A program made the translations under genes and the position numbers. From Microcoleus sp. bin38.metabat.b11b12b14.051 (lineage in GTDB: Bacteria > Cyanobacteriota > Cyanobacteriia > Cyanobacteriales > Microcoleaceae), in contig NZ_JAAFKD010000020.1 of the NCBI RefSeq assembly GCF_013299165.1, positions 22,576 to 86,575 of the forward strand: a stretch of DNA of 64,000 bases, in the 5' to 3' direction. Each line of letters starts with the position of its first letter. Positions within the stretch are counted from its first letter, which is position 1. The notes beneath the pieces were generated by a model. It worked only from the letters and a program-made list of their open reading frames with translations. It was not told where the DNA came from and did no database searches. Of this stretch, positions 1 through 64,000 are shown piece after piece.

Positions 1-266
1 TCAGGTTAGTAGTGAGGACTTAAGTCCTTCTTGTTCCCTCAGGTTAGTAGTGAGGACTTAAGTCCTTCTTGTTCCCTCAGGTTAGTAGTGAGGACTTAAG
101 TCCTTCTTGTTCCCTCAGGTTAGTAGTAAGGACTTAAGTCCTTCTTGTTCCCTCAGGTTAGTAGTGAGGACTTAAGTCCTTCTTGTTCCCTCAGGTTAGT
201 AGTGAGGACTTAAGTCCTTCTTGTTCCCTCAGGTTAGTAGTGAGGACTTAAGTCCTTCTTGTTCCC
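1..266. repeat. Tandem array, 7 copies of a 38-bp unit
   Basis: Seven head-to-tail 38-bp units begin at 1, 39, 77, 115, 153, 191 and 229. Only one substitution is apparent (unit 4 has TAAGG in place of TGAGG). Each unit holds the perfect 14-bp palindrome AGGACTTAAGTCCT. The sequence is a relative of the GTAGTGAGGACTTTAGTCC hairpin repeats seen further along. The array may continue to the left of the window. No spacers, so it is not a CRISPR. Confidence 0.97.
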
Positions 267-454
267 TCGGACTTGGTTTTGTCGCTTAACCTATTTTATA
301 TTTATCAGATGACGCTACAGACTACACCTGAGTAAAAAACAGAGACTGCGATTGCTTGGCTTGTCCGTTGCTTCGGACAAAAAAGTTGGTAATCTCAAGC
401 TGTTGTTTTATCGGTAAATGCTTTGTTTAAAACTTTTAAGTATCTCAAACAACT

Positions 455-1858
455 CTACTGAGTAGGTTGAGACTTTGCTTGCAGGGCATCTTTCGCCGAC
501 AATCCCTGATCTTGAATGCCAAAATACCACAAACTAGCAGCAGCTTCGGCGCGAGTCACGGATTTTTTGGGCTGAAACAGAGTAGTAAAACCAAAAACCC
601 GGCGAATATTTGCCAAATCTCCATTGTTAAAATCCGCTAAAATTGCCCGCGAGGCCTGGGAATCAATCTTAGAAGCATCTTGAAAACCCCATTTTTCTTT
701 GACTCCTTCAATGTTGGCGGTGGGTAAAACTTGACGAGTATCTAATGGTACTTTCCAGAGAACCATTGTTTCGCGTGTTAAAGGCGCATCGGGACGAAAT
801 TTCAGATCTTTCGTTTCTGCTGAAAGCGAACTCGGAATTAAGCCGGCTTCTGCTAAACCTTGAATTGCTGCAAAATCTGGGTCGGTTTTGGGTATGTCAG
901 AAAATGCAGGTTCGCTAGAGTCTACTGCTAATCTAATTTGTTTTGCTTGACGGCTGGCATATATCTGATTGTTTGCTGCTACTAACCAGCGGGCGTATTC
1001 GCGGCGGGTAACAATTTTGTTGGGTTCGGGTAAGGTGGTGCCTGTTTCTAAATTAGCACCGCTTTTAGATCGCACTTTTAGCGCTTCTAACTGAGCCAAA
1101 TCTGCTACGTACTGCCGCAACTGTTGAGGGATTTGGGTGTCTGGTTGGCTAATTTTTGGTGATTTTGGCGCAGTCGATGGCGCGGGTGTGCTTCCCTCTG
1201 AATTTGAGGGAGTTGGTGAAGCGCTTGGGGATGGGCTAGACTCGGAATTGTTCGGTTCGGGGCTGGCGGCAATTTCTGGGCTGTCTTTGGTGTAGTCGAT
1301 CGCAAATTTTGTAGAACCTCCTACTTTCTCAATCCCAGAAAGCGACACTGTTACCCGCAAATTATCTCGGGTGGCGACTAAGGAACCTTGTCCGTCGGCG
1401 CTTGGGAGGCTGACTATTTTCCAGTTGCGCCGCCCAAATTCTAACTGATAAAAGTTCTGAACCGAATTCACCGGATCTGTGGTTTCCCAGCGCAGTCGCG
1501 CGTTTTTTGACGGCGGATCGGTTGGCGGGCCCACTTCGACTAACTGAGCATTACGATATAGTGGAATTTCTGTCGGAAAATCGGCAGGAAGTTTGGCGCT
1601 GGAGTTGGTTTCAACTGCTGTCGCTGGCGATGGATTGGACAAAACCGCCGGATTTTGTTGTAATTTTGGATCTGCTGCTAGGGATTCTTCGAGTGCCTTG
1701 CTGTTGGGGCTGTTGGCGCAAGCTGTGACAGCAGCCAGCAGACACAGGGCAAGCCCTCTATTTAGGGTAGCGAGTATATTGGTTTTATTGGTTTTACTGG
1801 TTTTAGCTGGCGATCGCCCTGAGTTGCCTCGCCGTTGAGTAAATATAGTATTCAGCAT
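455..1858 (-). CDS. S-layer homology (SLH) domain lipoprotein
   Basis: The 467-residue protein has a basic N-terminus, a hydrophobic segment (about 28-46) and a lipobox ending in Cys47 (VTAC), so it should be an exported, membrane-anchored lipoprotein. Residues about 90-200 form a small globular domain of unknown function, followed by a Ser/Pro/Thr-rich linker (about 200-240). The C-terminal 190 residues hold SLH-like motifs: REYARWLVAAN, FSDIPKTDPDFAAIQGLAEAG, FRPDAPLTRETM and SVTRAEAAASLWYFG. SLH modules bind cell-wall polymers, so a role at the peptidoglycan/outer-membrane interface is inferred. AGGG lies 7 nt before the ATG. It is divergent from the next gene, with about 70 nt between the preferred starts. 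The substrate is unknown. Confidence 0.85.
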   Translation of the reverse strand: MLNTIFTQRRGNSGRSPAKTSKTNKTNILATLNRGLALCLLAAVTACANSPNSKALEESLAADPKLQQNPAVLSNPSPATAVETNSSAKLPADFPTEIPLYRNAQLVEVGPPTDPPSKNARLRWETTDPVNSVQNFYQLEFGRRNWKIVSLPSADGQGSLVATRDNLRVTVSLSGIEKVGGSTKFAIDYTKDSPEIAASPEPNNSESSPSPSASPTPSNSEGSTPAPSTAPKSPKISQPDTQIPQQLRQYVADLAQLEALKVRSKSGANLETGTTLPEPNKIVTRREYARWLVAANNQIYASRQAKQIRLAVDSSEPAFSDIPKTDPDFAAIQGLAEAGLIPSSLSAETKDLKFRPDAPLTRETMVLWKVPLDTRQVLPTANIEGVKEKWGFQDASKIDSQASRAILADFNNGDLANIRRVFGFTTLFQPKKSVTRAEAAASLWYFGIQDQGLSAKDALQAKSQPTQ

Positions 1859-1927
1859 GAATCCCTCGTTTGCGGATATATTTCTAGGCTAGCGCAGATC
1901 GATCGGACAATTATATTTATTATACAA

Positions 1928-2473
1928 ATGAAATTGCTGCACGTACTCCTAGTTATTGCTACATTATTTGTCTCGGCCCTGAAGTTTACAAGTCCCGCAA
2001 AAGCTCAACCAGCTTTGCTGCGGGCGCCGCTTGCTCAGCCGGAGTGGCAGCCGTTTTGCTCAAGCCAAGGTGAGTTTGCGATCGATATGCCGGGAACTCC
2101 TAAAATTAATACTGAAACTTTCTCAACTCAAATCACAACTCATACCTATAGGTCAGTATTAAAAAATAAAGAAACTTATTTACTCCAATACTTCGATTTA
2201 GATTTTCGACTCAGCAACAATAATATCAAAATTACTTTAAACAATGCCGTTGATTTCTTTGTGGTGGCGGCGAATGCCAAAGTGCTACAAGTGCGGGATA
2301 TTTCCCTGGGCGGCTATCCGGGAAAAGAATTTGAGTTTCAGTCGCTTGGAGCCACGCAACCTGTAGGTATAGGTCAGGTATTTTTGGTGGATACGCGCGT
2401 TTACGGGCTAGTTGCTACTACTCCGGTATCAGAAAATGCTCAAAAATTTCTGGATTCTTTTCGTTTGTTTTGA
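1928..2473 (+). CDS. Secreted protein of unknown function
   Basis: From the ATG at 1928 the protein has 181 residues and opens with a clear signal peptide (MKLLHVLLVIATLFVSALKF, then an AKA-type cleavage site near residue 26). An upstream in-frame ATG at 1835 would overlap the divergent SLH gene and add a hydrophilic stretch in front of the signal peptide, so I prefer 1928. The mature part has the pattern 'F..S.GEFAIDMPGTP', seen in many small secreted cyanobacterial proteins that have a PsbP/DUF1795-like look. That resemblance is only by eye. I do not recognise a catalytic motif or an assigned function. No clear Shine-Dalgarno sequence is visible. Confidence 0.7.
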   Translation: MKLLHVLLVIATLFVSALKFTSPAKAQPALLRAPLAQPEWQPFCSSQGEFAIDMPGTPKINTETFSTQITTHTYRSVLKNKETYLLQYFDLDFRLSNNNIKITLNNAVDFFVVAANAKVLQVRDISLGGYPGKEFEFQSLGATQPVGIGQVFLVDTRVYGLVATTPVSENAQKFLDSFRLF

Positions 2474-2890
2474 AGCAGGAAGTTGGGCAACGGATTTAAT
2501 GGATTTAACGGATGTTGAGGGAAATTTCTGTTGCCAGTGGCGATCGCATTTATTAAAACAACTTACGAGTTGGCACTTGGTCGATCGCAAAATATGGACT
2601 GCGGCAAATAAAAATCTTGCGCTCGATCGTTTTTTTCAGTAACAGTGCATTCAACAGTATCAAGTTGATTTTTACATCATACGTCATTTGCTTTTTTGCA
2701 CTCTATCTAACGACATAGATAGCATTTACACCTGTGGAGCGATGTACCGGATTCCTCAGTTTTATATGTTTGATATAAGGCTTGTTAGGTAAAAGGCACC
2801 AACTAAAGTTTAGTTAAAGTTTAGTGTTGCTTAATCTACTTCAACGAAGTCTGGCTCATCGAAAGCTTACTTGGAGGACATTGACATATT
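2474..2890. other. Intergenic region without a recognisable gene
   Basis: No convincing coding sequence is seen. An open frame at 2412-2642 overlaps the preceding gene out of frame and has no family resemblance. The last 30 nt hold a good GGAGG (2873-2877) for the BON lipoprotein. A duplicated AAAGTTTAGT (about 2804-2824) lies upstream of that gene and may be part of its promoter region. Confidence 0.5.
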
Positions 2891-3367
2891 ATGAACAAAA
2901 TAACACCAATTATCATCAGCAGCATCTTGTTATTTGGGGCTGTTGGTTGCAGTGACGGGGCTAAAACTAGCGCTGATGCTCCTAATTCTACCACAGAAAA
3001 TCGCAGCAGCCCGCCGCCAGCCGAGACAGTTCAAAAAACTCAGGGCGACGCCACTAGCGATATTCGCAAAGCCCAAGCAAATTCTGATATCAGAGCCAGA
3101 GAACAGCGCAACAATGTGACGGGCGGCGATACAAAAAGAGCCGATGGCGACCTGAAAAGCGAAGTTCGCTCGAAGTTGGAAGTGAACATCACGAAAGGTC
3201 AGCTAACTGTTGAGGCAAAAGACGGGGCTGTTATCGTCGGTGGCACAGTTCCCAACCAAACTGATTTAGCTAAAATTGAGCCGCTAGCTAAAGAGATTAA
3301 GGGTGTCAAAAGTGTGAATGTTACGGCTGTTGTCGCCCCCGCTGCACCCGCATCGCCTAAGAATTAA
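2891..3367 (+). CDS. BON-domain lipoprotein
   Basis: The 158-residue protein starts with a short lipoprotein signal peptide; the lipobox GAVGC puts the lipidated Cys at position 20. A polar, low-complexity linker (about 22-90) follows. The C-terminal BON domain (about 92-150) shows the typical beta-alpha-beta pattern: 'SEVRSKLEV..', 'LTVEAKDGAVIVGGTV' and 'IKGVKSVNVTAVV'. BON domains are small lipid- or envelope-binding modules (OsmY-type), so an envelope-stress role is inferred. GGAGG ends 13 nt before the ATG. The gene stands alone between two intergenic spacers. The exact ligand is unknown. Confidence 0.85.
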   Translation: MNKITPIIISSILLFGAVGCSDGAKTSADAPNSTTENRSSPPPAETVQKTQGDATSDIRKAQANSDIRAREQRNNVTGGDTKRADGDLKSEVRSKLEVNITKGQLTVEAKDGAVIVGGTVPNQTDLAKIEPLAKEIKGVKSVNVTAVVAPAAPASPKN

Positions 3368-3808
3368 CAAACGATCGCGAACCAGAAATAAGCCTTCCTT
3401 CTGTTGTGCGATCGCCCAAGTCGCTGTTCGGGTAAAAAGACTCGTCGGCTACCGCCGTCTCAGGAAGGAAGAAGTCGGCGGGAAAGTCGGGCATTTTAAA
3501 ATTGCTTTGAGAGCGGTTCGCAACGCTTGCGTGACTCTTCCAGGTAGGTTTTTTTAAGTTAAAGAGTTGAAAGATTTCAATTTACTCACAACTAAAAAGT
3601 CGCGCACTACCTGCAAGTTACTCTTTTCAATTTCCGATGGTGAATTCCTGACAATTAGTAAAAAACTGGTCGGAAGATAGAGAGGTAATTTATTCCCAGC
3701 GAGCGATTAAAAATGTTGGGAAAAAATGACTAAATGTGATGGATGGCCGCAAGCAGAGCATGAATTCTGTGGTTGTGTAAAAACAGTATATTTTGAAGGA
3801 GAAAAAAA
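3368..3808. other. Intergenic region before the stress-protein gene
   Basis: No gene is supported here; a frame at 3318-3557 overlaps the BON gene out of register and has no recognisable domain. The 3' end carries GAAGGA at 3795-3800, the ribosome-binding site of the next gene. No promoter consensus could be assigned with confidence. Confidence 0.45.
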
Positions 3809-5017
3809 ATGGCTTTAGGTCAACACAAACGGGCTGTAGGAGCTTTTTCTAATTACCGCGATACGGAATTAGCTTTGATGGAACTGCAAAGTACCGGCTT
3901 TCCGATGAATCAGGTTTCGGTAGTTGGGGAAAACCTCAACGGCAGCGAAATCGCTGGTGCTAGCGCTGCTAAGAGCACTGATGAGAAAGTGGGCGGCGGT
4001 GCGAAAGCTGGCGCGACGGCTGGAGTAGTCACGGGCGGTTTGATCGGGTTGCTGGGCAGCATTGGGGCGCTGGCGATTCCGGGAGTTGGCCCGGTGATGG
4101 CGGGGGGCGCGATCGCCACTCTGCTAGCTGATACCGTTGTCGGAGGTGCGATTGGAGCAGCAGCCGGCGGTTTGGTTGGCGGTTTGGTGGGTTTGGGTGT
4201 TCCCGAAGCTAAAGCTAAAGTTTATGGCGATCGCCTCTCGCGCGGAGAATATTTAATATTCGTCGAAGGAACGGATGCTGAGTTGGCCACCGCCGAAGGA
4301 ATTATGAGCGTGCGGGGCATTCATGACTGGGGTATTTACGATGTGCCAGCAGATACCGGCCGCAAAGCTTTGGCCCGCGACAAGCGCGCTGTCGGCGTGT
4401 TTGCTACCCGCCGCGAGACGGAACACGCGCTGGGAGAATTGCGAACTGCTGGTTTCGACATGGATCGGGTTTCGGTGATCGCCAAGGATGCCGACTCTAA
4501 AGGGGAAATCGCAGGCATTGACGTGAAGGACAACGCCGACAACAAGGCTGATGAGGGGGCGACCAAGGGCGCGCTCACAGGCGGCACCTTGGGCGGTTTG
4601 ACTGGCTTGTTGGTAGGCCTCGGCGCGCTGGCAATTCCGGGTATCGGGCCGATTATGCTGGCAGGAGCCACCGCTACGACGATCGCCACTACACTAGCAG
4701 GTACTGCTTTGGGTGCGGCTGCTGGCAGTTTGATCGGAGCTTTGGTAGGTTTGGGAATTCCCGAAGAGCAAGCCAGAGCCTACAACGATCGAGTCGCCAG
4801 AGGAGATTACTTGGTAATGCTTGACGGTAGCGAAGCAGAAGTCGCTAAAGCTGAAGCAATTATGAGCCGCGGAGGCATTCAGCATTGGAACACCTACGAC
4901 TATCCCAGCGTGGATAGCGCTCGCGCAGATTACGGCGCTCCGGGCACTCCTGGCGTTGATACTACGGCTAATATTTATGACCCCAATCAGGGCGTGACTG
5001 GTAACCGTCGGGTTTAG
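3809..5017 (+). CDS. Tandem-duplicated general-stress/glycine-zipper protein
   Basis: The 402-residue protein consists of two similar halves (about 8-185 and 190-370). Each starts with a YflT-like (general stress protein 17M) fold: 'AVGAFSNYRDTELALMELQSTG' in the first, 'AVGVFATRRETEHALGELRTAG' in the second. A strongly hydrophobic Gly/Ala-rich glycine-zipper hairpin follows in each (about 65-125 and 250-310), then 'RLSRGEYLIFVEG' / 'RVARGDYLVMLDG'. The zippers probably insert in or lie on a membrane. A strong GAAGGA lies 8 nt before the ATG and a rho-independent terminator follows at 5147-5180, so the gene is probably monocistronic. The stress-protein role is family inference only. Confidence 0.85.
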   Translation: MALGQHKRAVGAFSNYRDTELALMELQSTGFPMNQVSVVGENLNGSEIAGASAAKSTDEKVGGGAKAGATAGVVTGGLIGLLGSIGALAIPGVGPVMAGGAIATLLADTVVGGAIGAAAGGLVGGLVGLGVPEAKAKVYGDRLSRGEYLIFVEGTDAELATAEGIMSVRGIHDWGIYDVPADTGRKALARDKRAVGVFATRRETEHALGELRTAGFDMDRVSVIAKDADSKGEIAGIDVKDNADNKADEGATKGALTGGTLGGLTGLLVGLGALAIPGIGPIMLAGATATTIATTLAGTALGAAAGSLIGALVGLGIPEEQARAYNDRVARGDYLVMLDGSEAEVAKAEAIMSRGGIQHWNTYDYPSVDSARADYGAPGTPGVDTTANIYDPNQGVTGNRRV

Positions 5018-5146
5018 ATAGTTTGAGTTTGATTGTTGTGACTTGGTTTGGGCATGGTTTCTAATTCCCGCAGGGACTGCCCTACTGGGCATCTCTGATG
5101 GTTGCGGGTGCAGGGGCTGACCCTAATGCGCCTGTAAAATAATCTC

Positions 5147-5186
5147 AAAAGTCGGCTTTTTCTGTGAAAGCCGGCTTTTGTTTTGT
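5147..5186 (+). terminator. Rho-independent terminator after the stress-protein gene
   Basis: A hairpin with arms AAAGTCGGCTTT and AAAGCCGGCTTT (one G-U pair) and a loop of about 5 nt is followed by a T-rich tract (TTTTGTTTTG). It lies 130 nt downstream of the stop codon on the same strand. Confidence 0.8.
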
Positions 5187-6333
5187 TCTGGAAACTTTAA
5201 AAAAGCGACCTGCTCAAAGTAAAAGTTGAATTTTGAGACTGCGAGCTGGGCTTTGCGCCGGCAGGTCGATCGGCTTAGGATCGCGAATTAAATAATTTAC
5301 ACAAGTTTGTGGGGTGTCCCGCCCGCCCTTTCGGGACGGGCGAGACGCCCATCCCACAAGAATAAAAGTGTAAGTTATTAAATTTTCATTCCTTAGTTAA
5401 CTTAATTAATTTTTACACCTGGAAAAAAAACTGCGGTTTTTTCGTCTGTAACACTCACTACTGCTCGATCGCCAATAACGCAGTATTATCAAAGTTAATG
5501 ACATAAATTACAGCAGAGATTGCCCTGTTAGTCAAAGAAGGACTATCTTTAGTTATGGGGCGGCTAATTTCAGCAACTTATACAGGTGAAGTAGCCCGTC
5601 CTGCGCGCCGAGTAGGGCCTGCGGTGGTCGCCAACTATTAGTAAAATAATATTGTCGCCGAACCGCAAGACTTAGGCGGGTCATTGGTTCGCTATAGCAG
5701 CCAAATTGCCGTTGGCAAGACCTGCTGGCATGAATACAGTTTTTCTGGGAATGCCTCAGCGAAGCATTTGAGAAGCCCAGAAATAGCTTTTATGTCCGAG
5801 AGCGCGTCTGGTTTCGGGTGTTCTGTTAATTAGAACCGCAAGCGCTCATGGATCGAGTCAAGATTAACAGCAAGCACAGCAGCGCGAGAGTACGGAAACG
5901 GCTCGCGGTTAATTTTTTTGCGAACTCTCAGGCCAACGGCAGCCTATGGCTGGCAAAGCCTGCGAATCGCTCAGCACTCCGAGGGAAACAGCCTTCCTGT
6001 TGGATTTCACTGGCACCGAGCACAGTGGGGGGAGGTGACACTAGCTGAGCTGAGCGGGCGGAGGCTTTGACGGGCGATCGCAGATAGAAGGCATTTATGT
6101 AGAAGGCTTTTGGGTTGAAACTCCGAGCTCTTGTTTCTTGGTTGCACTCATCAATTCGATCGATCGCCCTCCGCGGCAATTTTTCGGGTCAGAATGCGGC
6201 GCTAATGCCGCCAGCAATAACCCAAATAGACGATCGACCTTGACAAGAGCGATCGACAACTTCTGGGTATTTTGGTAAGTGGTTAGTAGTTAATAGTTAG
6301 TGATTATGTAGTTAGTCCAAATAGAACTAACAC

Positions 6334-6426
6334 AGTCCTGGACGCAAAAAAACGTATTTCTGTCATTGCGAGGCTTCCGAAGCAATCTCAAGGCTTTGCT
6401 ACACCGTAAAAAATGCGTCCAGGACT
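6334..6426. mobile_element. MITE-like element with 13-bp terminal inverted repeats
   Basis: Perfect 13-bp terminal inverted repeats, AGTCCTGGACGCA (6334-6346) and TGCGTCCAGGACT (6414-6426), bound a 93-bp element. The interior holds a second hairpin-forming core, TCATTGCGAGGCTTCCGAAG (from 6362). The same termini recur at 39488-39595 with a different core, and a related core recurs at 52919-52945 in a different shell. It has no coding capacity. Confidence 0.7.
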
Positions 6427-6735
6427 ATAACAATTAACAACTAACATCAGCCACAACCAACTATTAGAAAAATAAGACTTAAAGGACTGACACGCGGGAG
6501 CGAAAAACTCTATTTATTCATGACTACTGCGCTGGCAAACCCAAGATTTGTAGAGAAAATCTGGTCTATTTTCTTAAGTTATAACTAGATTAGTCTGGTG
6601 CTGCTAGTAATGAACGTGTTTTGACAATTGTTACGGTAGCAGTATTGGTTAAAAAAGAACTGATTGCCAGACACCGCACCAACTTTCAGACAACATAGAA
6701 CATCGAGAAATTAAGGAAACTCACTCAATTTTTTT

Positions 6736-7797
6736 ATGAATTTCACTGAGATTTTAAGCGTCGATGAACTTTTAACTAGACATAGAAACGGGGAACGAGA
6801 TTTTCGAGGTGCTAACCTGATTGCAGCTCATTTAATTGAAGCTAATCTCAGTCGCACAAATTTGAGCAGCGCTAATTTGAAAGGCGCCAACTTAATTAGA
6901 AGCAAACTAATTGGAGCTAATTTAAACTGCGCTGACTTGAGCGGAGCTAATTTATCTAAAGCGAAATTAATTGAAGCCAACCTCGGCAGTTCTAGTTTAA
7001 CGGGAACTGTGGCGATCGGAGCAGATTTTAGCGGAGCCAATCTCAGCGGAGCAATATTGTCTCGCGCTGACTTGAGCAAAGCTGTGATGACAGGAGCGAG
7101 TTTAGTCGGAGCTTGTTTGCTCAGCGGCTCAAAGCTAACTGAAGCTAATTTAAGCGGAGCGACGCTGAGCCGAGCAATTATGAGCGGGGTTGATTTAAGC
7201 AGAGCAAATCTAACCAGAGCGATTCTGAGCGAGGTAGATTTGAACGGCGCAAACCTGAGTGGTGCAACTCTAATTCGGGCTTATCTCAATCGTGGAAATC
7301 TCAGCGGTGTCAATTTGGTTGGGGCGATTTTGAGCGAAGCAAGTTTGCGGGAGGCTTGTATTTGTGCTGCTAATTTGAGCAATGCTGACTTGAGCGGTGC
7401 TGACTTAAAAGGAGCTAATTTAAATGGTTCTAATTTAAGCGGTGCTGACTTGCAAGGCGCTAATTTGAGTAAAGCTAATTTGAATGGTTTGATTCTGCAC
7501 AATGCTGATTTGAGGGCTGCGAATTTGAACAAAGCTTCTCTGCGGGGAGCTGATTTGAGCGGTGCAAATTTGTCGGGTGCTAGCTTGCTGGAAGCGGATT
7601 TGCGGGGTGCGAATTTGAGTAACGCCAATTTGTCGGGTGCGGGTTTGCTGCTAAGTTCTTTGACTGGGGCAAATTTGACAGGGACTAATTTATCTGAGGC
7701 TAATTTGATTGGGGCGAGCTTGAATGTTGCTAATTTGAATCAAGCGGCTTTGGGCGGGGCAATTTTACCGAATGGGGCGACTCACAGCCGGGATTGA
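6736..7797 (+). CDS. Pentapeptide-repeat protein (353 aa)
   Basis: After a short N-terminal stretch (about 1-25) nearly the whole protein is built of A(D/N)LXX pentapeptides, roughly 60 in a row (for example GANLSGAILSRADLSKAVM). Such repeats fold into a right-handed quadrilateral beta-helix. There is no signal peptide or membrane segment, so it should be cytosolic. Cyanobacteria encode many such proteins and most have no known function; DNA-gyrase protection is known only for a few (MfpA/Qnr) and is not implied here. AAGGAA lies about 18 nt before the ATG. No close co-directional partner. Confidence 0.9.
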   Translation: MNFTEILSVDELLTRHRNGERDFRGANLIAAHLIEANLSRTNLSSANLKGANLIRSKLIGANLNCADLSGANLSKAKLIEANLGSSSLTGTVAIGADFSGANLSGAILSRADLSKAVMTGASLVGACLLSGSKLTEANLSGATLSRAIMSGVDLSRANLTRAILSEVDLNGANLSGATLIRAYLNRGNLSGVNLVGAILSEASLREACICAANLSNADLSGADLKGANLNGSNLSGADLQGANLSKANLNGLILHNADLRAANLNKASLRGADLSGANLSGASLLEADLRGANLSNANLSGAGLLLSSLTGANLTGTNLSEANLIGASLNVANLNQAALGGAILPNGATHSRD

Positions 7798-8079
7798 TGG
7801 CGATGTCCGGTAGCGTGGCGATTGTCAGTTGGGAGCGAGCTAATGCTCGATCGCGCCTCAAGCCAAAAGCTTCACTTACTTGCTTGTGCGGTAACGCGCT
7901 ATCGCCTGCTGGATGCTGGCGCCGGGCTTGGACTTGGGACAAAGTGCCAAAAAATATAGTGGCGATCGCCCTCGCCACTATATTTTGATTTTTTTAGGAA
8001 ATCTACTTGATAATTTTTCAAGTCCGTGCTATCGTCAAAAGGTTTGAGACATTGTGAATTAGAGGTAAAACCCCGCAGA

Positions 8080-8502
8080 ATGAAACAATTGGGAACCCAT
8101 CTGGTCGCTGATGCTTGGCAGTCTCCTGGAGACCTGCTCAACGATCCTGAACGTATCCGCCGCGCTATTCTCGATGCGATCGAAGCCGGAGGAGCTACTC
8201 TCATCGATTTGTGCGTACACCAGTTTAGTCCTCACGGAGTGACGGCTACTGCAACTTTGGCAGAGTCTCATATAGCAATCCATACTTGGCCTGAACACGG
8301 TTATTTTGCCGCAGACTTATTTTTCTGCGGAGCCGGCGACCCTCACAAGGCCATGAAGGTGCTACAGACAGCTCTGGAAGCTAAACAGGTCAAACTCACC
8401 GAGTTCACGCGCGGTTTCGAGCCCGGGGTGGGCAGCCTAGGTTCTGCTTGTGAAGAGCAGTATGCGCCTCGTGCAGTAGAAACGAGTGCCGTCAGAGTAT
8501 AG
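8080..8502 (+). CDS. speD: S-adenosylmethionine decarboxylase proenzyme
   Basis: SpeD makes decarboxylated S-adenosylmethionine, the aminopropyl donor for spermidine synthesis. The proenzyme cleaves itself before a Ser that becomes the pyruvoyl cofactor. With the ATG at 8080 the protein has 140 residues, and the key residues fall on the family numbering of the short bacterial class: Glu62-Ser63 (cleavage site, LAESHIAIHTWPEHGYFAAD), His68 and Cys83 (LFFCG). The frame extends upstream to 8026, but that would add 18 non-homologous residues. A bidirectional hairpin terminator (8550-8575) separates it from the convergent next gene. Identity is secure. Confidence 0.96.
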   Translation: MKQLGTHLVADAWQSPGDLLNDPERIRRAILDAIEAGGATLIDLCVHQFSPHGVTATATLAESHIAIHTWPEHGYFAADLFFCGAGDPHKAMKVLQTALEAKQVKLTEFTRGFEPGVGSLGSACEEQYAPRAVETSAVRV

Positions 8503-8548
8503 TAGCCAATTAGCGTAACTTTGAATATTTTATGCTAGGTTTCGGTTA

Positions 8549-8576
8549 AAATCCCACGGCTCAGGTCGTGGGATTA
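8549..8576. terminator. Bidirectional hairpin terminator
   Basis: Arms AATCCCACG and CGTGGGATT enclose an 8-nt loop, lie between two convergent genes (speD on +, coiled-coil protein on -) and are followed by TATTGTTG on the plus side. Confidence 0.75.
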
Positions 8577-8586
8577 TTGTTGGAAT

Positions 8587-9177
8587 TTACTTCCCCTTCA
8601 ACAAAGGGCGAACAACTAAATAACCTGCGCCAAAGGCGGCAATGACAATGAGAAAAATGGCGATCGCCAACCACACTCCGCTCAAGTCTGAGGCTTTTTT
8701 GGGTTGAGAGCGCACGCGGTAAGGAGTTTCCGGAACCTCGGTAAATAATTTTTCTGGCAGTGTATCCGGCATCGGAGGGGCTGTTGGCTCCGGTAGGGGG
8801 AAAGGGAAAGCCACTGTCTGAGGTGGTTGAGGTACGGCAGAGTTAGTCTGCGAGGTTGCAGATGCTGGGGGCACAGGTTCAACGCTGAAATTGAATTTGA
8901 CTGAGGGCATTGGAGGCATCCCAGTCTGGGTGACGCTCTGAGCCGAGTTGACTACTTGCTGTAGCTGTTGGGATACTTGAACTACTGTTTCTACTTCTCG
9001 CCGCAGTTGTTGATTTTGTTGAACTAATTGCTGGTTGTGGGTTTTGAGAGAGTCGAGCATCGCTTGGGCGGCTTGCAGCTCTGCGGTGACTTCTCGATAG
9101 AGGGAAATCGGTACCGATGGAGAGTAACTATTTGAGTTTTCAGGGGATGTATTGTCAGATAAGGTAGTATTTTGCAT
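8587..9177 (-). CDS. Coiled-coil protein with C-terminal membrane anchor
   Basis: The 196-residue protein starts with a polar segment, then a Gln/Glu-rich coiled coil (about 30-85; 'TAELQAAQAMLDSLKTHNQQ' and similar), a Pro-rich linker (about 90-160), and one hydrophobic helix at about 170-190 (VWLAIAIFLIVIAAFGAGYL) ending with a short basic tail (LLKGK). This is a tail-anchored topology with the coiled coil probably cytoplasmic. I recognise no enzymatic domain. It looks like a conserved cyanobacterial hypothetical protein, but function is unknown. It converges on speD across a shared terminator. Confidence 0.75.
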   Translation of the reverse strand: MQNTTLSDNTSPENSNSYSPSVPISLYREVTAELQAAQAMLDSLKTHNQQLVQQNQQLRREVETVVQVSQQLQQVVNSAQSVTQTGMPPMPSVKFNFSVEPVPPASATSQTNSAVPQPPQTVAFPFPLPEPTAPPMPDTLPEKLFTEVPETPYRVRSQPKKASDLSGVWLAIAIFLIVIAAFGAGYLVVRPLLKGK

Positions 9178-9322
9178 AATTGTAGATGGCGAGGGTGAAC
9201 TTTTTTAAGTTTAGCCTGAGAGTATTTGCAATTTGATCGATCGCAACACAATTCGTCAAGATATTTGTTACAGATATTGATAGTGAGTTTAATTAAATCT
9301 GAGCAGTTTTCAGTCGATCGCT

Positions 9323-9742
9323 ATGAACAACCACCCAACCGAACAAGATGTGTCGCCAAAGTCAAGTACCGAGGCAATGAAATACGGCGAACGCGAGATT
9401 TTGGAGGGGCAGTTAATTACTTTCCCCAACCCGCGAGTCGGGCGCCGCTATACGATTAACATTACTTTGCCGGAGTTTACTTGCAAGTGTCCGTTTTCGG
9501 GCTATCCAGATTTTGCCGCGATTCACGTTACTTATGTGCCCGACGAGCGAGTGGTAGAGTTAAAAGCCCTGAAGCTCTACGTCAACAGTTATCGCGATCG
9601 CTACATTTCTCACGAAGAATCGATCAATCAAATTTTAGATGATTTTGTCGCAGCTTGCGCGCCGCTGGAAGTGACAATTAAGGGCGATTTTCTGCCGCGG
9701 GGGAATGTGCACACCGTGGTTGAGGTGCGGCACGAGAAGTAA
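9323..9742 (+). CDS. queF: NADPH-dependent 7-cyano-7-deazaguanine reductase
   Basis: QueF reduces preQ0 to preQ1 in queuosine biosynthesis for tRNA modification. The 139-residue length fits the short single-domain (YkvM) class. The catalytic segment FTCKCPFSGYPDFA carries the nucleophilic Cys56 before Pro and the proton-donating Asp63. The family NADPH-binding signature appears as ELKALKLYVNSYRDRYISHE (about 80-99). The C-terminus matches the tunnelling fold (PRGNVHTVVEVRH). The other queuosine genes are not in the window. Two hairpin repeats (9767-9900) follow and could act as transcript ends. Confidence 0.95.
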   Translation: MNNHPTEQDVSPKSSTEAMKYGEREILEGQLITFPNPRVGRRYTINITLPEFTCKCPFSGYPDFAAIHVTYVPDERVVELKALKLYVNSYRDRYISHEESINQILDDFVAACAPLEVTIKGDFLPRGNVHTVVEVRHEK

Positions 9743-9766
9743 CAGCCCGATCGTTTAAATAAGTAA

Positions 9767-9900
9767 GGTTTGTAGTGCGGACTTTAGTCCGCTCTCGGGC
9801 TGCGGACTAAAGTCCGCACTACAAACGTTTAAATAAGTAAGGTTTGTAGTGCGGACTTTAGTCCGCTCTCGGGCTGCGGACTGAAGTCCGCACTACGAAC
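9767..9900. repeat. Two 60-bp hairpin repeats (TAGTGCGGACTTTAGTCC family)
   Basis: Two near-identical inverted repeats at 9767-9826 and 9841-9900 (period 74 bp) share arms of about 25 bp: GGTTTGTAGTGCGGACTTTA and its reverse complement, around the loop CTCTCGGGC. The same family occurs at 17756-17880, 19498-19556, 21511-21537, 29546-29615, 45097-45363, 51622-51689 and 55029-55148. Confidence 0.9.
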
Positions 9901-9992
9901 GGTTTTTGTGATGATAATCGACTCGACATCATATTAGAGAGCCAAGTGATAAGTATTTTGACCGCTTTCTACTTTTATTCAGCAAGCCCTAT

Positions 9993-10220
9993 CTAATATT
10001 TTTCATATCTTGGCTTCTTACCAGGATAAGCAGTAATTACTAAAATTCTATCTAAATATTCTCGGTAAACCACTCTTAGAACAAGTCCATTCAATCTTTT
10101 TTGATAAATGAACTTCCCTTGACTCCTTGCTTCTACCGAACTCGGTGTTCTAACAGTTTCGGAAATTAAATCTGTTGAAATTGTAACCCCGTGACTTTCA
10201 ATAATTTCTATTTTCAGCAA
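9993..10220 (-). CDS. DUF4258-like small protein, possibly N-truncated
   Basis: The 75-residue product ends with GLVLRVVYREYLDRILVITAYPGKKPRYEKY, which resembles the C-terminal part of DUF4258/RelE-like toxin folds common in cyanobacteria. The frame opens at a TTG codon and an in-frame stop lies about 18 nt upstream, so the family's usual N-terminal His-containing segment ('W...H..RM..R') is missing. This could therefore be a decayed gene. No antitoxin partner is visible next to it. The assignment is by eye and tentative. Confidence 0.45.
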   Translation of the reverse strand: MLKIEIIESHGVTISTDLISETVRTPSSVEARSQGKFIYQKRLNGLVLRVVYREYLDRILVITAYPGKKPRYEKY

Positions 10221-10364
10221 GGCGTGTTGACTAAATTATATTTTTTTATCCACATTAATTTTTTATTTTATTTTTCGTTTTATCCCTTGGTGTAAGGTGC
10301 GTAGCGCGCACCCTACGATTAACTACGGTTAGCTTTGACTAGCAACAGAAGTCGGGGCGATTCC

Positions 10365-11765
10365 CTACGGGATAGCTTCGCTTAACGCACTTTTAGCCTC
10401 TGCGGTTTTCGATTCTGCCAACTTGTCCAAAATCTCCACAACTTCTCTTTCAAATATCACCTGAGCGCGATTAGTGCGCCCGCCGACATAGAGTTTGCCG
10501 TTTTTTTCCAAAGCCCAAATCTGCGAGTGAGACAGATAGCTCATCAGCACGCTGAGCATCAGCAAGCCGAAGCCCGTATAGACGAGTGGAATTCCCGGAT
10601 CGGCTTTAATTTGCAATCCCGTGCTACCTACAACTTCATCAATTGCCAACTTCACTCCGTTAACTTCGATTGCTGTACCGGCGCGAACAGTAGTTAACAA
10701 TTTGCCATCCGTACCGTAGACTAACATCGTTCCTTGCAAGTCTTTTGCTAGCAGAGAAACTCCCGCACTCAAATCTGGTTTTGTCGGAATCCAAGCACCC
10801 CAAATTCTGCCTTTACCTTTGGTATCTAACTGAGCCATTGGCAATTGCAAAACAGGGCTTTTGTTGAGGCGAACTCGGACGGCTGCTAGAGCCCAATCTG
10901 CTTGATAAAATGTGACTCCGCGGTATCTAAGCGGCTCGTTAACGTGAATGGTTTTGCGATCGACCTCTTGGCCTGTTTTGTCCAAAACTGACAGATCCGA
11001 GTAAAATTGGTCGATCGCCCCGCTCGGACTATAATCGATCCAGAACCGATTCACACGCATCGACCAATCCTTAGGTATTTGCGGCCCCGCCCAAGGCCCC
11101 GCATCCGTGATATTCTGCACCCGAAACGTTTCACCGCTAGGAACCATTTCTTGACCCATAAATCCCGTCATCGATCCCAACATCGAGCCAGCTAAAATAA
11201 TTAGCATACTAGCGTGAACAATAATCGGGCCAATCTTGCCAATTATGCCCTTGCGAGCATAAACTTTTTCACCTTCTCGGAAAATGCGGTAGTTTTTTTG
11301 CTGCAAAAGTTGTTCTAACGAACTTAAAGCAACTGTTTCTAATTCCGCACTGAGAGCTAACTTTTCAAACTGCTTCGGTTCTTCATAAAATTTCCAGCGG
11401 CGAGCGGCTTTGAGGGCGGGAAATTGTCTAGTAAAAGTGCAAGCTGTCAAACTGCTGCCGAACAAAATTAGGATTGACAAAAACCACCATGTGCGGTATA
11501 CATGGTCTAGTCCTGAAATTAGGACAACTTTCCAGGTTAAGAACCCGAACAAAGCCGGGTGTTCTGGATAGTTGGATTGGTAAAACTCTACAGATTGACC
11601 TTGTTCGATGACAGTGCCAGAAATGCTAAAAAATGCGATCGCCAGCAGCAAGATAATTGCCAGCCGCAAATCTGCCAGCACCGGCAAAATCTCTCGCTTG
11701 AAGAACTTTTGAGGAGCAGTCGCCCAGTTTGATAGTTTGGATAGAAATACTTCTTTTGATGTCAT
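10365..11765 (-). CDS. ccs1: Cytochrome c biogenesis protein Ccs1/ResB
   Basis: Ccs1 works with CcsA in System II cytochrome c maturation, bringing reduced apocytochrome and haem together on the lumenal side of the thylakoid. The 466-residue protein has the ResB layout: TM helices near 28-50, 75-110 and 178-200 ([20 protein letters not shown], with the family's conserved His), a large soluble loop (about 200-390) and a last TM near 392-412. Typical features include [11 protein letters not shown] and the loop segment [13 protein letters not shown]. ccdA lies upstream on the same strand, separated by about 270 nt that include a 7-bp tandem repeat. CcsA is not in the window. Confidence 0.95.
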
Positions 11766-11775
11766 TGGTAATTAT

Positions 11776-11876
11776 GAAGGAAGAAGGAAGAAGGAAGAAG
11801 GAAGAAGGAAGAAGGAAGAAGGAAGAAGGAAGAAGGAAGAAGGAAGAAGGAAGAGGGAAGAAGGAAGAAGGAAGAA
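11776..11876. repeat. Heptanucleotide tandem repeat (GGAAGAA)n
   Basis: About 14 copies of a 7-bp unit GAAGGAA with a few substitutions lie between ccdA and ccs1. Open reading frames through it code only for Lys/Glu/Arg low complexity and are not genes. It resembles the heptameric STRR repeats known from cyanobacteria. Confidence 0.95.
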
Positions 11877-12036
11877 AATATTATTTTTATCTAGGAATTC
11901 TCAATCAATTGTGAATTATTTATTTTTCTTCCTTCGTGTTCTTCGCGTCTTCGCGGTTCGTCTAAAAAGATAGCTCATTAGTTCTGTAATGATTGCTATA
12001 TCTCTAAATAATAACTGAAGTCCGAACGATCGAACC

Positions 12037-12768
12037 TTAGGCGGGAAGTATGCGAGAAAGCAGGGAGAAAACGCCATATCCTACTAGCAAAACGCCGCTA
12101 ACAGGCGTAATCCAACTCGACCACCTGCGTAATTCTAACAGCTTTTTAATGCTCGCGGTAAAAGTACCTGCTACAATCAGCGGAGCGACGTAGCCAGCAG
12201 CATAAAACAGCAGCAACACACCGCCTAAAACTGTATCTCCCGTTTTGGAAACCCAAGCTAAGAGAGTAGCTAAAACCGGAGTGCTGCACGGAGAAGCTAC
12301 TAAACCAAAAGTTAAGCCCAATAAGTACGATCGCACGCCCGCGGGCAAATCCTTCGGCACCCACCCCACAGCGTCGAAAGACGGCATTTGCAAGGGTAAA
12401 GCTTCCAGTAAATTCAGCCCCATCAAAATCGCGATGATGCTGACAACGATCGGCAAACCCAGACCAATTTTGCCATAAACTTGACCCGCAAATGATGCGA
12501 CAATGCCTAAACCTGCGAGGGTTGTGGCTAATCCCAAGGAAAACCAGGCAGACTGGGCGGCGGCTTGCAGGCGGCTTTTTGCTTCGTATCCGCCGATGTA
12601 GCCGATCGTAATTGGCAACATTGAAAGCATACAGGGCGTCAAGCTCGTGAGCAACCCTGCCAGAAAGATGACTGCGACGCTGAATAAACTCAGGTGTGTT
12701 AGTTGAGTATTTACTAAATTATTAGCAAATTGTGCCAGTTGGTAAAGTTGAGTTTGCAAAGTTTCCAT
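12037..12768 (-). CDS. ccdA: Thiol-disulfide transporter CcdA (cytochrome c biogenesis)
   Basis: CcdA moves reducing equivalents across the thylakoid or plasma membrane to keep apocytochrome c haem-binding cysteines reduced. The 243-residue protein has six hydrophobic helices (about 28-50, 75-95, 103-123, 148-170, 178-200, 217-238). The two redox cysteines sit in the family motifs TPCMLSMLP (Cys46) and ASPCSTPVLATLLAWV (Cys161). It reads toward ccs1, and the pair is commonly adjacent in cyanobacteria, so co-transcription is plausible despite the repeat-filled 271-nt gap. No signal peptide. Identity is secure. Confidence 0.95.
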   Translation of the reverse strand: METLQTQLYQLAQFANNLVNTQLTHLSLFSVAVIFLAGLLTSLTPCMLSMLPITIGYIGGYEAKSRLQAAAQSAWFSLGLATTLAGLGIVASFAGQVYGKIGLGLPIVVSIIAILMGLNLLEALPLQMPSFDAVGWVPKDLPAGVRSYLLGLTFGLVASPCSTPVLATLLAWVSKTGDTVLGGVLLLFYAAGYVAPLIVAGTFTASIKKLLELRRWSSWITPVSGVLLVGYGVFSLLSRILPA

Positions 12769-13376
12769 CAGTCGATTTTAGATTTTAGATTTGAGATTTT
12801 GGATAGACTCTATAACAGATGAATCTCGGCAATTGAACAATTGAATAATTAACTCTACAGTAGATTTATTTCGCCGATTTGAGATTTGGGATTAATTCTA
12901 CAATAGATAAATTTCGCCGCTCGAACAATAGAAGACTTAAACAATTGAATAATTGACTGTACAACAGATTTATTTCGCCAATTTGAGATTTGGGATAGAC
13001 TCAACAACAGAAGAATCTGGGAGATTCAAGTAAATATGTAATTTTTTTCGAGCTCTACGATTTAATTCCGGGCTTGTATCCTAGGAAAGTGAGTTTTGGA
13101 GTTCCTTAAAATTGTAACAGATTCACGTAGGTTCGGCTGGAAATTGGAAATTTTATTGAAATTGACTGCTGAGAAGTGGAAAACTACGCGCGCGGCGCAT
13201 ATCTCCCTTTTTGGCAAGCAAATTGCACCCCGGTTTAAACTGATATCCTGACACCATCCTCAACCAGCTTTGATTTTTTTTATTTTACATCAATTAATTG
13301 TGGAACAAGCCTTTTAGCTGTAAATACCAATTAATTGCTAACAGGCTGGAAAGCCTGTGATTGCTGGGTTATCAAA
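12769..13376. other. A+T-rich spacer with degenerate repeats
   Basis: No gene is seen. The spacer contains at least three imperfect copies of a block combining 'ATTTGAGATTTGGGAT', 'CAATTGAATAATTGAC' and 'CAGATTTATTTCGCC' (about 12780-13010), so it has grown by local duplication. It probably includes the upstream region of ccdA and the 3' end of the convergent-side pentapeptide gene. Confidence 0.55.
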
Positions 13377-14111
13377 TTATTCAGACGCACTTGATTTTAA
13401 ATTAAAGCCAATTTCTTCATTATTAATAGAGCCGTCAGGCATGATTGCCCCAACCAGCAGCGCACCTCTGAGATTTGCTCCCGTTAGATTAGCTCCTTCT
13501 AAATTAGCATTGCTCAGATTTGTGACTTGTTTGGAACCTCGGAAAAAAAAGCTGTGCAAGTCAGCGTTTGTCAAATTAGTATCTGCTAAATTAGCATATT
13601 GCAAGTCAGCACCGTGCAGCGTCGCATCCGTTAAATTAGCTTCGGTGAGGTTGCTGCCCCAAAGTCGAGAATCCAATAAATTAGCATCTTGTAAATTAGC
13701 GCGACTCAGATTTGCCAAAGTCAGATTAGCATCCCACAATTTGGTGCGGTTGAAATTAGCTTCTGTCAAATTAGCTCGACTGAGATCGGTACCTAAAATA
13801 TCAGCATTTGCTAAATTGGCGGCGGTGAGATTGGCGTCTGAAAGGTCAGCATTTTTTAAATTAGCACCGGACAAGTTGGCACCGGATAAGTTGGCGCCGC
13901 TCAAGTTGGCTTCTTGGAGATTAGCTCCGTGCAAATCGGCCGCGCTCAAATCGCACTGCTTCCAGAGAAAGCTGACGCACCAATTATCTTTTAATAGCTG
14001 ACTGACATCCTCCGGATTCGCGGCCATCACAGGAGGAGTTGAGTAGAGAGCGAACAGCACGATCGCCAACACTGCCGCAAATAAAGTTTTCAACCTCAGA
14101 ACTCTTTTCAT
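13377..14111 (-). CDS. Exported pentapeptide-repeat protein
   Basis: From the ATG at 14111 the protein has 244 residues, starting with a Sec-type signal peptide (MKRVLRLKTLFAAVLAIVLF, cleavage near PVMA-ANPED). An in-frame extension to 14186 would place 25 unrelated residues before the signal, so I reject it. After a short Cys-containing segment (NWCVSFLWKQCDLSAADL) come about 30 A(N/D)LXX pentapeptides (about 60-220). The product should lie in the thylakoid lumen or periplasm, like the lumenal pentapeptide proteins known from cyanobacteria and plastids. Function unknown. Confidence 0.85.
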   Translation of the reverse strand: MKRVLRLKTLFAAVLAIVLFALYSTPPVMAANPEDVSQLLKDNWCVSFLWKQCDLSAADLHGANLQEANLSGANLSGANLSGANLKNADLSDANLTAANLANADILGTDLSRANLTEANFNRTKLWDANLTLANLSRANLQDANLLDSRLWGSNLTEANLTDATLHGADLQYANLADTNLTNADLHSFFFRGSKQVTNLSNANLEGANLTGANLRGALLVGAIMPDGSINNEEIGFNLKSSASE

Positions 14112-14734
14112 TGACACTAATTTGCACAATAGATTCTTGATGTGTAATCTAAAGCATACCAAATTATCGGCGACTTTCCCCAGCAATCTTACTCAAAACT
14201 ATTAGTTAAATGTCTGTCGGGGTAGGTGCAGGCACCAGCCGTCTCAGATGCGCTCTGTGGCTACAAACCAGTTTGTTTCATAGATGCCTCGCTGTCAAAC
14301 TGATATTTTTCCTCAAAACAGAGTATCAGATGGCCGCCGCTATCGATCGGGATTTACCGATAGCGCATCCCTACAACGTCATAAGCTGCTGCCCTTTAAA
14401 TTGTATCTTTCGATAAAATATTCTCCAAAAACTCAAATCTCTCCCCCTTGGCGCCTCGCACCCCGGGACACTCAGACACTCCGACACTCTGGGAAGCGCG
14501 AGGGCCAAAAAACTGCCCAGCTCGCCTAAAACAACCATATTTAGCGGGTTATACGCCCTATTTTCAATAATTGCGATCGAAATCACTAACTAAGCTAACT
14601 CAGATTACACAAGTCAATGTTGGAGCATCACCAACTCGCAGCTAACTTATCACCTTCGTGAGAGTACGGATATCACTCTCAGTAGCTGAGGTATCGGAGA
14701 CAATGAAAGTATACTGTTCAACCCCCACCCTCCC
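14112..14734. other. Divergent intergenic region
   Basis: The stretch separates two divergent genes and should carry both promoters. Short frames at 14210-14416, 14284-14529 and 14371-14586 overlap each other on both strands and have no recognisable homology. A run of ACTCAGACACTCCGACACTC-like direct repeats occurs near 14470-14490. No promoter could be fixed. Confidence 0.45.
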
Positions 14735-15448
14735 ATGCCTACTATCCCCATTTTCTCAAGTCAATTAGTTGTCACCACTATTGTCCAGTCGATGGAATCT
14801 TTGGGATTTGCTAATATTGCAGGCAAAGTATTTTCGGGCGAGCAAGCCCAAGCGCGACAAGAGGCAAATTTAAAGGCTAATACCACCAAGCTTTACACCC
14901 AGGGTTTAAAAAATCTCGAAAAACAAGAGTTGCAGGCTGCGATTCAATATTTCACTGCTACAATTAACCTGAACCCGCAATTCTCGCCAGCTTACAACGA
15001 TCGCGGTGTGGCCCGCTACAGATTGGGTTACACGCAGTCTGCCATCGAAGACTTAACTACCGCGATCGAACTCAATCCTTATCGAGCCAAGTATTACAGC
15101 AATCGCGGGTTTATGCTGACTCGTTCCAAAGATTATACTGCGGCGATCGCCGATTACAACTCGGCACTGATGCTCAACCCCAATTTAGCCCAAGCATATT
15201 TTAACCGCGGCTCTATCCGGATGCAAATGGAAAATTCCCTGGCAGCGCTAGCTGATTTTGAGTCAGCGATTCGGCTAAATCGAGATTTTGCTAAAGCTTA
15301 CTTCAACCGAGGATTGACTAGATATAAGTTGAGAGAAGTGCAGGGAGCATTTGAAGATTTTCAGAAAGCGGCAGGGCTGTTTAAGCAGCAGGGAAAAATG
15401 GATTATTATCAAGATGCAGTCGCCAAACTTAGAAAGCTATGGTCTTAG
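14735..15448 (+). CDS. Tetratricopeptide (TPR) repeat protein
   Basis: The 237-residue protein has a short N-terminal region (about 1-50) and then about five TPR units (about 55-225). The consensus positions are easy to see: AYNDRGVARYRLGYTQSAIE, KYYSNRGFMLTRSKDYTAAI, AYFNRGSIRMQMENSLAALA and AYFNRGLTRYKLREVQGAFE. TPRs mediate protein-protein contacts, and cyanobacterial examples often act in photosystem or pilus assembly, but nothing here fixes a partner. There is no clear signal peptide. The N-terminal segment resembles no domain I know. Single gene with no close co-directional neighbour. Confidence 0.88.
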   Translation: MPTIPIFSSQLVVTTIVQSMESLGFANIAGKVFSGEQAQARQEANLKANTTKLYTQGLKNLEKQELQAAIQYFTATINLNPQFSPAYNDRGVARYRLGYTQSAIEDLTTAIELNPYRAKYYSNRGFMLTRSKDYTAAIADYNSALMLNPNLAQAYFNRGSIRMQMENSLAALADFESAIRLNRDFAKAYFNRGLTRYKLREVQGAFEDFQKAAGLFKQQGKMDYYQDAVAKLRKLWS

Positions 15449-15576
15449 TTGAAGTTTGGAATAATGCCTAGAAAATAGATCCTGTAGCAAGGGGCTGGCA
15501 GCTAATAAAATATATGGATATTGACCTGAAAACCATTGTAATTGGGTTGAGTTAACTCAACCCAATCTACTTAAAA

Positions 15577-16974
15577 CTACCCAATTCTTAAGGCTGCATC
15601 GCCATTGGGTAAGTCATTAGGACGAGGAGGAAGCGTAGGTAAAGGAATTGCAAAGACTGCATTTCTAACTGAATCGACGGTAGCATTTTTAACAATAGCA
15701 GAAGACCCAGCTAAGTTAATTAAAGTATCGCTGCCAGATTGAGTGAATCTAGGATCCGATAATTGTCCTGTCACAGAAATGCGATCGCCTTCCGCTGGTT
15801 TAAAATCAAGTATGGTATGATTCGTTGGCAGTAGGAGAATAAAAGGAAGACTCGCAGGATCGACTCCGAGCAAAACAAAAGTATCTGCACCACTACCTCC
15901 AGTAATAGTATCGTTGCCTGTATCCCCAATCAAAATATCATTGCCATCCCCACCATTTAAGACATCATTACCTTGGCCACCCCGTAAAAAGTCGTTCCCA
16001 GCATCGCCATTAAGAGTATCGTCGCCGAAATTTCCGTTGATAATATCGTTACCAATACCGCCACTAATTAAATCGCTACCTTTGCCACCTCTGAGAAAGT
16101 CGTCCCCTCCTTCGCCGGTGATAGTATCGTTGCCTTTGCCACCGTTGATGGCATCATCAACCGGTGAACCGATAATGCGATCGTTTCCGCTACCTCCGCG
16201 CACGCCGGTGGGGTTTTGCTGCGAGTCTTGGGCGGTGACTTGATAGTTGTTCGGGGTATTAGGCAAGTTGAGCGATCGCAAAGGCAGATTTAGAAAATTG
16301 GTATTATTGACAAAACTGTTGAGTACAGCAGCATTAGTAATGATGCTGGAAGTCCGACTGGGGACAATTCCTCCAACGACTTTGGCGGTAGAAATGCGAT
16401 CGCCCTGCTGCACCGCATTAACCGTATCAAAACCTTGAATTACATTACCAAAAACAGCATAATTGCCGTCCAAAAACGGCAAAGCATCCAAAGTAAAATA
16501 GAACTGCGAAGACGCCGAGTTCAAAGCACTAGAACGAGCCATAGCGACAGCCCCGCGAGTGTGCGGCAACTGCGGCGTCTGGGTGACAACTTGGTTGTAA
16601 ACAGGTTGCGCCGCCCCTTGCGGCTTGATTTCCAAAGGAATAAAACGCGCCTGATTGGTATCCGGATCGATAAAATTACCCGTTCCCAACTGACTGGCGG
16701 GAATGCTAGTATCCTTGCTGCGCGGATCGCCCCCTTGCACCACAAAAGGATCGGGCTGGCGCACAACTCGGTGAAACATCACCCCGTCGTAAGTGCCGCG
16801 TTCAACTAAATCAACAAAATTGCCCCCAGTAATCGGGGCATTAGTGCCATCTACTTCGATCGTCACCGGTTGACCATTAATTACCTGGACTACTGTAACT
16901 TTGCCTGTTAAGGGGAGTGCAGCGCTCATAGATAAATTGCTATTTGAGTGAGTGATCTCTGGGTTTTCTACCAA
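15577..16974 (-). CDS. Cyclophilin-type peptidyl-prolyl isomerase fused to RTX calcium repeats
   Basis: Residues about 22-205 form a cyclophilin domain: GTYDGVMFHRVV, FVVQGGDP, RGAVAMARSSALNSASSQFY and LDGNYAVFGNVIQGFDTVNA carry the catalytic Arg and substrate-site Phe/Gln residues. Residues about 255-350 are RTX nonapeptides (GGKGNDTITGEGGDDFLRGG and similar), which bind calcium and fold as a beta-roll; the tail to 465 matches the end of secreted RTX proteins. There is no N-terminal signal peptide, as expected for type I (HlyBD/TolC) export. The frame opens with TTG at 16974 (AGGA about 4 nt before); an ATG at 16929 is the alternative. The fusion suggests an extracellular, calcium-dependent foldase. 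Confidence 0.9.
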   Translation of the reverse strand: MVENPEITHSNSNLSMSAALPLTGKVTVVQVINGQPVTIEVDGTNAPITGGNFVDLVERGTYDGVMFHRVVRQPDPFVVQGGDPRSKDTSIPASQLGTGNFIDPDTNQARFIPLEIKPQGAAQPVYNQVVTQTPQLPHTRGAVAMARSSALNSASSQFYFTLDALPFLDGNYAVFGNVIQGFDTVNAVQQGDRISTAKVVGGIVPSRTSSIITNAAVLNSFVNNTNFLNLPLRSLNLPNTPNNYQVTAQDSQQNPTGVRGGSGNDRIIGSPVDDAINGGKGNDTITGEGGDDFLRGGKGSDLISGGIGNDIINGNFGDDTLNGDAGNDFLRGGQGNDVLNGGDGNDILIGDTGNDTITGGSGADTFVLLGVDPASLPFILLLPTNHTILDFKPAEGDRISVTGQLSDPRFTQSGSDTLINLAGSSAIVKNATVDSVRNAVFAIPLPTLPPRPNDLPNGDAALRIG

Positions 16975-17168
16975 ATCCTGACCAAATATCCCCTTGACTT
17001 CTTAGCCCGCCTCCGCGGGCTTCGTCTGTCGAGAAGCGGTTTTAACCGCCGAATCATCAAAGGGGTGCGTAGCTCGGATTTAGTGCTAGAAGCAATCCGC
17101 GAATTGCCCCTACCCATTTAATCAGAAAACTGTAAACTTGTGTTAAGTACAGTTTTACTTGTGAATTT

Positions 17169-17720
17169 ATGATTTCCCGCCGCAAGTTTTCTACCACTTT
17201 ATTGGCAATTTGTCTAGCCTTTCTGAGTTTGATTTTTACTCCCGAAGCCTTTGCCCTCGGCGGCACGCTGCCGGGGGTGAATCAAGCAGCACCCGATTTT
17301 AGTTTGCCGACAAACAGCCGCGACGGACAAGTATCGCTGTCCGATTATCGCGGTAAATGGCTGGTAGTCTACTTTTATCCCAAAGATTTTACATCCGGTT
17401 GTACGATCGAAGCGCGTCGGTTCCAGCAAGACTTACCAAAATACTTAGCAAAAAACACTCAAATTATCGGGATTAGTGCCGATGATGTCAACTCCCACGC
17501 GGAATTTTGCGATTCTGAAGGTTTGAAATTTCCGCTGTTAGCCGATACCGACGGCAAAGTGAGTAAAGCTTACGGTTCTTGGATGAGTTTCATCTCGGCA
17601 CGGCACAGTTTTATAATTGACCCGGAAGGCATTTTGCGCGAAACTTTTGTCAAAATTAATCCATCGATTCACTCCAAAGAAGTCTTAGCTCGTTTAAGCG
17701 AATTGCAGGCTAACGGCTAA
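17169..17720 (+). CDS. Exported peroxiredoxin (PrxQ/BCP type)
   Basis: The 183-residue thiol peroxidase begins with a signal peptide (MISRRKFSTTLLAICLAFLS, cleavage near FA-LGG), so it should work in the lumen or periplasm. The AhpC/TSA fold runs from about 38 to 180, with the active-site stretch YPKDFTSGCTIEARRF. Cys78 is the peroxidatic residue. The usual PrxQ resolving Cys five residues later is Arg83 here; the only other mature Cys is Cys114 (AEFCDSEG). It therefore behaves as a 1-Cys or atypical 2-Cys enzyme. The conserved Arg-containing SFIIDPEGILRE follows. A pair of hairpin repeats lies downstream. Confidence 0.9.
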   Translation: MISRRKFSTTLLAICLAFLSLIFTPEAFALGGTLPGVNQAAPDFSLPTNSRDGQVSLSDYRGKWLVVYFYPKDFTSGCTIEARRFQQDLPKYLAKNTQIIGISADDVNSHAEFCDSEGLKFPLLADTDGKVSKAYGSWMSFISARHSFIIDPEGILRETFVKINPSIHSKEVLARLSELQANG

Positions 17721-17735
17721 TATTGTGTCACAGCG

Positions 17736-17880
17736 TCGAATAACCGTAAAAATAGGTTTGTAGTGAGGACTTTAGTCCTTCTTCAGGATTGTATCGAATA
17801 ACCGTAAAAATAGGTTTGTAGTGAGGACTTTAGTCCTTCTTCAGGATTTTATAAGGACTAAAGTCCTCACTACAAACCTT
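17736..17880. repeat. Direct plus inverted copies of the AGTGAGGACTTTAGTCC repeat
   Basis: A 58-bp unit (CGAATAACCGTAAAAATAGG then TTTGTAGTGAGGACTTTAG) is duplicated in tandem (copies near 17736 and 17794), then an inverted copy (17854-17880) closes a long hairpin. It lies between two convergent genes and may terminate both. Confidence 0.9.
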
Positions 17881-17968
17881 ATATTACTTATTTTACGGAA
17901 GATGATGCCTGGTAACGAGACAAGCTGTAAACTCAATCTAAAATCTAAAATAGGCTGTCGGGCCACAA

Positions 17969-18508
17969 TCAATGAGAATTAAACTTGCTATTGACTCCAA
18001 CAGGATCGGCAGAAGATTCAGAGCCTGACAGATTCCTCTTTCTGTTAGCAATACGGCGTTCCGGGTCAATACCCTCGAAAGTTGGCGGCAACCAAACTCG
18101 GATGACCAACAATACTCCCAAAACCAGCAAAAATCCACCTGTTGATAATATTTGAATCCAGGGAGTTTCTAAAACTCCCCGCACGATAACTTCTCGTAAA
18201 ACAGAAACTATACAAACTTCCACAGCCACACCAATCGAAACCCGCTGCTCTTGCAAGTAAATAATGAGCAGCCGAAACAATTCCACCAAAACCAATAAAA
18301 ATAAAATATCTGCCGTCACTTCCTGAAAATTCAAAGGAGGCAATAGCGAGAAAAACATTTCTCGCAGTTCGAGCACCATGAAGCAGAACAAACCGATGCA
18401 CAAAGAAATGACAATTAAGTCTTGAACTGTTTCCAGACCGCTGACTATTAGTTTCAAATTCAACCATTGCGGGGGGTGGGTGGTCTGGTTATTTGAACGG
18501 TTTTCCAT
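17969..18508 (-). CDS. PsiE-like (phosphate-starvation-inducible E family) membrane protein
   Basis: The 179-residue protein has four hydrophobic helices (about 28-48, 63-85 with conserved acidic/aromatic positions, 93-110, 122-145). The PsiE-family signatures are LFLLVLVELFRLLIIYLQEQ and VAVEVCIVSVLREVIVRGVL. The family is named for an E. coli gene induced by phosphate starvation; its biochemical function is unknown. AGGAG lies 9 nt before the ATG, supporting this start. Alone, convergent with the peroxiredoxin gene. Confidence 0.85.
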   Translation of the reverse strand: MENRSNNQTTHPPQWLNLKLIVSGLETVQDLIVISLCIGLFCFMVLELREMFFSLLPPLNFQEVTADILFLLVLVELFRLLIIYLQEQRVSIGVAVEVCIVSVLREVIVRGVLETPWIQILSTGGFLLVLGVLLVIRVWLPPTFEGIDPERRIANRKRNLSGSESSADPVGVNSKFNSH

Positions 18509-18880
18509 TGAAGACTCCTGGAATCTGTGGGACTTCCTTACAGCTTAAGTTAAATTGAGCTGATCTGTGCCAAAAAACAGGTTTAATTTATTTATAACCA
18601 TCATCAAACTTCCGCCTGCGGACAATTTCCCCAAAACTTTTATTTATCGCGTAGGTGGGTTGACTTTTTGCAATGGTTTGTGCTATGTGAAACCTGCGAT
18701 TAGTAAATTTGGTGAAAACCAGAATCCAAAATCCTAAAAAGCTGCAACTGAGATAAAATATAAAAATTGTAAAGAATTATTTACGACAGCTTGATAAACT
18801 CAAGCTAGCGACTCTAGGCTCAAATCAAACAAAAGCCGGAAAGTCAACCTAAAAAAGCCACCAAGAGAGGATTGAACACA
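18509..18880. other. Divergent intergenic region upstream of sodB
   Basis: No gene is seen. It should hold the promoters of the PsiE-like gene (-) and of sodB (+). GAGAGGA at 18864-18870 is the sodB ribosome-binding site. I could not assign a Fur box or promoter elements with confidence. Confidence 0.5.
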
Positions 18881-19483
18881 ATGGCATTTACACTCGCACC
18901 ATTACCCTTCGCCGCTGACGCCTTAGAGTCAGGTCATATGTCGGCAAACACGTTTTCGTTCCACCACGACAAGCACCACGCTGCTTACGTGACCAACCTC
19001 AACAAATTGATTGAAGGCACCGAACTAGCCAGCAAATCTCTCGAAGAAATTGTCATGGAATCTGCTAAAGATCCATCCAAAGCCGGCATTTTCAACAATG
19101 CAGGTCAAGTTTGGAACCACAATTTCTTTTGGAATTCGCTCAAACAGGGCGGCGGCGGCACTCCGACAGGAGCTTTAGCTGAAAAAATCAACGCCGACTT
19201 CGGCAGCTTTGACAAATTCAAAGAAGAATTCAAGGCTGCGGCGACAACTCAGTTCGGCAGCGGTTGGGCTTGGCTGGTTTTGGACAACGGCACTTTGAAA
19301 GTTACCAAAACTGCGAACGCTGACACTCCAGTAGCACACGGCCAAACTCCGTTGTTGACTTTGGATGTGTGGGAACACGCTTATTATTTGGATTTCCAAA
19401 ATCGCCGTCCCGACTACATTACTAATTTCTTGGATAATTTGGCTAACTGGGATTTCGCAGCAGCCAATTTGGCAGCGGCTTAG
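18881..19483 (+). CDS. sodB: Superoxide dismutase, Fe type
   Basis: SodB dismutates superoxide to peroxide and oxygen. With the ATG at 18881 (AGAGAGGA 9-10 nt upstream) the protein has 200 residues; the frame also opens at a TTG at 18872, but that touches the Shine-Dalgarno sequence. Metal ligands are His28 (FSFHHDKHH), His80 (VWNHNFFW), Asp162 and His166 (DVWEHAYYLDF). The Gln at 76 (FNNAGQVWNH) is the position typical of iron enzymes. The enzyme is cytosolic (no signal peptide). A hairpin repeat follows directly (19498-19556). Confidence 0.96.
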   Translation: MAFTLAPLPFAADALESGHMSANTFSFHHDKHHAAYVTNLNKLIEGTELASKSLEEIVMESAKDPSKAGIFNNAGQVWNHNFFWNSLKQGGGGTPTGALAEKINADFGSFDKFKEEFKAAATTQFGSGWAWLVLDNGTLKVTKTANADTPVAHGQTPLLTLDVWEHAYYLDFQNRRPDYITNFLDNLANWDFAAANLAAA

Positions 19484-19497
19484 TAGTATAGGATTCT

Positions 19498-19556
19498 GAG
19501 GACTGAAGTCCTCACTACAAACTTAATAGGTTCGTAGTGAGGACTTCAGTCCTTCT
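19498..19556. repeat. Hairpin repeat of the GTAGTGAGGACTTCAGTCC family
   Basis: Two inverted copies (GAGGACTGAAGTCCTCACTA and its reverse complement) separated by about 12 nt lie just after the sodB stop codon. They could act as a terminator, although no T-tract follows. Confidence 0.85.
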
Positions 19557-20399
19557 TCATGATAATGTTTTAAACAAAGTTGGTATTCCAAGACGAAAGG
19601 GAAACAAGGTTCGCTCCGTTATTGGTATAAGTAATACCAATTTAAAAAAGTCTTGCTAAAGTTGTCATTCCTATACAAATAATTTTTAATTCGCCGAACT
19701 CGCAGGCCGGATCAAGCAATACCGTTTCCCTACAGATGCTTGGCTATTGGTCGTTTGACTTGTTACCAGGCTGGAGTTTATTAACAGTAAAATTTTTGCC
19801 CTAAGCCACCCTGCAATAACTAGATAATCGGGGCTTCAAGAATCTGCTGTATTAGCCGAAAAAAACAGCTTTCAACATTCCTTTACCTTGGTGTAGTTCA
19901 GCTAAAACCCTAATTTTTTTACAGAAATTCTGCATCTTGTAATTGCTGTTATGAAGCGTTAGGTAGATATTCCACCGCTGCGATTCTGGAGGCGATGATT
20001 TGTTTTTTGCTGGGGTTGAGGAGATGACGAGCGCGCTTTTGACGGTTCACCGGAGCCAACCCCCGCTACCCGCTGATTCAAGATTGAAAGCAACTGCTGC
20101 TGCAAGCATACGTTAGGGGCGACAGTTCGGAGGTGGATTCGATCGACAGTTAACGGTAGTTTAACGGGCGCGGTGCATCTCACGAGCAGCCAGAAACCGG
20201 GTTTTTTAACCAAAATCCTGGGTAAAAACCCTCAATCTCCTAGAAACCCCGTTTCTTGCTCGGGAGTCCTAAAATCTCAAATCTTAAATCGCCCAAGCCG
20301 ATCGCGCTGGCGAGTAGGGGTGGAAAACTTGTGAAATTGTGTTATAGTGCCAGAGGTAACTCTTTGACAAATTTTGTAGTATCAGTGGCTGTTCGCGCG
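19557..20399. other. Intergenic region with GAAACCGGGTTTTT-type repeats
   Basis: No gene is supported. A frame at 19959-20213 (-) has no recognisable domain, and an in-frame extension of clpS up to 20256 lies over repeats. An inverted pair CAGAAACCGGGTTTTTT (about 20191-20208) and GAAACCCCGTTTCTTG (about 20240-20256) belongs to the repeat family seen again at 39.5, 40.7, 54.9 and 56.8 kb. Confidence 0.5.
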
Positions 20400-20693
20400 A
20401 TGACCTCTTCACCAACCATAGCACCCGTTCGATCGAGTCAAGTTACCCGAAAGCCTTATCCAAATTACCGGGTAATAGTTCTCAACGACGATTTCAATAC
20501 ATTTCAGCACGTTGTGGAATGTCTGACCAAATACATTCCAGGGATGACGAGCGATCAAGCTTGGAAACTCGCCAACCAAATTCACCACGAAGGCCAAGCC
20601 ACCGTCTGGGTAGGCCCGCAAGAACAAGCAGAACTTTATCATATGCAATTGAGCCGTGCTGGGCTGACAATGGCTCCCCTAGAGTCTACTTAA
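20400..20693 (+). CDS. clpS: ATP-dependent Clp protease adaptor ClpS
   Basis: ClpS delivers N-degron substrates to the ClpA/C-ClpP protease. From the ATG at 20400 the protein has 97 residues, the normal family length. Hallmarks are YRVIVLNDDFNTFQHVVECL (the substrate-pocket Asn-Asp-Asp segment), the Clp-contact helix KLANQIHHEGQATVWVGPQE and QAELYHMQLSRAGLTMAPLE. The flexible N-terminus (about 1-20) is as usual. Further in-frame codons up to 20256 fall in repeat-like sequence and are not family-conserved. Cyanobacteria often carry two clpS paralogues, and I cannot say which this is. Confidence 0.94.
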   Translation: MTSSPTIAPVRSSQVTRKPYPNYRVIVLNDDFNTFQHVVECLTKYIPGMTSDQAWKLANQIHHEGQATVWVGPQEQAELYHMQLSRAGLTMAPLEST

Positions 20694-20922
20694 CCGCTAT
20701 TGACAATCCTGCACGCATTTTAACCAAAATCTCTCTCTTTTTTATGAGCCGCGAGATGAAAGCAATCTCAGCCTCAAAAAGATTGCTTAGCGTGTCAAGC
20801 CAACGGGTGAGTAGGTATTTTTACAGGCCAATCCCAGTCCCATGTTTGTACATTTTGAGCGTCAGACTTGTTTTCGTATGAGACAAGAATTAGTCAAACT
20901 CTTAATGTATTATTAACAGGCC
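20694..20922. other. Short intergenic region
   Basis: No gene seen. The core GAAAGCAATCTCAGCCTCAA (about 20757-20776) resembles one arm of the 'GAAGCAATC' repeat core found at 6362 and 52919. Confidence 0.4.
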
Positions 20923-21420
20923 TTAAGAGGCGATCGCAATTTTGCCAATCATCCCCGCCTCTGTATGTCCGGCTACCGTACACCGCAGGTTGTAGGTTCC
21001 CGATTTCACCGGCACGAACACCCATTCTGCCACAGCCCCGGGCTTCAGTTCCAGTTCGTGAACGCCTCCTTTAATTTCCACATTACCAGCTTCAACTTTT
21101 TGAGTCCAACTTGCATCAGCAAAGTTTTTTGAAGTGAAATAATGTTTCTGCGAACTGGGATTTTTTAGCACTAATTTGTAGCGTTTTCCAGACTCAAATT
21201 CTAGCTGATTTGGAAAAAATTTTAGTTCCCCGGCTTCGTTACCCAAGCTAACAGTAATTTCCGTGATTGGTTGGCGAGACAAATCGCCAGCACTCGCAAC
21301 TGTCGTCGGCATCAAGATTGTGCCGAAACAAAAAAATAGCCCCACAATCACCTTCAGAGTTTTTTGTAACCGCTGGCTGCGGTAGAATTTTCCTAATTGC
21401 AAACCGAGTAAATTTATCAT
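20923..21420 (-). CDS. Exported cupredoxin (plastocyanin/azurin-like blue copper protein)
   Basis: The mature domain (about 60-165) has a cupredoxin fold: FFPNQLEFESGKRYKLVLKN, a first His ligand in QKHYFTSKNF and the C-terminal copper loop YNLRCTVAGHTEAGMIG with Cys, His and Met. The Cys-x4-His spacing is longer than the Cys-x2-His of plastocyanin and closer to azurin/auracyanin types. A signal-like segment (KVIVGLFFCFGTILMPTTVA, cleavage near ASA-GD) precedes it. In-frame starts exist at 21528, 21450 and 21420 with no clear Shine-Dalgarno sequence; I chose 21420 (165 residues) as the shortest that keeps the whole signal. Probably a lumenal or periplasmic electron carrier or copper protein. 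Confidence 0.85.
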   Translation of the reverse strand: MINLLGLQLGKFYRSQRLQKTLKVIVGLFFCFGTILMPTTVASAGDLSRQPITEITVSLGNEAGELKFFPNQLEFESGKRYKLVLKNPSSQKHYFTSKNFADASWTQKVEAGNVEIKGGVHELELKPGAVAEWVFVPVKSGTYNLRCTVAGHTEAGMIGKIAIAS

Positions 21421-21510
21421 GGCTGTTCTGCTAATGTTAACTGATATCATCTCCGAGGGAACAGTAACAAAATTGGTTCGATCGTTCGGAATGCGATTCC
21501 TCTGAATTAT

Positions 21511-21537
21511 GCGGACTAAAGTCCTCACTACAAACCG
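21511..21537. repeat. Single arm of the GTAGTGAGGACTTTAGTCC repeat
   Basis: GCGGACTAAAGTCCTCACTA followed by CAAACC is one arm of the hairpin family found at many other sites; its partner arm is missing here. Confidence 0.8.
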
Positions 21538-21594
21538 TTTTTATTACTGGTAATTTAGCGGACATAATATGACTGATGACTGATGACTAATGAC

Positions 21595-23083
<1,489 letters not shown>

Positions 23084-23665
23084 ATGTCTTTAGCACTTTG
23101 GCGATCGCCTTTAGCGCGAGCCCTTCACCGGAACCGCAGTCTTGCTTATGCCCGCTACTTGCAACTAGCAACGGTTCGGGCTGACGGGCGTCCCGCTAAC
23201 CGCACTGTGGTGTTTCGAGGCTTTTTGGCAGACACCAATCAGTTAAAGTTTATTACAGATATTCGCAGTCAAAAGGTAGAGGAAATTAACCTCTATCCTT
23301 GGGGGGAGATTTGCTGGTATTTCCCTAAAACTCGCGAACAATTTCGGATTGCTGGAAAGTTAGTTTTGGTGGGGGCAGATTGTTTGGATTCAGAGTTGTG
23401 CACGGGGCGCCGCACAGCTTGGCAGGAGCTTTCTGAGGGGGCGCGGGTGCAGTTTGCTTGGCCTCGTCCAGGGGCAGAAAAAGCGGATGTTAGTGCTTTT
23501 GAGTGTGCTGCCCCGGATGCGATCGCTCCGCTGCCTAATTTTTGCTTGTTGTTGTTGGAACCGGAAACGGTGGATTTGTTGGAGTTGCGGGGGGAACCGC
23601 AGAATCGATCGCTCTATGGGCGCGACGGCGAGGGAAATTGGTTTGTGCGATCGGTCAATCCGTAA
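23084..23665 (+). CDS. FMN-dependent PPOX-type flavoprotein (Npun_F5749-like)
   Basis: The 193-residue protein has the pyridoxamine-phosphate-oxidase split-barrel: LALWRSPLARALHRNRSLAY, then ARYLQLATVRADGRPANRTV, VFRGFLADTNQLKFITDIRS, 'WGEICWYFPKTREQFRIAGK' and the C-terminal 'SLYGRDGEGNWFVRSVNP'. FMN-contact positions of the family (RTVVFRGF, TDIRSQK, REQFRI) are present. The pdxH-type PLP-binding C-terminus is not complete, so this is probably one of the Alr4036-like cyanobacterial/plant flavoproteins, whose substrate is unknown, rather than true PdxH. No signal peptide. Confidence 0.85.
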   Translation: MSLALWRSPLARALHRNRSLAYARYLQLATVRADGRPANRTVVFRGFLADTNQLKFITDIRSQKVEEINLYPWGEICWYFPKTREQFRIAGKLVLVGADCLDSELCTGRRTAWQELSEGARVQFAWPRPGAEKADVSAFECAAPDAIAPLPNFCLLLLEPETVDLLELRGEPQNRSLYGRDGEGNWFVRSVNP

Positions 23666-23795
23666 AAAATTAAAAATTAAAAACACAAAGTGGCATTTTT
23701 AATTTTTAATTTTCAACTCATCCCAATTTCCCAAAAGAATGCAACTGTATGCTCTTCCAAATATTATGCAGTCAGTCTTTCTCCATTCTTGAATG

Positions 23796-23843
23796 GAAAA
23801 TCGAAAATCGAAAATCGAAAATCGAAAATCGAAAATCGAAAAT
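23796..23843. repeat. Heptanucleotide tandem repeat (GAAAATC)n
   Basis: About six to seven copies of GAAAATC lie against the 3' end of cysE; the last copy stops five bases short of the cysE stop codon. Confidence 0.93.
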
Positions 23844-23847
23844 GGCA

Positions 23848-24657
23848 TCAGATGCCGCTGCCGTCGAAAAATTCTTGAATTGCTTTATCTGTTAACTGAC
23901 AAGCGGTAGTAGCAACTTGGGTTTTTTCAGCTACAGCTACATTGCTGGTTTGATTTAAAGTTGGGAATGCTGAAGGGGAATTGGGAACAGAAGTTAAAGT
24001 GGCAGATGCTTGAGGAATCAAACTTTTTACTTGCTGTTCGAGGGACTCGATGCGATCGAGCAAAGAGCGAATTACCACAGCTTCCGAATCCGGCAAACTG
24101 CCGTGTTCCAAGGGATTGACGCGCACTCCCGATCGATAAACGATCCTGCCGGGAATCCCTACTACGGTGCAGTCAGAGGGTACGTCGCGGAGGACGACGG
24201 AACCTGCACCGATGCGAACGTTGTTGCCAATTAGCAGATTGCCTAGTACCTTGGCGCCGGCACCGACAACTACATTTTCGCCGACGGTAGGGTGACGTTT
24301 GCCGCTTTCTTTGCCTGTGCCGCCGAGGGTGACGCCTTGGTAAATTAGGGCAAAATCGCCGATTATCGCTGTTTCACCGATTACAACCCCCATACCGTGG
24401 TCGATGAAGACGCTTTTGCCGATCGTCGCCCCCGGGTGAATTTCTATTCCGGTCAAAAAGCGGGCTATGTGGGAAATCAAGCGGGGGATGAAGGGAATTC
24501 CCAGCACGTAAAGCCAGTGTGCGAGGCGGTGCAGCACTAGGGCCTGAAGGCCTGGGTAACAAAACAACACTTCCAGCCAGTTGCGAGCGGCAGGGTCGCG
24601 ATCGAAAATTATATTGAAGTCAGCTCTAAGAGTCTTTAGCACTTTCGGAGTTACCAA
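23848..24657 (-). CDS. cysE: Serine O-acetyltransferase
   Basis: CysE acetylates L-serine with acetyl-CoA, the first step of cysteine synthesis. The 269-residue protein has the N-terminal helical part (about 1-70) and a left-handed beta-helix of hexapeptide repeats (about 72-190). The catalytic residues are in [20 protein letters not shown] (His87, the family's Asp-His) and [20 protein letters not shown] (His122). The family CoA-site VTLGGTGKE is present. The C-terminal tail (about 200-269) is longer than in the short cyanobacterial forms and low in complexity; feedback inhibition by cysteine maps to the C-terminus in this family. Confidence 0.95.
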
Positions 24658-24914
24658 TTTTGGTTAAACACGGCACTTTCGATCTTACATTTTACTCGAT
24701 GGGGAGGTTAGCGGCGGATCTGTCGCTGGGGGGGAGTGGGAGATTGCGGGAGTTGGCCAGGGGGAGATTGGGGGAGATTGGGGGATAATTTGAGGATATT
24801 CGATCGTCCCCATGCCGCAGCGCCGCTGCGTTCTATCAAAAAACGTCGTAGTACCCCATAATCGAGAGGCCCAGAAACAGCAACGCGCCTTTCGTAGCCG
24901 AACGCCTTGGGGAT

Positions 24915-25045
24915 TTGACACTCTCAGCGCTAAAGCGACTGAGATTGTTAAGATTTTGCAACCTTAATATCCTGATTGCTCAGGTTCCCAAACTCACCGC
25001 GTTTGCTCTTTGAGCGCGGTGATACCTTTTGGGCGTTTAGATGAC
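24915..25045 (-). ncRNA. Candidate guide (omega/re) RNA region and right end of the TnpB element
   Basis: Downstream of the tnpB 3' end, read on the minus strand, come a stem-loop CACCGCGCTC...GCGGTG (about 24992-25020), a second hairpin CTCAGTCGCTTTAGCGCTGAG (about 24923-24943) and then AGTGTCAA at 24915-24922. TnpB proteins of the IS200/IS605 and IS607 groups use an RNA from the 3' end of the gene and the element's right end, and these structures sit where that RNA should be. The boundary is inference. Confidence 0.45.
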
Positions 25046-26364
25046 TAGCACCAAGTTTCGCGTCCTGGCCCACGTACTATTGTCAAAGCTCTATCTCTAA
25101 TGGTTTTTGCAGCGCCAATATCGGCGTGTTCGTGATAGCCACATTCGACACAGATGAACTTTTCTCCATCTCTATTCGATTTGTCGATATGACCGCAATT
25201 TCTGCATTCTTGGCCTTAGTGTTTAGGATTGATTTTAATTGCGATTTTTCCTTGCTTCACAGCAAGATACTCAATCTTCAAGATCAATTCACCCCAACCT
25301 GCATCAGAGATAGAACGATTCAAACCCTTCTTTCTAGATTGTCCATTCTTCAGGAATCTCCCATTGTCATTTTTCACCTTAGATCGGCGCATCATCCCAG
25401 AGATGTTTAAATCTTCTAGGGCAATTACATCGACGTTGCGAGACACAATCTTGTCAGCAACTTTCCATTGATGCGCTTGGCGTTTATTACCAATCTTTTG
25501 ATGAAATCGCCCAACTCTGATAGCCGCTTTTTTGCGGTTTTTGCTACCTTTGACCTTACGGCTAACTCGCCTTTGTCTAATTTTCAGAGTCCACTTAGCT
25601 TTTTTGTTGGTTGCAAACTTGGGATTCTCGATTTGATGTCCATCAGAAAGGTGAACCAGCTTAGTTATTCCTAAATCGCACCCTATTACTTTGGGATGAT
25701 CACTAAGCAGTTTAGCGCTGTATTCAGGTACAGCTTTATCCTCTATTCTGATGGAAATATACCAACCATTTTGACGTTTTCTAACCGTGCAAGCCTTGAT
25801 GGTAAATCCATCTGGGATTGAACGAGAGTTATGAAATCGCATCCAGCCCAGTTTAGGGAGATAGATTTTATTGCCCTTTAGTTTTACGCCCATCACATAA
25901 GTAAAAGACGTAAAGTTGCTATGGTTTTTGAACCTGGGAAATCCTCTGCCTTCAAAGAAATTCTTATAAGCAGTGTCTAAGCGTTTAACATTCTGTTGTA
26001 GAACTGTTGAATCTATTTGAGCATACCAAGGTCTAGCAATTTTCAATTCTGGCAATGCTGTAATTTGAATGTCCGCCGCACTTATACGGGGATTTCTAGC
26101 CTTACCTTCTCGATCAAACTTATCCTCTTTCCAGGGATTTCCGGTTGCGCCACTTTTGCTGACGAAACAGGTTAACGGTGAAACTTCGCCATAAGTTCTA
26201 ATATCGCAGTAGTCGCCTTGGATAAACTGTTGGCTGTATTGGGTAATTCTGTCATTTAGACACCAGTTGTAATGACTTCTAAGCATATTTACCCAAGCCG
26301 ACATTTTTAAGACTTGCGTTTGATTGGGGCGCAATTTGTAAATATAGTTTGTTAGCAATCTCAC
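25045..26364 (-). pseudogene. tnpB: TnpB (IS200/IS605-type RNA-guided nuclease), interrupted by one in-frame stop
   Basis: Translation from GTG at 26364 (strong AAGGAGG just upstream) gives 382 residues up to a TAA at 25216-25218. The protein has the TnpB N-terminal domain (LRSHYNWCLNDR), the RuvC-I Asp (VIGCDLGITKLVHLSDG) and the RuvC-II Glu (VIALEDLNISGMM). After the TAA the same frame continues without a shift for 56 more codons to a TAG at 25045-25047. This part encodes the missing zinc ribbon (CRNCGH...CVECGYHEHADIGAAK) with four Cys and the RuvC-III Asp. The gene is thus whole except for one stop codon at the conserved 'NPKHTSQ' site. No TnpA (Y1 transposase) is next to it, so it would be an IS1341-type solo element. 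Product as encoded should be inactive unless the stop is read through or is a sequencing error. Confidence 0.9.
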
Positions 26365-26669
26365 TCACCTCCTTGTTCATATCTTAATATAGCAGTCGCC
26401 TTTTAAATATTAAGAATCAAGAAAGATTCACGGCGGTTTAAACCGCCCGTGCCGCTTACATCTCATGGCTAAAGCCGATGAGTTTTTCGCTTGCCGAACT
26501 TTTTTTATAAGACGCGGGGATGAGTAATTATTCCCTCGACTCTATCAAAGTAGCTACAATTTTCGGGTTTAACCTGGAAGGAGTAAGTAGAGGGGTTTTG
26601 AGTGCTCCTGTCAGAGTTCCGCTTTGGAACTAACTACGAATGCCCATCCGCCATGGGGTGGGGTTACAC
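26365..26669. other. Spacer upstream of tnpB (probable element left end)
   Basis: No gene. It contains the palindrome GGCGGTTTAAACCGCC (about 26431-26446) and a hairpin CTCATGGCTAAAGCCGATGAG (about 26463-26483), either of which may belong to the left end of the TnpB element. The exact end could not be fixed. Confidence 0.4.
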
Positions 26670-27152
26670 TCAATCTTGTACTGAGATCGTATAGTTAGAC
26701 TTGACTCCTGGTTCGACGGTGCCTACCCAAATCTTGTAAGAGCCTGCTTGCCAATCTGAATCAACAATGCCAGCATCTTTATTCTGACCTGCATCGTCTC
26801 CGCAGCGCACGGTGTTACCGGGGCCTTGTACGAGTAAAGTTGTGTCGGTGCCGCCGCTGTTAATTTGGATTGTGAGTTTTGAAAAGTTTTGCTGTAAAAG
26901 TATGATGTGGTCGGGTGTTGGGGTGGCAAAACCCAAACATTTGTTTTTGTGGCGATCGGTGTTGGTAATGGCAGATAGAGAGTACGATCCGCCTGTGGAA
27001 CCTCTCAAAACTGCTGTTGGGTACCCAAAACCTCGCGATAAAGTTAAAGTGCCGAAATTGGCTGTTTCTGCTAAAACTGGTAGGGTGGCGATCGCACCGA
27101 TCGCAGCCAAGATCGCACCGTTTTTGAAATGGGCTCGCGGATTAAAAAACAT
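26670..27152 (-). CDS. Secreted protein, possible PPC-like beta-domain
   Basis: The 160-residue protein starts with an exported-type N-terminus (KNGAILAAIGAIATLPVLAE; cleavage near LA-ET). The mature region (about 30-160) has one conserved Cys pair (CLGF and VRCGDD) and a beta-rich pattern, LTIQINSGGTDTTLLVQGPG then 'WQAGSYKIWVGTVEPGVKSN', that resembles bacterial pre-peptidase C-terminal (PPC)-like domains. I do not recognise an enzyme. Similar small secreted proteins are frequent in Oscillatoriales. An open frame on the opposite strand (26812-27387) is only its shadow. Confidence 0.7.
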   Translation of the reverse strand: MFFNPRAHFKNGAILAAIGAIATLPVLAETANFGTLTLSRGFGYPTAVLRGSTGGSYSLSAITNTDRHKNKCLGFATPTPDHIILLQQNFSKLTIQINSGGTDTTLLVQGPGNTVRCGDDAGQNKDAGIVDSDWQAGSYKIWVGTVEPGVKSNYTISVQD

Positions 27153-27379
27153 GGCAATACTCCTCTGTCACAACTTAAAATCACAACTCAGAATTTCCCA
27201 TCGCAGCCCCAAAAATCAGATTTTTGGAGGAAGAATAATTTCTTTTGATGAAGTTCAAAACCTTCAGGCTTCTGTTCCTTATTTCTATCAGGACAATACC
27301 TGCGCGATCGCCCTGGCTCGTGCCACTGTGAGTTCTGCCACACGCGATCGGCTCCTATCCGCAATTGTACTGTGTCAAG

Positions 27380-27541
27380 ATGGTTAATTTGATACTGCTC
27401 GCCTGTCTGTTGGCGATCGCTTCCCTATCCGCCCAGGTTTTGCTATGGTTGCCTATGGGTTTGTCGGGCTGGCTCCACCTCCCCAATTGGCTGAGCCTAA
27501 CGTTGGTGTTGCTAGCTATTTCTTGGTGTTTGGGCGATTAG
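27380..27541 (+). CDS. Small two-helix membrane protein (53 aa), putative
   Basis: An ATG at 27380 opens a 53-codon frame ending with TAG at 27539. The product is almost wholly hydrophobic: helix 1 is NLILLACLLAIASLSAQVLL (about 3-22), then WLPMGLSGWLHLPNW, then helix 2 LSLTLVLLAISWCLG (about 38-52). Such a composition is unlikely by chance but could reflect a T-rich frame. It lies 180 nt upstream of the PBP2 gene on the same strand. No strong Shine-Dalgarno sequence is visible. I know of no family; conservation in relatives would decide. Confidence 0.45.
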   Translation: MVNLILLACLLAIASLSAQVLLWLPMGLSGWLHLPNWLSLTLVLLAISWCLGD

Positions 27542-27721
27542 TCACCATTTGTAAGTCATGACTGATTAATTAACCGCAAATTATCAACCGCTCCGCTTCG
27601 CCGAACGGTAGTTGCCAGTAACTGTTGCTCGCAGCTATTGGCTCGCCCCCGACCTGATAGTGTATACTTCACAGTTGAGAATCAGGTATCTAAAATCTAG
27701 GATTTGACATCTACCTATAGA

Positions 27722-29536
27722 ATGATGCAACGAGAAATTTCTGCGCTCTCTGGATTTCGCTCGAATGACAAAACCCTAGGGGAAAGTCCTAAGAAACATT
27801 CGCGTCCAATACACCGGGCGATCGTGTTAATGCTGGTGGCAACAGGTTTGCTGAGCCTCCACGCTAGTCGGCTGGTGGAATTGCAACTGGTACAAGGAAA
27901 GCAAAATCGAGAACGAGCCGAAAACAATCGCGTTCGCTTAGTGCCGATGCCGGCGAATCGCGGACACATTGTCGATCGCAAAGGCAAGCTGTTAGCGGCA
28001 AACAATTTAGCTCGATCGGTCTATGTGTGGCCCAAAGAACAAACGCCGGAACAGTGGAAAGTCACAGCAGACAAATTGAGCCAGCTCCTGAAAATCCCGG
28101 CAAAAGAAATTTTACAAAAAATAAAACAGGTCGATCCTCTATCCTACAGACCGGTGCGGCTCAAGCAAGCGATGCCGCCGGAGGTGTTTGTGCCGCTAGC
28201 AGAACAGGTGGGACAAATGCGGGGAGTGGAAGTGCGGCCAGAAGCGAGTCGCTACTATCCCGAAGGCAGTGTGGCAGCTCACGTTCTCGGGTATATTGGC
28301 GAAGCTACCGCAGAAGACTTGAAAGCTCACCCGGAATATCCGATGGGGATGATTGTCGGTCAGATGGGGGTTGAAGCGAGTTCTAACAAGCAGATTGCGG
28401 GAGTTTGGGGCGATCGGCTGATCGAGGTAAACGCACAAAACCAAGAATTGCGGCTGATGGGAGAGACACCGCCCAAACCGGGCGAGGCGGTGCAGCTAAC
28501 TATAGATTTGTCGATGCAAAAAGCAGCCGAAACAGCCCTCGGGAACCGCCGGGGAGCAGTAGTGGCCCTGGATGTGAAAACCGGTGGCGTATTAGTTTTG
28601 GCCAGCCACCCGACTTTTGACCCCAATCTGTTTACGCGAAAAATCACTAAGGATGACTGGGCGACTCTTCAAGACTTGGAAAATCCATTTTTGAATCGGG
28701 CGATGCAGGGCTATCCCCCCGGGAGCACTTTTAAAATTGTGACTTCCGTCGCCGGCATGGAGTCGGGCAAGTTTTCGGCAGACTCAATTGTCGGTACCTC
28801 GTCTTACATTACTGTGGGGGGAATTGATTTTAACGAACACAGCGGGGGTTACGGCAACATCGGCTTTCGGGATGCCTTGGCTTTCAGTAGCAATACGTTT
28901 TTTTATCAAGTCGGGATTAGTACGGGCCCGGAGGAAATTGCTAAGTGGGGACACCGCTTGGGAATTGGCAAGGATACGGATTTGAAGCTTTTGGGCCTAG
29001 GCGGCGGCGATCACGGTCAAATGCCGACTCCAGCGGAGAAGGAACAAATCTATAAAGAACCTTGGTATGCTGGCGATACGGTAACGATGTCGATCGGTCA
29101 GGGGTTCGTGTTGGTGACTCCTTTGGAGGCGGCGGTGATGGTGAGTTCGATCGCCAATGGTGGTAATCGCGTCAAGCCGCATCTTTTGACTTCTGAGACT
29201 GGCAAGCCTGAGACAAAACCAGTACCTACGGGGATTAAACCTGCGACAGTTAAGGTGATTAAAGAAGGACTCGTGGCAGTAGTTACCGACGGTACGGGAC
29301 AAGGACTCAATGACGGTTCAATTCCACTGACGGCGGGCAAAACAGGGACTTCGGAGGTGATCGGACAGAAGGATCACTCGCTATATGTAGCCTATGGGCC
29401 TGCTGACAAGCCGGAAATTGCGATCGCCGTGGTTGTAGAAAATGGCGGTTTTGGTTCGATCGCGGCAGCGCCGATCGCGAAAGAGGTATTTCAAGCTTAT
29501 TTTGGGACACCGAAAAAGCCTGTCAACCCTCAGTAA
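27722..29536 (+). CDS. mrdA: Penicillin-binding protein 2 (transpeptidase)
   Basis: PBP2 is the class B transpeptidase of the elongasome, cross-linking peptidoglycan together with RodA. From the ATG at 27722 it has 604 residues (a TTG at 27704 would add six). It has one N-terminal TM helix (about 36-55, AIVLMLVATGLLSLHASRL), the PBP dimerisation domain starting at PANRGHIVDRKGKLLAANN, and the transpeptidase domain (about 260-595). The three active-site motifs are present: STFK with the acyl Ser near 335 (PPGSTFKIV), SSN near 389 (AFSSNTFFYQ) and KTGT near 540 (AGKTGTSEV). rodA and mreBCD are not in the window. Confidence 0.95.
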   Translation: MMQREISALSGFRSNDKTLGESPKKHSRPIHRAIVLMLVATGLLSLHASRLVELQLVQGKQNRERAENNRVRLVPMPANRGHIVDRKGKLLAANNLARSVYVWPKEQTPEQWKVTADKLSQLLKIPAKEILQKIKQVDPLSYRPVRLKQAMPPEVFVPLAEQVGQMRGVEVRPEASRYYPEGSVAAHVLGYIGEATAEDLKAHPEYPMGMIVGQMGVEASSNKQIAGVWGDRLIEVNAQNQELRLMGETPPKPGEAVQLTIDLSMQKAAETALGNRRGAVVALDVKTGGVLVLASHPTFDPNLFTRKITKDDWATLQDLENPFLNRAMQGYPPGSTFKIVTSVAGMESGKFSADSIVGTSSYITVGGIDFNEHSGGYGNIGFRDALAFSSNTFFYQVGISTGPEEIAKWGHRLGIGKDTDLKLLGLGGGDHGQMPTPAEKEQIYKEPWYAGDTVTMSIGQGFVLVTPLEAAVMVSSIANGGNRVKPHLLTSETGKPETKPVPTGIKPATVKVIKEGLVAVVTDGTGQGLNDGSIPLTAGKTGTSEVIGQKDHSLYVAYGPADKPEIAIAVVVENGGFGSIAAAPIAKEVFQAYFGTPKKPVNPQ

Positions 29537-29545
29537 GTAGTCCTA

Positions 29546-29615
29546 GGTTTGTAGTAAGGACTTTAGTCCTTCCTCTAAATTTTCAGAGGAAGGACTAAAG
29601 TCCTCACTACGAACC
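29546..29615. repeat. Hairpin repeat between convergent genes
   Basis: An inverted repeat with arms GGTTTGTAGTAAGGACTTTA and its near reverse complement around a TCTAAATTTTCAGA loop. It sits between the convergent PBP2 and DUF3352 genes and is a plausible bidirectional terminator. Confidence 0.85.
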
Positions 29616-29651
29616 TTTACAGATTGCGGGTACACGGAATTGGGTTGATGA

Positions 29652-31385
29652 CTAATTCAGCCGCATAAATATTGTGGCTTTGCGAATTCCTGTTATTTCT
29701 CCCGTACTCGTAACGGTTAACGATCGCAAGTGGTCAAAAAGTGGTCTTGCAGAAAGTTCAATTAACCTCAACAGCGGGATTTGTTTTTCCCAAATTGCTC
29801 TGCTGGAGGGCCAGTCTAAATAAAAATAGCCGTCGTTAGCTGGCGGTAGCGGTTCGATGCTAATTTGAAAGTCTTGATTTGCCACCAAAGAGCCTGTTTC
29901 GGCTGCTGTAAGCGCTGCGTCCATTGCTTCTACTGATGTAGTGAAAATTTCGTATTTCCCGATTGTGGCTCGAACTCCTTTCGCCTCGGTTTCGATCGCG
30001 CTTTTTCTATTATTTTTCATATCGTAACTCTGGCTCGTTGTCAACTGCGTCCAAGCGGTAATTTTCTGATTTCTGAGAGTGAAGCTGCCGATGCTGTATT
30101 CTTTGCTGCGGGCAATTTCATCGAGTTTGTCGATCGCCTTTTGAGTATCAGCAGATTTCTCGGCCGCAAAAATCCAGTCGGGAGTGTTTGACGAACTCGG
30201 AACCACTGCTAAAGCGTATTCTGCTTGTACCCAGTTAAATATGTCCTGGGGCAAATTGACGCCCCAGAGTTGCTGAATATCTGCGAGCGCGCGATCGACT
30301 AATTTTGACACTTCTGGGTTAGCGGACACCGACGATGACAAATCACCCCAAAGATTCTTTAAATCGGTGCTGGCGACGGCGAAAGGACTAGCTGATGGAA
30401 TATATTGCAAGGCTTTGACTGGTTCCGAGAGTGTGGGAGAAGCTGTTTGTTCTCGCGATGTCACTAAAGCAGTTTGAGCCAGCAATCCGCGTCGGTTGAC
30501 TCCGACAGCAACTGCGACAGAATTGGGGGAAACTTGGGGATTTTGCTTGCTTGCAGGCTGCGGGAAATTTACAAATCCTAAACCTATTCTGCCTTGAGTT
30601 AGCTGCTGGACAGCTTTTTGATATTCGGGGTTATTTTCAAGATTGAGGTTGGTTGATTCAACGTTATTAATGGCATCTCGCAGCACGTTTGGACTGTTGG
30701 CAAATAAAACAAAACTGTTATTTACTGAATCAGAACTGCCGCCGATTGCCGCCGTCGCGAAGCTGGCTGGCAAACTTGAATTCGGCAGATTTAGCGGGTT
30801 GAAACTCGAAATTATATCGGTTTTTTTGTTTGGTATTGGTGATTCTTTATAATATATTTTGACACCTTTATATAGTTCCGACTGCACTGTTTTCTCCTGG
30901 CGAGATGCTTTTTGCCAGTAGGAGGTGAGAAATTTTTGGCTGCGATCGGCATTTTGGGAGGAAACCGCCAGCAGAAACCCGGTTTGTTGGCCTTTGCTGC
31001 GATCGCGATCGTCGAAATCGGGATTTGTGGCGGCGAGGGTAATTTCGTCACCTATCCAAGGTTGGATATCGCGACTGTAATCGAGATCTGTATTGGCGAG
31101 GAGACTTTTTTTGATTTGCTCGAATTCAGCGTGCGATCGGCTTCTTTCTTCGGGAGAAGCAAAGATTTGCCGCAATGCTTCGAGGCGATCGGGATTTACC
31201 AGCATTGAAACTAACCAAGGTGCTTGTTTCGAGACAAACACAGCCGCAGCCGGAGTCGTTGTCGGCCCGCCCGTGAGCAAATTCAGGGGAGTTTTGGTTG
31301 ACAGCCAGTAAAAACCACCTGCACCCAAGGCTAAGAGTGCCAAAACGCCAGCAATGAGGAAAGAAAAGAACGATCGCAGCTTCAT
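29652..31385 (-). CDS. DUF3352 domain protein, membrane-anchored
   Basis: The protein (577 residues from the ATG at 31385; a GTG at 31406 would add seven) has one N-terminal TM helix (about 6-28, SFLIAGVLALLALGAGGFYW) and a long soluble domain. The DUF3352 pattern is clear: PAAAVFVSKQAPWLVSMLVN near the start, 'IQPWIGDEITLAATNPDFDD', 'FVLFANSPNVLRDAINNVES' and 'LPQDIFNWVQAEYALAVVPS'. The family is widespread in cyanobacteria and has no known activity; a periplasmic location is likely. Single gene, convergent with mrdA. Confidence 0.88.
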   Translation of the reverse strand: MKLRSFFSFLIAGVLALLALGAGGFYWLSTKTPLNLLTGGPTTTPAAAVFVSKQAPWLVSMLVNPDRLEALRQIFASPEERSRSHAEFEQIKKSLLANTDLDYSRDIQPWIGDEITLAATNPDFDDRDRSKGQQTGFLLAVSSQNADRSQKFLTSYWQKASRQEKTVQSELYKGVKIYYKESPIPNKKTDIISSFNPLNLPNSSLPASFATAAIGGSSDSVNNSFVLFANSPNVLRDAINNVESTNLNLENNPEYQKAVQQLTQGRIGLGFVNFPQPASKQNPQVSPNSVAVAVGVNRRGLLAQTALVTSREQTASPTLSEPVKALQYIPSASPFAVASTDLKNLWGDLSSSVSANPEVSKLVDRALADIQQLWGVNLPQDIFNWVQAEYALAVVPSSSNTPDWIFAAEKSADTQKAIDKLDEIARSKEYSIGSFTLRNQKITAWTQLTTSQSYDMKNNRKSAIETEAKGVRATIGKYEIFTTSVEAMDAALTAAETGSLVANQDFQISIEPLPPANDGYFYLDWPSSRAIWEKQIPLLRLIELSARPLFDHLRSLTVTSTGEITGIRKATIFMRLN

Positions 31386-31528
31386 ACAACAAGGACTAAT
31401 GACCACAGTCTATTCTTAACCACAGTAGCGCATGACCGTAGTTATTGACATCTCCAAAATTCAGGGGCGGTGTCTGTGAGAAACCGCCCCAATATTGACA
31501 GGCGATTGCCCGTCAGTTTATTTTGTTT

Positions 31529-32650
31529 CTAAGTCAATGATTGTGCCAATCTAGCTGTCAGTTCTTCGAGAGACAACTGAGGTAATTCTGCCAATAAAGA
31601 TGATAAATTTTCCGGAGACAAAGCCAGAAAATTAGGGATAATACTAGCCAAAACTTCTGATGACTGTTCTCCTTGATTCAACATTTTTTTCAAGACAGTT
31701 TCCGCCAACAAATTTTGGACTTGTTGGTGTTCATTTTCTCCCGCAGACAGAGTAGACAATTGAACTAACAGCAACGTAAATTCAGCAACAGGTAAAGCAG
31801 ATACCGGCAGAATTAATGCGAGAGTTCGCGGGTCTAACTCCCCAAATCTGACTTGCAAGAAACTCTCCAAAATCATCCGCTGTCCTTCTTCCCGGCCTTC
31901 TTCTCTTCCTTCTTCTCTTCCTTTTTGTTGTGCCGCTTCTAAATGTTGTTGAAAAAGAGGTGCGATCGCCATAACTAACTCCTGATCTTCTTCATCCCCT
32001 GCGGGAATAGTTGGTGTATTCGCTTGCAAATTTGCTTGCAAGATGTACAATAATTGTAGCGCGTTAGCTCGGAGTGGATTATCCATAGGCAATGCACTTA
32101 ATTCGGCGATCGCCTGCTGCTGTACCCGTCCGCGGCCCAACATTCGCAACCACATAGTCTCTGGGCTTTTCGGTAGCTGGTGAATGGCGATTAGTCCCAC
32201 CCTCCAAACCTCAGTTAAAAAATAAACTCCTTTCCCCCAGCCCTCTGACTCTTCGGGAACCCGAAAACCAAAACTGTCCAGTAAAAGTTCCGAAGCAGTG
32301 GGAGTTAAAATCCACAACGTTGGCAATTGTCTTTCTTGTAAACGCTGGTCTTCTCGATTAGCCGATCGCCCCAGTTTGGCCCTACTATTTAATAGTTTTA
32401 CCACACAACTGAATATTTCTTCGACATTTACAGGATTGCGGAACGGTTCAATCACCGCTACAGTGGCAGCCATTTTACCTAATAAACCTAAACTTTGGAC
32501 GTATTCCGTCTCAAAAGAAGTTGGTTGAAACCAGACATCTATTTCTCTGACTTCAGCGGTGACATCTTTGCTTGTTTCTACTTGTCCGAGGGGTGATAAT
32601 AATTCTTGAAGGTATTCTTTGGCAAACTGATCGTGGGGAAACTTAGTCAT
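31529..32650 (-). CDS. Rpn/DUF4351-type protein (373 aa)
   Basis: The protein has an N-terminal domain (about 1-190) that begins 'MTKFPHDQFAKEYLQELLSP' and contains 'EVREIDVWFQP', a shape seen in cyanobacterial Rpn-like/PD-(D/E)XK 'putative transposase' proteins. A charged hinge with repeated REEGREEGREEGQ follows (about 245-258), then a C-terminal helical region (about 260-373) like DUF4351. The acidic residue in EIDVWF could be part of a nuclease site, but I cannot see the full D-(E/Q)xK set. These genes are multi-copy and variable in cyanobacteria. Function unresolved. Confidence 0.75.
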   Translation of the reverse strand: MTKFPHDQFAKEYLQELLSPLGQVETSKDVTAEVREIDVWFQPTSFETEYVQSLGLLGKMAATVAVIEPFRNPVNVEEIFSCVVKLLNSRAKLGRSANREDQRLQERQLPTLWILTPTASELLLDSFGFRVPEESEGWGKGVYFLTEVWRVGLIAIHQLPKSPETMWLRMLGRGRVQQQAIAELSALPMDNPLRANALQLLYILQANLQANTPTIPAGDEEDQELVMAIAPLFQQHLEAAQQKGREEGREEGREEGQRMILESFLQVRFGELDPRTLALILPVSALPVAEFTLLLVQLSTLSAGENEHQQVQNLLAETVLKKMLNQGEQSSEVLASIIPNFLALSPENLSSLLAELPQLSLEELTARLAQSLT

Positions 32651-32802
32651 AAAGTCAATATTTTGCGATCGACTGCTATTTTACCAAAAAAATAGTCACA
32701 AATAAACACCTAACTCAAATGTTAACAATATCAACGCCCCCTGAACAAAGAGTTTTACTGCCAAATATCAGTTGAAAATTATATAAAAATCTGCTCGCAT
32801 AA

Positions 32803-33117
32803 CTGGGAAACAAACGTTCTAGTAGAATTGCTGATCGTCAAGGTCAATTAGAAATAATGGTGCCGCTACCAGAACATGAAAATCGCAACAGACTGATCGA
32901 TCGCCTAGCAGATTTAGGCGTATCGGAAATCTGGCGTTACGACGGACGAAGCATCAAGTTTTATCGATTGCAAAATGGCGAATATGCAGAGTGCAATTTT
33001 CCCCTCGCTTGGACGATGCTACCGACTACAAAAGTTGATGAATTTATCGATCGCACTCAAACGACAGGCGCAACCGCAGCAGTGCGAGAATTCCGCGAAT
33101 GGGTGAGGAATCAGTAA
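32803..33117 (+). pseudogene. Uma2-family (DUF820) endonuclease remnant with internal deletion
   Basis: An 86-codon frame from ATG 32857 to 33117 joins an N-terminal Uma2 fragment (in-frame codons before the ATG read ADRQGQLEI, then MVPLPEHENRNRLIDRL) straight to the family's C-terminal part (ADLGVSEIWRYDGRSIKFYR and 'TTGATAAVREFREWV'). In intact Uma2 proteins about 90-100 residues with the PD-(D/E)XK catalytic residues lie between these pieces. Upstream the frame closes at a TAA near 32800. The gene is therefore a relic: 5'-truncated and missing its active site. The family recognition is by eye. Confidence 0.7.
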
Positions 33118-33523
33118 TTGTCAGTCTACAAACTCTCAACGCGCGATCGCCCTTTAACGCCAATGACGATGAGATATCTTGCACAAAACTCGACTGTGCG
33201 TGCGATCGATCTTTTGAGAAATTGTGCGATCGACTTGGGAAATATGGGTATAATTTATCACAAGTGAGAGCGATCCTTCAGCGATCGGGCGATCGTTTGA
33301 TACCTGCATTCAGCAACGCCGGCCGATCATCTGATTGAAGACCTGCAACAATCTGAAGAGCCTGTGTATAAAATTATTTAAAGAAAGTGCGATCGTATCT
33401 TGACAGGTATAGTCTAATACCCTAGAGTCATGATTAAACAGTGCGACTGTCAGCCCTTTATAAGTTGCGACTCAAATATGTTAACTAGGATACATATTCA
33501 CTATCAACACCAGTATTTAACAC
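33118..33523. other. Spacer upstream of the dynamin cassette
   Basis: A frame at 33099-33338 exists but it is mostly made of repeated GCGATCG-type words and shows no family, so I do not call it. Composition shifts to A+T-rich near 33360. The promoter of the dynamin cassette should lie in the last 100 nt; TTGCGA (33465) and TACATAT (33490) are possible elements, but this is weak. Confidence 0.4.
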
Positions 33524-35921
33524 ATGAGTAAACAATTATACAAAGTTTTTGACGAAGTAGAATTCAAAGCTCAACTGCTTGCTAAATACTGGAATAATTT
33601 TTATACAGAAATTTCCGAGCATTTACCAGATACATATCAGCCGGAAATGCAAGAACTCTCTATGAAGTTAGACGAGGCTTTAAGCAATCTGGTCGATCAA
33701 CTTCGTAATCCGACTCTGAACTCTGGCGACTACAGGAACCACCAGTAGCGGGAAAAGCACTTTGGTGAATTTGTTGTGTGGAGCCGAAATTGTTCCTGTA
33801 GCCGTAAGTGAAATGAGCGCAGGGGCAGTCACTATCGAATATAGCAAGGAAAAGTCTCTAATAATCCATGAAACACCAGGAGCATTGTGGGAGTGTGGAG
33901 AATGGAGAGGTATCAGAGAGGAGAAAATTTATCAGCGCTTATACGAAGCAATGATAAGTTATATCGAAAATAGAGAAAAACAACCGAATTTAGCTTGTCC
34001 ACAATCTACAATCTTTTACCCTTTCCGGCTTGTCAAAGAGTCTCAACTGGAACTACCCCAAGGAACAAGGGTAAAAATTCTTGATTTACCTGGTTTAGCC
34101 TATGTGGGCGATCGAGGTAACGCAAATGTGATTCAACAGTGCCGAGAGGCATTGTGCATAGTGACATACAATAGTGCAGAAACCGATGCACAGAAAGTAA
34201 AAAGCTTATTGCAAGAAGTTGTACAGCAGGTCAAAGATTTAGGTGGTTCCCCTGCGCGGATGCTTTTTACTCTTAATCGTATTGATGTTTTCCGAGCCGA
34301 TAGAAATTGGCCTGACACAGAAAATCGCTTTGTTGAAAATGCTATCCGCAGTATTAAAACTGAATTGACTGAACAATTAAAAGAATATACAGAAGAGATT
34401 GACAAGTTGCAAGTGGTAAAACTCAGTACCTGGCCTGCTTTACTAGCCCTTGAGATACAAAATCATGATGAAATATTCAGTGCTGAGGCGTGTAAAAAGG
34501 CAGACAACAATTTTAATGGATTAATTGATGAAGATATACTAGAAGACCTGCCACGTAACGTACAAAAATGGTCTAGACACGACCGAAACCGAGTTTCTGA
34601 ATCATTATGGAAAAAATCTTATGCAGAAGAGTTTCAGCAACACTTAAAGGAACATATTAATCAACACTTTCCACAGTTAGTAATACCGCAAGCTATAGAA
34701 CGTTTTAATGTAGCTGCTGGAAATGCTGTAGCAGAGTGGGCAGTACAAACAACCACGGCCATTCTTAGCAGTTCAGAAGAACACTACCAACAGGAATGTG
34801 AAAAAATATCACACATTAGGTCATCACTTGACCGTTTTCTTCAACTTAGCGATGCAAATTTGAGAATGCCGTTTGAAAAGATAGATGCAAAATTTAAACA
34901 AGTCATAGAAAAAAAGTCAGAAGACGATCTTGTGTTCTATTTACAAAAAACCCTGAAGGAACTTCAAGATGTTGAACCTTATAAGGAATTAGGAGAAAAA
35001 TTATACCCCCTTTATGGATGGAGTAGAGAATTAAGTAGAGGGATAAAGCAAGTTTTAGAATCAGTAGCAGAATCTTTGGAGAAGGGGCAGATACTGGTAA
35101 AAAACCCAAATTTAAAAAAAGCAGATGATTCACAGGTACAACTTCTAGAAAGCAACCTCAAACGACTAATAAACTTAGGCTACACTGGGTCTGCTGCTAG
35201 AGATGGTGAAATAAGAGAAGCAAGAACAGATGAGGATAAAAAAAATCTCGAACTACTAAATCAAGCCTTAAACGACTTGTCTAAGCATTTGAATCTGGTA
35301 ATGAAAGATATTTTAAAACAAATCTCTAATCAGGAAATAGAGAGGATGTACCAGGCCGTGGTCGAGCTTTTCAATTGTCATTTATCCCATTTAGAAAAAG
35401 GAGCAAATAAAGAAGCACCCAACATAATAATCAGGTTTCCTGATTCCCAACTGATACGAGTTAAAAAAGAACTTTCATTTAGTTTAAGTTTTGAATCTGG
35501 CTTTTCAATTACAGAAGGCAATTGGGAAGAAGAGAGTAGAATTTTTTGGCACTGGTTATGGTTGGTTCCAAAATACGAAGCACGATGTAGCGATAATGCT
35601 ACAATTCCTAGCACAGAGAATTTATTAAAAAACTGGGATAGTCAGGTAAAATTAGCTGAACCAGACCTAGTTAAACAAATTGCCAGTTGGTTGCTAGAAC
35701 AAATTGATTGTTTAAAAAAAGAGGTACATAAAAATCAAAATGATATTCTCGATCGTTATCAAGCTAGACTAGATAAAGCTCACCAAGAAATAACTTTAGA
35801 TTATGAAAAGCAAAAAAATGTTTGGCAACCTATGGAACGAAAAGCCCAAGAATTGGCAGAAGAATTTGTTGTATTAGGAAAACTCTTAAAAAATGAGGAT
35901 GAAAATTCAAGTGGCAAATGA
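33524..35921 (+). CDS. Dynamin-like GTPase A, with a one-base frameshift before the P-loop
   Basis: Two overlapping pieces form one gene. The first frame (33524-33748, 74 codons, starts MSKQLYKVFDEVEFKAQLLA) runs into NPTLN; skipping one A at about 33719-33720 gives NPTLTLATTGTTSSGKSTLV and joins the second frame (usable from 33720, to 35921). The joined product has about 798 residues. GTPase motifs in joined numbering: G1 GTTSSGKST near 71-79, G3 DLPG near 187 (KILDLPGLAYVGD), G4 NRID near 250. The rest is helical with coiled-coil regions (about 330-450 and 640-798), as in bacterial dynamin-like proteins, which remodel membranes. Without the correction, the downstream piece would start after the P-loop and be inactive. 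No GCGATCGC octamer is seen here and codons are A+T-rich, suggesting transfer. The next gene overlaps it by 29 nt. Confidence 0.85.
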
Positions 35922-36726
35922 GCATCTAGAAAGACTGTATAAAGACGTTTTTGATCAAGTGTACCCCCTGATCGTAAATCAGAAAAACGGCGTTTTATAC
36001 AAAGTAATACATATATTACTTGAGTCCGAACAATCAAAATCAAAAGCAGACGAACTATGTACTCGTTTTGGTATCAAAGATGATGCTTCGTTAGAGGATG
36101 ATCGAGATTACATTGATTTCCTAATACCTCAACCCAAGCTCTTCTTACATCCATTTAATGATAATTTATTACAGAATGTTATTAATCCAGATATGGTAAA
36201 GATTGCTTGGATTGTGATTATAGCCTGCATACTGGTGGGAGTTGCTGTGTGTATCCAATACATAAGAAAGCCTAAGCAAGAGCCAACAGGTAATGCAAGA
36301 AATCAGAAACCTGATTCTTTGCAGGTACTACCTCCTGAACCAATTACTGCTGCTTTATGTCTTGTTGTTCCAGCATCTGTAATCATTGATTTAAAAGATA
36401 AGCATCCAAATGGTTTTACAGACAACCGTCTAGAGACTTCTGACCTCAAAACGCTGATAGATAACGCCTCGTATTTTCTATGCACAGACGTTAATAAGGC
36501 TAATTCAAAAGAGCAATTTTTAGAAATAATGCCAAATGAAGACATTCCAACTAATAGTAACCGAGAAGTTTATATTATAATTCATATCAATCAGGGGCAA
36601 GAAATGATTGACAAAGAAAGCCCTTACATATTAAAAAGAAACCTACCCAACTATGGACAGCGTATTATTCAACAATACGCTTGTCTTAGAAATTTATCTG
36701 GCTTAGAAAACTTTAACCGCATTTAA
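35893..36726 (+). CDS. One-TM protein between two dynamin-like GTPases
   Basis: The 277-residue protein overlaps the end of GTPase A by 29 nt, so translation is probably coupled. Residues 1-95 are soluble and helical (HLERLYKDVFDQVYPLIVNQ; KADELCTRFGIKDDASLEDD), with some resemblance to N-terminal effector-associated helical folds. A single TM helix lies at about 101-124 (MVKIAWIVIIACILVGVAVC), then a linker and a C-terminal domain (about 145-277) containing 'EVYIIIHINQGQEMIDKESP'. I recognise no enzyme family. By position it is likely to anchor or regulate the two GTPases at a membrane. Confidence 0.8.
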   Translation: MRMKIQVANEHLERLYKDVFDQVYPLIVNQKNGVLYKVIHILLESEQSKSKADELCTRFGIKDDASLEDDRDYIDFLIPQPKLFLHPFNDNLLQNVINPDMVKIAWIVIIACILVGVAVCIQYIRKPKQEPTGNARNQKPDSLQVLPPEPITAALCLVVPASVIIDLKDKHPNGFTDNRLETSDLKTLIDNASYFLCTDVNKANSKEQFLEIMPNEDIPTNSNREVYIIIHINQGQEMIDKESPYILKRNLPNYGQRIIQQYACLRNLSGLENFNRI

Positions 36727-36737
36727 GGAACCCCAAA

Positions 36738-39050
36738 ATGGATTGGAAAACAGCTTCTTCTTACTATGAAACTCGTCTCAGTGACGCTTTAAACATCCAA
36801 AGACACGCGGTAAATTTAGCCAACTTACCTCAATCTGAAGTTCCGGCTCGATTAAAAGACGTACTTTTACAAGAAGCAGAACCAACTCGTCGCCAACTTG
36901 AAAGACTCAAAAAGCGCGAGTTTCGCATCGCTGTTGTCGGGCTAGAGAAAGCCGGGAAAAGCACCTTTATTAATGCTTGGTTGCAATGTGATTTACTTCC
37001 AGCCAAGGGAGGAAGATGCACATTTACCACAACCCAAATTTATTCAGTTGAAAACGAGTCTGAACAAAGGCTAGAAGTACAAGCGAGAACCGAAGAAGAG
37101 TTTATCAACTTACTCAAAGAACTTGAGAAAGTAGGGGCGAAAGAAGACCTAAATACTATAGGATTCAACGAAATAACTTTACAACAGGTAAGAAGAGAAG
37201 GTAATCTGACTTTTCCCTTTACTAGACTCGAAGATATTAGAGAACCACTCAAGAAGTATGTAGCAGATGAAAAGTATGCTCACGCTGTTTTAGAGGCGAG
37301 ACTTTATACTAACAAACTTGCTCAAGCTGAAGGAATTGTTTTTTATGATGTTCCCGGTTTAGATTCAGGTTTAGCAAAGCACGTTGATGAAGCACAAGCT
37401 ATGCTCTCTGACTGTGATGCGGTGATATTGGTACAGCGGTTTACTAGCCTCCGAGAAAAGGAACTAGAAATCATCAAGTTTACCGAACTTGGCGATAAAA
37501 ACGTCACGGTTGCTGATAAGCTTTTTGTCTTTTTAAGTCGCATTGATTCATTAGGTAGTGCAGAGGCGCTTAAAACACATATTGAAGAAGCATCTCAAGA
37601 CTGGTTAAAACGTGCAAACCTTCCCCCTGAACGCATTGTACATGGTTCAGCCGGAGCCTATCTAATGTTGAATGGTTTAGCAGGAGAACAGACTAAGTTA
37701 GAGATTGGGGACGCAACCCATATTCAAGCTCGATTAAAAACATTAACTGGAATTACCGATGAAGAAACTCTGAATAAAAATGGCACTGGGATTCCCGAAA
37801 TTAAGGAGAAAATATTTAACTATATCAACACTGAGCGTGTCTCTATTTTAAAGAAAAGATGCGAAGCGTCTATCAATAAAATTTTCAGCAATTCTGAACA
37901 AATTTATCTTACAGTCAGCAAAAAGTATCCAGAAAATCCTGAAGAAGCCAAGCTATTTGAAGAAAATAATCGGCGGGTTTTATTTACAGAATGGTGGAAT
38001 CGAAAATGGGAAACCATCAAAGCTGATTTACAAAAATACTATGAATATTCTATTGTCAACAAATCCTTAGACAGTTCTAATGCTAAGTCATTCACTCAAA
38101 TAGAAAAATTTAGAGAACGATATTTACAAATCGTTGACAACGAAATGCAGAAACTCAGGGAGGAAACATTTAAAAAGAAAGATACCATTTTTCTTGCTAA
38201 CTCAAATCCCGAATTTGACCGCATGAAAGCCAATTTTGCTTGGCGTGATGATTTGTACGGTGATATTAGTAAGCTTCTCTCTGCAATTGCTCATCAACTT
38301 GCTTTAGAACTTAAGGATGAAGCATTAAAATTAGTTGAATACATGACAAGTTTATTATGGGAAAGTAATCAAGTAAAACCCAGGCTCATTGAAAATTCAG
38401 AGGAATATTTTTTAGCAAAACTAGAGAATAGCTTAAGCGTATTATTTTTACGCTTTGCTCGTCCAGTTGCTGAAGCGCTGATTCGCGGCCCAGTTAATAG
38501 TGATACTCGAAATAAAATCATCAAAAGTTTAGGGGTAGATATTGAAATTATTGATAACTACTATAGTGGTGAAGAAGCTGCCTTTAAAGTTCTCAAAAAA
38601 TATGTAAAGTATGGTTCAGATTTACTATTTAATTCTGAGATTCGGCAACAAGTATTAGGAGTTACAGGAGTAGCAACACAAATTGCTGGGGTAGCAGCGC
38701 AAATAGTGGTAGATGTTTCTAAAGACATAAAATTGCCACAAGAAGCTGTAGTTTTTGAGGTAGAAAATGATATTAATGCGTTTGAAGAATACTTACGCTA
38801 TGCAATTTTTAGTGCTGCTGGTTTCGAGTCATACTGTATTCAAGAACTGAAGGGTTTAGTTGATAGTTTCCGAGACAAAGAAGGTACTTGGACTGGCGTT
38901 GCTCTCAATGAGTGGTTGCAGGAAAATCCACTTCTGTTTGCTGAAATACCTCATAATTTGAAGTCACAAGAATCGAATTTAGAAGTTAGCGAACGATTGA
39001 GGCAATTATCTATTGCTTTGAAAAGAAGTCGATCGCCGGAGGTATTGTGA
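36738..39050 (+). CDS. Dynamin-like GTPase B (770 aa)
   Basis: It starts 11 nt after the one-TM gene, with AAGGA around the previous stop codon as ribosome-binding site. GTPase motifs: G1 GLEKAGKST (68-76), a Thr-rich switch-I region (GGRCTFTTTQ), G3 DVPG near 204 (FYDVPGLDSGLAKHVDEAQ), and 'LFVFLSRIDSLG' at the G4 position. The middle and end are long helices. A hydrophobic patch near 635-655 (VLGVTGVATQIAGVAAQIVV) could be a membrane-inserting paddle. Bacterial dynamin-like proteins often act as pairs, and some confer phage resistance or membrane repair; both are only possibilities here. Intact reading frame, unlike GTPase A. Confidence 0.92.
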   Translation: MDWKTASSYYETRLSDALNIQRHAVNLANLPQSEVPARLKDVLLQEAEPTRRQLERLKKREFRIAVVGLEKAGKSTFINAWLQCDLLPAKGGRCTFTTTQIYSVENESEQRLEVQARTEEEFINLLKELEKVGAKEDLNTIGFNEITLQQVRREGNLTFPFTRLEDIREPLKKYVADEKYAHAVLEARLYTNKLAQAEGIVFYDVPGLDSGLAKHVDEAQAMLSDCDAVILVQRFTSLREKELEIIKFTELGDKNVTVADKLFVFLSRIDSLGSAEALKTHIEEASQDWLKRANLPPERIVHGSAGAYLMLNGLAGEQTKLEIGDATHIQARLKTLTGITDEETLNKNGTGIPEIKEKIFNYINTERVSILKKRCEASINKIFSNSEQIYLTVSKKYPENPEEAKLFEENNRRVLFTEWWNRKWETIKADLQKYYEYSIVNKSLDSSNAKSFTQIEKFRERYLQIVDNEMQKLREETFKKKDTIFLANSNPEFDRMKANFAWRDDLYGDISKLLSAIAHQLALELKDEALKLVEYMTSLLWESNQVKPRLIENSEEYFLAKLENSLSVLFLRFARPVAEALIRGPVNSDTRNKIIKSLGVDIEIIDNYYSGEEAAFKVLKKYVKYGSDLLFNSEIRQQVLGVTGVATQIAGVAAQIVVDVSKDIKLPQEAVVFEVENDINAFEEYLRYAIFSAAGFESYCIQELKGLVDSFRDKEGTWTGVALNEWLQENPLLFAEIPHNLKSQESNLEVSERLRQLSIALKRSRSPEVL

Positions 39051-39651
39051 GTGACTGAAAATACAGGAAAATAGACAAGATTGCAAAAGTCCTTTTAATC
39101 AAATTCTAGGACGGGCTCTCCGGCCCATTCCACAAGAAAAGATGATTTTTGTAGGATGGACATCTTGTCCGTCTTAGCTATTTTTGCAATCTTGTCTAAT
39201 TTAACATTAAGTCTATGGGTACGATCGCCCAAAACATCTTCCGCCATCATCAATCAGCTTCTAATCCGCCGCCAAAATGCCGCCCCGATCGCAAAACTCA
39301 ACCCCAACAACGTACATCTTTCGCTCGAAAGGCTATATGTTTGATCTATTTCTTTGCTTTGATAGATCGATCGCCTTTATCGCAACAATTACCAAAAAGT
39401 TGAAATTGTCACAAAAGTTTAAAATTCTCAAAGCTAGTACGATCTAATTAACAAAAATAAGTAAAAACATTGCCGGAGTAATTTATCAGTCTTGGACGCA
39501 CTCCGACAAAGAAACCGGGTTTTTTCCCAAATCTGCGAATCATAGCGCGTCTTCTCGGAAAAACCCGGTTTCTGACCACCCGTGCGTCCAGGACTATTTA
39601 TATGGATCTCGTCGTAGTCCAGAACTGTCATAATGGATTTGGTTTTACAGC
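39051..39651. other. Repeat-bearing intergenic region
   Basis: No gene is supported; frames at 39156-39344 and 39215-39403 have no recognisable domain. The stretch includes GGACGGGCTCTCCGGCCCAT (39110-39129), a TGTAGGATGGACATCTTGTC repeat (about 39151-39170) and the MITE-like element at 39488-39595. HIP1-like words reappear here after the A+T-rich dynamin cassette. Confidence 0.5.
39488..39595. mobile_element. MITE-like element, second copy of the AGTCYTGGACGCA termini
   Basis: Terminal inverted repeats AGTCTTGGACGCA (39488-39500) and TGCGTCCAGGACT (39583-39595) match those at 6334-6426 with one mismatch. The interior is different: it is an inverted pair of the GAAACCGGGTTTTTTCCC repeat. Element length 108 bp. 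A third, partial copy (GTCCTGGACGC with the same interior) begins at 40661. Confidence 0.7.
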
Positions 39652-40257
39652 TTACCACGGCAAGCCTCGCGCATCGGAAAAATCGGCATCGAGAACTGCC
39701 CCTGGATCGAATACAGCACCAGTCAAATCAGCTTTTCTAAACGACGTTACTGACAATTTTTCGATTTCTTCAACTGCGATAAAAAAGCCGATCGCAGTTA
39801 ACCCCAAAATTACCCCAGAAACTAACAATAAACCAATTCCCCTCAGATTATCCCCCCCAAACAATGTCACAATACCGTTAGCCCCGATCGCAGCAGCAGC
39901 CCCCGCCACAGCCCCAGCGACAATTCCCGCCTCGCCCCGAGTCGCAGCAATCGCTGTCGCAGCCGTCCCCGCTACCGCCACAGCCCCCGCATCCGCCCCG
40001 CCAATCAATCCAACCAAAGCCCCAGCCACTGTCACAGTCACCGCAGTTACCCCCGCCCTAGCAATCAAATTTTTTACCCGCCGGCGGCTTTGTCCGCTTC
40101 TGACACCCTGAAAATTTGCTCCCCTTAAAATCGCACCGGTGAAATTGCAGCCTCGAATGTCGCAACCGCTGAAGTTCGCCCCTGATAAGTCCAGCCCTTT
40201 AAATGAACGGTTCCGCAAGTTTTGGTTGGCAAAATTGAGATTTTGAGGTTGAATCAT
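39652..40257 (-). CDS. Pentapeptide-repeat protein with internal Gly/Ala-rich membrane hairpin
   Basis: The 201-residue protein starts with eight or nine pentapeptides (about 8-50: NLNFANQNLRNRSFKGLDLS and so on), followed by a basic RRRVKNLIARAG stretch, then a very hydrophobic Ala/Gly/Val-rich region (about 70-165) with glycine-zipper periodicity, and ends with four more pentapeptides (about 170-201: FRKADLTGAVFDPGAVLDAD). The layout suggests a membrane-embedded module inserted into a pentapeptide beta-helix. Function unknown. The long frame on the opposite strand is a shadow caused by this composition. Confidence 0.8.
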   Translation of the reverse strand: MIQPQNLNFANQNLRNRSFKGLDLSGANFSGCDIRGCNFTGAILRGANFQGVRSGQSRRRVKNLIARAGVTAVTVTVAGALVGLIGGADAGAVAVAGTAATAIAATRGEAGIVAGAVAGAAAAIGANGIVTLFGGDNLRGIGLLLVSGVILGLTAIGFFIAVEEIEKLSVTSFRKADLTGAVFDPGAVLDADFSDARGLPW

Positions 40258-40258
40258 A

Positions 40259-40327
40259 AGGAAGATGGAAGAAGGAAGAAGGAAGATGGAAGATGGAAGA
40301 TGGAAGATGGAAGATGGAAGATGGAAG
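40259..40327. repeat. Heptanucleotide tandem repeat (GGAAGAT/GGAAGAA)n
   Basis: About ten copies of a 7-bp unit, mixing GGAAGAA and GGAAGAT, directly upstream of the pentapeptide gene start. Same unit type as at 11776-11876. Confidence 0.93.
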
Positions 40328-40823
40328 TACGAACCGCGAAGACGCTAAGGACACGAAGGAAGAGGTAAGAAGGAAGATGTCATATGGAATCTTCGACAAG
40401 GGTTTGAGGAATTAAGAACATTTTAACCGTCGGGCGTGGTTGCCATAGCATAAAACAAGATATATGTCAATTATTATCGGATATTTGGTAACTTCTCAAT
40501 TTGCCTGTATGATCGATCGCGTGCTAGGAGTTAATCGGAGCGATAAATAACTGGTACTATCTTTGACATTAAGTTGAGAACAATGCAGCCCCCTCAATCC
40601 ATACTAGAACTTCAAATCTGAACGCTGTTATCAACAAACTTCTCGAAATTACCATTAACTGTCCTGGACGCCGGGGTGGTCAGAAACCGGGTTTTTTGGG
40701 AAAATACACAGGTTCCAACTCTCAGATTAAATAAAAAACCCGGTTTCTTTGGCGTTGATGTCTGCGTTCTGATTTAAAGAATTCCCGATCGGGATGTAAA
40801 ATCTACAAAACATTGCAATTATT
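40328..40823. other. Intergenic region upstream of purL
   Basis: No gene seen. It holds an inverted pair of the CAGAAACCGGGTTTTTT repeat (about 40681-40697 and 40735-40752), which begins with a truncated copy of the MITE-like terminus (GTCCTGGACGC at 40661). A PurR-type operator was not recognisable. Confidence 0.5.
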
Positions 40824-43361
40824 ATGTCAAACCTTCCCTTTTCTCCCGAAGAAATTGCCGCCGAAAGACTCAAACCCGAAGAATATGAAGAAATCGTTCA
40901 GCGTCTGGGCCGCCATCCTAATAAGGCTGAATTGGGAATGTTCGGCGTTATGTGGAGCGAACACTGCTGCTACAAGAATTCGCGGCCGCTATTAAAACAG
41001 TTTCCCACAGAGGGCGATCGCATTCTGGTCGGGCCTGGAGAAAATGCTGGTGTCGTAGATTTGGGAGATGGCTTACAACTTGCTTTCAAAATTGAATCCC
41101 ACAATCACCCGTCAGCAGTCGAACCTTTCCAAGGCGCAGCAACTGGTGTTGGTGGGATTCTCCGCGATATCTTTACTATGGGTGCTCGCCCGATCGCACT
41201 TTTGAATTCTCTGCGTTTCGGCAATTTAGATGATAGCAAAACTCAGAGATTATTTAAAGGTGTAGTTTCGGGAATTAGTCACTACGGAAATTGTATCGGT
41301 GTTCCCACAGTTGGCGGCGAAGTTTACTTCGATCCTGCTTATTCTGAAAACCCGTTAGTTAATGTCATGGCTTTGGGTTTGATGGAAACTCAAGAAATCG
41401 TTAAATCGGGCGCAGCGGGAATCGGAAATCCCGTGCTTTATGTCGGTTCTACTACTGGTCGAGATGGCATGGGAGGCGCAAGTTTTGCTAGTGCAGAATT
41501 GACTGAGAAATCGATGGACGATCGCCCTGCGGTGCAAGTAGGAGATCCATTCCTCGAAAAATCCTTAATTGAAGCTTGTTTGGAAGCATTCAAAACTGGC
41601 GCAGTTGTCGCCGCCCAAGATATGGGTGCGGCGGGAATTACCTGTTCGACATCGGAAATGGCAGCTAAAGGTGGCGTTGGAATTGAATTTGATTTAGATA
41701 AAGTTCCGGTTCGAGAAAGTGGTATGGTTCCCTACGAATACCTGCTTTCGGAATCTCAAGAACGGATGCTTTTTGTGGCCCACAAAGGACGGGAACAGGA
41801 ATTAATTGATATTTTTCATCGCTGGGGATTGCACGCTGTAGTCGCGGGGACAGTCATCGCAGAGCCGATCGTCCGAATTCTCTTTAAAGGTGAAATCGCT
41901 GCGGAAATTACGGCGACGGCTTTGGCTGATAATACGCCAATTTATCACCGCGAATTGTTGACAGAACCGCCAGAATATGCTAGGAAAGCCTGGGAATGGA
42001 CGGCGGCTCAGTTGCCGGAATGCACCGCAGCCGGTATCGAAGTTCAAGGTAATTTGCAGACTTGGAATCAGATTTTGCTGACTCTGTTAGATACTCCTAG
42101 CATCGCTTCTAAACGCTGGGTTTATCGCCAATATGACCATCAAGTGCAGAACAATACTGTGCTGTTACCAGGTGGCGCGGATGCTGCTGTTGTTAGATTG
42201 CGATCGGTCGAAACTTCCCAATCTTCCCTTGCTAAAGGGTTAGAAGAACCCCCCCAACCCCCCCTTGCTAAGGGGGGGCTACAGAGAGAAGATGCTGTTG
42301 GTCAAGCTTCTGCAAGCAAACAGGAAGAAGATGTAATTCCTCTATTTTCAAAGGGACAAGGTAGAAAACTTCCCGAAATTTCTCCCCCCCTTAGCAAGGG
42401 GGGGCCAGGGGGGGTTATTCCCGGAGTTGCTGCAACGGTTGATTGCAATTCTCGCTATGTTTATCTTGACCCCTATGAAGGTGCAAAGGCGGTAGTGGCG
42501 GAAGCGGCGAGAAATTTGAGTTGTGTTGGTGCTGAACCTCTTGCTGTTACTGATAATCTCAATTTTGGTAGTCCTGAAAAGCCTGTGGGATATTGGCAGT
42601 TAGCATCGGCTTGTCGGGGAATTGCTGATGCTTGTCGCGAGTTGGGAACTCCAGTAACTGGCGGTAATGTTTCTCTTTACAATGAAACGGTTGATGCTGA
42701 CGGAAATCCTCAACCAATTTATCCGACTCCGGTAATCGGAATGGTGGGGTTGATTCCGGATTTGACGAAGATTTGTGGCCAAGCTTGGGAAAAACAGGGA
42801 GATTTAATTTATCTGTTGGGAATTGGCGAATCATCGGAAAATTCTGATGTGCAAACTTCTCCGACTCTAGGCGGTTCGGAATATTTGGCTGCTGTTCACG
42901 GTACGATCGCGGGTAAGCCTCCAATTATTGATTTCAATCTAGAAAGAGAAGTGCAAAAAGCTTGTCGGGATGGCATTCGCAGCGGTTGGGTACGCTCTGC
43001 CCACGATTGCGCCGAGGGCGGAATTGCGATCGCCCTGGCGGAATCCTGCATTTCTGCTAAACTGGGTGCCACAGTCCACCTGTACCCAAACTCGCAGCGG
43101 TCTCAGCGTTGGGATGAACTGTTGTTTGGCGAAATGGGTAACTGCATTTTAGTTTCGGTGAGTCCAGCCAACGAGGCTGTTTGGACATCCTATTTGCAGG
43201 AGCATTTAGCCGGGAAGTGGCAGAAAATCGGCTTGGTTGGTAATACTAAATCGTGTTTGCGGGTTTTTACTACCGATAATCTGCCGTTAATTGAGGTTAA
43301 TATCGCAGAACTGGGCGATCGATACTACAATGCGATCGAACGCCGCATAGCTTCAGTCTGA
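40824..43361 (+). CDS. purL: Phosphoribosylformylglycinamidine synthase subunit PurL
   Basis: PurL is the ATP-dependent synthetase subunit that converts FGAR to FGAM in purine synthesis, working with PurQ and PurS (not in the window). The 845-residue protein has the small-type PurL layout: [40 protein letters not shown], '[20 protein letters not shown]', '[20 protein letters not shown]' and '[20 protein letters not shown]'. Residues about 463-530 are foreign: they are encoded by two inverted copies of a C/G-run palindromic repeat inserted in frame between the two halves (see 42247-42416). This makes it about 60-70 residues longer than usual. No stop or shift results. Confidence 0.96.
42247..42416. 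repeat. Inverted pair of C7/G7 palindromic repeats inside the purL coding sequence
   Basis: The left copy (42247-42278) is two C7 runs followed by TTGCTAA and G7. The right copy (42384-42416) is its reverse complement apart from CCA in place of TT between the G runs. They enclose about 105 bp. All of it is in frame and encodes Pro/Gly/Lys-rich sequence such as [12 protein letters not shown] and [11 protein letters not shown]. Confidence 0.93.
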
Positions 43362-43460
43362 AATCCGACATCAGTTGCCACGGATAACAGCCCTCCCACT
43401 TAACAGTAGTTGAGAGATCGCAATTTTAGGTCAAAGTTTAATCGCCAGATCGAGGCGAGT

Positions 43461-43488
43461 AAATCTAAAATCTAAAATCTAAAATCTG
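43461..43488. repeat. Short heptamer repeat (AATCTAA)n
   Basis: About four copies of a 7-bp unit AATCTAA between purL and purF. Confidence 0.8.
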
Positions 43489-43612
43489 GAACAGGAGGTC
43501 TGATTCGTGGCAATATTAAGAAAATGTTAAATTATGCGACATCTTCCCGAACAGAATTCACCGGTGAACTTGTCCCCCTCAAATACCATCGCTATTAAGA
43601 GCCAACCCATCT

Positions 43613-45079
43613 ATGATTCCCAACCATTCCTTCGAGGCTGACGAGCATTCTAGCAAACCCGACAAGCCCGAGGAAGCTTGTGGCGTTTTTGGTATCTACG
43701 CACCGGGTGAAGATGTCGCCAAGTTGACCTACTTCGGTTTGTACGCGTTGCAGCACCGGGGTCAGGAATCAGCCGGAATTGCTACTTTTGACGGTGAAAC
43801 AGTCCACCTGCACAAGGATATGGGACTGGTTTCACAAGTCTTTAACGAATCGAGTTTAGGTCATTTGCCAGGTAATTTAGCCGTAGGCCACACTCGCTAC
43901 TCTACTACGGGTTCGTCGCGCGTTGTCAACGCTCAACCAGTGGTCGTTCCAACCCGTTTGGGAAGTCTAGCATTAGCACATAACGGAAATCTTGTCAATA
44001 CCAAAGAATTGCGGGAAGAATTGATGTCTCGCAATTGCGAGTTTGTCAGCACGACGGATTCAGAGGCGATCGCAGTGGCGATCGGTTGGGAAGTAGACCA
44101 TGGGAAAGACTGGTTAGAAGCTGCGATCAGTGCCTTTGCTATGTGCCAAGGAGCCTTTAGTTTGACGATCGCCACTCCAAAAGGCGTTATGGGAGTCCGC
44201 GACCCCCACGGCGTCCGCCCGCTGGTAATTGGCACTCTCCCCACAACTCCGGTACGATACGTTTTAGCATCCGAAACTTGCGGCTTAGATATTATCGGGG
44301 CAGAATTTTTGCGGGATGTAGAACCGGGAGAATTAGTTTGGATTACAGAAGAAGGTATGGCTTCCTTCCACTGGAGTCAGCAGCAGAAGCGCAAACTTTG
44401 TATCTTTGAAATGATCTATTTTGCTCGACCCGACAGCATTATGGAAGGTGAAAATTTATATACCTACCGACTGCGACTCGGGCGGATGTTGGCCGCCGAA
44501 TCTCCCATTGATGCTGATATAGTCATCGGCGTTCCCGATTCTGGCATCCCAGCGGCGATCGGCTTTTCTCAAGCTTCCGGCATTCCCTACGCCGAAGGAT
44601 TGATTAAAAATCGCTACGTTGGACGCACTTTTATTCAACCGACTCAGACAATGCGCGAGTCAGGAATCCGCATGAAACTCAACCCTCTCAAAGATGTGTT
44701 GGAAGGAAAGCGGGTAATTATTATCGACGATTCCATCGTGCGCGGGACTACCAGCCGCAAAATTGTCAAAGCCTTGCGGGATGCGGGTGCTACCGAAGTT
44801 CACATGAGAATTTCCTCGCCGCCGGTGACTCACCCTTGTTTCTACGGTATCGACACCGACAATCAAGATCAGTTAATTGCTGCTACTAAGTCAGTCGCCG
44901 AAATTGGCATTCAAATTGGGACTGATTCCTTGGCTTTCTTGAGCCGGGAAGGAATGCTGACAGCCACGAATGAAGACACGAAAACTTTTTGTTCGGCCTG
45001 TTTTACCGGCGATTATCCGATCGAGATTCCCGCAGTCGTCAAACGGGAGAAGCTCATCTTAGAAAAGGCTACAACCTAG
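43613..45079 (+). CDS. purF: Amidophosphoribosyltransferase
   Basis: PurF catalyses the first committed step of purine synthesis, making phosphoribosylamine from PRPP and glutamine. The 488-residue protein has a 22-residue propeptide and then the N-terminal nucleophile Cys23 (EEACGVFGIY). The glutaminase domain (23-260) contains GLYALQHRGQESAG and AVGHTRYSTTGSS; the PRTase domain holds the PRPP loop VIIIDDSIVRGTTSRKIVKA. Cysteines at KRKLCIFE, THPCFYGID and FCSACFTGDYPIE fit the iron-sulfur, B. subtilis-like class. It follows purL after a 250-nt gap on the same strand, so joint transcription is possible. Negative control by purine nucleotides is known for the family. Confidence 0.97.
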   Translation: MIPNHSFEADEHSSKPDKPEEACGVFGIYAPGEDVAKLTYFGLYALQHRGQESAGIATFDGETVHLHKDMGLVSQVFNESSLGHLPGNLAVGHTRYSTTGSSRVVNAQPVVVPTRLGSLALAHNGNLVNTKELREELMSRNCEFVSTTDSEAIAVAIGWEVDHGKDWLEAAISAFAMCQGAFSLTIATPKGVMGVRDPHGVRPLVIGTLPTTPVRYVLASETCGLDIIGAEFLRDVEPGELVWITEEGMASFHWSQQQKRKLCIFEMIYFARPDSIMEGENLYTYRLRLGRMLAAESPIDADIVIGVPDSGIPAAIGFSQASGIPYAEGLIKNRYVGRTFIQPTQTMRESGIRMKLNPLKDVLEGKRVIIIDDSIVRGTTSRKIVKALRDAGATEVHMRISSPPVTHPCFYGIDTDNQDQLIAATKSVAEIGIQIGTDSLAFLSREGMLTATNEDTKTFCSACFTGDYPIEIPAVVKREKLILEKATT

Positions 45080-45096
45080 AAAATCTAAAATAGATC

Positions 45097-45363
45097 GGTT
45101 CGTAGTGCGGACTTTAGTCCGTAAGAAAAGAGCGGACTAAAGTCCGTACTACGAACCAATCTGATATTTGTTAATCGAGCGGACCGGTTCGTAGTGCGGA
45201 CTTTAGTCCGTAAGAAAAGAGCGGACTAAAGTCCGTACTACGAACCAATCTGATATTTGTCAATCGAGCGGACCGGTTCGTAGTGCGGACTTTAGTCCGT
45301 AAGAAAAGAGCGGACTAAAGTCCGTACTACGAACCAATTTGATATTTGTGAATCGAGCGGATA
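45097..45363. repeat. Tandem array, 3 x 89 bp, of a TAGTGCGGACTTTAGTCC hairpin
   Basis: Three units start at 45097, 45186 and 45275. Each has the inverted arms GGTTCGTAGTGCGGACTTTA and its complement with loop GTAAGAAAAGAG, followed by a 24-bp spacer ending in GATATTTGT.AATCGAGCGG. Copies differ at only a few positions. It lies directly after purF and could end its transcript. Confidence 0.95.
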
Positions 45364-46181
45364 TGATATGACTGGCCGCGCAGTCAATCTAGGAGTTTGA
45401 ACGAAAATCTAAAATGCTTGAGTTATCGACAATTTTCGGGGGCTTTCATCCCATTTTGGGCGGCCACTTTCAGCAATTTATGAATTTTCAAATTTTTCTG
45501 GTAACTCATTGCCAGAAAGTGTGTAGAAATGTTACATTAACTTAGCTCTAGCAAATCTTGCAGAATTTGTGAATTTGTAGTGAGCGATCGGTTGGGTAGA
45601 ACTTGCGTGAAACCCCAGACTCCGATTTGAGGTTTGGAATTGGAGAAAAAATCTCAAATTTCAAATCGCCATCTAAAATCGATCGCCTCAACCTACAAAT
45701 TCCTTGACAATTCCTGCTCGAAATGCTGTATGCTACCTGCGAACTGGAGATAGTTCCTCCAAAAGTGCGATCTCAAATTGAAGTCGCATTTCGCACCAAC
45801 AACGGGTACAAGAGATTTTTTTAGATAACAGGGTCGATCGCACAAATTTTTGCCACACAAGTATTCCCCAAGCTCAATTGCTTGAGAATTGCGGGCGGGC
45901 TATTGATGCGAACTAAATAACTTTAGAAACCCTTGCCAAGTAAAGAATATGGCTCCTCGCGGGCAAAAGATCACCTCACCCGCACAGGGATACAAGCCCT
46001 CGACTTGTATCACGAGCAGCCAAAAAATTTAGATATTTAGTTTAAGCCGCAGATTCATCTCTGGAATAAATCTAAAATCTAAAATCGTTCGACTGAGCGA
46101 AGTCGAAGTCTAAAATCTAAAATCGATTGACTGTTAAAAGGCGGAATGCGGTTTCTCAAGTCAGCTTAAATCGGAAACTTC
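45364..46181. other. 820-bp gene-free region upstream of desB
   Basis: No open frame of interest is seen. The region includes CTAAAATCTAAAATCG heptamer-type repeats around 46073-46126, some with the inserted inverted word TTCGACTGAGCGAAGTCGAA. It should hold the desB promoter and a long leader. In other cyanobacteria desB is cold-induced, so cold control may act here; nothing in the sequence proves this. Confidence 0.5.
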
Positions 46182-47267
46182 GTGCAATCAAACACTGTTA
46201 TCAATCCGCCGAGCGATAAAGGCTCATCATCTCGTACAAAAGAGTTACCTTTTACTCTTGCTGATGTCAAAGCAGCCATTCCAGCCCATTGTTTTGAACC
46301 CTCGGCTTGGAGATCTCTAGCTTATTTCTTTTTGGATTTAGGGATTATCGCAGGCTTATATGCGATCGCCTACAGCCTCGATTCCTGGTTATTTTATCCA
46401 ATCTTCTGGTTCATGCAAGGAACCATGTTTTGGGCATTGTTTGTAGTCGGCCACGACTGCGGGCACGGTTCATTTTCTAAGAGCAAATGGCTCAACAACC
46501 TGATCGGACACCTCTCTCACGCACCAATTCTCGTACCATTCCACGGTTGGCGGATCAGCCACAGAACCCACCACGCGAATACAGGCAGCTTGGACAACGA
46601 TGAAAGCTGGTATCCCGTGTCGGAGAGCAAATACAATGAAATGACCTGGTACGAGAAGCTAGGACGTTTTTATCTGCTGTTATTTGCATATCCAATTTAT
46701 CTGTTTAAGCGATCGCCCGATCGGGTAGGTTCTCACTTCATGCCCGGTAGCCCGATTTTCCGTCCTTCCGAAAAAGCGGACGTATTGACGAGTTCCGCAT
46801 CCTTAGTGTTAATGGTAGCCTTTTTAGGCGCGTTAACCTATCAATTTGGTTGGCTGTTTTTACTCAAATTCTACCTAGTTCCCTACGTAGTATTTGTAAT
46901 CTGGCTGGATTTGGTAACATTCCTGCACCACACAGAATCCGATATTCCTTGGTATCGCGGAGATGACTGGTATTTCTTGAAAGGTGCGTTATCTACGATC
47001 GATCGCGATTATGGAATCATCAATTCCATCCATCACGACATCGGTACTCACGTAGCCCACCACATTTTCTTGACAATGCCGCACTATCACTTAAAGGAAG
47101 CAACAGAAGCAATTAAGCCTTTGTTGGGTGATTATTACCGCAAGTCAACCGATCCAATTTGGAAGAGCTTTATTCGCTCTTACTGGGATTGTCACTTTGT
47201 CTCCGATACAGGTTCTGGAGTTTACTACGAATCGCGTAACACTCGGAAATCGGCTGAAGCTAAGTAA
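46182..47267 (+). CDS. desB: Acyl-lipid omega-3 fatty acid desaturase
   Basis: DesB adds the omega-3 (Delta15) double bond to linoleoyl chains of membrane glycerolipids, using ferredoxin as electron donor. The 361-residue integral membrane protein starts with GTG at 46182 (GGAAAC 4-10 nt upstream). The three di-iron His boxes are HDCGH (91-95), HRTHH (127-131) and HVAHH (290-294). Flanking stretches such as VVGHDCGHGSFSKSK, 'ESWYPVSESKYNEMTWYEKL', 'GALSTIDRDYGIINSIHHDI' and 'GSGVYYES' are typical of DesB rather than DesA. Expression of the family rises at low temperature. A hairpin terminator follows (47296-47330). Confidence 0.95.
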   Translation: MQSNTVINPPSDKGSSSRTKELPFTLADVKAAIPAHCFEPSAWRSLAYFFLDLGIIAGLYAIAYSLDSWLFYPIFWFMQGTMFWALFVVGHDCGHGSFSKSKWLNNLIGHLSHAPILVPFHGWRISHRTHHANTGSLDNDESWYPVSESKYNEMTWYEKLGRFYLLLFAYPIYLFKRSPDRVGSHFMPGSPIFRPSEKADVLTSSASLVLMVAFLGALTYQFGWLFLLKFYLVPYVVFVIWLDLVTFLHHTESDIPWYRGDDWYFLKGALSTIDRDYGIINSIHHDIGTHVAHHIFLTMPHYHLKEATEAIKPLLGDYYRKSTDPIWKSFIRSYWDCHFVSDTGSGVYYESRNTRKSAEAK

Positions 47268-47295
47268 CTTCTAATCAACAATAGAATACACCAGC

Positions 47296-47330
47296 AAAAC
47301 CCGGCTTCTCAAAAAAACCGGGTTTTTCAT
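47296..47330 (+). terminator. Rho-independent terminator of desB
   Basis: A hairpin with arms AAAACCCGG and CCGGGTTTT around a 13-nt loop is followed by TTTCATT. It lies 29 nt after the desB stop codon and is a natural variant of the ACCCGG...CCGGGT repeat family. Confidence 0.8.
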
Positions 47331-47400
47331 TAATAACATTTGAGAAAGGCTATATATTTGGGGCGGGATCTCCGGCCCACCCCACAATAATTTTAAGTTG

Positions 47401-47848
47401 TAGGGTGCGTCAGTTTGGTAATTTTAAATAATCACTCCTAATCTAATTCTGACGCACCATTTATTTGAAGAGTGCGTCAGTGGTAGGGTGCGTCAGTTTG
47501 GTAATTTTAAATAATCACTGCTAATCTAATTCTGACGCACCATTTATTTGAGGAGTGCGTCAGTGGTAGGGTGCGTCAGTTTGGTAATTTCAAATAATCA
47601 CTGCTAATCTAATTCTGACGCACCATTTATTTGAGGAGTGCGTCAGTTGTAAGATTGTCAATTTGTAGCGAAAATCTCCCTAGCTGACGCACCCTACTTA
47701 ACTTTAGTGGTAGGGTGCGTCAGTTTGGTAATTTTAAATAATCACTGCTAATCTAATTCTGACGCACCATTTATTTGAGGAGTGCGTCAGTTGTAAGATT
47801 GTCAATTTGTAGCGAAAATTTCCTTAGCTGACGCACCCTACTTAACTT
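47401..47848. repeat. Tandem array of 83-bp units with TGCGTCAG / CTGACGCA ends
   Basis: Units begin with TAGGGTGCGTCAGTTTGGTA at 47401, 47484, 47567 and 47711. The first two are 83 bp. The third and fourth are lengthened by a segment that ends with CTGACGCACCCTACTTAACT. Each unit contains the inverted words TGCGTCAG and CTGACGCA, so every copy can fold. No coding capacity. Confidence 0.93.
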
Positions 47849-47854
47849 ACAGAT

Positions 47855-48445
47855 TTACAGATTACCTTGAAGAGCGATCGCAGTTGCGATCGTCCACGCA
47901 TCCACCAATAGCAGCAACAGCGTACAGAAGAGCAAAATCAGATACATCCAAGGCTGCGACAAAGGTCGAACATCCGTAGTATCAATACCCGTTTTCGCTT
48001 CCACCAAACGCACGAATTTACCAAATCCAGCCACCCGCATCGGTAACAAATAACCTTCACCCGCATGACTCAGAAAATAATATACTAAACCTCCTTGACC
48101 GGTCGATCGAGGTTTAAGAGCTTTCACCTCAGTCCAACGAAGCGACCAACCCTTGCGAAACACGCGCGGAAACCAGTTCGGATAGGTGACTTGAATCCCC
48201 TCCTCGCTGAGAATTACCCGTTCGCACAGCACGCCATACAAGCCCACAGCGCCGATCGCAATTGCCACCCACAGTGCTGCGGGCGAAACCGGTGCTTTCG
48301 TGACTTCCGACAAAAACGGTAAGGGAATACTCAGGGCGACGTACAAACTCAACAGCGTGATTCTAATTAGCGGAGAAAGCCGGAATACTGCCGGCTCAAA
48401 TACCGGGGGGGAAGATGGGGAAAGTGCGATCGGTTCTGCTGACAT
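47855..48445 (-). CDS. Conserved three-helix membrane protein of unknown function
   Basis: From ATG 48445 it has 196 residues (a TTG at 48505 would add 20). It shows a Pro-rich N-terminus, TM helices at about 27-46 and 54-72, a soluble middle with 'ERVILSEEGIQVTYPNWFPR' and 'FRKGWSLRWTEVKALKPR', which looks like a small PH-like fold, and a C-terminal TM (about 166-190, MYLILLFCTLLLLLVDAWTI). Similar proteins occur across cyanobacteria without assigned function. It converges with the desB repeats. Confidence 0.75.
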   Translation of the reverse strand: MSAEPIALSPSSPPVFEPAVFRLSPLIRITLLSLYVALSIPLPFLSEVTKAPVSPAALWVAIAIGAVGLYGVLCERVILSEEGIQVTYPNWFPRVFRKGWSLRWTEVKALKPRSTGQGGLVYYFLSHAGEGYLLPMRVAGFGKFVRLVEAKTGIDTTDVRPLSQPWMYLILLFCTLLLLLVDAWTIATAIALQGNL

Positions 48446-48554
48446 AACTGAAATTTGAGAAGCTGTATATTGATATTTTTGCACAGCTTTCTGGCTCGCG
48501 AACAAAACTCAGGCAAATATGAAAAACAAACTAATATCAATCCTGTTCAGATAA

Positions 48555-48913
48555 GATAAGACGGCGGTTGAAACCGCGCCTACAAAAACCAAGTCCGCCT
48601 CCGCGGACTGAAGAAAAAAAAGTAATTTTAACCGCCCACTCTTCAACTAAGATAAGACGGCGGTTGAAACCGCGCCTACAAAAACCAAGTCCGCCTCCGC
48701 GGACTGAAGAAAATAAAGTAATTTTAACCGCCCACTCTTCAACTAACATAAGACGGCGGTTGAAACCGCGCCTACAAAAACCAAGTCCGCCTCCGCGGAC
48801 TGAAGAAAATAAAGTAATTTTAACCGCCCACTCTTCAATTAAGATAAGACGGCGGTTGAAACCGCGCCTACAAAAACCAAGTCCGCCTCCGCGGACTGAA
48901 GAAAAAAAAGAGC
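48555..48913. repeat. Tandem array, 4 x 96 bp (GACGGCGGTTGAAACCGCG / TCCGCCTCCGCGGA)
   Basis: Units start at 48555, 48651, 48747 and 48843, the last being shortened. Each has two palindromic words: GGCGGTTGAAACCGCG(CC) and AGTCCGCCTCCGCGGACT. Long frames across both strands (48537-48974) only reflect this repeat and are not genes. Related single copies occur near 16995-17060 and 22800-22945. Confidence 0.95.
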
Positions 48914-49271
48914 CGTAGGGTGCGTCGCCATTAAAAATCCCCAAATAAAAATCGCTAGTCTGATAGCGACGCACCTATACTCTTGAAGAGTCGAGCAAAC
49001 AAAATCAATAATTATCTAACAACACTTGAGAGAAATGGTATAAGGTGCGTCGCCACTCGAAAAGTCGATTAAATAGCAGGGATTGTTGATGGCGACGCAC
49101 TCTACAAATACTCAGACAAATATGGAAAACAGGACTATATTTGCAGTGTTGAGTTTCGATCTAAAAGTCTATTCAGAAACTTTGATTCTTAACTGTTGAG
49201 TTTCTACAGCTTTGCAGAAGTTGGAATCTTGAGCGCGGAGTTATCAATTAACTCAAAACTCACAACTTCTA
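48914..49271. other. Intergenic region with GTGCGTCGCC / GGCGACGCAC hairpins
   Basis: Two hairpin repeats are seen, about 48916-48975 (GTAGGGTGCGTCGCCATTAA to ATAGCGACGCACC) and 49041-49104 (AAGGTGCGTCGCCA to TGGCGACGCAC). The same family occurs at 55.2, 56.5, 56.7, 57.07 and 57.15 kb. No gene. Confidence 0.8.
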
Positions 49272-49661
49272 TTAATCGACGGCTGTTAGTGCGGGTACAG
49301 TCAAAGGTTCTGATATTTGTCGGGATTTGGGGCGACCGGTGGCTGGCGTGCGATCGCCCGAAACTGCCCCTCGGGATCTGCTAAGATTGACGTTTGAGTA
49401 GGGGCCTTCGTTAATCTGCAAGCGATCGCAAGGAATTTTATCCGACAAAATTGCACTCGCCATCATCCCGGTGTGAATTTCCAATGCTGCGGCCCGCATC
49501 GCTTCAAACACTAAACGCTGTCCGGGAAATACCACTCGTTCAAAATACCAGTTAGGAATGTTACAGATGCGAGCAATTTGAATCTGACTGGTGGCGTTGA
49601 CGTAGCAGCAGAGAATTTTGCTGTCGGCGTCTGAGGGTACTGGGTCAAGAATTTGAGCCAT
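49272..49661 (-). CDS. DUF1830 domain protein
   Basis: The 129-residue protein carries the cyanobacteria-specific DUF1830 signature: ILCCYVNATSQIQIARICNI, 'PNWYFERVVFPGQRLVFEAM', 'ALEIHTGMMASAILSDKIPC' and DRLQI. The C-terminal 35 residues are low-complexity and not conserved. No signal peptide or TM helix. The family function is unknown. It is alone and divergent from the radical-SAM gene. Confidence 0.92.
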   Translation of the reverse strand: MAQILDPVPSDADSKILCCYVNATSQIQIARICNIPNWYFERVVFPGQRLVFEAMRAAALEIHTGMMASAILSDKIPCDRLQINEGPYSNVNLSRSRGAVSGDRTPATGRPKSRQISEPLTVPALTAVD

Positions 49662-50026
49662 AACTGCTGAGGGGCTTTGCCTAAAAGTTTTAGTTATCTT
49701 ATTAGGCTAACATCTTGCGATCCCGGCCTGTTGTAAAGCCGACTACCAACTGAATAACACATGAGAGACCGATCGCCCAAAACTTTCTATGTCTCAGAAT
49801 AAAAATCTGCTTTTCGACTCCTAGCTGCGATTTTTAGTCAAAATAGGCTGTATTTCCCGAAAAAGCTGCTTTTTTCGGCTGCTGTCGCCCACCGACACCC
49901 ACAAGCTCGCCGTTAGGCATCTTAGCAAAAATTAAAAATATTTAATATTAAATTGCGAAAATTAGAGATAATGTAAAGTTATATTAAAAGAATATAAACA
50001 TAGTTAAAAAAGTTCCACATTAGGAT
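49662..50026. other. Divergent intergenic region
   Basis: No gene seen. It should carry the promoters of the DUF1830 (-) and radical-SAM (+) genes. The 3' part is very A+T-rich (49925-50010). TTAGGAT at 50018-50024 is the likely ribosome-binding site for the next gene. Confidence 0.5.
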
Positions 50027-51616
50027 ATGGCAACCATGGAAAACCAAGAAAACCGAGTTTTGTACGTTCGCCTCCCTTGCAATCCGATTTTCCCGATCGG
50101 AGTTGTGTATCTTTCGGATCACGTGCACAAGCTGTTTCCCGATGTCCAACAGCGGATTTTCGACTTAGGCGCAGTACCGCCGCTGGATTATGCGAAAGGT
50201 TTGGATGCGATCATCGATGAGTTTAAGCCAACGCTGTTGGTTTTCTCTTGGCGGGATATTCAAATTTACGCGCCCGTCGGCGGTAGAGGCGGTAATCCGC
50301 TGCAAAATGCCTTCGAGTTTTACTACGCCAAAAATCTGCTGACCAAGTTCCGGGGTGCGATCGGGGGATTGCGTTTAGCTACGTCTTACTATACCGAACT
50401 CTGGCGCAATCTGGGACTAATTAAGCGCGGATTGAAGCGGGCCCGGAAATACTGCCCGGAAGCTCGTGCAGTGGTCGGTGGTGGCGCTGTGAGCGTGTTT
50501 TACGAGCAGTTGGGGCGCAGTTTGCCGACGGGGACAGTGGTTTCGGTGGGCGAAGGTGAAGCTTTGCTGGAGAAGTTGATTAAAGGCGAAGATTTGGCGC
50601 AGGAAAGGTGTTATGTAGTAGGAGAAACTGTACCGCGCGATCGACTAATTCACGAAAAGCCAGCCAACATCGAGAAAACGGCTTGCAATTACAACTACAT
50701 CGAAACCATTTGGCCGGAATTTTCCTATTATCTACAGGATATGGACTTCTACCTCGGAGTCCAAACCAAGCGCGGCTGTCCTCACAATTGCTGTTACTGT
50801 ATTTATACGGTGATTGAAGGCAAGCAAGTGCGGATCAATCCGGGGGATGAGGTGGTGGCGGAGATGCGCCAATTGTACGATCGAGGTATCCGCAACTTCT
50901 GGTTTACCGACGCTCAATTTATCCCCGCGCGCAAATTCATCGATGATGCGATCGAATTATTGCAAAAAATCATCGCCTCCGGGATGACAGACATCCACTG
51001 GGCTGCGTACATCCGCGCCGACAATCTCACACCCGAATTGTGCGATTTGATGGTAAAAACGGGAATGAATTACTTTGAAATCGGCATCACCAGCGGTTCC
51101 CAGGAACTGGTTCGCAAAATGCGGATGGGCTACAACTTGCGCGTAGTTTTGGAAAATTGCCACGATTTAAAAGCCGCCGGTTATAACGATGTAGTTTCGG
51201 TAAATTATTCATTCAACGTCATTGACGAAACCTTTGAAACCATCAGACAAACTATTGCCTATCATCGGGAATTAGAACGAATTTTCGGAGTTGACAAAGT
51301 AGAACCGGCGATTTTCTTCATCGGCTTGCAGCCGCACACAATTTTAGAAGAATATGCCTTCAAACAGGATATTCTGAAACCAGATTACGATCCGATGAGT
51401 TTGATGCCTTGGACAGCGCGCAAATTGCTGTGGAATCCCGAGCCTTTGGGTTCGTTTTTCGGACAAATTTGTTTAGAAGCTTGGCAGAGAAATTCCAATG
51501 ACTTCGGGCGAGAAGTGATGGCAATATTGGAGGAAAAACTCGGCTGTGCTGATTTAGAAACAGCTTTGACTGCACCAGTTGAAGTTAAGGATAAACAGTT
51601 AACTGCTGTTCGTTGA
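50027..51616 (+). CDS. B12-binding-type radical SAM protein (PSII high-light acclimation type)
   Basis: The 529-residue protein has a B12-binding-like N-terminal domain (about 1-200: VLYVRLPCNPIFPIGVVYLS, then ARAVVGGGAVSVFYEQLG) and a radical-SAM TIM barrel (about 240-470) with the iron-sulfur motif CPHNCCYC (Cys-x3-Cys-x2-Cys, in TKRGCPHNCCYCIYTVIEGK). The conserved IRNFWFTDAQFIPARKFIDD and 'YFEIGITSGSQELVRKMRMG' follow. Close cyanobacterial relatives are annotated, as I recall, as a photosystem II high-light acclimation radical-SAM protein; its substrate is unknown to me. ATG 50027 and ATG 50036 are both possible starts (AGGA at 50020). Confidence 0.88.
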   Translation: MATMENQENRVLYVRLPCNPIFPIGVVYLSDHVHKLFPDVQQRIFDLGAVPPLDYAKGLDAIIDEFKPTLLVFSWRDIQIYAPVGGRGGNPLQNAFEFYYAKNLLTKFRGAIGGLRLATSYYTELWRNLGLIKRGLKRARKYCPEARAVVGGGAVSVFYEQLGRSLPTGTVVSVGEGEALLEKLIKGEDLAQERCYVVGETVPRDRLIHEKPANIEKTACNYNYIETIWPEFSYYLQDMDFYLGVQTKRGCPHNCCYCIYTVIEGKQVRINPGDEVVAEMRQLYDRGIRNFWFTDAQFIPARKFIDDAIELLQKIIASGMTDIHWAAYIRADNLTPELCDLMVKTGMNYFEIGITSGSQELVRKMRMGYNLRVVLENCHDLKAAGYNDVVSVNYSFNVIDETFETIRQTIAYHRELERIFGVDKVEPAIFFIGLQPHTILEEYAFKQDILKPDYDPMSLMPWTARKLLWNPEPLGSFFGQICLEAWQRNSNDFGREVMAILEEKLGCADLETALTAPVEVKDKQLTAVR

Positions 51617-51621
51617 TTTCC

Positions 51622-51689
51622 TGGTTTGTAGTAAGGACTTCAGTCCTAAAAAATTAAGAATGGAAGGACTAAAGTCCTTACTACAAACT
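51622..51689. repeat. Hairpin repeat (GTAGTAAGGACTTCAGTCC family)
   Basis: Arms GGTTTGTAGTAAGGACTTCA and its complement around an AAAAATTAAGAATGG loop directly after the radical-SAM gene; possible terminator. Confidence 0.85.
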
Positions 51690-51748
51690 AAAAAATAATA
51701 GATCCGTCGAGACTCAAAAAAATAAATTATAAATCGGAGATAAAAACC

Positions 51749-52723
51749 ATGACATTTATCGATCCCAGGACAGATTTTGCCTTTAAGAAAATCTTTGCTT
51801 CCGCATCAAGCAAGCCAATTCTCATCAGCTTTTTAAATGCCATAATTTATCAAGGGAATCCCACGATTCAAGATTTACAAATTATCGACCCGTATCAAGC
51901 CGGAGAAGTTCTGGGTTCTAAAGACTCATATTTAGATGTCAAAGCAACCCTCGATAACGGGACGATCGTGATTATCGAAATGCAAGTTTTGAATGTTAAA
52001 GCCTTTGAAAAACGGATTGCCTACAATGCGGCGAAAGCTTACGGAAATCAACTGACGCGGGGCAAGGGCTACGTAAATTTAGACCCGGTAATTGCCATCA
52101 CAATTACAGATTTTATTTTGTTTGAAAACACAAACAAAGTAATTTCACGTTTTTCTTTTAGAGAAGAGGAAGAACACTTTGATTATATCTGTCCGACAAT
52201 GACGCTGATTTTTGTGGAATTACCGAAATTTCATAAATCTCTTGATGAGTTAGAGTTGCTAGTTGACAAGTGGATTTATTTCATTAAAGAAGCACCGAGT
52301 TTAGAAATGATTCCAGAATCGCTGGAAACAACTACACCAATTCAGCAAGCTTTTGATATTGCTAATGCCGTGAACCTCAGTCGCAAAGAATTAGATCAAT
52401 TGGAGGCACAGGTGTTTTATCTGCAAGATCAGCAAAGGTCGAGAGAAGAAATTTTAGAAACAGGATTAGAAAGGGGTTTGGAGCAGGGTTTGCAGCAGGG
52501 TTTGCAGCAGGGTTTGCAGCAGAGTTTGCAGCGTCAAATTAATACTGTGATTCGTTTACTGGAACGAAAGTTGGGAACGTTGGATGAGTCAATTAAATCT
52601 AGGATTGCACAGTTATCTAGCGATCGACTCGATAATTTGACAGAAGCTGTGCTTGATTTTAATAGCGCGGACGATTTGGTGAATTGGTTGCAGGAAATGG
52701 GCGATCGATCTTCATTCAGTTGA
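51749..52723 (+). CDS. Rpn family nuclease / PD-(D/E)XK putative transposase
   Basis: The 324-residue protein has the full Rpn nuclease signature: FIDPRTDFAFKKIFA (Asp9), DSYLDVKATLDNGTIVIIEM (Asp63, Glu77, then Gln79), and 'YNAAKAYGNQLTRGKGY'. Rpn proteins are DNA endonucleases linked to recombination; many cyanobacterial copies are labelled transposases but no transposition is shown. Residues about 233-250 are a GLEQGLQQGLQQGLQQ tandem repeat from a short DNA repeat, which may vary in length. The C-terminus (255-324) is helical. GGAGA lies about 10 nt before the ATG. Confidence 0.88.
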   Translation: MTFIDPRTDFAFKKIFASASSKPILISFLNAIIYQGNPTIQDLQIIDPYQAGEVLGSKDSYLDVKATLDNGTIVIIEMQVLNVKAFEKRIAYNAAKAYGNQLTRGKGYVNLDPVIAITITDFILFENTNKVISRFSFREEEEHFDYICPTMTLIFVELPKFHKSLDELELLVDKWIYFIKEAPSLEMIPESLETTTPIQQAFDIANAVNLSRKELDQLEAQVFYLQDQQRSREEILETGLERGLEQGLQQGLQQGLQQSLQRQINTVIRLLERKLGTLDESIKSRIAQLSSDRLDNLTEAVLDFNSADDLVNWLQEMGDRSSFS

Positions 52724-53108
52724 CAGTTGACAGCGAAAATTTGATCAAACTTTTGTGGGATGGGCTTTGAGCATCGTCCTAAATATACAATTTAAGTGTG
52801 CCTTGCGTATCTTGTCTGTAGCATTTTAAATTTCATAAATAGCGATCGCACATTATGCCCCAATACGGTTCAATTAAGACGGTTCACCGGGAAAAACGAT
52901 GTGATAAATAGACGCGCTGCGATTGCTTTCCCGAAGCGCAATGACAAATAAACCTTAAGTTAACCGTATTGCATTTTATTTGACTAAAAACTTTAAAATA
53001 AGCAGAAACATATTTATTCCCGCTCCCGGACTGAGAAAAGTTGCCCCCTGTCAAAACTTGTGATATATTAATTTTAGGGAATCTTTATTAAGGAGTTTCC
53101 AGAGTTAA
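52724..53108. other. Intergenic region with a MITE-like element
   Basis: No gene. It contains a GGGATGGGC... motif near 52757 and the element at 52861-52971 described separately. AAGGAG at about 53090 serves hicB. Confidence 0.5.
52861..52971. mobile_element. MITE-like element sharing an inner core with 6334-6426
   Basis: Terminal inverted repeats CAATACGGTT (52861-52870) and AACCGTATTG (52962-52971) bound a 111-bp element. The inner segment GCGATTGCTTTCCCGAAGCG (52919-52938, continuing CAATGAC) is close to the reverse complement of the core at 6362-6390. So the same core sits in two different terminal shells. Confidence 0.6.
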
Positions 53109-53351
53109 ATGCTTACTAAGTACATCACTACGGCCATGCAGAAAGCAATCTATGAGTTGCTTGAAGACGGTACTTTCTACGGTGAAATTCCTGAGTGTCA
53201 AGGTGTATGGGGCAATGCTGCGACGCCTGAAGCTTGCCGCGAAGATTTGCAAGACGCTTTGGAAGGATGGATTATCTTAGGGTTGCGTTTTAGCCACACT
53301 TTACCTATCCTCAACGGTATTGACCTGAATATTAGCCAAGAGGTTGCCTAA
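53109..53351 (+). CDS. hicB: HicB-like antitoxin
   Basis: The 80-residue protein has the HicB partial RNase H-like fold: YELLEDGTFYGEIPECQGVW, then GNAATPEACREDLQDALEGW. There is no C-terminal DNA-binding domain beyond residue 80, as in the short HicB group. HicB neutralises HicA by direct binding. AAGGAG lies about 13 nt upstream. Its stop codon shares one base with the hicA start (TAATG), so translation is coupled. Antitoxin-first order is seen in many cyanobacterial hicBA pairs. Confidence 0.92.
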   Translation: MLTKYITTAMQKAIYELLEDGTFYGEIPECQGVWGNAATPEACREDLQDALEGWIILGLRFSHTLPILNGIDLNISQEVA

Positions 53352-53569
53352 TGCCGACCTTTGGGCCAATTAGTCGCCGCGATTTAGTTCAGTATTTGAG
53401 AGAGGTTGGTTTTGACGGGCCTTACCCTGGTGGGAAGCATCAATACATGGTAAAAGGTGAATTGAAGCTGACAATTCCCAATCCTCATCAGGGAGATATC
53501 AGTCAAGCATTGTTATCTAGGATATTACGTCAAGGCAATATTACCAGAGATGAGTGGGAAGGGTTATAA
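53351..53569 (+). CDS. hicA: HicA-like mRNA interferase toxin
   Basis: The 72-residue protein has the small dsRBD-like HicA fold: SRRDLVQYLREVGFDGPYPG, then GGKHQYMVKGELKLTIPNPH, with His in the GGKHQYM motif as the catalytic residue, then 'ISQALLSRILRQGNITRDEW'. HicA cleaves mRNA independently of ribosomes. It starts on the hicB stop codon (one-base overlap) and forms a type II toxin-antitoxin pair with it. Confidence 0.94.
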   Translation: MPTFGPISRRDLVQYLREVGFDGPYPGGKHQYMVKGELKLTIPNPHQGDISQALLSRILRQGNITRDEWEGL

Positions 53570-53737
53570 AATTGATTAACTTTTGTTTAAATATCCTCAA
53601 TACTGTTATTCAATCAAAAATTATATAAATTTAGGGTGCATTTTATTAGCTGAGCTCGAAAAAATTGTATGTTCTTTCTAATTTAGGCATAATTAGAAGA
53701 ATAAAAGTCTGTATTACCAAAAGAGCGATCGCACATT

Positions 53738-54337
53738 ATGCCCTACAGTCAATTTACAATTACTAGAGCTAAAAAAGACTTTCATTTAACTATCGTGGAG
53801 GGAAGTCGGTTTTTTCCACAGGTAGAATCAATTAATCCCAGTCCGAGATTGAGTAGCGAATTAGAAGATTTGCCTTGGACGATCGCAGTTAATTCAGAAA
53901 AAGCCCGATCTGAAGCCATTGTCTACCCAGTTTTGCAAGAAGTCCGACGCTTGATGAACCGCCAAATCAGTTTATTTTCGGGACGGGAATTCAATGTCGA
54001 TCCCAGTTGCGATCTCAACGGATACGTAGATTTTTTAATTAGCCGATCGCCCGAACAGCTTACCGTAGAAGCGCCCGCGATCGTAGTGGTGGAAGCAAAA
54101 AAAGCCGATTTGAACGAAGGGATCGGTCAATGTATTGCTGAAATGGTAGCGGCACAGCGCTTTAACGAAGCAGCAGAACACCCGATCGCAACTATTTACG
54201 GTTGTATCAGCAGCGGCACTCAATGGCGCTTTCTCAAGCTTTCAGGAACCACGGCTGCGATCGACCTTACCGATTATCCCCTGCTTCCTGTGGAAAATAT
54301 CTTAGGATTTTTGGTGTGGATGGTTCAACAAAATTAG
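53738..54337 (+). CDS. PD-(D/E)XK nuclease-fold protein
   Basis: The 199-residue protein shows a restriction-endonuclease-like core: Glu59 (RSEAIVYPVLQEVRR), Asp98 (LNGYVDFLISRS), Glu119-x-Lys121 (IVVVEAKKADLNEGIGQCIA) and Gln131. The pattern E-(x)n-D-(x)20-ExK-(x)9-Q matches the PD-(D/E)XK superfamily. Cyanobacteria have many such stand-alone proteins without known target. It lies beside hicBA and an Rpn nuclease, in an accessory block. No partner methyltransferase is visible. GCGATCGC overlaps the region just upstream of the ATG. Confidence 0.8.
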   Translation: MPYSQFTITRAKKDFHLTIVEGSRFFPQVESINPSPRLSSELEDLPWTIAVNSEKARSEAIVYPVLQEVRRLMNRQISLFSGREFNVDPSCDLNGYVDFLISRSPEQLTVEAPAIVVVEAKKADLNEGIGQCIAEMVAAQRFNEAAEHPIATIYGCISSGTQWRFLKLSGTTAAIDLTDYPLLPVENILGFLVWMVQQN

Positions 54338-54352
54338 TTGGATGCGACTGAT

Positions 54353-54751
54353 TCACTCACTTTTGTTCAAATACCTTTCAATCAGGACGATCGCCACTAT
54401 ATCATCTACCGGCCGCGGCGGAGTCCGCATCCCCTGGGGAATCAAGCGAGTAAGTCCCGTCGGTGGGTACATTTCCCAGTAACGAGTCCTGGCTTCCAAG
54501 CTGCTGTATCTCTCGTCAATCTGGATAATTTTTATAAAGGGTGACAAACTCTGACTGAGTTTTTGTTTCCAACTTTTGGAAGTTGTTTGATCTCCCATGA
54601 CTAATAACTCAATGGGAAACTGCTTGCACAGAGATTGAATGGTAGATACTGCTGCATCGGAAAGAATAACTTGATGGTAGGAAACATTCTTGTCTCTACT
54701 CATGACGGCGATGCCGCACTTGTCTTTACCCGGATCGAAACCTAAAATCAT
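54353..54751 (-). CDS. YqgF/RuvX-like RNase H-fold protein
   Basis: From ATG 54751 (AGGA 12 nt upstream) the protein has 132 residues; an in-frame ATG at 54799 would add 16 residues before the conserved start. Family acidic sites are present: MILGFDPGKDKCGIAVM (first Asp), IKIIQIDERYSSLEARTRYW (Glu) and PPRPVDDIVAIVLIERYLN (Asp). YqgF-type proteins process pre-16S rRNA or act as Holliday-junction resolvase-like nucleases. The chromosome may encode another, more canonical, YqgF; this one is divergent. It is convergent with the PD-(D/E)XK gene, 15 nt apart. Confidence 0.82.
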   Translation of the reverse strand: MILGFDPGKDKCGIAVMSRDKNVSYHQVILSDAAVSTIQSLCKQFPIELLVMGDQTTSKSWKQKLSQSLSPFIKIIQIDERYSSLEARTRYWEMYPPTGLTRLIPQGMRTPPRPVDDIVAIVLIERYLNKSE

Positions 54752-54941
54752 ATTTATTAGTCCTGTGTTAATAAGTTTGTAGTTGTGCTTCAGCGCCAAG
54801 CGACCTATATCTAATCTGACACTTGCATTAAAGAATGTCTCAAAATCTTTGCGGGCGATCGTACTTATTTTGCTTGACTTTTTTGTAGGATTGACATATT
54901 ATATCATCATGGGAATCCGTGCGGCCATATAATATCTAAAA

Positions 54942-55014
54942 TCAGAAACCAAGTTTTTGCCACAATCTTTGATTCCGCGTTTTGAGCGATCGAAAAAACC
55001 CGGTTTCTTTGACC
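54942..55014. repeat. Single copy of the 84-bp AGAAACCRRGTTTTTGNCACAA repeat
   Basis: The segment ATCAGAAACCAAGTTTTTGC to AACCCGGTTTCTTTGACCCC is a diverged copy of the unit found in tandem at 56801-57062, about 2 kb away. Confidence 0.8.
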
Positions 55015-55028
55015 CCCGCAGCAAGATT

Positions 55029-55148
55029 CGTTCGTAGTGTGGACTTCAGTCCGCTCAATATTTCGGACTGAAGTCCGCACTACAAACCGTTCGTAGTGTG
55101 GACTTCAGTCCGCTCAATATTGCGGACTGAAGTCCGCACTACAAACCG
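55029..55148. repeat. Two tandem GTTCGTAGTGTGGACTTCAG hairpins
   Basis: Two nearly identical inverted repeats (about 55029-55088 and 55088-55148), each with the arms GTTCGTAGTGTGGACTTCAG and its complement and loop TCAATATT. Confidence 0.9.
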
Positions 55149-55199
55149 TTTTTTGTTATGGTAATCGACCAGACACGATATCAGAAGGCGTATCTGATT

Positions 55200-55264
55200 C
55201 TGGCGGTGCGTCGCTATGAGATTGTCGATTTGATTTGCAAATTGTAGATGGCGACGCACCCTAC
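55200..55264. repeat. GGTGCGTCGCTATG hairpin repeat
   Basis: Arms GCGGTGCGTCGCTA and TGGCGACGCACCCT enclose a loop of about 35 nt. Same family as the repeats at 56506-56568, 56712-56775, 57069-57135 and 57147-57206. Confidence 0.85.
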
Positions 55265-55324
55265 TATTTTGAATCGCGTGCAAAGATTAGTGCAAAAACA
55301 AAATTAAAGAGTAGAGAAGAGTCA

Positions 55325-56449
55325 TCACAGGGAGAACGGGGAGGAAGGAAGTGGCAAAACTACAGCTACGCGAAAACCCATGAGCCCGTTCGAGTGGCGC
55401 GCCAAGTTATAGTTGCGGTTGGCAGCACGGCAATAGACCGCATTGCTGTACCGCGAACCTCCACGCTGCACCCGGTAATGATCTGCTTCACTTTCCCAAG
55501 AACTTCCATCAATCGGTGCGCCGTCATAGCTATTGTGCCACCTATCGCTGCACCATTCCCAAACCTGACCGTACATATCATAAAGTCCAAAGGGATTCGG
55601 AGGAAAACTCCCCACATCCATTGTTTGTGCGCGGTAAGGTCCCCTCGGTGCACCACCGAAGGGATAACGCCCGTCATAATTAACTAAATCCGTGGTAATG
55701 GTATCGCCAAAATAGAAAGGTGTTGTAGTTCTGGCGCGACAAGCATATTCCCATTCAGCTTCCGAAAGCAAGCGATAATTCTTGCCTGTTTTTTCAGAAA
55801 GTTGGCGGCAAAATTCTACAGCCTCATTCCAGTTTACTGTTTCTACAGGAAGTTTTTCACCTTTAACGGTCGATGGGTTATTTCCCATCACTGCTTGCCA
55901 CTGTGCTTGAGTGATGGGGTATTTTCCTGCAAAAAAAACCGGTACTGTTACTTGATGCTGCGGACTTTCTGTTTCACTCCTACCTGCCTCTGTTTCTGGT
56001 GAACCCATCATAAATGTACCACCAGGAATGTCAACCATTTCTAGTACAACTCCATTACCTAAGTCTTCAGGGAAGTAATGAGCAAAAGACTTTCTGGGAC
56101 TGTTTTCTTTTCCTTTTGCATCGACTGTGATGACATCAAATTCAAATATAGGGAGATAGTCTTGAAACTGCGGTTTTATCTTTAAGTCATCTCGATCTTT
56201 CAGCAGTGAATAGGCAGCAAATTTCACCTGCATTGATTTATCCTGCATTGCTTGAATTATCAAATCTAAACCTGCTTCTCCATATTTCAGTGCTTCGGAG
56301 AGGGCGGCGATTCTCACTTCGACAATGGGTGAGGCTAAGCGGCTTTTAACACCGGCTATGCCTCCGAGTACCGCAGCATTGACAGGAATTGAATTTTGTC
56401 CTCCAAGGACGGCATCGTATTCTCTGGGTTCATTTTGATTGTCTGACAT
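55325..56449 (-). CDS. FGE/SUMF1-fold (C-type-lectin-like) protein with N-terminal HEAT-like region; possible DGR target
   Basis: From ATG 56449 the protein has 374 residues. The N-terminus begins NEPREYDAVLGGQNSIPVNA and holds a HEAT-like helical pair (about 40-85, SRLASPIVEVRIAALSEALK). An FGE-sulfatase domain follows (about 135-365): LEMVDIPGGTFMMGSPETEA, 'PITQAQWQAVMGNNPS', 'YRLLSEAEWEYACRARTTTP', 'NPFGLYDMYGQVWEWCSD' and RVQRGGSRYSNAVYCRAANR. The paired active-site Cys of true formylglycine-generating enzymes are not evident, so it is probably a binding protein. The extreme C-terminal block (coding about 55350-55460) has the sequence shape of a variable region of diversity-generating retroelements (CRAANRNYNLARHSNGLMGF). 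No reverse transcriptase is in the window. Confidence 0.85.
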   Translation of the reverse strand: MSDNQNEPREYDAVLGGQNSIPVNAAVLGGIAGVKSRLASPIVEVRIAALSEALKYGEAGLDLIIQAMQDKSMQVKFAAYSLLKDRDDLKIKPQFQDYLPIFEFDVITVDAKGKENSPRKSFAHYFPEDLGNGVVLEMVDIPGGTFMMGSPETEAGRSETESPQHQVTVPVFFAGKYPITQAQWQAVMGNNPSTVKGEKLPVETVNWNEAVEFCRQLSEKTGKNYRLLSEAEWEYACRARTTTPFYFGDTITTDLVNYDGRYPFGGAPRGPYRAQTMDVGSFPPNPFGLYDMYGQVWEWCSDRWHNSYDGAPIDGSSWESEADHYRVQRGGSRYSNAVYCRAANRNYNLARHSNGLMGFRVAVVLPLPSSPFSL

Positions 56450-57335
56450 GACACCGCACGCTCCTACATTTGATACCAATTTTGAAAAATTATCCTACAG
56501 TATTCCGTAGGGTGTGTCGCTACTAAAAATCTCTGCACAAAAATGTATAATCTCATAGCGACGCACCATTCGCGCTAAGTTGTACGATCGGCAGATTCAA
56601 CAATATACTATTGCAATAATTATTACAAATGGTATGAATTGAGCAAATTTTTGTTTTGTGATGTCAATATCTCAGGGTTAGATTTTTAGTTTATCTCTTT
56701 GCTCTCTTGGCGGTGGCGGTGCGTCGCTCCTAGATTGTCGCTATTATTTGCAGATTTTTGGTAGCGACGCACCCTACTATCTTTCACCCCCGCGCCCACA
56801 TCAGAAACCGGGTTTTTGTCACAATCTTTGCTTCCCAGTTTTGAGCGATCGAAAAAACCCGGTTTCTTTCACCCCGCGCTCAAATCAGAAACCGGGTTTT
56901 TGTCACAATCTTTGCTTCCCCGTTTTGAGCGATCGAAAAAACCCGGTTTCTTTCACCCCGCGCTCAAATCAGAAACCGGGTTTTTGTCACAATCTTTGCT
57001 TCCCAGTTTTGAGCGATCGAAAAAACCCGGTTTCTTTCACCCCCGCGCACAAACCCCGTTTCTCTAGGTGCGGTGCGTCGCTCCGAGATTGTCGCTATTA
57101 TTTGCAGATTTTTGGTGGCGACGCACCCTACTATCTATCTTAGCGGTGGCGGTGCGTCGCTCCGAGATTGTCGCTATTATTTGCAGATTTTTGGTGCGAC
57201 GCACTTTAGGATTGCTATATATATGGCGGCACGGATTTCCATTATTTAATGATATGTCAAGGGCGCGAAAATGTCAAGCAAAATTGTAATTCGATCGCCC
57301 GAAATTTTGGCTCGAATTCGATATGTCGATCGCAC
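56450..57335. other. Gene-free region filled with repeats
   Basis: It contains GTGCGTCGC hairpins at 56506-56568, 56712-56775, 57069-57135 and 57147-57206 and the 84-bp tandem array at 56801-57062. Frames at 56748-57143, 56816-57067 and 57068-57289 exist only because the repeat lacks stops in them. I see no real gene. Confidence 0.8.
56801..57062. repeat. Tandem array, 3 x 84 bp, of GAAACCGGGTTTTTGTCACA units
   Basis: Units start at 56801, 56885 and 56969. Each has CAGAAACCGGGTTTTTGTCA at one end and AAAAACCCGGTTTCTTTCAC at the other, so each can fold, with TTTTGAGCGATCG in the middle. Units are almost identical, which suggests recent duplication or gene conversion. Confidence 0.95.
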
Positions 57336-59045
57336 TTATTGAAGTTTCAAGTCTCTTCTGGCTGGCTCCTGTTGTCCGGTGCGGAAAACAACGACTCCGT
57401 TTGAGAGGGCAACTAAATCTATTTTCAGCGGGCCGGCAATGTAGGTGACATCGGCGGCGATCGCCCGAACCTCCAATGGTTTATCGTACTGTTGCAGTCG
57501 ATCGACAAAACCGGCCAAAGTTTCAATCCGATTGTCCGCAACTTGGACTCTACCGCCGACAACCCCGATCAAACGAGCGCGAAATTGACAAGCTTCGATT
57601 AATTGCTGCAACTGCTGCCGCACCTGTTCGTCGGCCAAAGCTACCGGATCGACAGCCACCCCTGCAATCACATCTCCCGCCCGGAACACCACTCGATTGA
57701 TTTCGGCTTCTGCAAATACCTTAATTCGCTTTTCTTCCCGCAGGTAATTAGCGCCGGCGACAATTCGCACCACGTAGTTTTGACCGTCTTTGATCTGACT
57801 GATTAATTGATCGATTTCGGCTTTAGTAATTTGAATAACCTGATCTCTTACTTTCGTATTTTCCGGCTGCATCAGTTCGACGGTGGTTTTATTTGCTTCT
57901 TGCAAGAGTCGATCGATCGCGCGGCTTTCCGTACCCGCTTCCTGGATGCGAACCACGCCAGCAGCTAAAATTTGACCGCGCCTGATCGCAACTGTTCCCT
58001 CGCGGATTGCTTGAAAGTCGCGCTCCAAAACTTGCACTTGCTGCTGCAATAATGTTTGTTGCTGTTCGAGTTGAGCTTGTTGCTGGGCGAGGGTTTCTAA
58101 CAGTGCTTCCCTCTCGGCAATTACTTTGTCGCGATCGACAATTGTGCGATCGCGCTGGGCGAGATTTTCGGCGCGTTGGGCAATTTCCTTGTCTCGCTCG
58201 GCAATTAGTTGGTTGCGATCGACAATTGCCGCATCTCGTTTATTAATTTCTGCCTCTCGCTGGGCAATTTCGGCGTCTCGCTTGGCAATTTCTCGATCGC
58301 GCTGGGCAATTTGAGTTTTTACCTGCTCTCGCTGCTCGATTAGCTGTTGGCGTTCCGCTTGCATTTGGGCGATTTCCGAGCTCAGAGTCGTTTTTTGACC
58401 TGAAACTGTTTTCAATTGGTTCTCGGTGCGATCGAGCTGGGTTCTGGTAGTCGATCGGGCCGTTTCCACCAATTTCAATTGTTCTTCGGTGCGGGATTTC
58501 GCAGCTTCCACCGTCGCAAGCTGTTCTTCGGTTTGCGATTTCGCCGCTTCTACCTGACTTAACTGCTGTTGAGTTTTAGACTTGGCTGCTTCCACAGTGT
58601 TGAGCTGGGCCCGCAGCGAATTTAATTTTTTTTGGGTGCGAGCTTGCTCAGCATTAGCTGCCTGGAGGGATTGATTAATTTGCTCTAAATTGGCTTTAAC
58701 TTGCGCTTGAGCGGCTCTGGCCCCTGCTAATTCAGTTTCAACTCGATTTTTTTCTTGAGTGGCTTGGTTGATTTCTCGGCGGGCGTTGTTGAGTCTTTTT
58801 TGAATCTCGTCTATTCTAAAAACACCTGTTCGCAGCGGCTTGCTGGTAGCAAATAAAATGCCCAGAGTAACTGCTGACAGGATGCTGCCGGCCATCACTG
58901 TCACCAAAACAGCCGTGTCGCGGGGGCGCAGTTTGAACAAACTCAATCTGGCCTTGCCGACTTTCGTTCCCAGGCGATCGCTGACAGTGGCGATCGTACC
59001 CCCCAACACTAAAATTACAAATACTAGGATGTATCCAGCAGTCAT
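57336..59045 (-). CDS. DUF3084 membrane/coiled-coil protein
   Basis: The 569-residue protein has two TM helices (about 4-22 and 45-66; 'DTAVLVTVMAGSILSAVTLG'), a very long coiled coil (about 75-340) made of repeated EAAKSKTEEQL- and ERDREIA-type heptads, and a C-terminal DUF3084 region (about 345-560: 'GQILAAGVVRIQEAGTESRA', 'VEVRAIAADVTYIAGPLKID'-like positions near the end). The family is almost confined to cyanobacteria and has no known activity; the topology suggests a cytoplasmic or periplasmic rod anchored in a membrane. The internal coiled-coil repeats are near-identical at DNA level, so length may vary between strains. Confidence 0.9.
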   Translation of the reverse strand: MTAGYILVFVILVLGGTIATVSDRLGTKVGKARLSLFKLRPRDTAVLVTVMAGSILSAVTLGILFATSKPLRTGVFRIDEIQKRLNNARREINQATQEKNRVETELAGARAAQAQVKANLEQINQSLQAANAEQARTQKKLNSLRAQLNTVEAAKSKTQQQLSQVEAAKSQTEEQLATVEAAKSRTEEQLKLVETARSTTRTQLDRTENQLKTVSGQKTTLSSEIAQMQAERQQLIEQREQVKTQIAQRDREIAKRDAEIAQREAEINKRDAAIVDRNQLIAERDKEIAQRAENLAQRDRTIVDRDKVIAEREALLETLAQQQAQLEQQQTLLQQQVQVLERDFQAIREGTVAIRRGQILAAGVVRIQEAGTESRAIDRLLQEANKTTVELMQPENTKVRDQVIQITKAEIDQLISQIKDGQNYVVRIVAGANYLREEKRIKVFAEAEINRVVFRAGDVIAGVAVDPVALADEQVRQQLQQLIEACQFRARLIGVVGGRVQVADNRIETLAGFVDRLQQYDKPLEVRAIAADVTYIAGPLKIDLVALSNGVVVFRTGQQEPARRDLKLQ

Positions 59046-59122
59046 TCCGATTTTTTATTGTAGATTTTGGATTTTGGATTGAATCTAGAATCCAAAATCC
59101 AAAATCCCATACTTTCTCGGCA

Positions 59123-59788
59123 TCAAGTGAATTGCTGGCTTAAGGCCACCGGGTTGTGGACTGTGATCTTTTTCTTGTGGATCGAGATCATGGTTTCTTG
59201 TCGCAGATCCCCCAGCAAACGAGTCACAGTTACCCGCGTCGAGCCGATCGCCTCGGCGATCGCCTGGTGGGACAGCTTCAAATCAATCGTAATCCCCTCC
59301 GTACCGGGCACGCCAAAATCCCGGCACAGAATCAGCAAAAAGCTGACGAGTCTCGAACCCATGTCTCGGTGGGCGAGCGTTTCGATCATCATCTCGGTTT
59401 GCAAAATCCGAGACGACAGTCCCCGCAGCATCACCATCGACAATTCTGGATCTTCCTTGAGAGCTTTTTCCACTTGTTCGATCGGCAGCGAGATCAACTC
59501 TACCGGCGTAAAGGCTACCGCGTGGTAAAACCTATCCGATCGGTGTCCCGTAATCAGAGACAGCACCCCGAATACGCTGTTTTCGCGCAGCAGGGCGACT
59601 GTAATTTCTTCCCCTGCTTCGTACACCCTGGAGAGCTTCACAGCACCTTTAATCAGAACGTAGACACGCTCAGCCGGGTCTCCAGGGAAAAAAATTGTCT
59701 TGCCCCGTTCAAAGTTTTCCACAATGGGCGGAAACGCCCCGCCGCTGATTTGGCGGAACACGGCTGCTAGCGGTCTATCATGTGTCAC
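59123..59788 (-). CDS. ntcA: Global nitrogen regulator NtcA
   Basis: NtcA is the CRP/FNR-family activator that responds to 2-oxoglutarate and turns on nitrogen-assimilation genes, aided by PipX. The GTG at 59788 has AAAGGA 8 nt upstream and gives 221 residues, matching the family length; a TTG at 59812 would add eight. The effector domain (about 15-125) includes [20 protein letters not shown] and '[20 protein letters not shown]'; the DNA-binding helix-turn-helix reads [20 protein letters not shown], identical in pattern to known NtcA. The C-terminal [15 protein letters not shown] is also typical. Identity is secure. Confidence 0.96.
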
Positions 59789-60117
59789 GACGAGATCCTT
59801 TGTACTAATCAATACTTTGTAACTTGCCGATTAAGCTTATTGAGTAAATATACTGCCCTACCTCCAATATCGGGAGATTCTGTTACTGCTATCTAATGTT
59901 AAGGTAAGCACACGCTGTATGATTAAATCTAGCCCTTCTCTTAACTTTTTCAATTCCGCCTCCATGTAGCTCCACAGCAAAATTAATATCAATTGTGTCT
60001 CAATTGTGTCTCAATTGTGTCTGAATCAGTTAAATCTGAATCAGTTGTGTCTAAACTGGCGGGGTTGTCGCATACAGCCAACGAGAACGGTGCAAGTTGC
60101 TTCTAGAAGAAATACAG
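59789..60117. other. Divergent intergenic region (ntcA / fabI)
   Basis: Contains the promoters of ntcA (-) and fabI (+). A GTGTCTCAATT direct repeat (three copies, about 59993-60025) and two AAATCTGAATCAGTT-like words lie on the fabI side. A weak NtcA-site-like word GTA-N8-TAT (59848-59861, minus strand) is noted separately. Confidence 0.5.
59848..59861 (-). promoter_or_regulatory. Weak candidate NtcA box (autoregulation)
   Basis: Read on the minus strand the word is GTAGGGCAGTATAT, i.e. GTA-N8-TAT, one base off the GTA-N8-TAC consensus. It is 60 nt upstream of the ntcA start. ntcA autoregulation is known in several cyanobacteria, but such one-mismatch words occur by chance, so this is tentative. 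Confidence 0.25.
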
Positions 60118-60894
60118 ATGATAGATTTGACCGGAAAAAATGCTCTTGTTACGGGCATTGCCAACAATCGCTCGATCGCCTGGGGCATCGCCCAGCAGCT
60201 CCACAAAGCTGGGGCTAATCTCGGCATAACTTATTTGAAGGACGAAAAAGGCAAGCACGAGCGCAAAGTCGCCGAACTCGTAGAACCGCTCAATCCCAGT
60301 CTGTATCTGCCCTGCAATGTCCAAGACGAGAGCGAAATTGAGTCTACTTTTAAAACCATCGCCGACAAGTGGGGCAAATTAGATGTCCTAGTTCACTGTC
60401 TGGCTTTTGCCGGCAAAGATGAACTTTCGGGAGATTTCAGCAACACCTCGCGTCAAGGCTTCTCCAATGCTTTGGATATTAGCGCTTACTCGCTGGTGCG
60501 GCTGTGTGCTGCTGCTAAACCGCTGATGGCCGAAGGCGGCAGTATTATCACCCTGACTTATTTGGGCGGTGTGCGGGTAGTTCCTAATTATAATGTCATG
60601 GGAATTGCTAAGGCGGCTTTGGAAATGAATGTTCGGTATCTGGCGGCGGAACTCGGCCCGTTAAATATTCGGGTAAATGCCATTTCTTCGGGCCCGATTC
60701 GGACTCTGGCTTCGTCAGCAGTTGGCGGCATTCTGGACATGATCCACCACGTTGAGGAAGTGGCCCCGCTACGGCGGACGGTGACTCAGCAGGAAGTGGG
60801 AAATGCTGCGGCTTTTCTGTGCAGCAATCTCTCTAGCGGGATTACGGGTCAAGTTTTGTATGTGGATGCTGGTTACGAAATCATGGGAATGTAA
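60118..60894 (+). CDS. fabI: Enoyl-[acyl-carrier-protein] reductase (NADH)
   Basis: FabI carries out the last reduction in each fatty-acid elongation cycle. From ATG 60118 (AGAAGA upstream) the protein has 258 residues; an in-frame ATG at 60097 would add seven. The short-chain dehydrogenase fold is clear: LTGKNALVTGIANNRSIAWG at the NAD site, 'LVHCLAFAGKDELSGDF', and the catalytic set Tyr148, Tyr158 and Lys165 in LTYLGGVRVVPNYNVMGIAK (Tyr-x6-Lys). The end SGITGQVLYVDAGYEIMGM is typical. Divergent from ntcA. Confidence 0.96.
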   Translation: MIDLTGKNALVTGIANNRSIAWGIAQQLHKAGANLGITYLKDEKGKHERKVAELVEPLNPSLYLPCNVQDESEIESTFKTIADKWGKLDVLVHCLAFAGKDELSGDFSNTSRQGFSNALDISAYSLVRLCAAAKPLMAEGGSIITLTYLGGVRVVPNYNVMGIAKAALEMNVRYLAAELGPLNIRVNAISSGPIRTLASSAVGGILDMIHHVEEVAPLRRTVTQQEVGNAAAFLCSNLSSGITGQVLYVDAGYEIMGM

Positions 60895-61033
60895 CAGTTT
60901 TCGAGAGTTTTGAGTTGTAGGGGCGGCGCCCCCGTGCCCGCCCGTTTTGAGTTTTTAATAAGTCTCAGGACTCGACAATTGAGACTCAATACTCAAAAAA
61001 TCGTAATCTTCAATTACTAATTATCAATAACTA

Positions 61034-61696
61034 ATGAATGACAAATTGGGAATTATGGAAATAATCGATCGCCCTCCTGTACCTCCTCCAATTTCCAGCA
61101 ACGCGATCGCCAGGGCCGCCTTGGTGAAGCGCACGACACTAGAAACGGATGTCACTGTCAGCCTGAATCTCGACGGTGTGGGAACTTGCAAGGCGTCTAC
61201 GGGCATTCCGTTTTTAGATCATATGTTGCAGCAGATTGCTTCCCACGGATTGATTGATTTGGACGTGCAGGCGATCGGCGATTTGGCGATTGACGACCAC
61301 CACACGAACGAAGATGTGGGGATTACGTTAGGTCAAACCCTAGCAAAAGCTGTCGGAGATCGATCGGGCATTTCTCGCTTCGGACACTTCATCGCCCCGT
61401 TAGATGAAGCATTAATTGAGGTAGTGCTAGATTTTTCAGGCCGGCCTCATTTAAGCTACAACTTGGAAATTCCCACCCAGCGAATCGGCACCTACGACAC
61501 CGAGTTAGTCAGAGAGTTTTTTTCTGCCGTGGTGAACCACACTCAAATGACACTGCACGTCAGACAGTTGCAGGGAGGGAATTCTCATCACATTGTCGAA
61601 GCGGCGTTCAAGGCATTTGCGCGGGCTTTGCGGATGGCGGTGGCGATCGATCCGCGGCGCGCCAGTCGGATTCCAAGTTCCAAAGGGGTTTTGTAG
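61034..61696 (+). CDS. hisB: Imidazoleglycerol-phosphate dehydratase
   Basis: HisB converts imidazoleglycerol phosphate to imidazoleacetol phosphate in histidine synthesis. The 220-residue, monofunctional enzyme has both metal-binding His-rich motifs: [35 protein letters not shown], then '[20 protein letters not shown]' with [16 protein letters not shown]. About 24 N-terminal residues (Pro-rich) precede the fold. ATG 61034 is the only obvious start; an ATG at 61055 is possible. It is 139 nt after fabI and may share a transcript. Confidence 0.96.
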
Positions 61697-61864
61697 TTTG
61701 AGGTTCGTCAGCTAATCAGCATTTAAACTGCGTCCCAAAAAACAATCAAACTCTTGTGGGGTGGGCTTCTAGCCCGCCCCGAATATGCAGTGTTTATTGG
61801 CAGAACAGCTTACCAGTGAGACGCTACTACGAATTATCTTATCAGCAAATCAAAAGCGCTATAT

Positions 61865-62815
61865 CTAAAATATATCTGCGATGTAGTTAAAAACACCTTG
61901 ACTTCCCTCACCATATTTGCCGATAAATTCATCAATTAGTCGATCGCTACACCTTTCTATAGCATCAGCAATAGAACTTTGTGCTAAAACTTGACTCGCA
62001 GATTGACGCAAAACCTCAAACAAATTGACAGTAAAATCAGTATCTTCACTGACAAAATCCCACAGTTCTCGACCGATTAAAGTGCTCATTTCCGAATTGG
62101 GCAGAAGTTGCTTCAGCAAACCAAAAGTTACAGTTTTATTAGTCCTTTTGCCGTAAGCTATGCCAATATAAGCGCGATCGCCTGCATTAATTTTTTCCTG
62201 AATTTTGTCAGCCCAATAGACTATCTGGTCTTTATCCATATCATTCGGGCCGCTTTTGACCTGTATCCAACAGCGATCGCCATCACGGGTAGTTTTGATG
62301 GCATCCCATCCTGACTTACCGGGCGGACTTTCTGCACTTTCAGAACAAGATATCAATAGTTTTTTAATAAAAAATCCCATTGAAGTAACAATAGATCTAG
62401 TAGCAGCCATATAAACATTAAGTCTGACAACTTCTGCTGGAGTATCAAGATTTAACGCCCTAATTAAAAATGGATTGGGATGAATTTTTTCTAAAGTCAG
62501 ATTTTCAATCATAGCTAGCTGACGCCTTGTAAAGTCCCGACAGATACTAGCTAGAAAATTTTCAGCTATAGTAAGTTGTAGCGAAAGCTTACCAGAAGAT
62601 GTAAATGCTAAAATGCGTTCAATCTCATCAGGAGTAAATTTAAGAGCTATTTTGCCAGAAATACTGCTGATACCGTTTCTAAGTGCTTCAGCTCTTAAAC
62701 TCAGGAATTCTTCTAAATCCGCAAAGTGACCGGCGAAAGATTGAGACTTTCTGGCGGGTACTCCAACTTCCCTTTCTAAGACAAATGTTAACAATTCATG
62801 AAGTCGATCTGACAC
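61865..62815 (-). CDS. Type II restriction endonuclease, PmeII-like
   Basis: The 316-residue protein starts with GTG at 62815, with AAGGA 9 nt upstream. An N-terminal helical part (about 1-125) includes RRQLAMIENLTLEKIHPNPF. The catalytic core near 165-195, GKSGWDAIKTTRDGDRCWIQ followed by VKSGPNDMDKDQ, shows Asp171 and Gln185-x-Lys187, a PD-(D/E)XK variant with Gln instead of Glu. This order resembles the PmeII family as I recall it; the assignment is moderate. The cognate methyltransferase is not in the window; a small MTase-like tail (62849-62965) lies directly upstream. Confidence 0.75.
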   Translation of the reverse strand: MSDRLHELLTFVLEREVGVPARKSQSFAGHFADLEEFLSLRAEALRNGISSISGKIALKFTPDEIERILAFTSSGKLSLQLTIAENFLASICRDFTRRQLAMIENLTLEKIHPNPFLIRALNLDTPAEVVRLNVYMAATRSIVTSMGFFIKKLLISCSESAESPPGKSGWDAIKTTRDGDRCWIQVKSGPNDMDKDQIVYWADKIQEKINAGDRAYIGIAYGKRTNKTVTFGLLKQLLPNSEMSTLIGRELWDFVSEDTDFTVNLFEVLRQSASQVLAQSSIADAIERCSDRLIDEFIGKYGEGSQGVFNYIADIF

Positions 62816-62848
62816 TTTATTTATCCTTAATTTAAATTAAAGTTTTGG

Positions 62849-62965
62849 TTATGGGAAGACGGAAAGTTGCTCAATTATTTTTCGTCCTTGTACTCGATCG
62901 CCTTTAACAATCTGGTAAAGATATTCACCTATCGCCTTTCCCAATAATACAGAAACTGAATTCAT
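62849..62965 (-). pseudogene. Possible 3'-terminal remnant of a 5-methylcytosine DNA methyltransferase
   Basis: A 38-codon frame (ATG at 62965, TAA at 62849-62851) begins MNSVSVLLGKAIGEYLYQIV and ends QLSVFP. This looks like motif X (GNSV/GNAV...) and the C-terminal helix of cytosine-C5 methyltransferases, without the rest of the protein; an in-frame TAG lies just before it. It sits between two restriction genes on the same strand. The resemblance is short, so chance cannot be excluded. Confidence 0.4.
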
Positions 62966-63018
62966 AATCTATTTTCAGCCTCAAAACTAGGCATTGCTAG
63001 CATAAAAATTGTATTCTA

Positions 63019-63858
63019 CTAAAATCCAAAAGCAAGAGCATCAAGCATATACTTACCCTTCTCCCGTCCGACTTCTTGATATATATCCAAAAGTTCTTCA
63101 TAGGCAGTCTCTCCTCCTATGATATTCCAAAACTCCTGTCCCATAATTATAGCTCGATCGAAAGGCGTGTACTTCCTTGCCACTGACCATTTATAATCAG
63201 AACGATTAGGGCCATAAGGATTGTACGCCATAGCATAGTAAGATTGAGCATCGGGGCGATACTCTCCACACAGTAAATGAAACCTCAACAGCCGTTGAAT
63301 CACCTCCAAGCATTGTCCTTTATTCGGTTTCGATCCTTTAATTTCAAAGAAAAACTTGCTCCCGTCACGGGCAAGCACGTACAAATCTGCTTTGACCGAT
63401 CGCCTAACTAAATGATTATTTTTTTGAGCATCAAGAACAGCTTGAATCATTTCGTCAAAAGTAGGTTTACTTGCATTCTTGTCTGCTGACTGCTCGAATA
63501 GCGCTATCTGACGCTCAATTTCATTGATCGCCTCGATGCTAACTTCGCCAGTGATTTCATAGCTTCTGTGTACTTCTTTGTGATGTTCCAGGGCAATCAG
63601 TTTTGCACATTCTTCATAGGTTGTACCCAAGCCGCTGCTAAAACCTCTTTCAAACTCGTTAATTCGCAGCAACTCTGACGGCATGATAGCAGCCTGAAAC
63701 GGTTTCAATTGACCTTTAGAGGACTTGCACGATAAATATGCTGCTGGAATGTCAAGTTTTGGTATTAGCCTGCCTCTGTATTCATTGATAAGATTTTCGA
63801 TAAAAACTTCTAAGTATGCTTTGATAATTGCGCGTGTAATTGAACTAATAGCTGGCAT
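63019..63858 (-). CDS. Type II restriction endonuclease, TdeIII-like
   Basis: With ATG 63858 the protein has 279 residues; the frame continues to an ATG at 63975, but that part is a common 'CTCTGCGCTCTCTGCGGTTC' intergenic repeat, so I reject it. The catalytic core is Asp158 (RSVKADLYVLARDG) and Glu172-x-Lys174 (SKFFFEIKGSKPNKGQ). The remainder, including 'RLLRFHLLCGEYRPDAQSYY' and 'IIMGQEFWNIIGGETAYEEL', fits the TdeIII family (known to cut GGNCC). Its methyltransferase is not in view and may lie just to the right of the window. Confidence 0.8.
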   Translation of the reverse strand: MPAISSITRAIIKAYLEVFIENLINEYRGRLIPKLDIPAAYLSCKSSKGQLKPFQAAIMPSELLRINEFERGFSSGLGTTYEECAKLIALEHHKEVHRSYEITGEVSIEAINEIERQIALFEQSADKNASKPTFDEMIQAVLDAQKNNHLVRRSVKADLYVLARDGSKFFFEIKGSKPNKGQCLEVIQRLLRFHLLCGEYRPDAQSYYAMAYNPYGPNRSDYKWSVARKYTPFDRAIIMGQEFWNIIGGETAYEELLDIYQEVGREKGKYMLDALAFGF

Positions 63859-64000
63859 TATTTTACTGAAAATATTCAGTTGACTGATTGGTGAATGAGA
63901 TTTTCTTTTAATGAACCGCAGAGAGCGCAGAGGACACAAAGGAAAAAAAGAGAGATCATATAAGCTGTTCTGCATTTAAATTTTATGTCAATAATTAATC
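63859..64000. other. Upstream region of the TdeIII-like gene (window end)
   Basis: Contains the repeat CTCTGCGCTCTCTGCGGTTC (minus strand, about 63914-63933), a motif also seen in other intergenic spacers here as CTTCGCGTCTTCGCGGTTC (near 11940). No gene is complete in this stretch. Confidence 0.6.

What the first reader, a model, noticed from the sequence alone, without database searches (positions are those of the whole stretch)
33524..39050. Three-gene dynamin cassette: GTPase A - one-TM protein - GTPase B
Two different dynamin-like GTPases flank a one-TM protein of no known family. The TM gene overlaps GTPase A by 29 nt and lies 11 nt before GTPase B, so the three are almost certainly one operon. 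The block is visibly A+T-richer than the rest of the window, I find no perfect GCGATCGC in it, and it is bordered by a decayed Uma2 gene and MITE-like repeats. Paired bacterial dynamins are known to remodel membranes, and some are linked to phage resistance (known for DynA-like proteins); whether this cassette defends, repairs membranes or secretes is inference. The one-TM partner appears undescribed and is the most specific marker.
Basis: partly seen in the sequence, partly recalled or inferred. Interest (0 to 1): 0.8.

Follow-up and report, generated by a model that had tools for sequence, protein, structure and literature searches.

The report
Movable dynamin cassette with swappable third gene
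A mobile three-gene set in a cyanobacterium pairs a dynamin-like GTPase with a fast-changing partner and a third gene, and its cousins carry pore-former-like or lipase genes in the third place, which suggests a phage-defence machine that acts on membranes; in this genome the first gene is broken.

Summary
The cassette is real: GTPase A, a small middle protein M and GTPase B lie in order, tightly packed, A+T-rich. One correction: A is frameshifted at its P-loop here; relatives read it as one ~800-aa frame. M was found in 15 of 386 cyanobacterial genomes, always beside an A homologue, in 14 with B too. The unit moves: close relative Phorm 6 carries it at a locus that is empty in the window's genome, and the window's site is empty in three genus-mates; remnants show repeated loss. 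M's constant part is a ~120-aa C-terminal domain; 13 of 18 homologues have the TM helix, and M evolves fastest. Main new result: a sister A family in 16 more genomes heads cassettes of the same layout in 13; their third gene has a JukB-like head (12) or a Lipase_3 head (1) on a shared C-terminal domain. JukB is a published anti-phage pore-former (PMC13282480, passages). Best reading: a dynamin-led, membrane-acting defence operon with an exchangeable third component. Layout is shown; defence, division of labour and target are inferred.

The parts
33524..33748 (+). GTPase A, first frame fragment (74 aa N-terminus); its stop falls inside the P-loop codons
   Evidence: the intact A of L019 matches this fragment (E 8.9e-40) and the rest in one 799-aa ORF
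33735..33758 (+). P-loop (G1) of GTPase A, readable only in the second frame, no start codon ahead of it
   Evidence: one-base frame difference from three relatives
33762..35921 (+). GTPase A, remaining open frame (719 aa from its first start codon)
35893..36726 (+). Middle protein M, 277 aa
35893..36201 (+). N-terminal region of M, predicted helical (absent from short homologues)
   Evidence: helical in a low-confidence model
36202..36258 (+). Predicted transmembrane helix of M (aa 104-122)
   Evidence: mean hydropathy 2.8; such a helix in 13 of 18 homologues
36346..36723 (+). Conserved C-terminal domain of M, the defining marker
36738..39050 (+). GTPase B, dynamin-like, 770 aa, intact
33223..39072 (+). 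Unit shared (90.4% DNA identity) with Phorm 6, where it lies at another locus
33130..39652 (.). Stretch absent from the same site in genus-mate G099 (flanks contiguous there)
39152..39176 (+). Terminator-like hairpin after GTPase B
   Evidence: 9 such sites found in the region, shuffle mean 5.0; weak

Best explanation
This is one member of a family of mobile, accessory cyanobacterial operons of the form: dynamin-like GTPase A, small middle protein M, third protein. In the window's lineage the third protein is a second dynamin, GTPase B. In the sister lineage it is a protein with an exchangeable head (JukB-like hydrophobic head or class-3 lipase) on a shared C-terminal domain. Most likely mechanism: A senses or assembles at an infection-altered membrane, M docks it to the membrane or adapts it to the third protein, and the third protein acts on the membrane (fusing or constricting it in the B type, permeabilising it in the JukB type, hydrolysing lipid in the lipase type), stopping phage or other invading DNA. 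Shown: gene order, family relations, mobility, loss, fast evolution of M, identity of the third-gene heads. Inferred: defence role, division of labour, membrane target, and that B stands where the effector stands. In this genome the operon is probably inactive, because A cannot be read through its P-loop in one frame.
For: A-M-B order in 14 of 15 genomes with M, plus Phorm 6. By the C-terminal-domain profile M was found in 16 of 386 genomes, beside A in all 16. Patchy: 15 of 386 by single sequence. Empty sites and deletion remnants. dN/dS, worked out from the values: M 0.35-0.81, A 0.19-0.32, B 0.08-0.13 in six close pairs. Sister third gene: PADLOC JukB matched by 11 of 11 proteins scanned, best 5.9e-16; Lipase_3 at 1.2e-31 in L150, which shares the C-terminal domain at 2e-66. 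Canonical and sister A are related over most of their length (hhalign probability 100, E 2.4e-54, 696 columns). C-terminal domains of the two M groups: E 3.6e-5 against a best of 0.0021 in 20 column shuffles. One sister cassette on conjugative plasmid pTCL26-01_C between ArdA and HmaC/HmaB-like genes. JukB is reported to form pores on the phage vesicle, and Juk effectors to include phospholipases (PMC13282480, passages).
Against: No phage experiment. No defence-island context shown for canonical cassettes. GTPase B is not related to the JukB/lipase third gene, so 'third component' equates two proteins by position only. The JukB match spans about 120 of 323 model positions in L136 and L137. No JukA was matched by the proteins scanned (that the library holds a JukA model was not checked). 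Co-variation of the A C-terminal half with M was not significant (494 of 5000 permutations as high; the GTPase-half control correlated more). The place where A diverges differs between pairs (C-terminal half in window/G354; aa 81-160 and 241-400 in G235/G095). Nothing found in phage records for A or the JukB-type third gene or in viral contigs. The structure model of M was too weak to use (pLDDT 40).
Confidence: 0.55

Rival explanations
1. A dynamin pair for ordinary membrane upkeep (thylakoid remodelling, membrane repair under stress), with M as its membrane anchor.
For: Most bacterial dynamins are paired in operons, and Nostoc BDLP1 and other cyanobacterial dynamins are thought to remodel membranes (PMC6104087 passages; PMC5827413 section 7). 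GTPase B is under strong constraint (dN/dS 0.08-0.13).
Against: Found in few genomes (15 of 386 for M), empty sites in genus-mates, remnants and broken A genes, M evolving quickly, and sister cassettes with JukB-like or lipase third genes.
Confidence: 0.2
2. Lysis-delaying, membrane-protecting defence like Bacillus DynA: the GTPases hold the membrane together during infection rather than attack it.
For: DynA delays lysis after phage infection (PMC8844932 abstract). The window's B has a hydrophobic stretch (aa 640-658, mean hydropathy 1.65) that could be a paddle.
Against: Does not explain pore-former-like and lipase third genes in the sister cassettes. The hydrophobic stretch is not seen in the B of L030 (highest value 0.91).
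Confidence: 0.15
3. A selfish or addictive mobile unit, or a system acting between cells, whose products do not act on phages.
For: The unit moves between loci; one relative is on a conjugative plasmid; no phage link is shown.
Against: No match longer than 11 bases between the two end regions; no recombinase gene is part of the conserved set; repeated loss argues against addiction. Secretion signals were not sought.
Confidence: 0.1

Closest known systems
LeoA / LeoBC (ETEC Leo operon; PADLOC models LeoA, LeoBC; the defence-system name Eleos is recalled)
   Same: Dynamin-like GTPases in one operon; sister A of L137 matches PADLOC LeoA at 8.2e-12; window A and B match LeoBC weakly at 1.4e-4 and 9.7e-5
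   Different: Matches are partial (LeoA best stretch about 70 of 559 positions); M and the third genes match no Leo model in the scans made, apart from one weak LeoBC match (0.0054) of one third gene
Juk (JukA plus effectors such as JukB or phospholipases)
   Same: Sister third gene has a JukB-like head, or a lipase head in one locus; diverse effectors are reported for Juk too (PMC13282480 passages)
   Different: No JukA match seen; a dynamin GTPase and M take its place; the head sits on a ~260-aa C-terminal domain outside the part matched by the JukB models; the window's own cassette has no JukB
Cyanobacterial dynamin tandem pairs (Tandem A/B, Nostoc BDLP1) and SynDLP
   Same: Two dynamin genes near each other in cyanobacteria; GTPase B finds Slr0869 (1.7e-5; SynDLP, identity recalled) and BDLP1 (0.0035) among PDB sequences
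   Different: The text of the 2018 survey names KGK, HSR1, chaperone and tandem contexts, none with a protein like M or JukB/lipase genes (PMC5827413 section 7; its supplement was not seen)
Bacillus DynA
   Same: Dynamin GTPase with a published phage phenotype (PMC8844932 abstract); B matches the DynA model at 1.1e-10, far below its cut-off (40 against 1600 bits)
   Different: DynA is one protein of two fused GTPases (PMC6104087 passages); no partner like M or a third gene is described in what I read

Membership tests
Dynamin-like GTPases | Dynamin_N GTPase domain above the curated cut-off of 27 bits | tested here: met
   GTPase B 55.1 bits; four A homologues 38.9 to 48.6 bits; the window's broken A piece alone 24.3 bits, below the cut-off
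Dynamin-like GTPases | Membrane binding and GTP-driven remodelling | not testable with these tools
   -
Leo/Eleos | LeoA plus LeoBC homologues as the system's genes | tested here: inconclusive
   Weak LeoBC matches; LeoA 8.2e-12 for one sister A and 4e-4 for the G089 A
Juk | JukA sensor gene | tested here: inconclusive
   No JukA match for window A, M, B or seven related proteins; presence of a JukA model in the library was not checked
Juk | JukB pore-forming effector | tested here: inconclusive
   No JukB match in the window's cassette; JukB-like head in 11 of 11 sister third genes scanned, over about 120 of 323 positions in the two rows read
Mobile defence cassette | Patchy, mobile, often lost | tested here: met
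Mobile defence cassette | Located in defence islands | tested here: inconclusive
   Canonical flanks: 25 of 156 matched families shown, none by more than 2 of 120 proteins, no background rate; one sister cassette lies beside HmaC/HmaB-like genes
Mobile defence cassette | Protects against phage | not testable with these tools
   -

The most novel reading that the evidence does not exclude
A dynamin-based bacterial immune platform: a conserved GTPase A plus a rapidly changing membrane adaptor M deploy interchangeable membrane effectors (a second dynamin, a JukB-type pore-former, or a lipase on a shared docking domain), so that dynamin GTPases act here as the trigger of membrane attack on phage compartments.
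Probability: 0.4. Interest if true: 0.82.

Novelty: new variant of a known kind. Interest (0 to 1): 0.64.

Why it matters
Roles of bacterial dynamins in immunity are little known. A natural series in which a related GTPase-plus-adaptor core is paired with a second dynamin, a JukB-like head or a lipase head gives a direct way to ask what the GTPase senses and what the adaptor passes on. It also offers a marker domain (the M C-terminal domain) that the Pfam, NCBIfam and PADLOC scans made here do not name.

Tried and rejected
Scans of viral contigs with M, the M alignment, the JukB-type third gene and B found nothing, nor did phage records for A or the JukB-type third gene. The genome-contig scan with M gave one locus, Phorm 6. 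Plasmid records gave, for the queries tried, only a Bacillus dynamin (25% of B covered), the Nostoc plasmid and a Chlorohelix JukB-like gene.

An idea that the N-terminal region is an effector-associated or death-like domain is left as a guess: no Pfam support.

Specific co-evolution of the A C-terminal half with M was tested and not supported. Lower identity of the C-terminal half is a general property: A in 54 of 55 pairs, B in 55 of 55.

A shared origin of GTPase B and the sister third gene was tested and not found. A common origin of the two M groups rests on profile comparison with controls and on the intermediate G089, which the canonical profile finds and the sister profile does not; the sister profile's only canonical hit is weak (E 0.012).

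Whether the frameshift is a sequencing error or a mutation could not be decided. The promoter scan was at chance level. PHROGs was not used.
Full report
OBSERVATION. GTPase A, however, is not intact. The 74-aa frame from 33524 ends at 33748. The P-loop GTTSSGKS (33735-33758) is in another frame that has a stop just ahead of it and no start codon before 33762. Phorm 6, G354 and G157 differ there by a single base and read A as one frame of 799, 803 and 809 aa. The own genome gave no second match to A, M or B at E <= 0.001.

DISTRIBUTION. M was found in 15 of 386 cyanobacterial genomes, the window's included. All 15 have an A homologue beside it, whole or broken. Fourteen have A-M-B in that order on one strand (two of them with extra copies of A or M); G320 has no B. 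G133 (B) and G155 (A) are cut by contig ends, and G087 has A on two contigs. The C-terminal-domain profile adds one genome, G089, with A-M-A-M and no B. The N-terminal-domain profile hits only cassette genes. B was found in 19 of 386 genomes: 14 in cassettes and 5 only as C-terminal fragments (G245, G298, G253, G306, G103), with a further fragment in G002. Searches scored few candidates per genome (two for A and B), so counts are lower bounds.

MOBILITY AND LOSS. Of the five genus-mates without M (G039, G099, G195, G203, G336), three show the window's site without the cassette: in G099 window positions 33129 and 39653 are adjacent, and G336 and G195 lack it too. In G039 only the right flank was found; G203, whose right-flank gene is split between contigs, was not examined further. 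In Phorm 6, whose aminotransferase neighbour is 94% identical to the window genome's, the same unit (33223-39072, 90.4% DNA identity) sits at another locus, and that locus is empty in the window's genome. Phorm 6 was not tested at the window's locus. The two end regions share no match longer than 11 bases. In G253 an internal deletion has removed most of the cassette from the locus where G095 has it, fusing the start of A to the last part of B. G002's second fragment lies at the locus of G207's cassette; G103 and G245 share one flank with G149's; G298 shares flanks with G207 but in rearranged order; G306 shares only patches. A is also broken in G320 (in-frame stop), in G133 (insertion with transposase-like ORFs, named by eye) and in one G002 copy (truncated). 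In the sister group it is broken in G199, G332 and G187 and truncated in G119.

MIDDLE PROTEIN. Eighteen homologues share a C-terminal domain of about 120 aa. Thirteen have a TM helix and 5 do not; the long forms have an N-terminal region. One of the 18, the second copy in G087, has a stop ahead of the ORF used. In two close pairs one partner lacks the N-terminal region and helix (window/G354; G235/G095). M has the lowest identity in 6 of 6 close pairs; A is below B in 5 of 6, the exception being window/Phorm 6 (A 93%, B 91%). Phorm 6 against G354 is 43/75/96% for M/A/B. dN/dS, worked out from the dN and dS, is 0.35-0.81 for M, 0.19-0.32 for A and 0.08-0.13 for B. Against G354, at the same locus, the window's A is 91-100% identical over its GTPase half and 46-71% over its C-terminal half, and synonymous divergence of A and M is raised too, which suggests replacement by recombination. 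The position of the divergent part is not fixed: in G235/G095 it is aa 81-160 and 241-400. A specific link between the A C-terminus and M was not supported.

SISTER CASSETTES. The A search gave 32 of 386 genomes: 16 canonical (G089 included) and 16 with a more distant A. Of these 16, 13 have A, a middle protein and a third gene in the same order: 12 with a JukB-headed third gene and 1 (G022) with Lipase_3. In 3 of the 13 (G199, G187, G332) A is broken. The other three are G119 (A truncated, third gene without head, no middle gene seen), G247 (A and a 70-aa third-gene remnant) and G047 (nothing similar found beside it). The sister middle proteins have the same plan, with a helix in some and a C-terminal domain of about 125 aa. 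The two domain profiles match at E 3.6e-5 over 67 columns, against a best of 0.0021 in 20 column-shuffled controls and 0.05-0.64 for four unrelated profile pairs. All 11 third genes scanned match PADLOC JukB; the twelfth, G332's, was assigned by its match to the A6 profile, head included, and was not scanned itself. The lipase protein carries a GHSLGG motif (its reading as catalytic is recalled) and shares the third gene's C-terminal ~260 aa (E 2e-66). In the unrooted tree, canonical and sister A fall on two sides of one fully supported branch; B goes with the first, JukB and lipase with the second, and G089 (no third gene) lies among the canonical rows. The lipase row and the G247 row are on long branches, so the place of the head swap is unsure. 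One sister cassette lies on conjugative plasmid pTCL26-01_C of Nostoc sp. TCL26-01, between ArdA and genes matching HmaC and HmaB. Cassette GC is below that of the flanks in 13 of 14 canonical loci (L025 left out; the exception, L023, has a short flank) and in 12 of 12 loci of the second group, 11 sister loci and G089.

CONTEXT. Flanking ORFs of 120 aa or more were scanned against PADLOC at 1e-10, leaving out those over 1200 aa or at locus ends. Canonical: 120 proteins from 14 loci, 156 families matched, 25 shown, none by more than 2 proteins (Cas12f/TnpB-like, methyltransferases, Csx1, PDC-S03, mad2 among them). Second group: 105 proteins from 12 loci, 73 families, 25 shown, each by one protein (methyltransferase, HmaC, type I restriction enzyme, TnsB and TniQ). 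The number of proteins matched is not reported and no background was measured, so this does not decide about defence islands.

INTERPRETATION. A review (PMC13282480, passages) reports that JukB is recruited by JukA and forms pores on the phage vesicle, and that Juk effectors include phospholipases. Finding JukB-like and lipase heads on one C-terminal domain, behind a dynamin and M, makes a membrane-acting defence operon the best reading. The step from sister to canonical cassettes, that B takes the effector's place, rests on position and on related A and M. Rivals are listed with odds.

NOVELTY. The text of a 2018 survey of cyanobacterial dynamins describes KGK, HSR1, chaperone and tandem contexts (PMC5827413 section 7; supplement not seen), none like M or JukB. 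Full-text searches for dynamin with Juk (3 papers), cyanobacteria with dynamin, defence systems and phage (1), bacterial dynamin with anti-phage terms (6), conflict-system terms (4), and two wider ones listed only in part (20 of 52; 15 of 389) showed no title or abstract start describing this arrangement. Only open-licence PubMed Central papers are held, no preprints. Other papers seen: PMC8844932 abstract and outline; PMC6104087 passages; PMC11265339 and PMC10855318 passages; PMC4159319 (LeoA) in a listing.

Noticed in passing
window 39488-39595, 40682-40748, 56803-57035: A short inverted-repeat element (core AGAAACCGGGTTTTT) occurs 13 times in the window with up to one mismatch against 0.03 expected; three pairs stand in tandem at 56803-57035.
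   Followed up: partly
L160:7962-9131 (Candidatus Chlorohelix plasmid NZ_CP128401.1): A JukB-like protein (E 7.6e-23) lies between a DruE-like 1690-aa helicase and a DpdE/DrmD-like helicase, upstream of an N-6 methylase: a JukB head in another, larger defence-like operon.
   Followed up: no
L128:5877-12684 (G089): Tandem A-M-A-M without a third gene, with very similar A copies and unlike M N-termini, in a 2.6-Mb genome.
   Followed up: partly
L142:7583-7804 and L148:7509-7736: A 73-75-aa extra ORF lies between A and the middle gene in two sister cassettes.
   Followed up: no
L029:6376-14168 (G002): Truncated A-M followed by A-M-B: a partial duplication with two different middle proteins, one with and one without a TM helix.
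   Followed up: no
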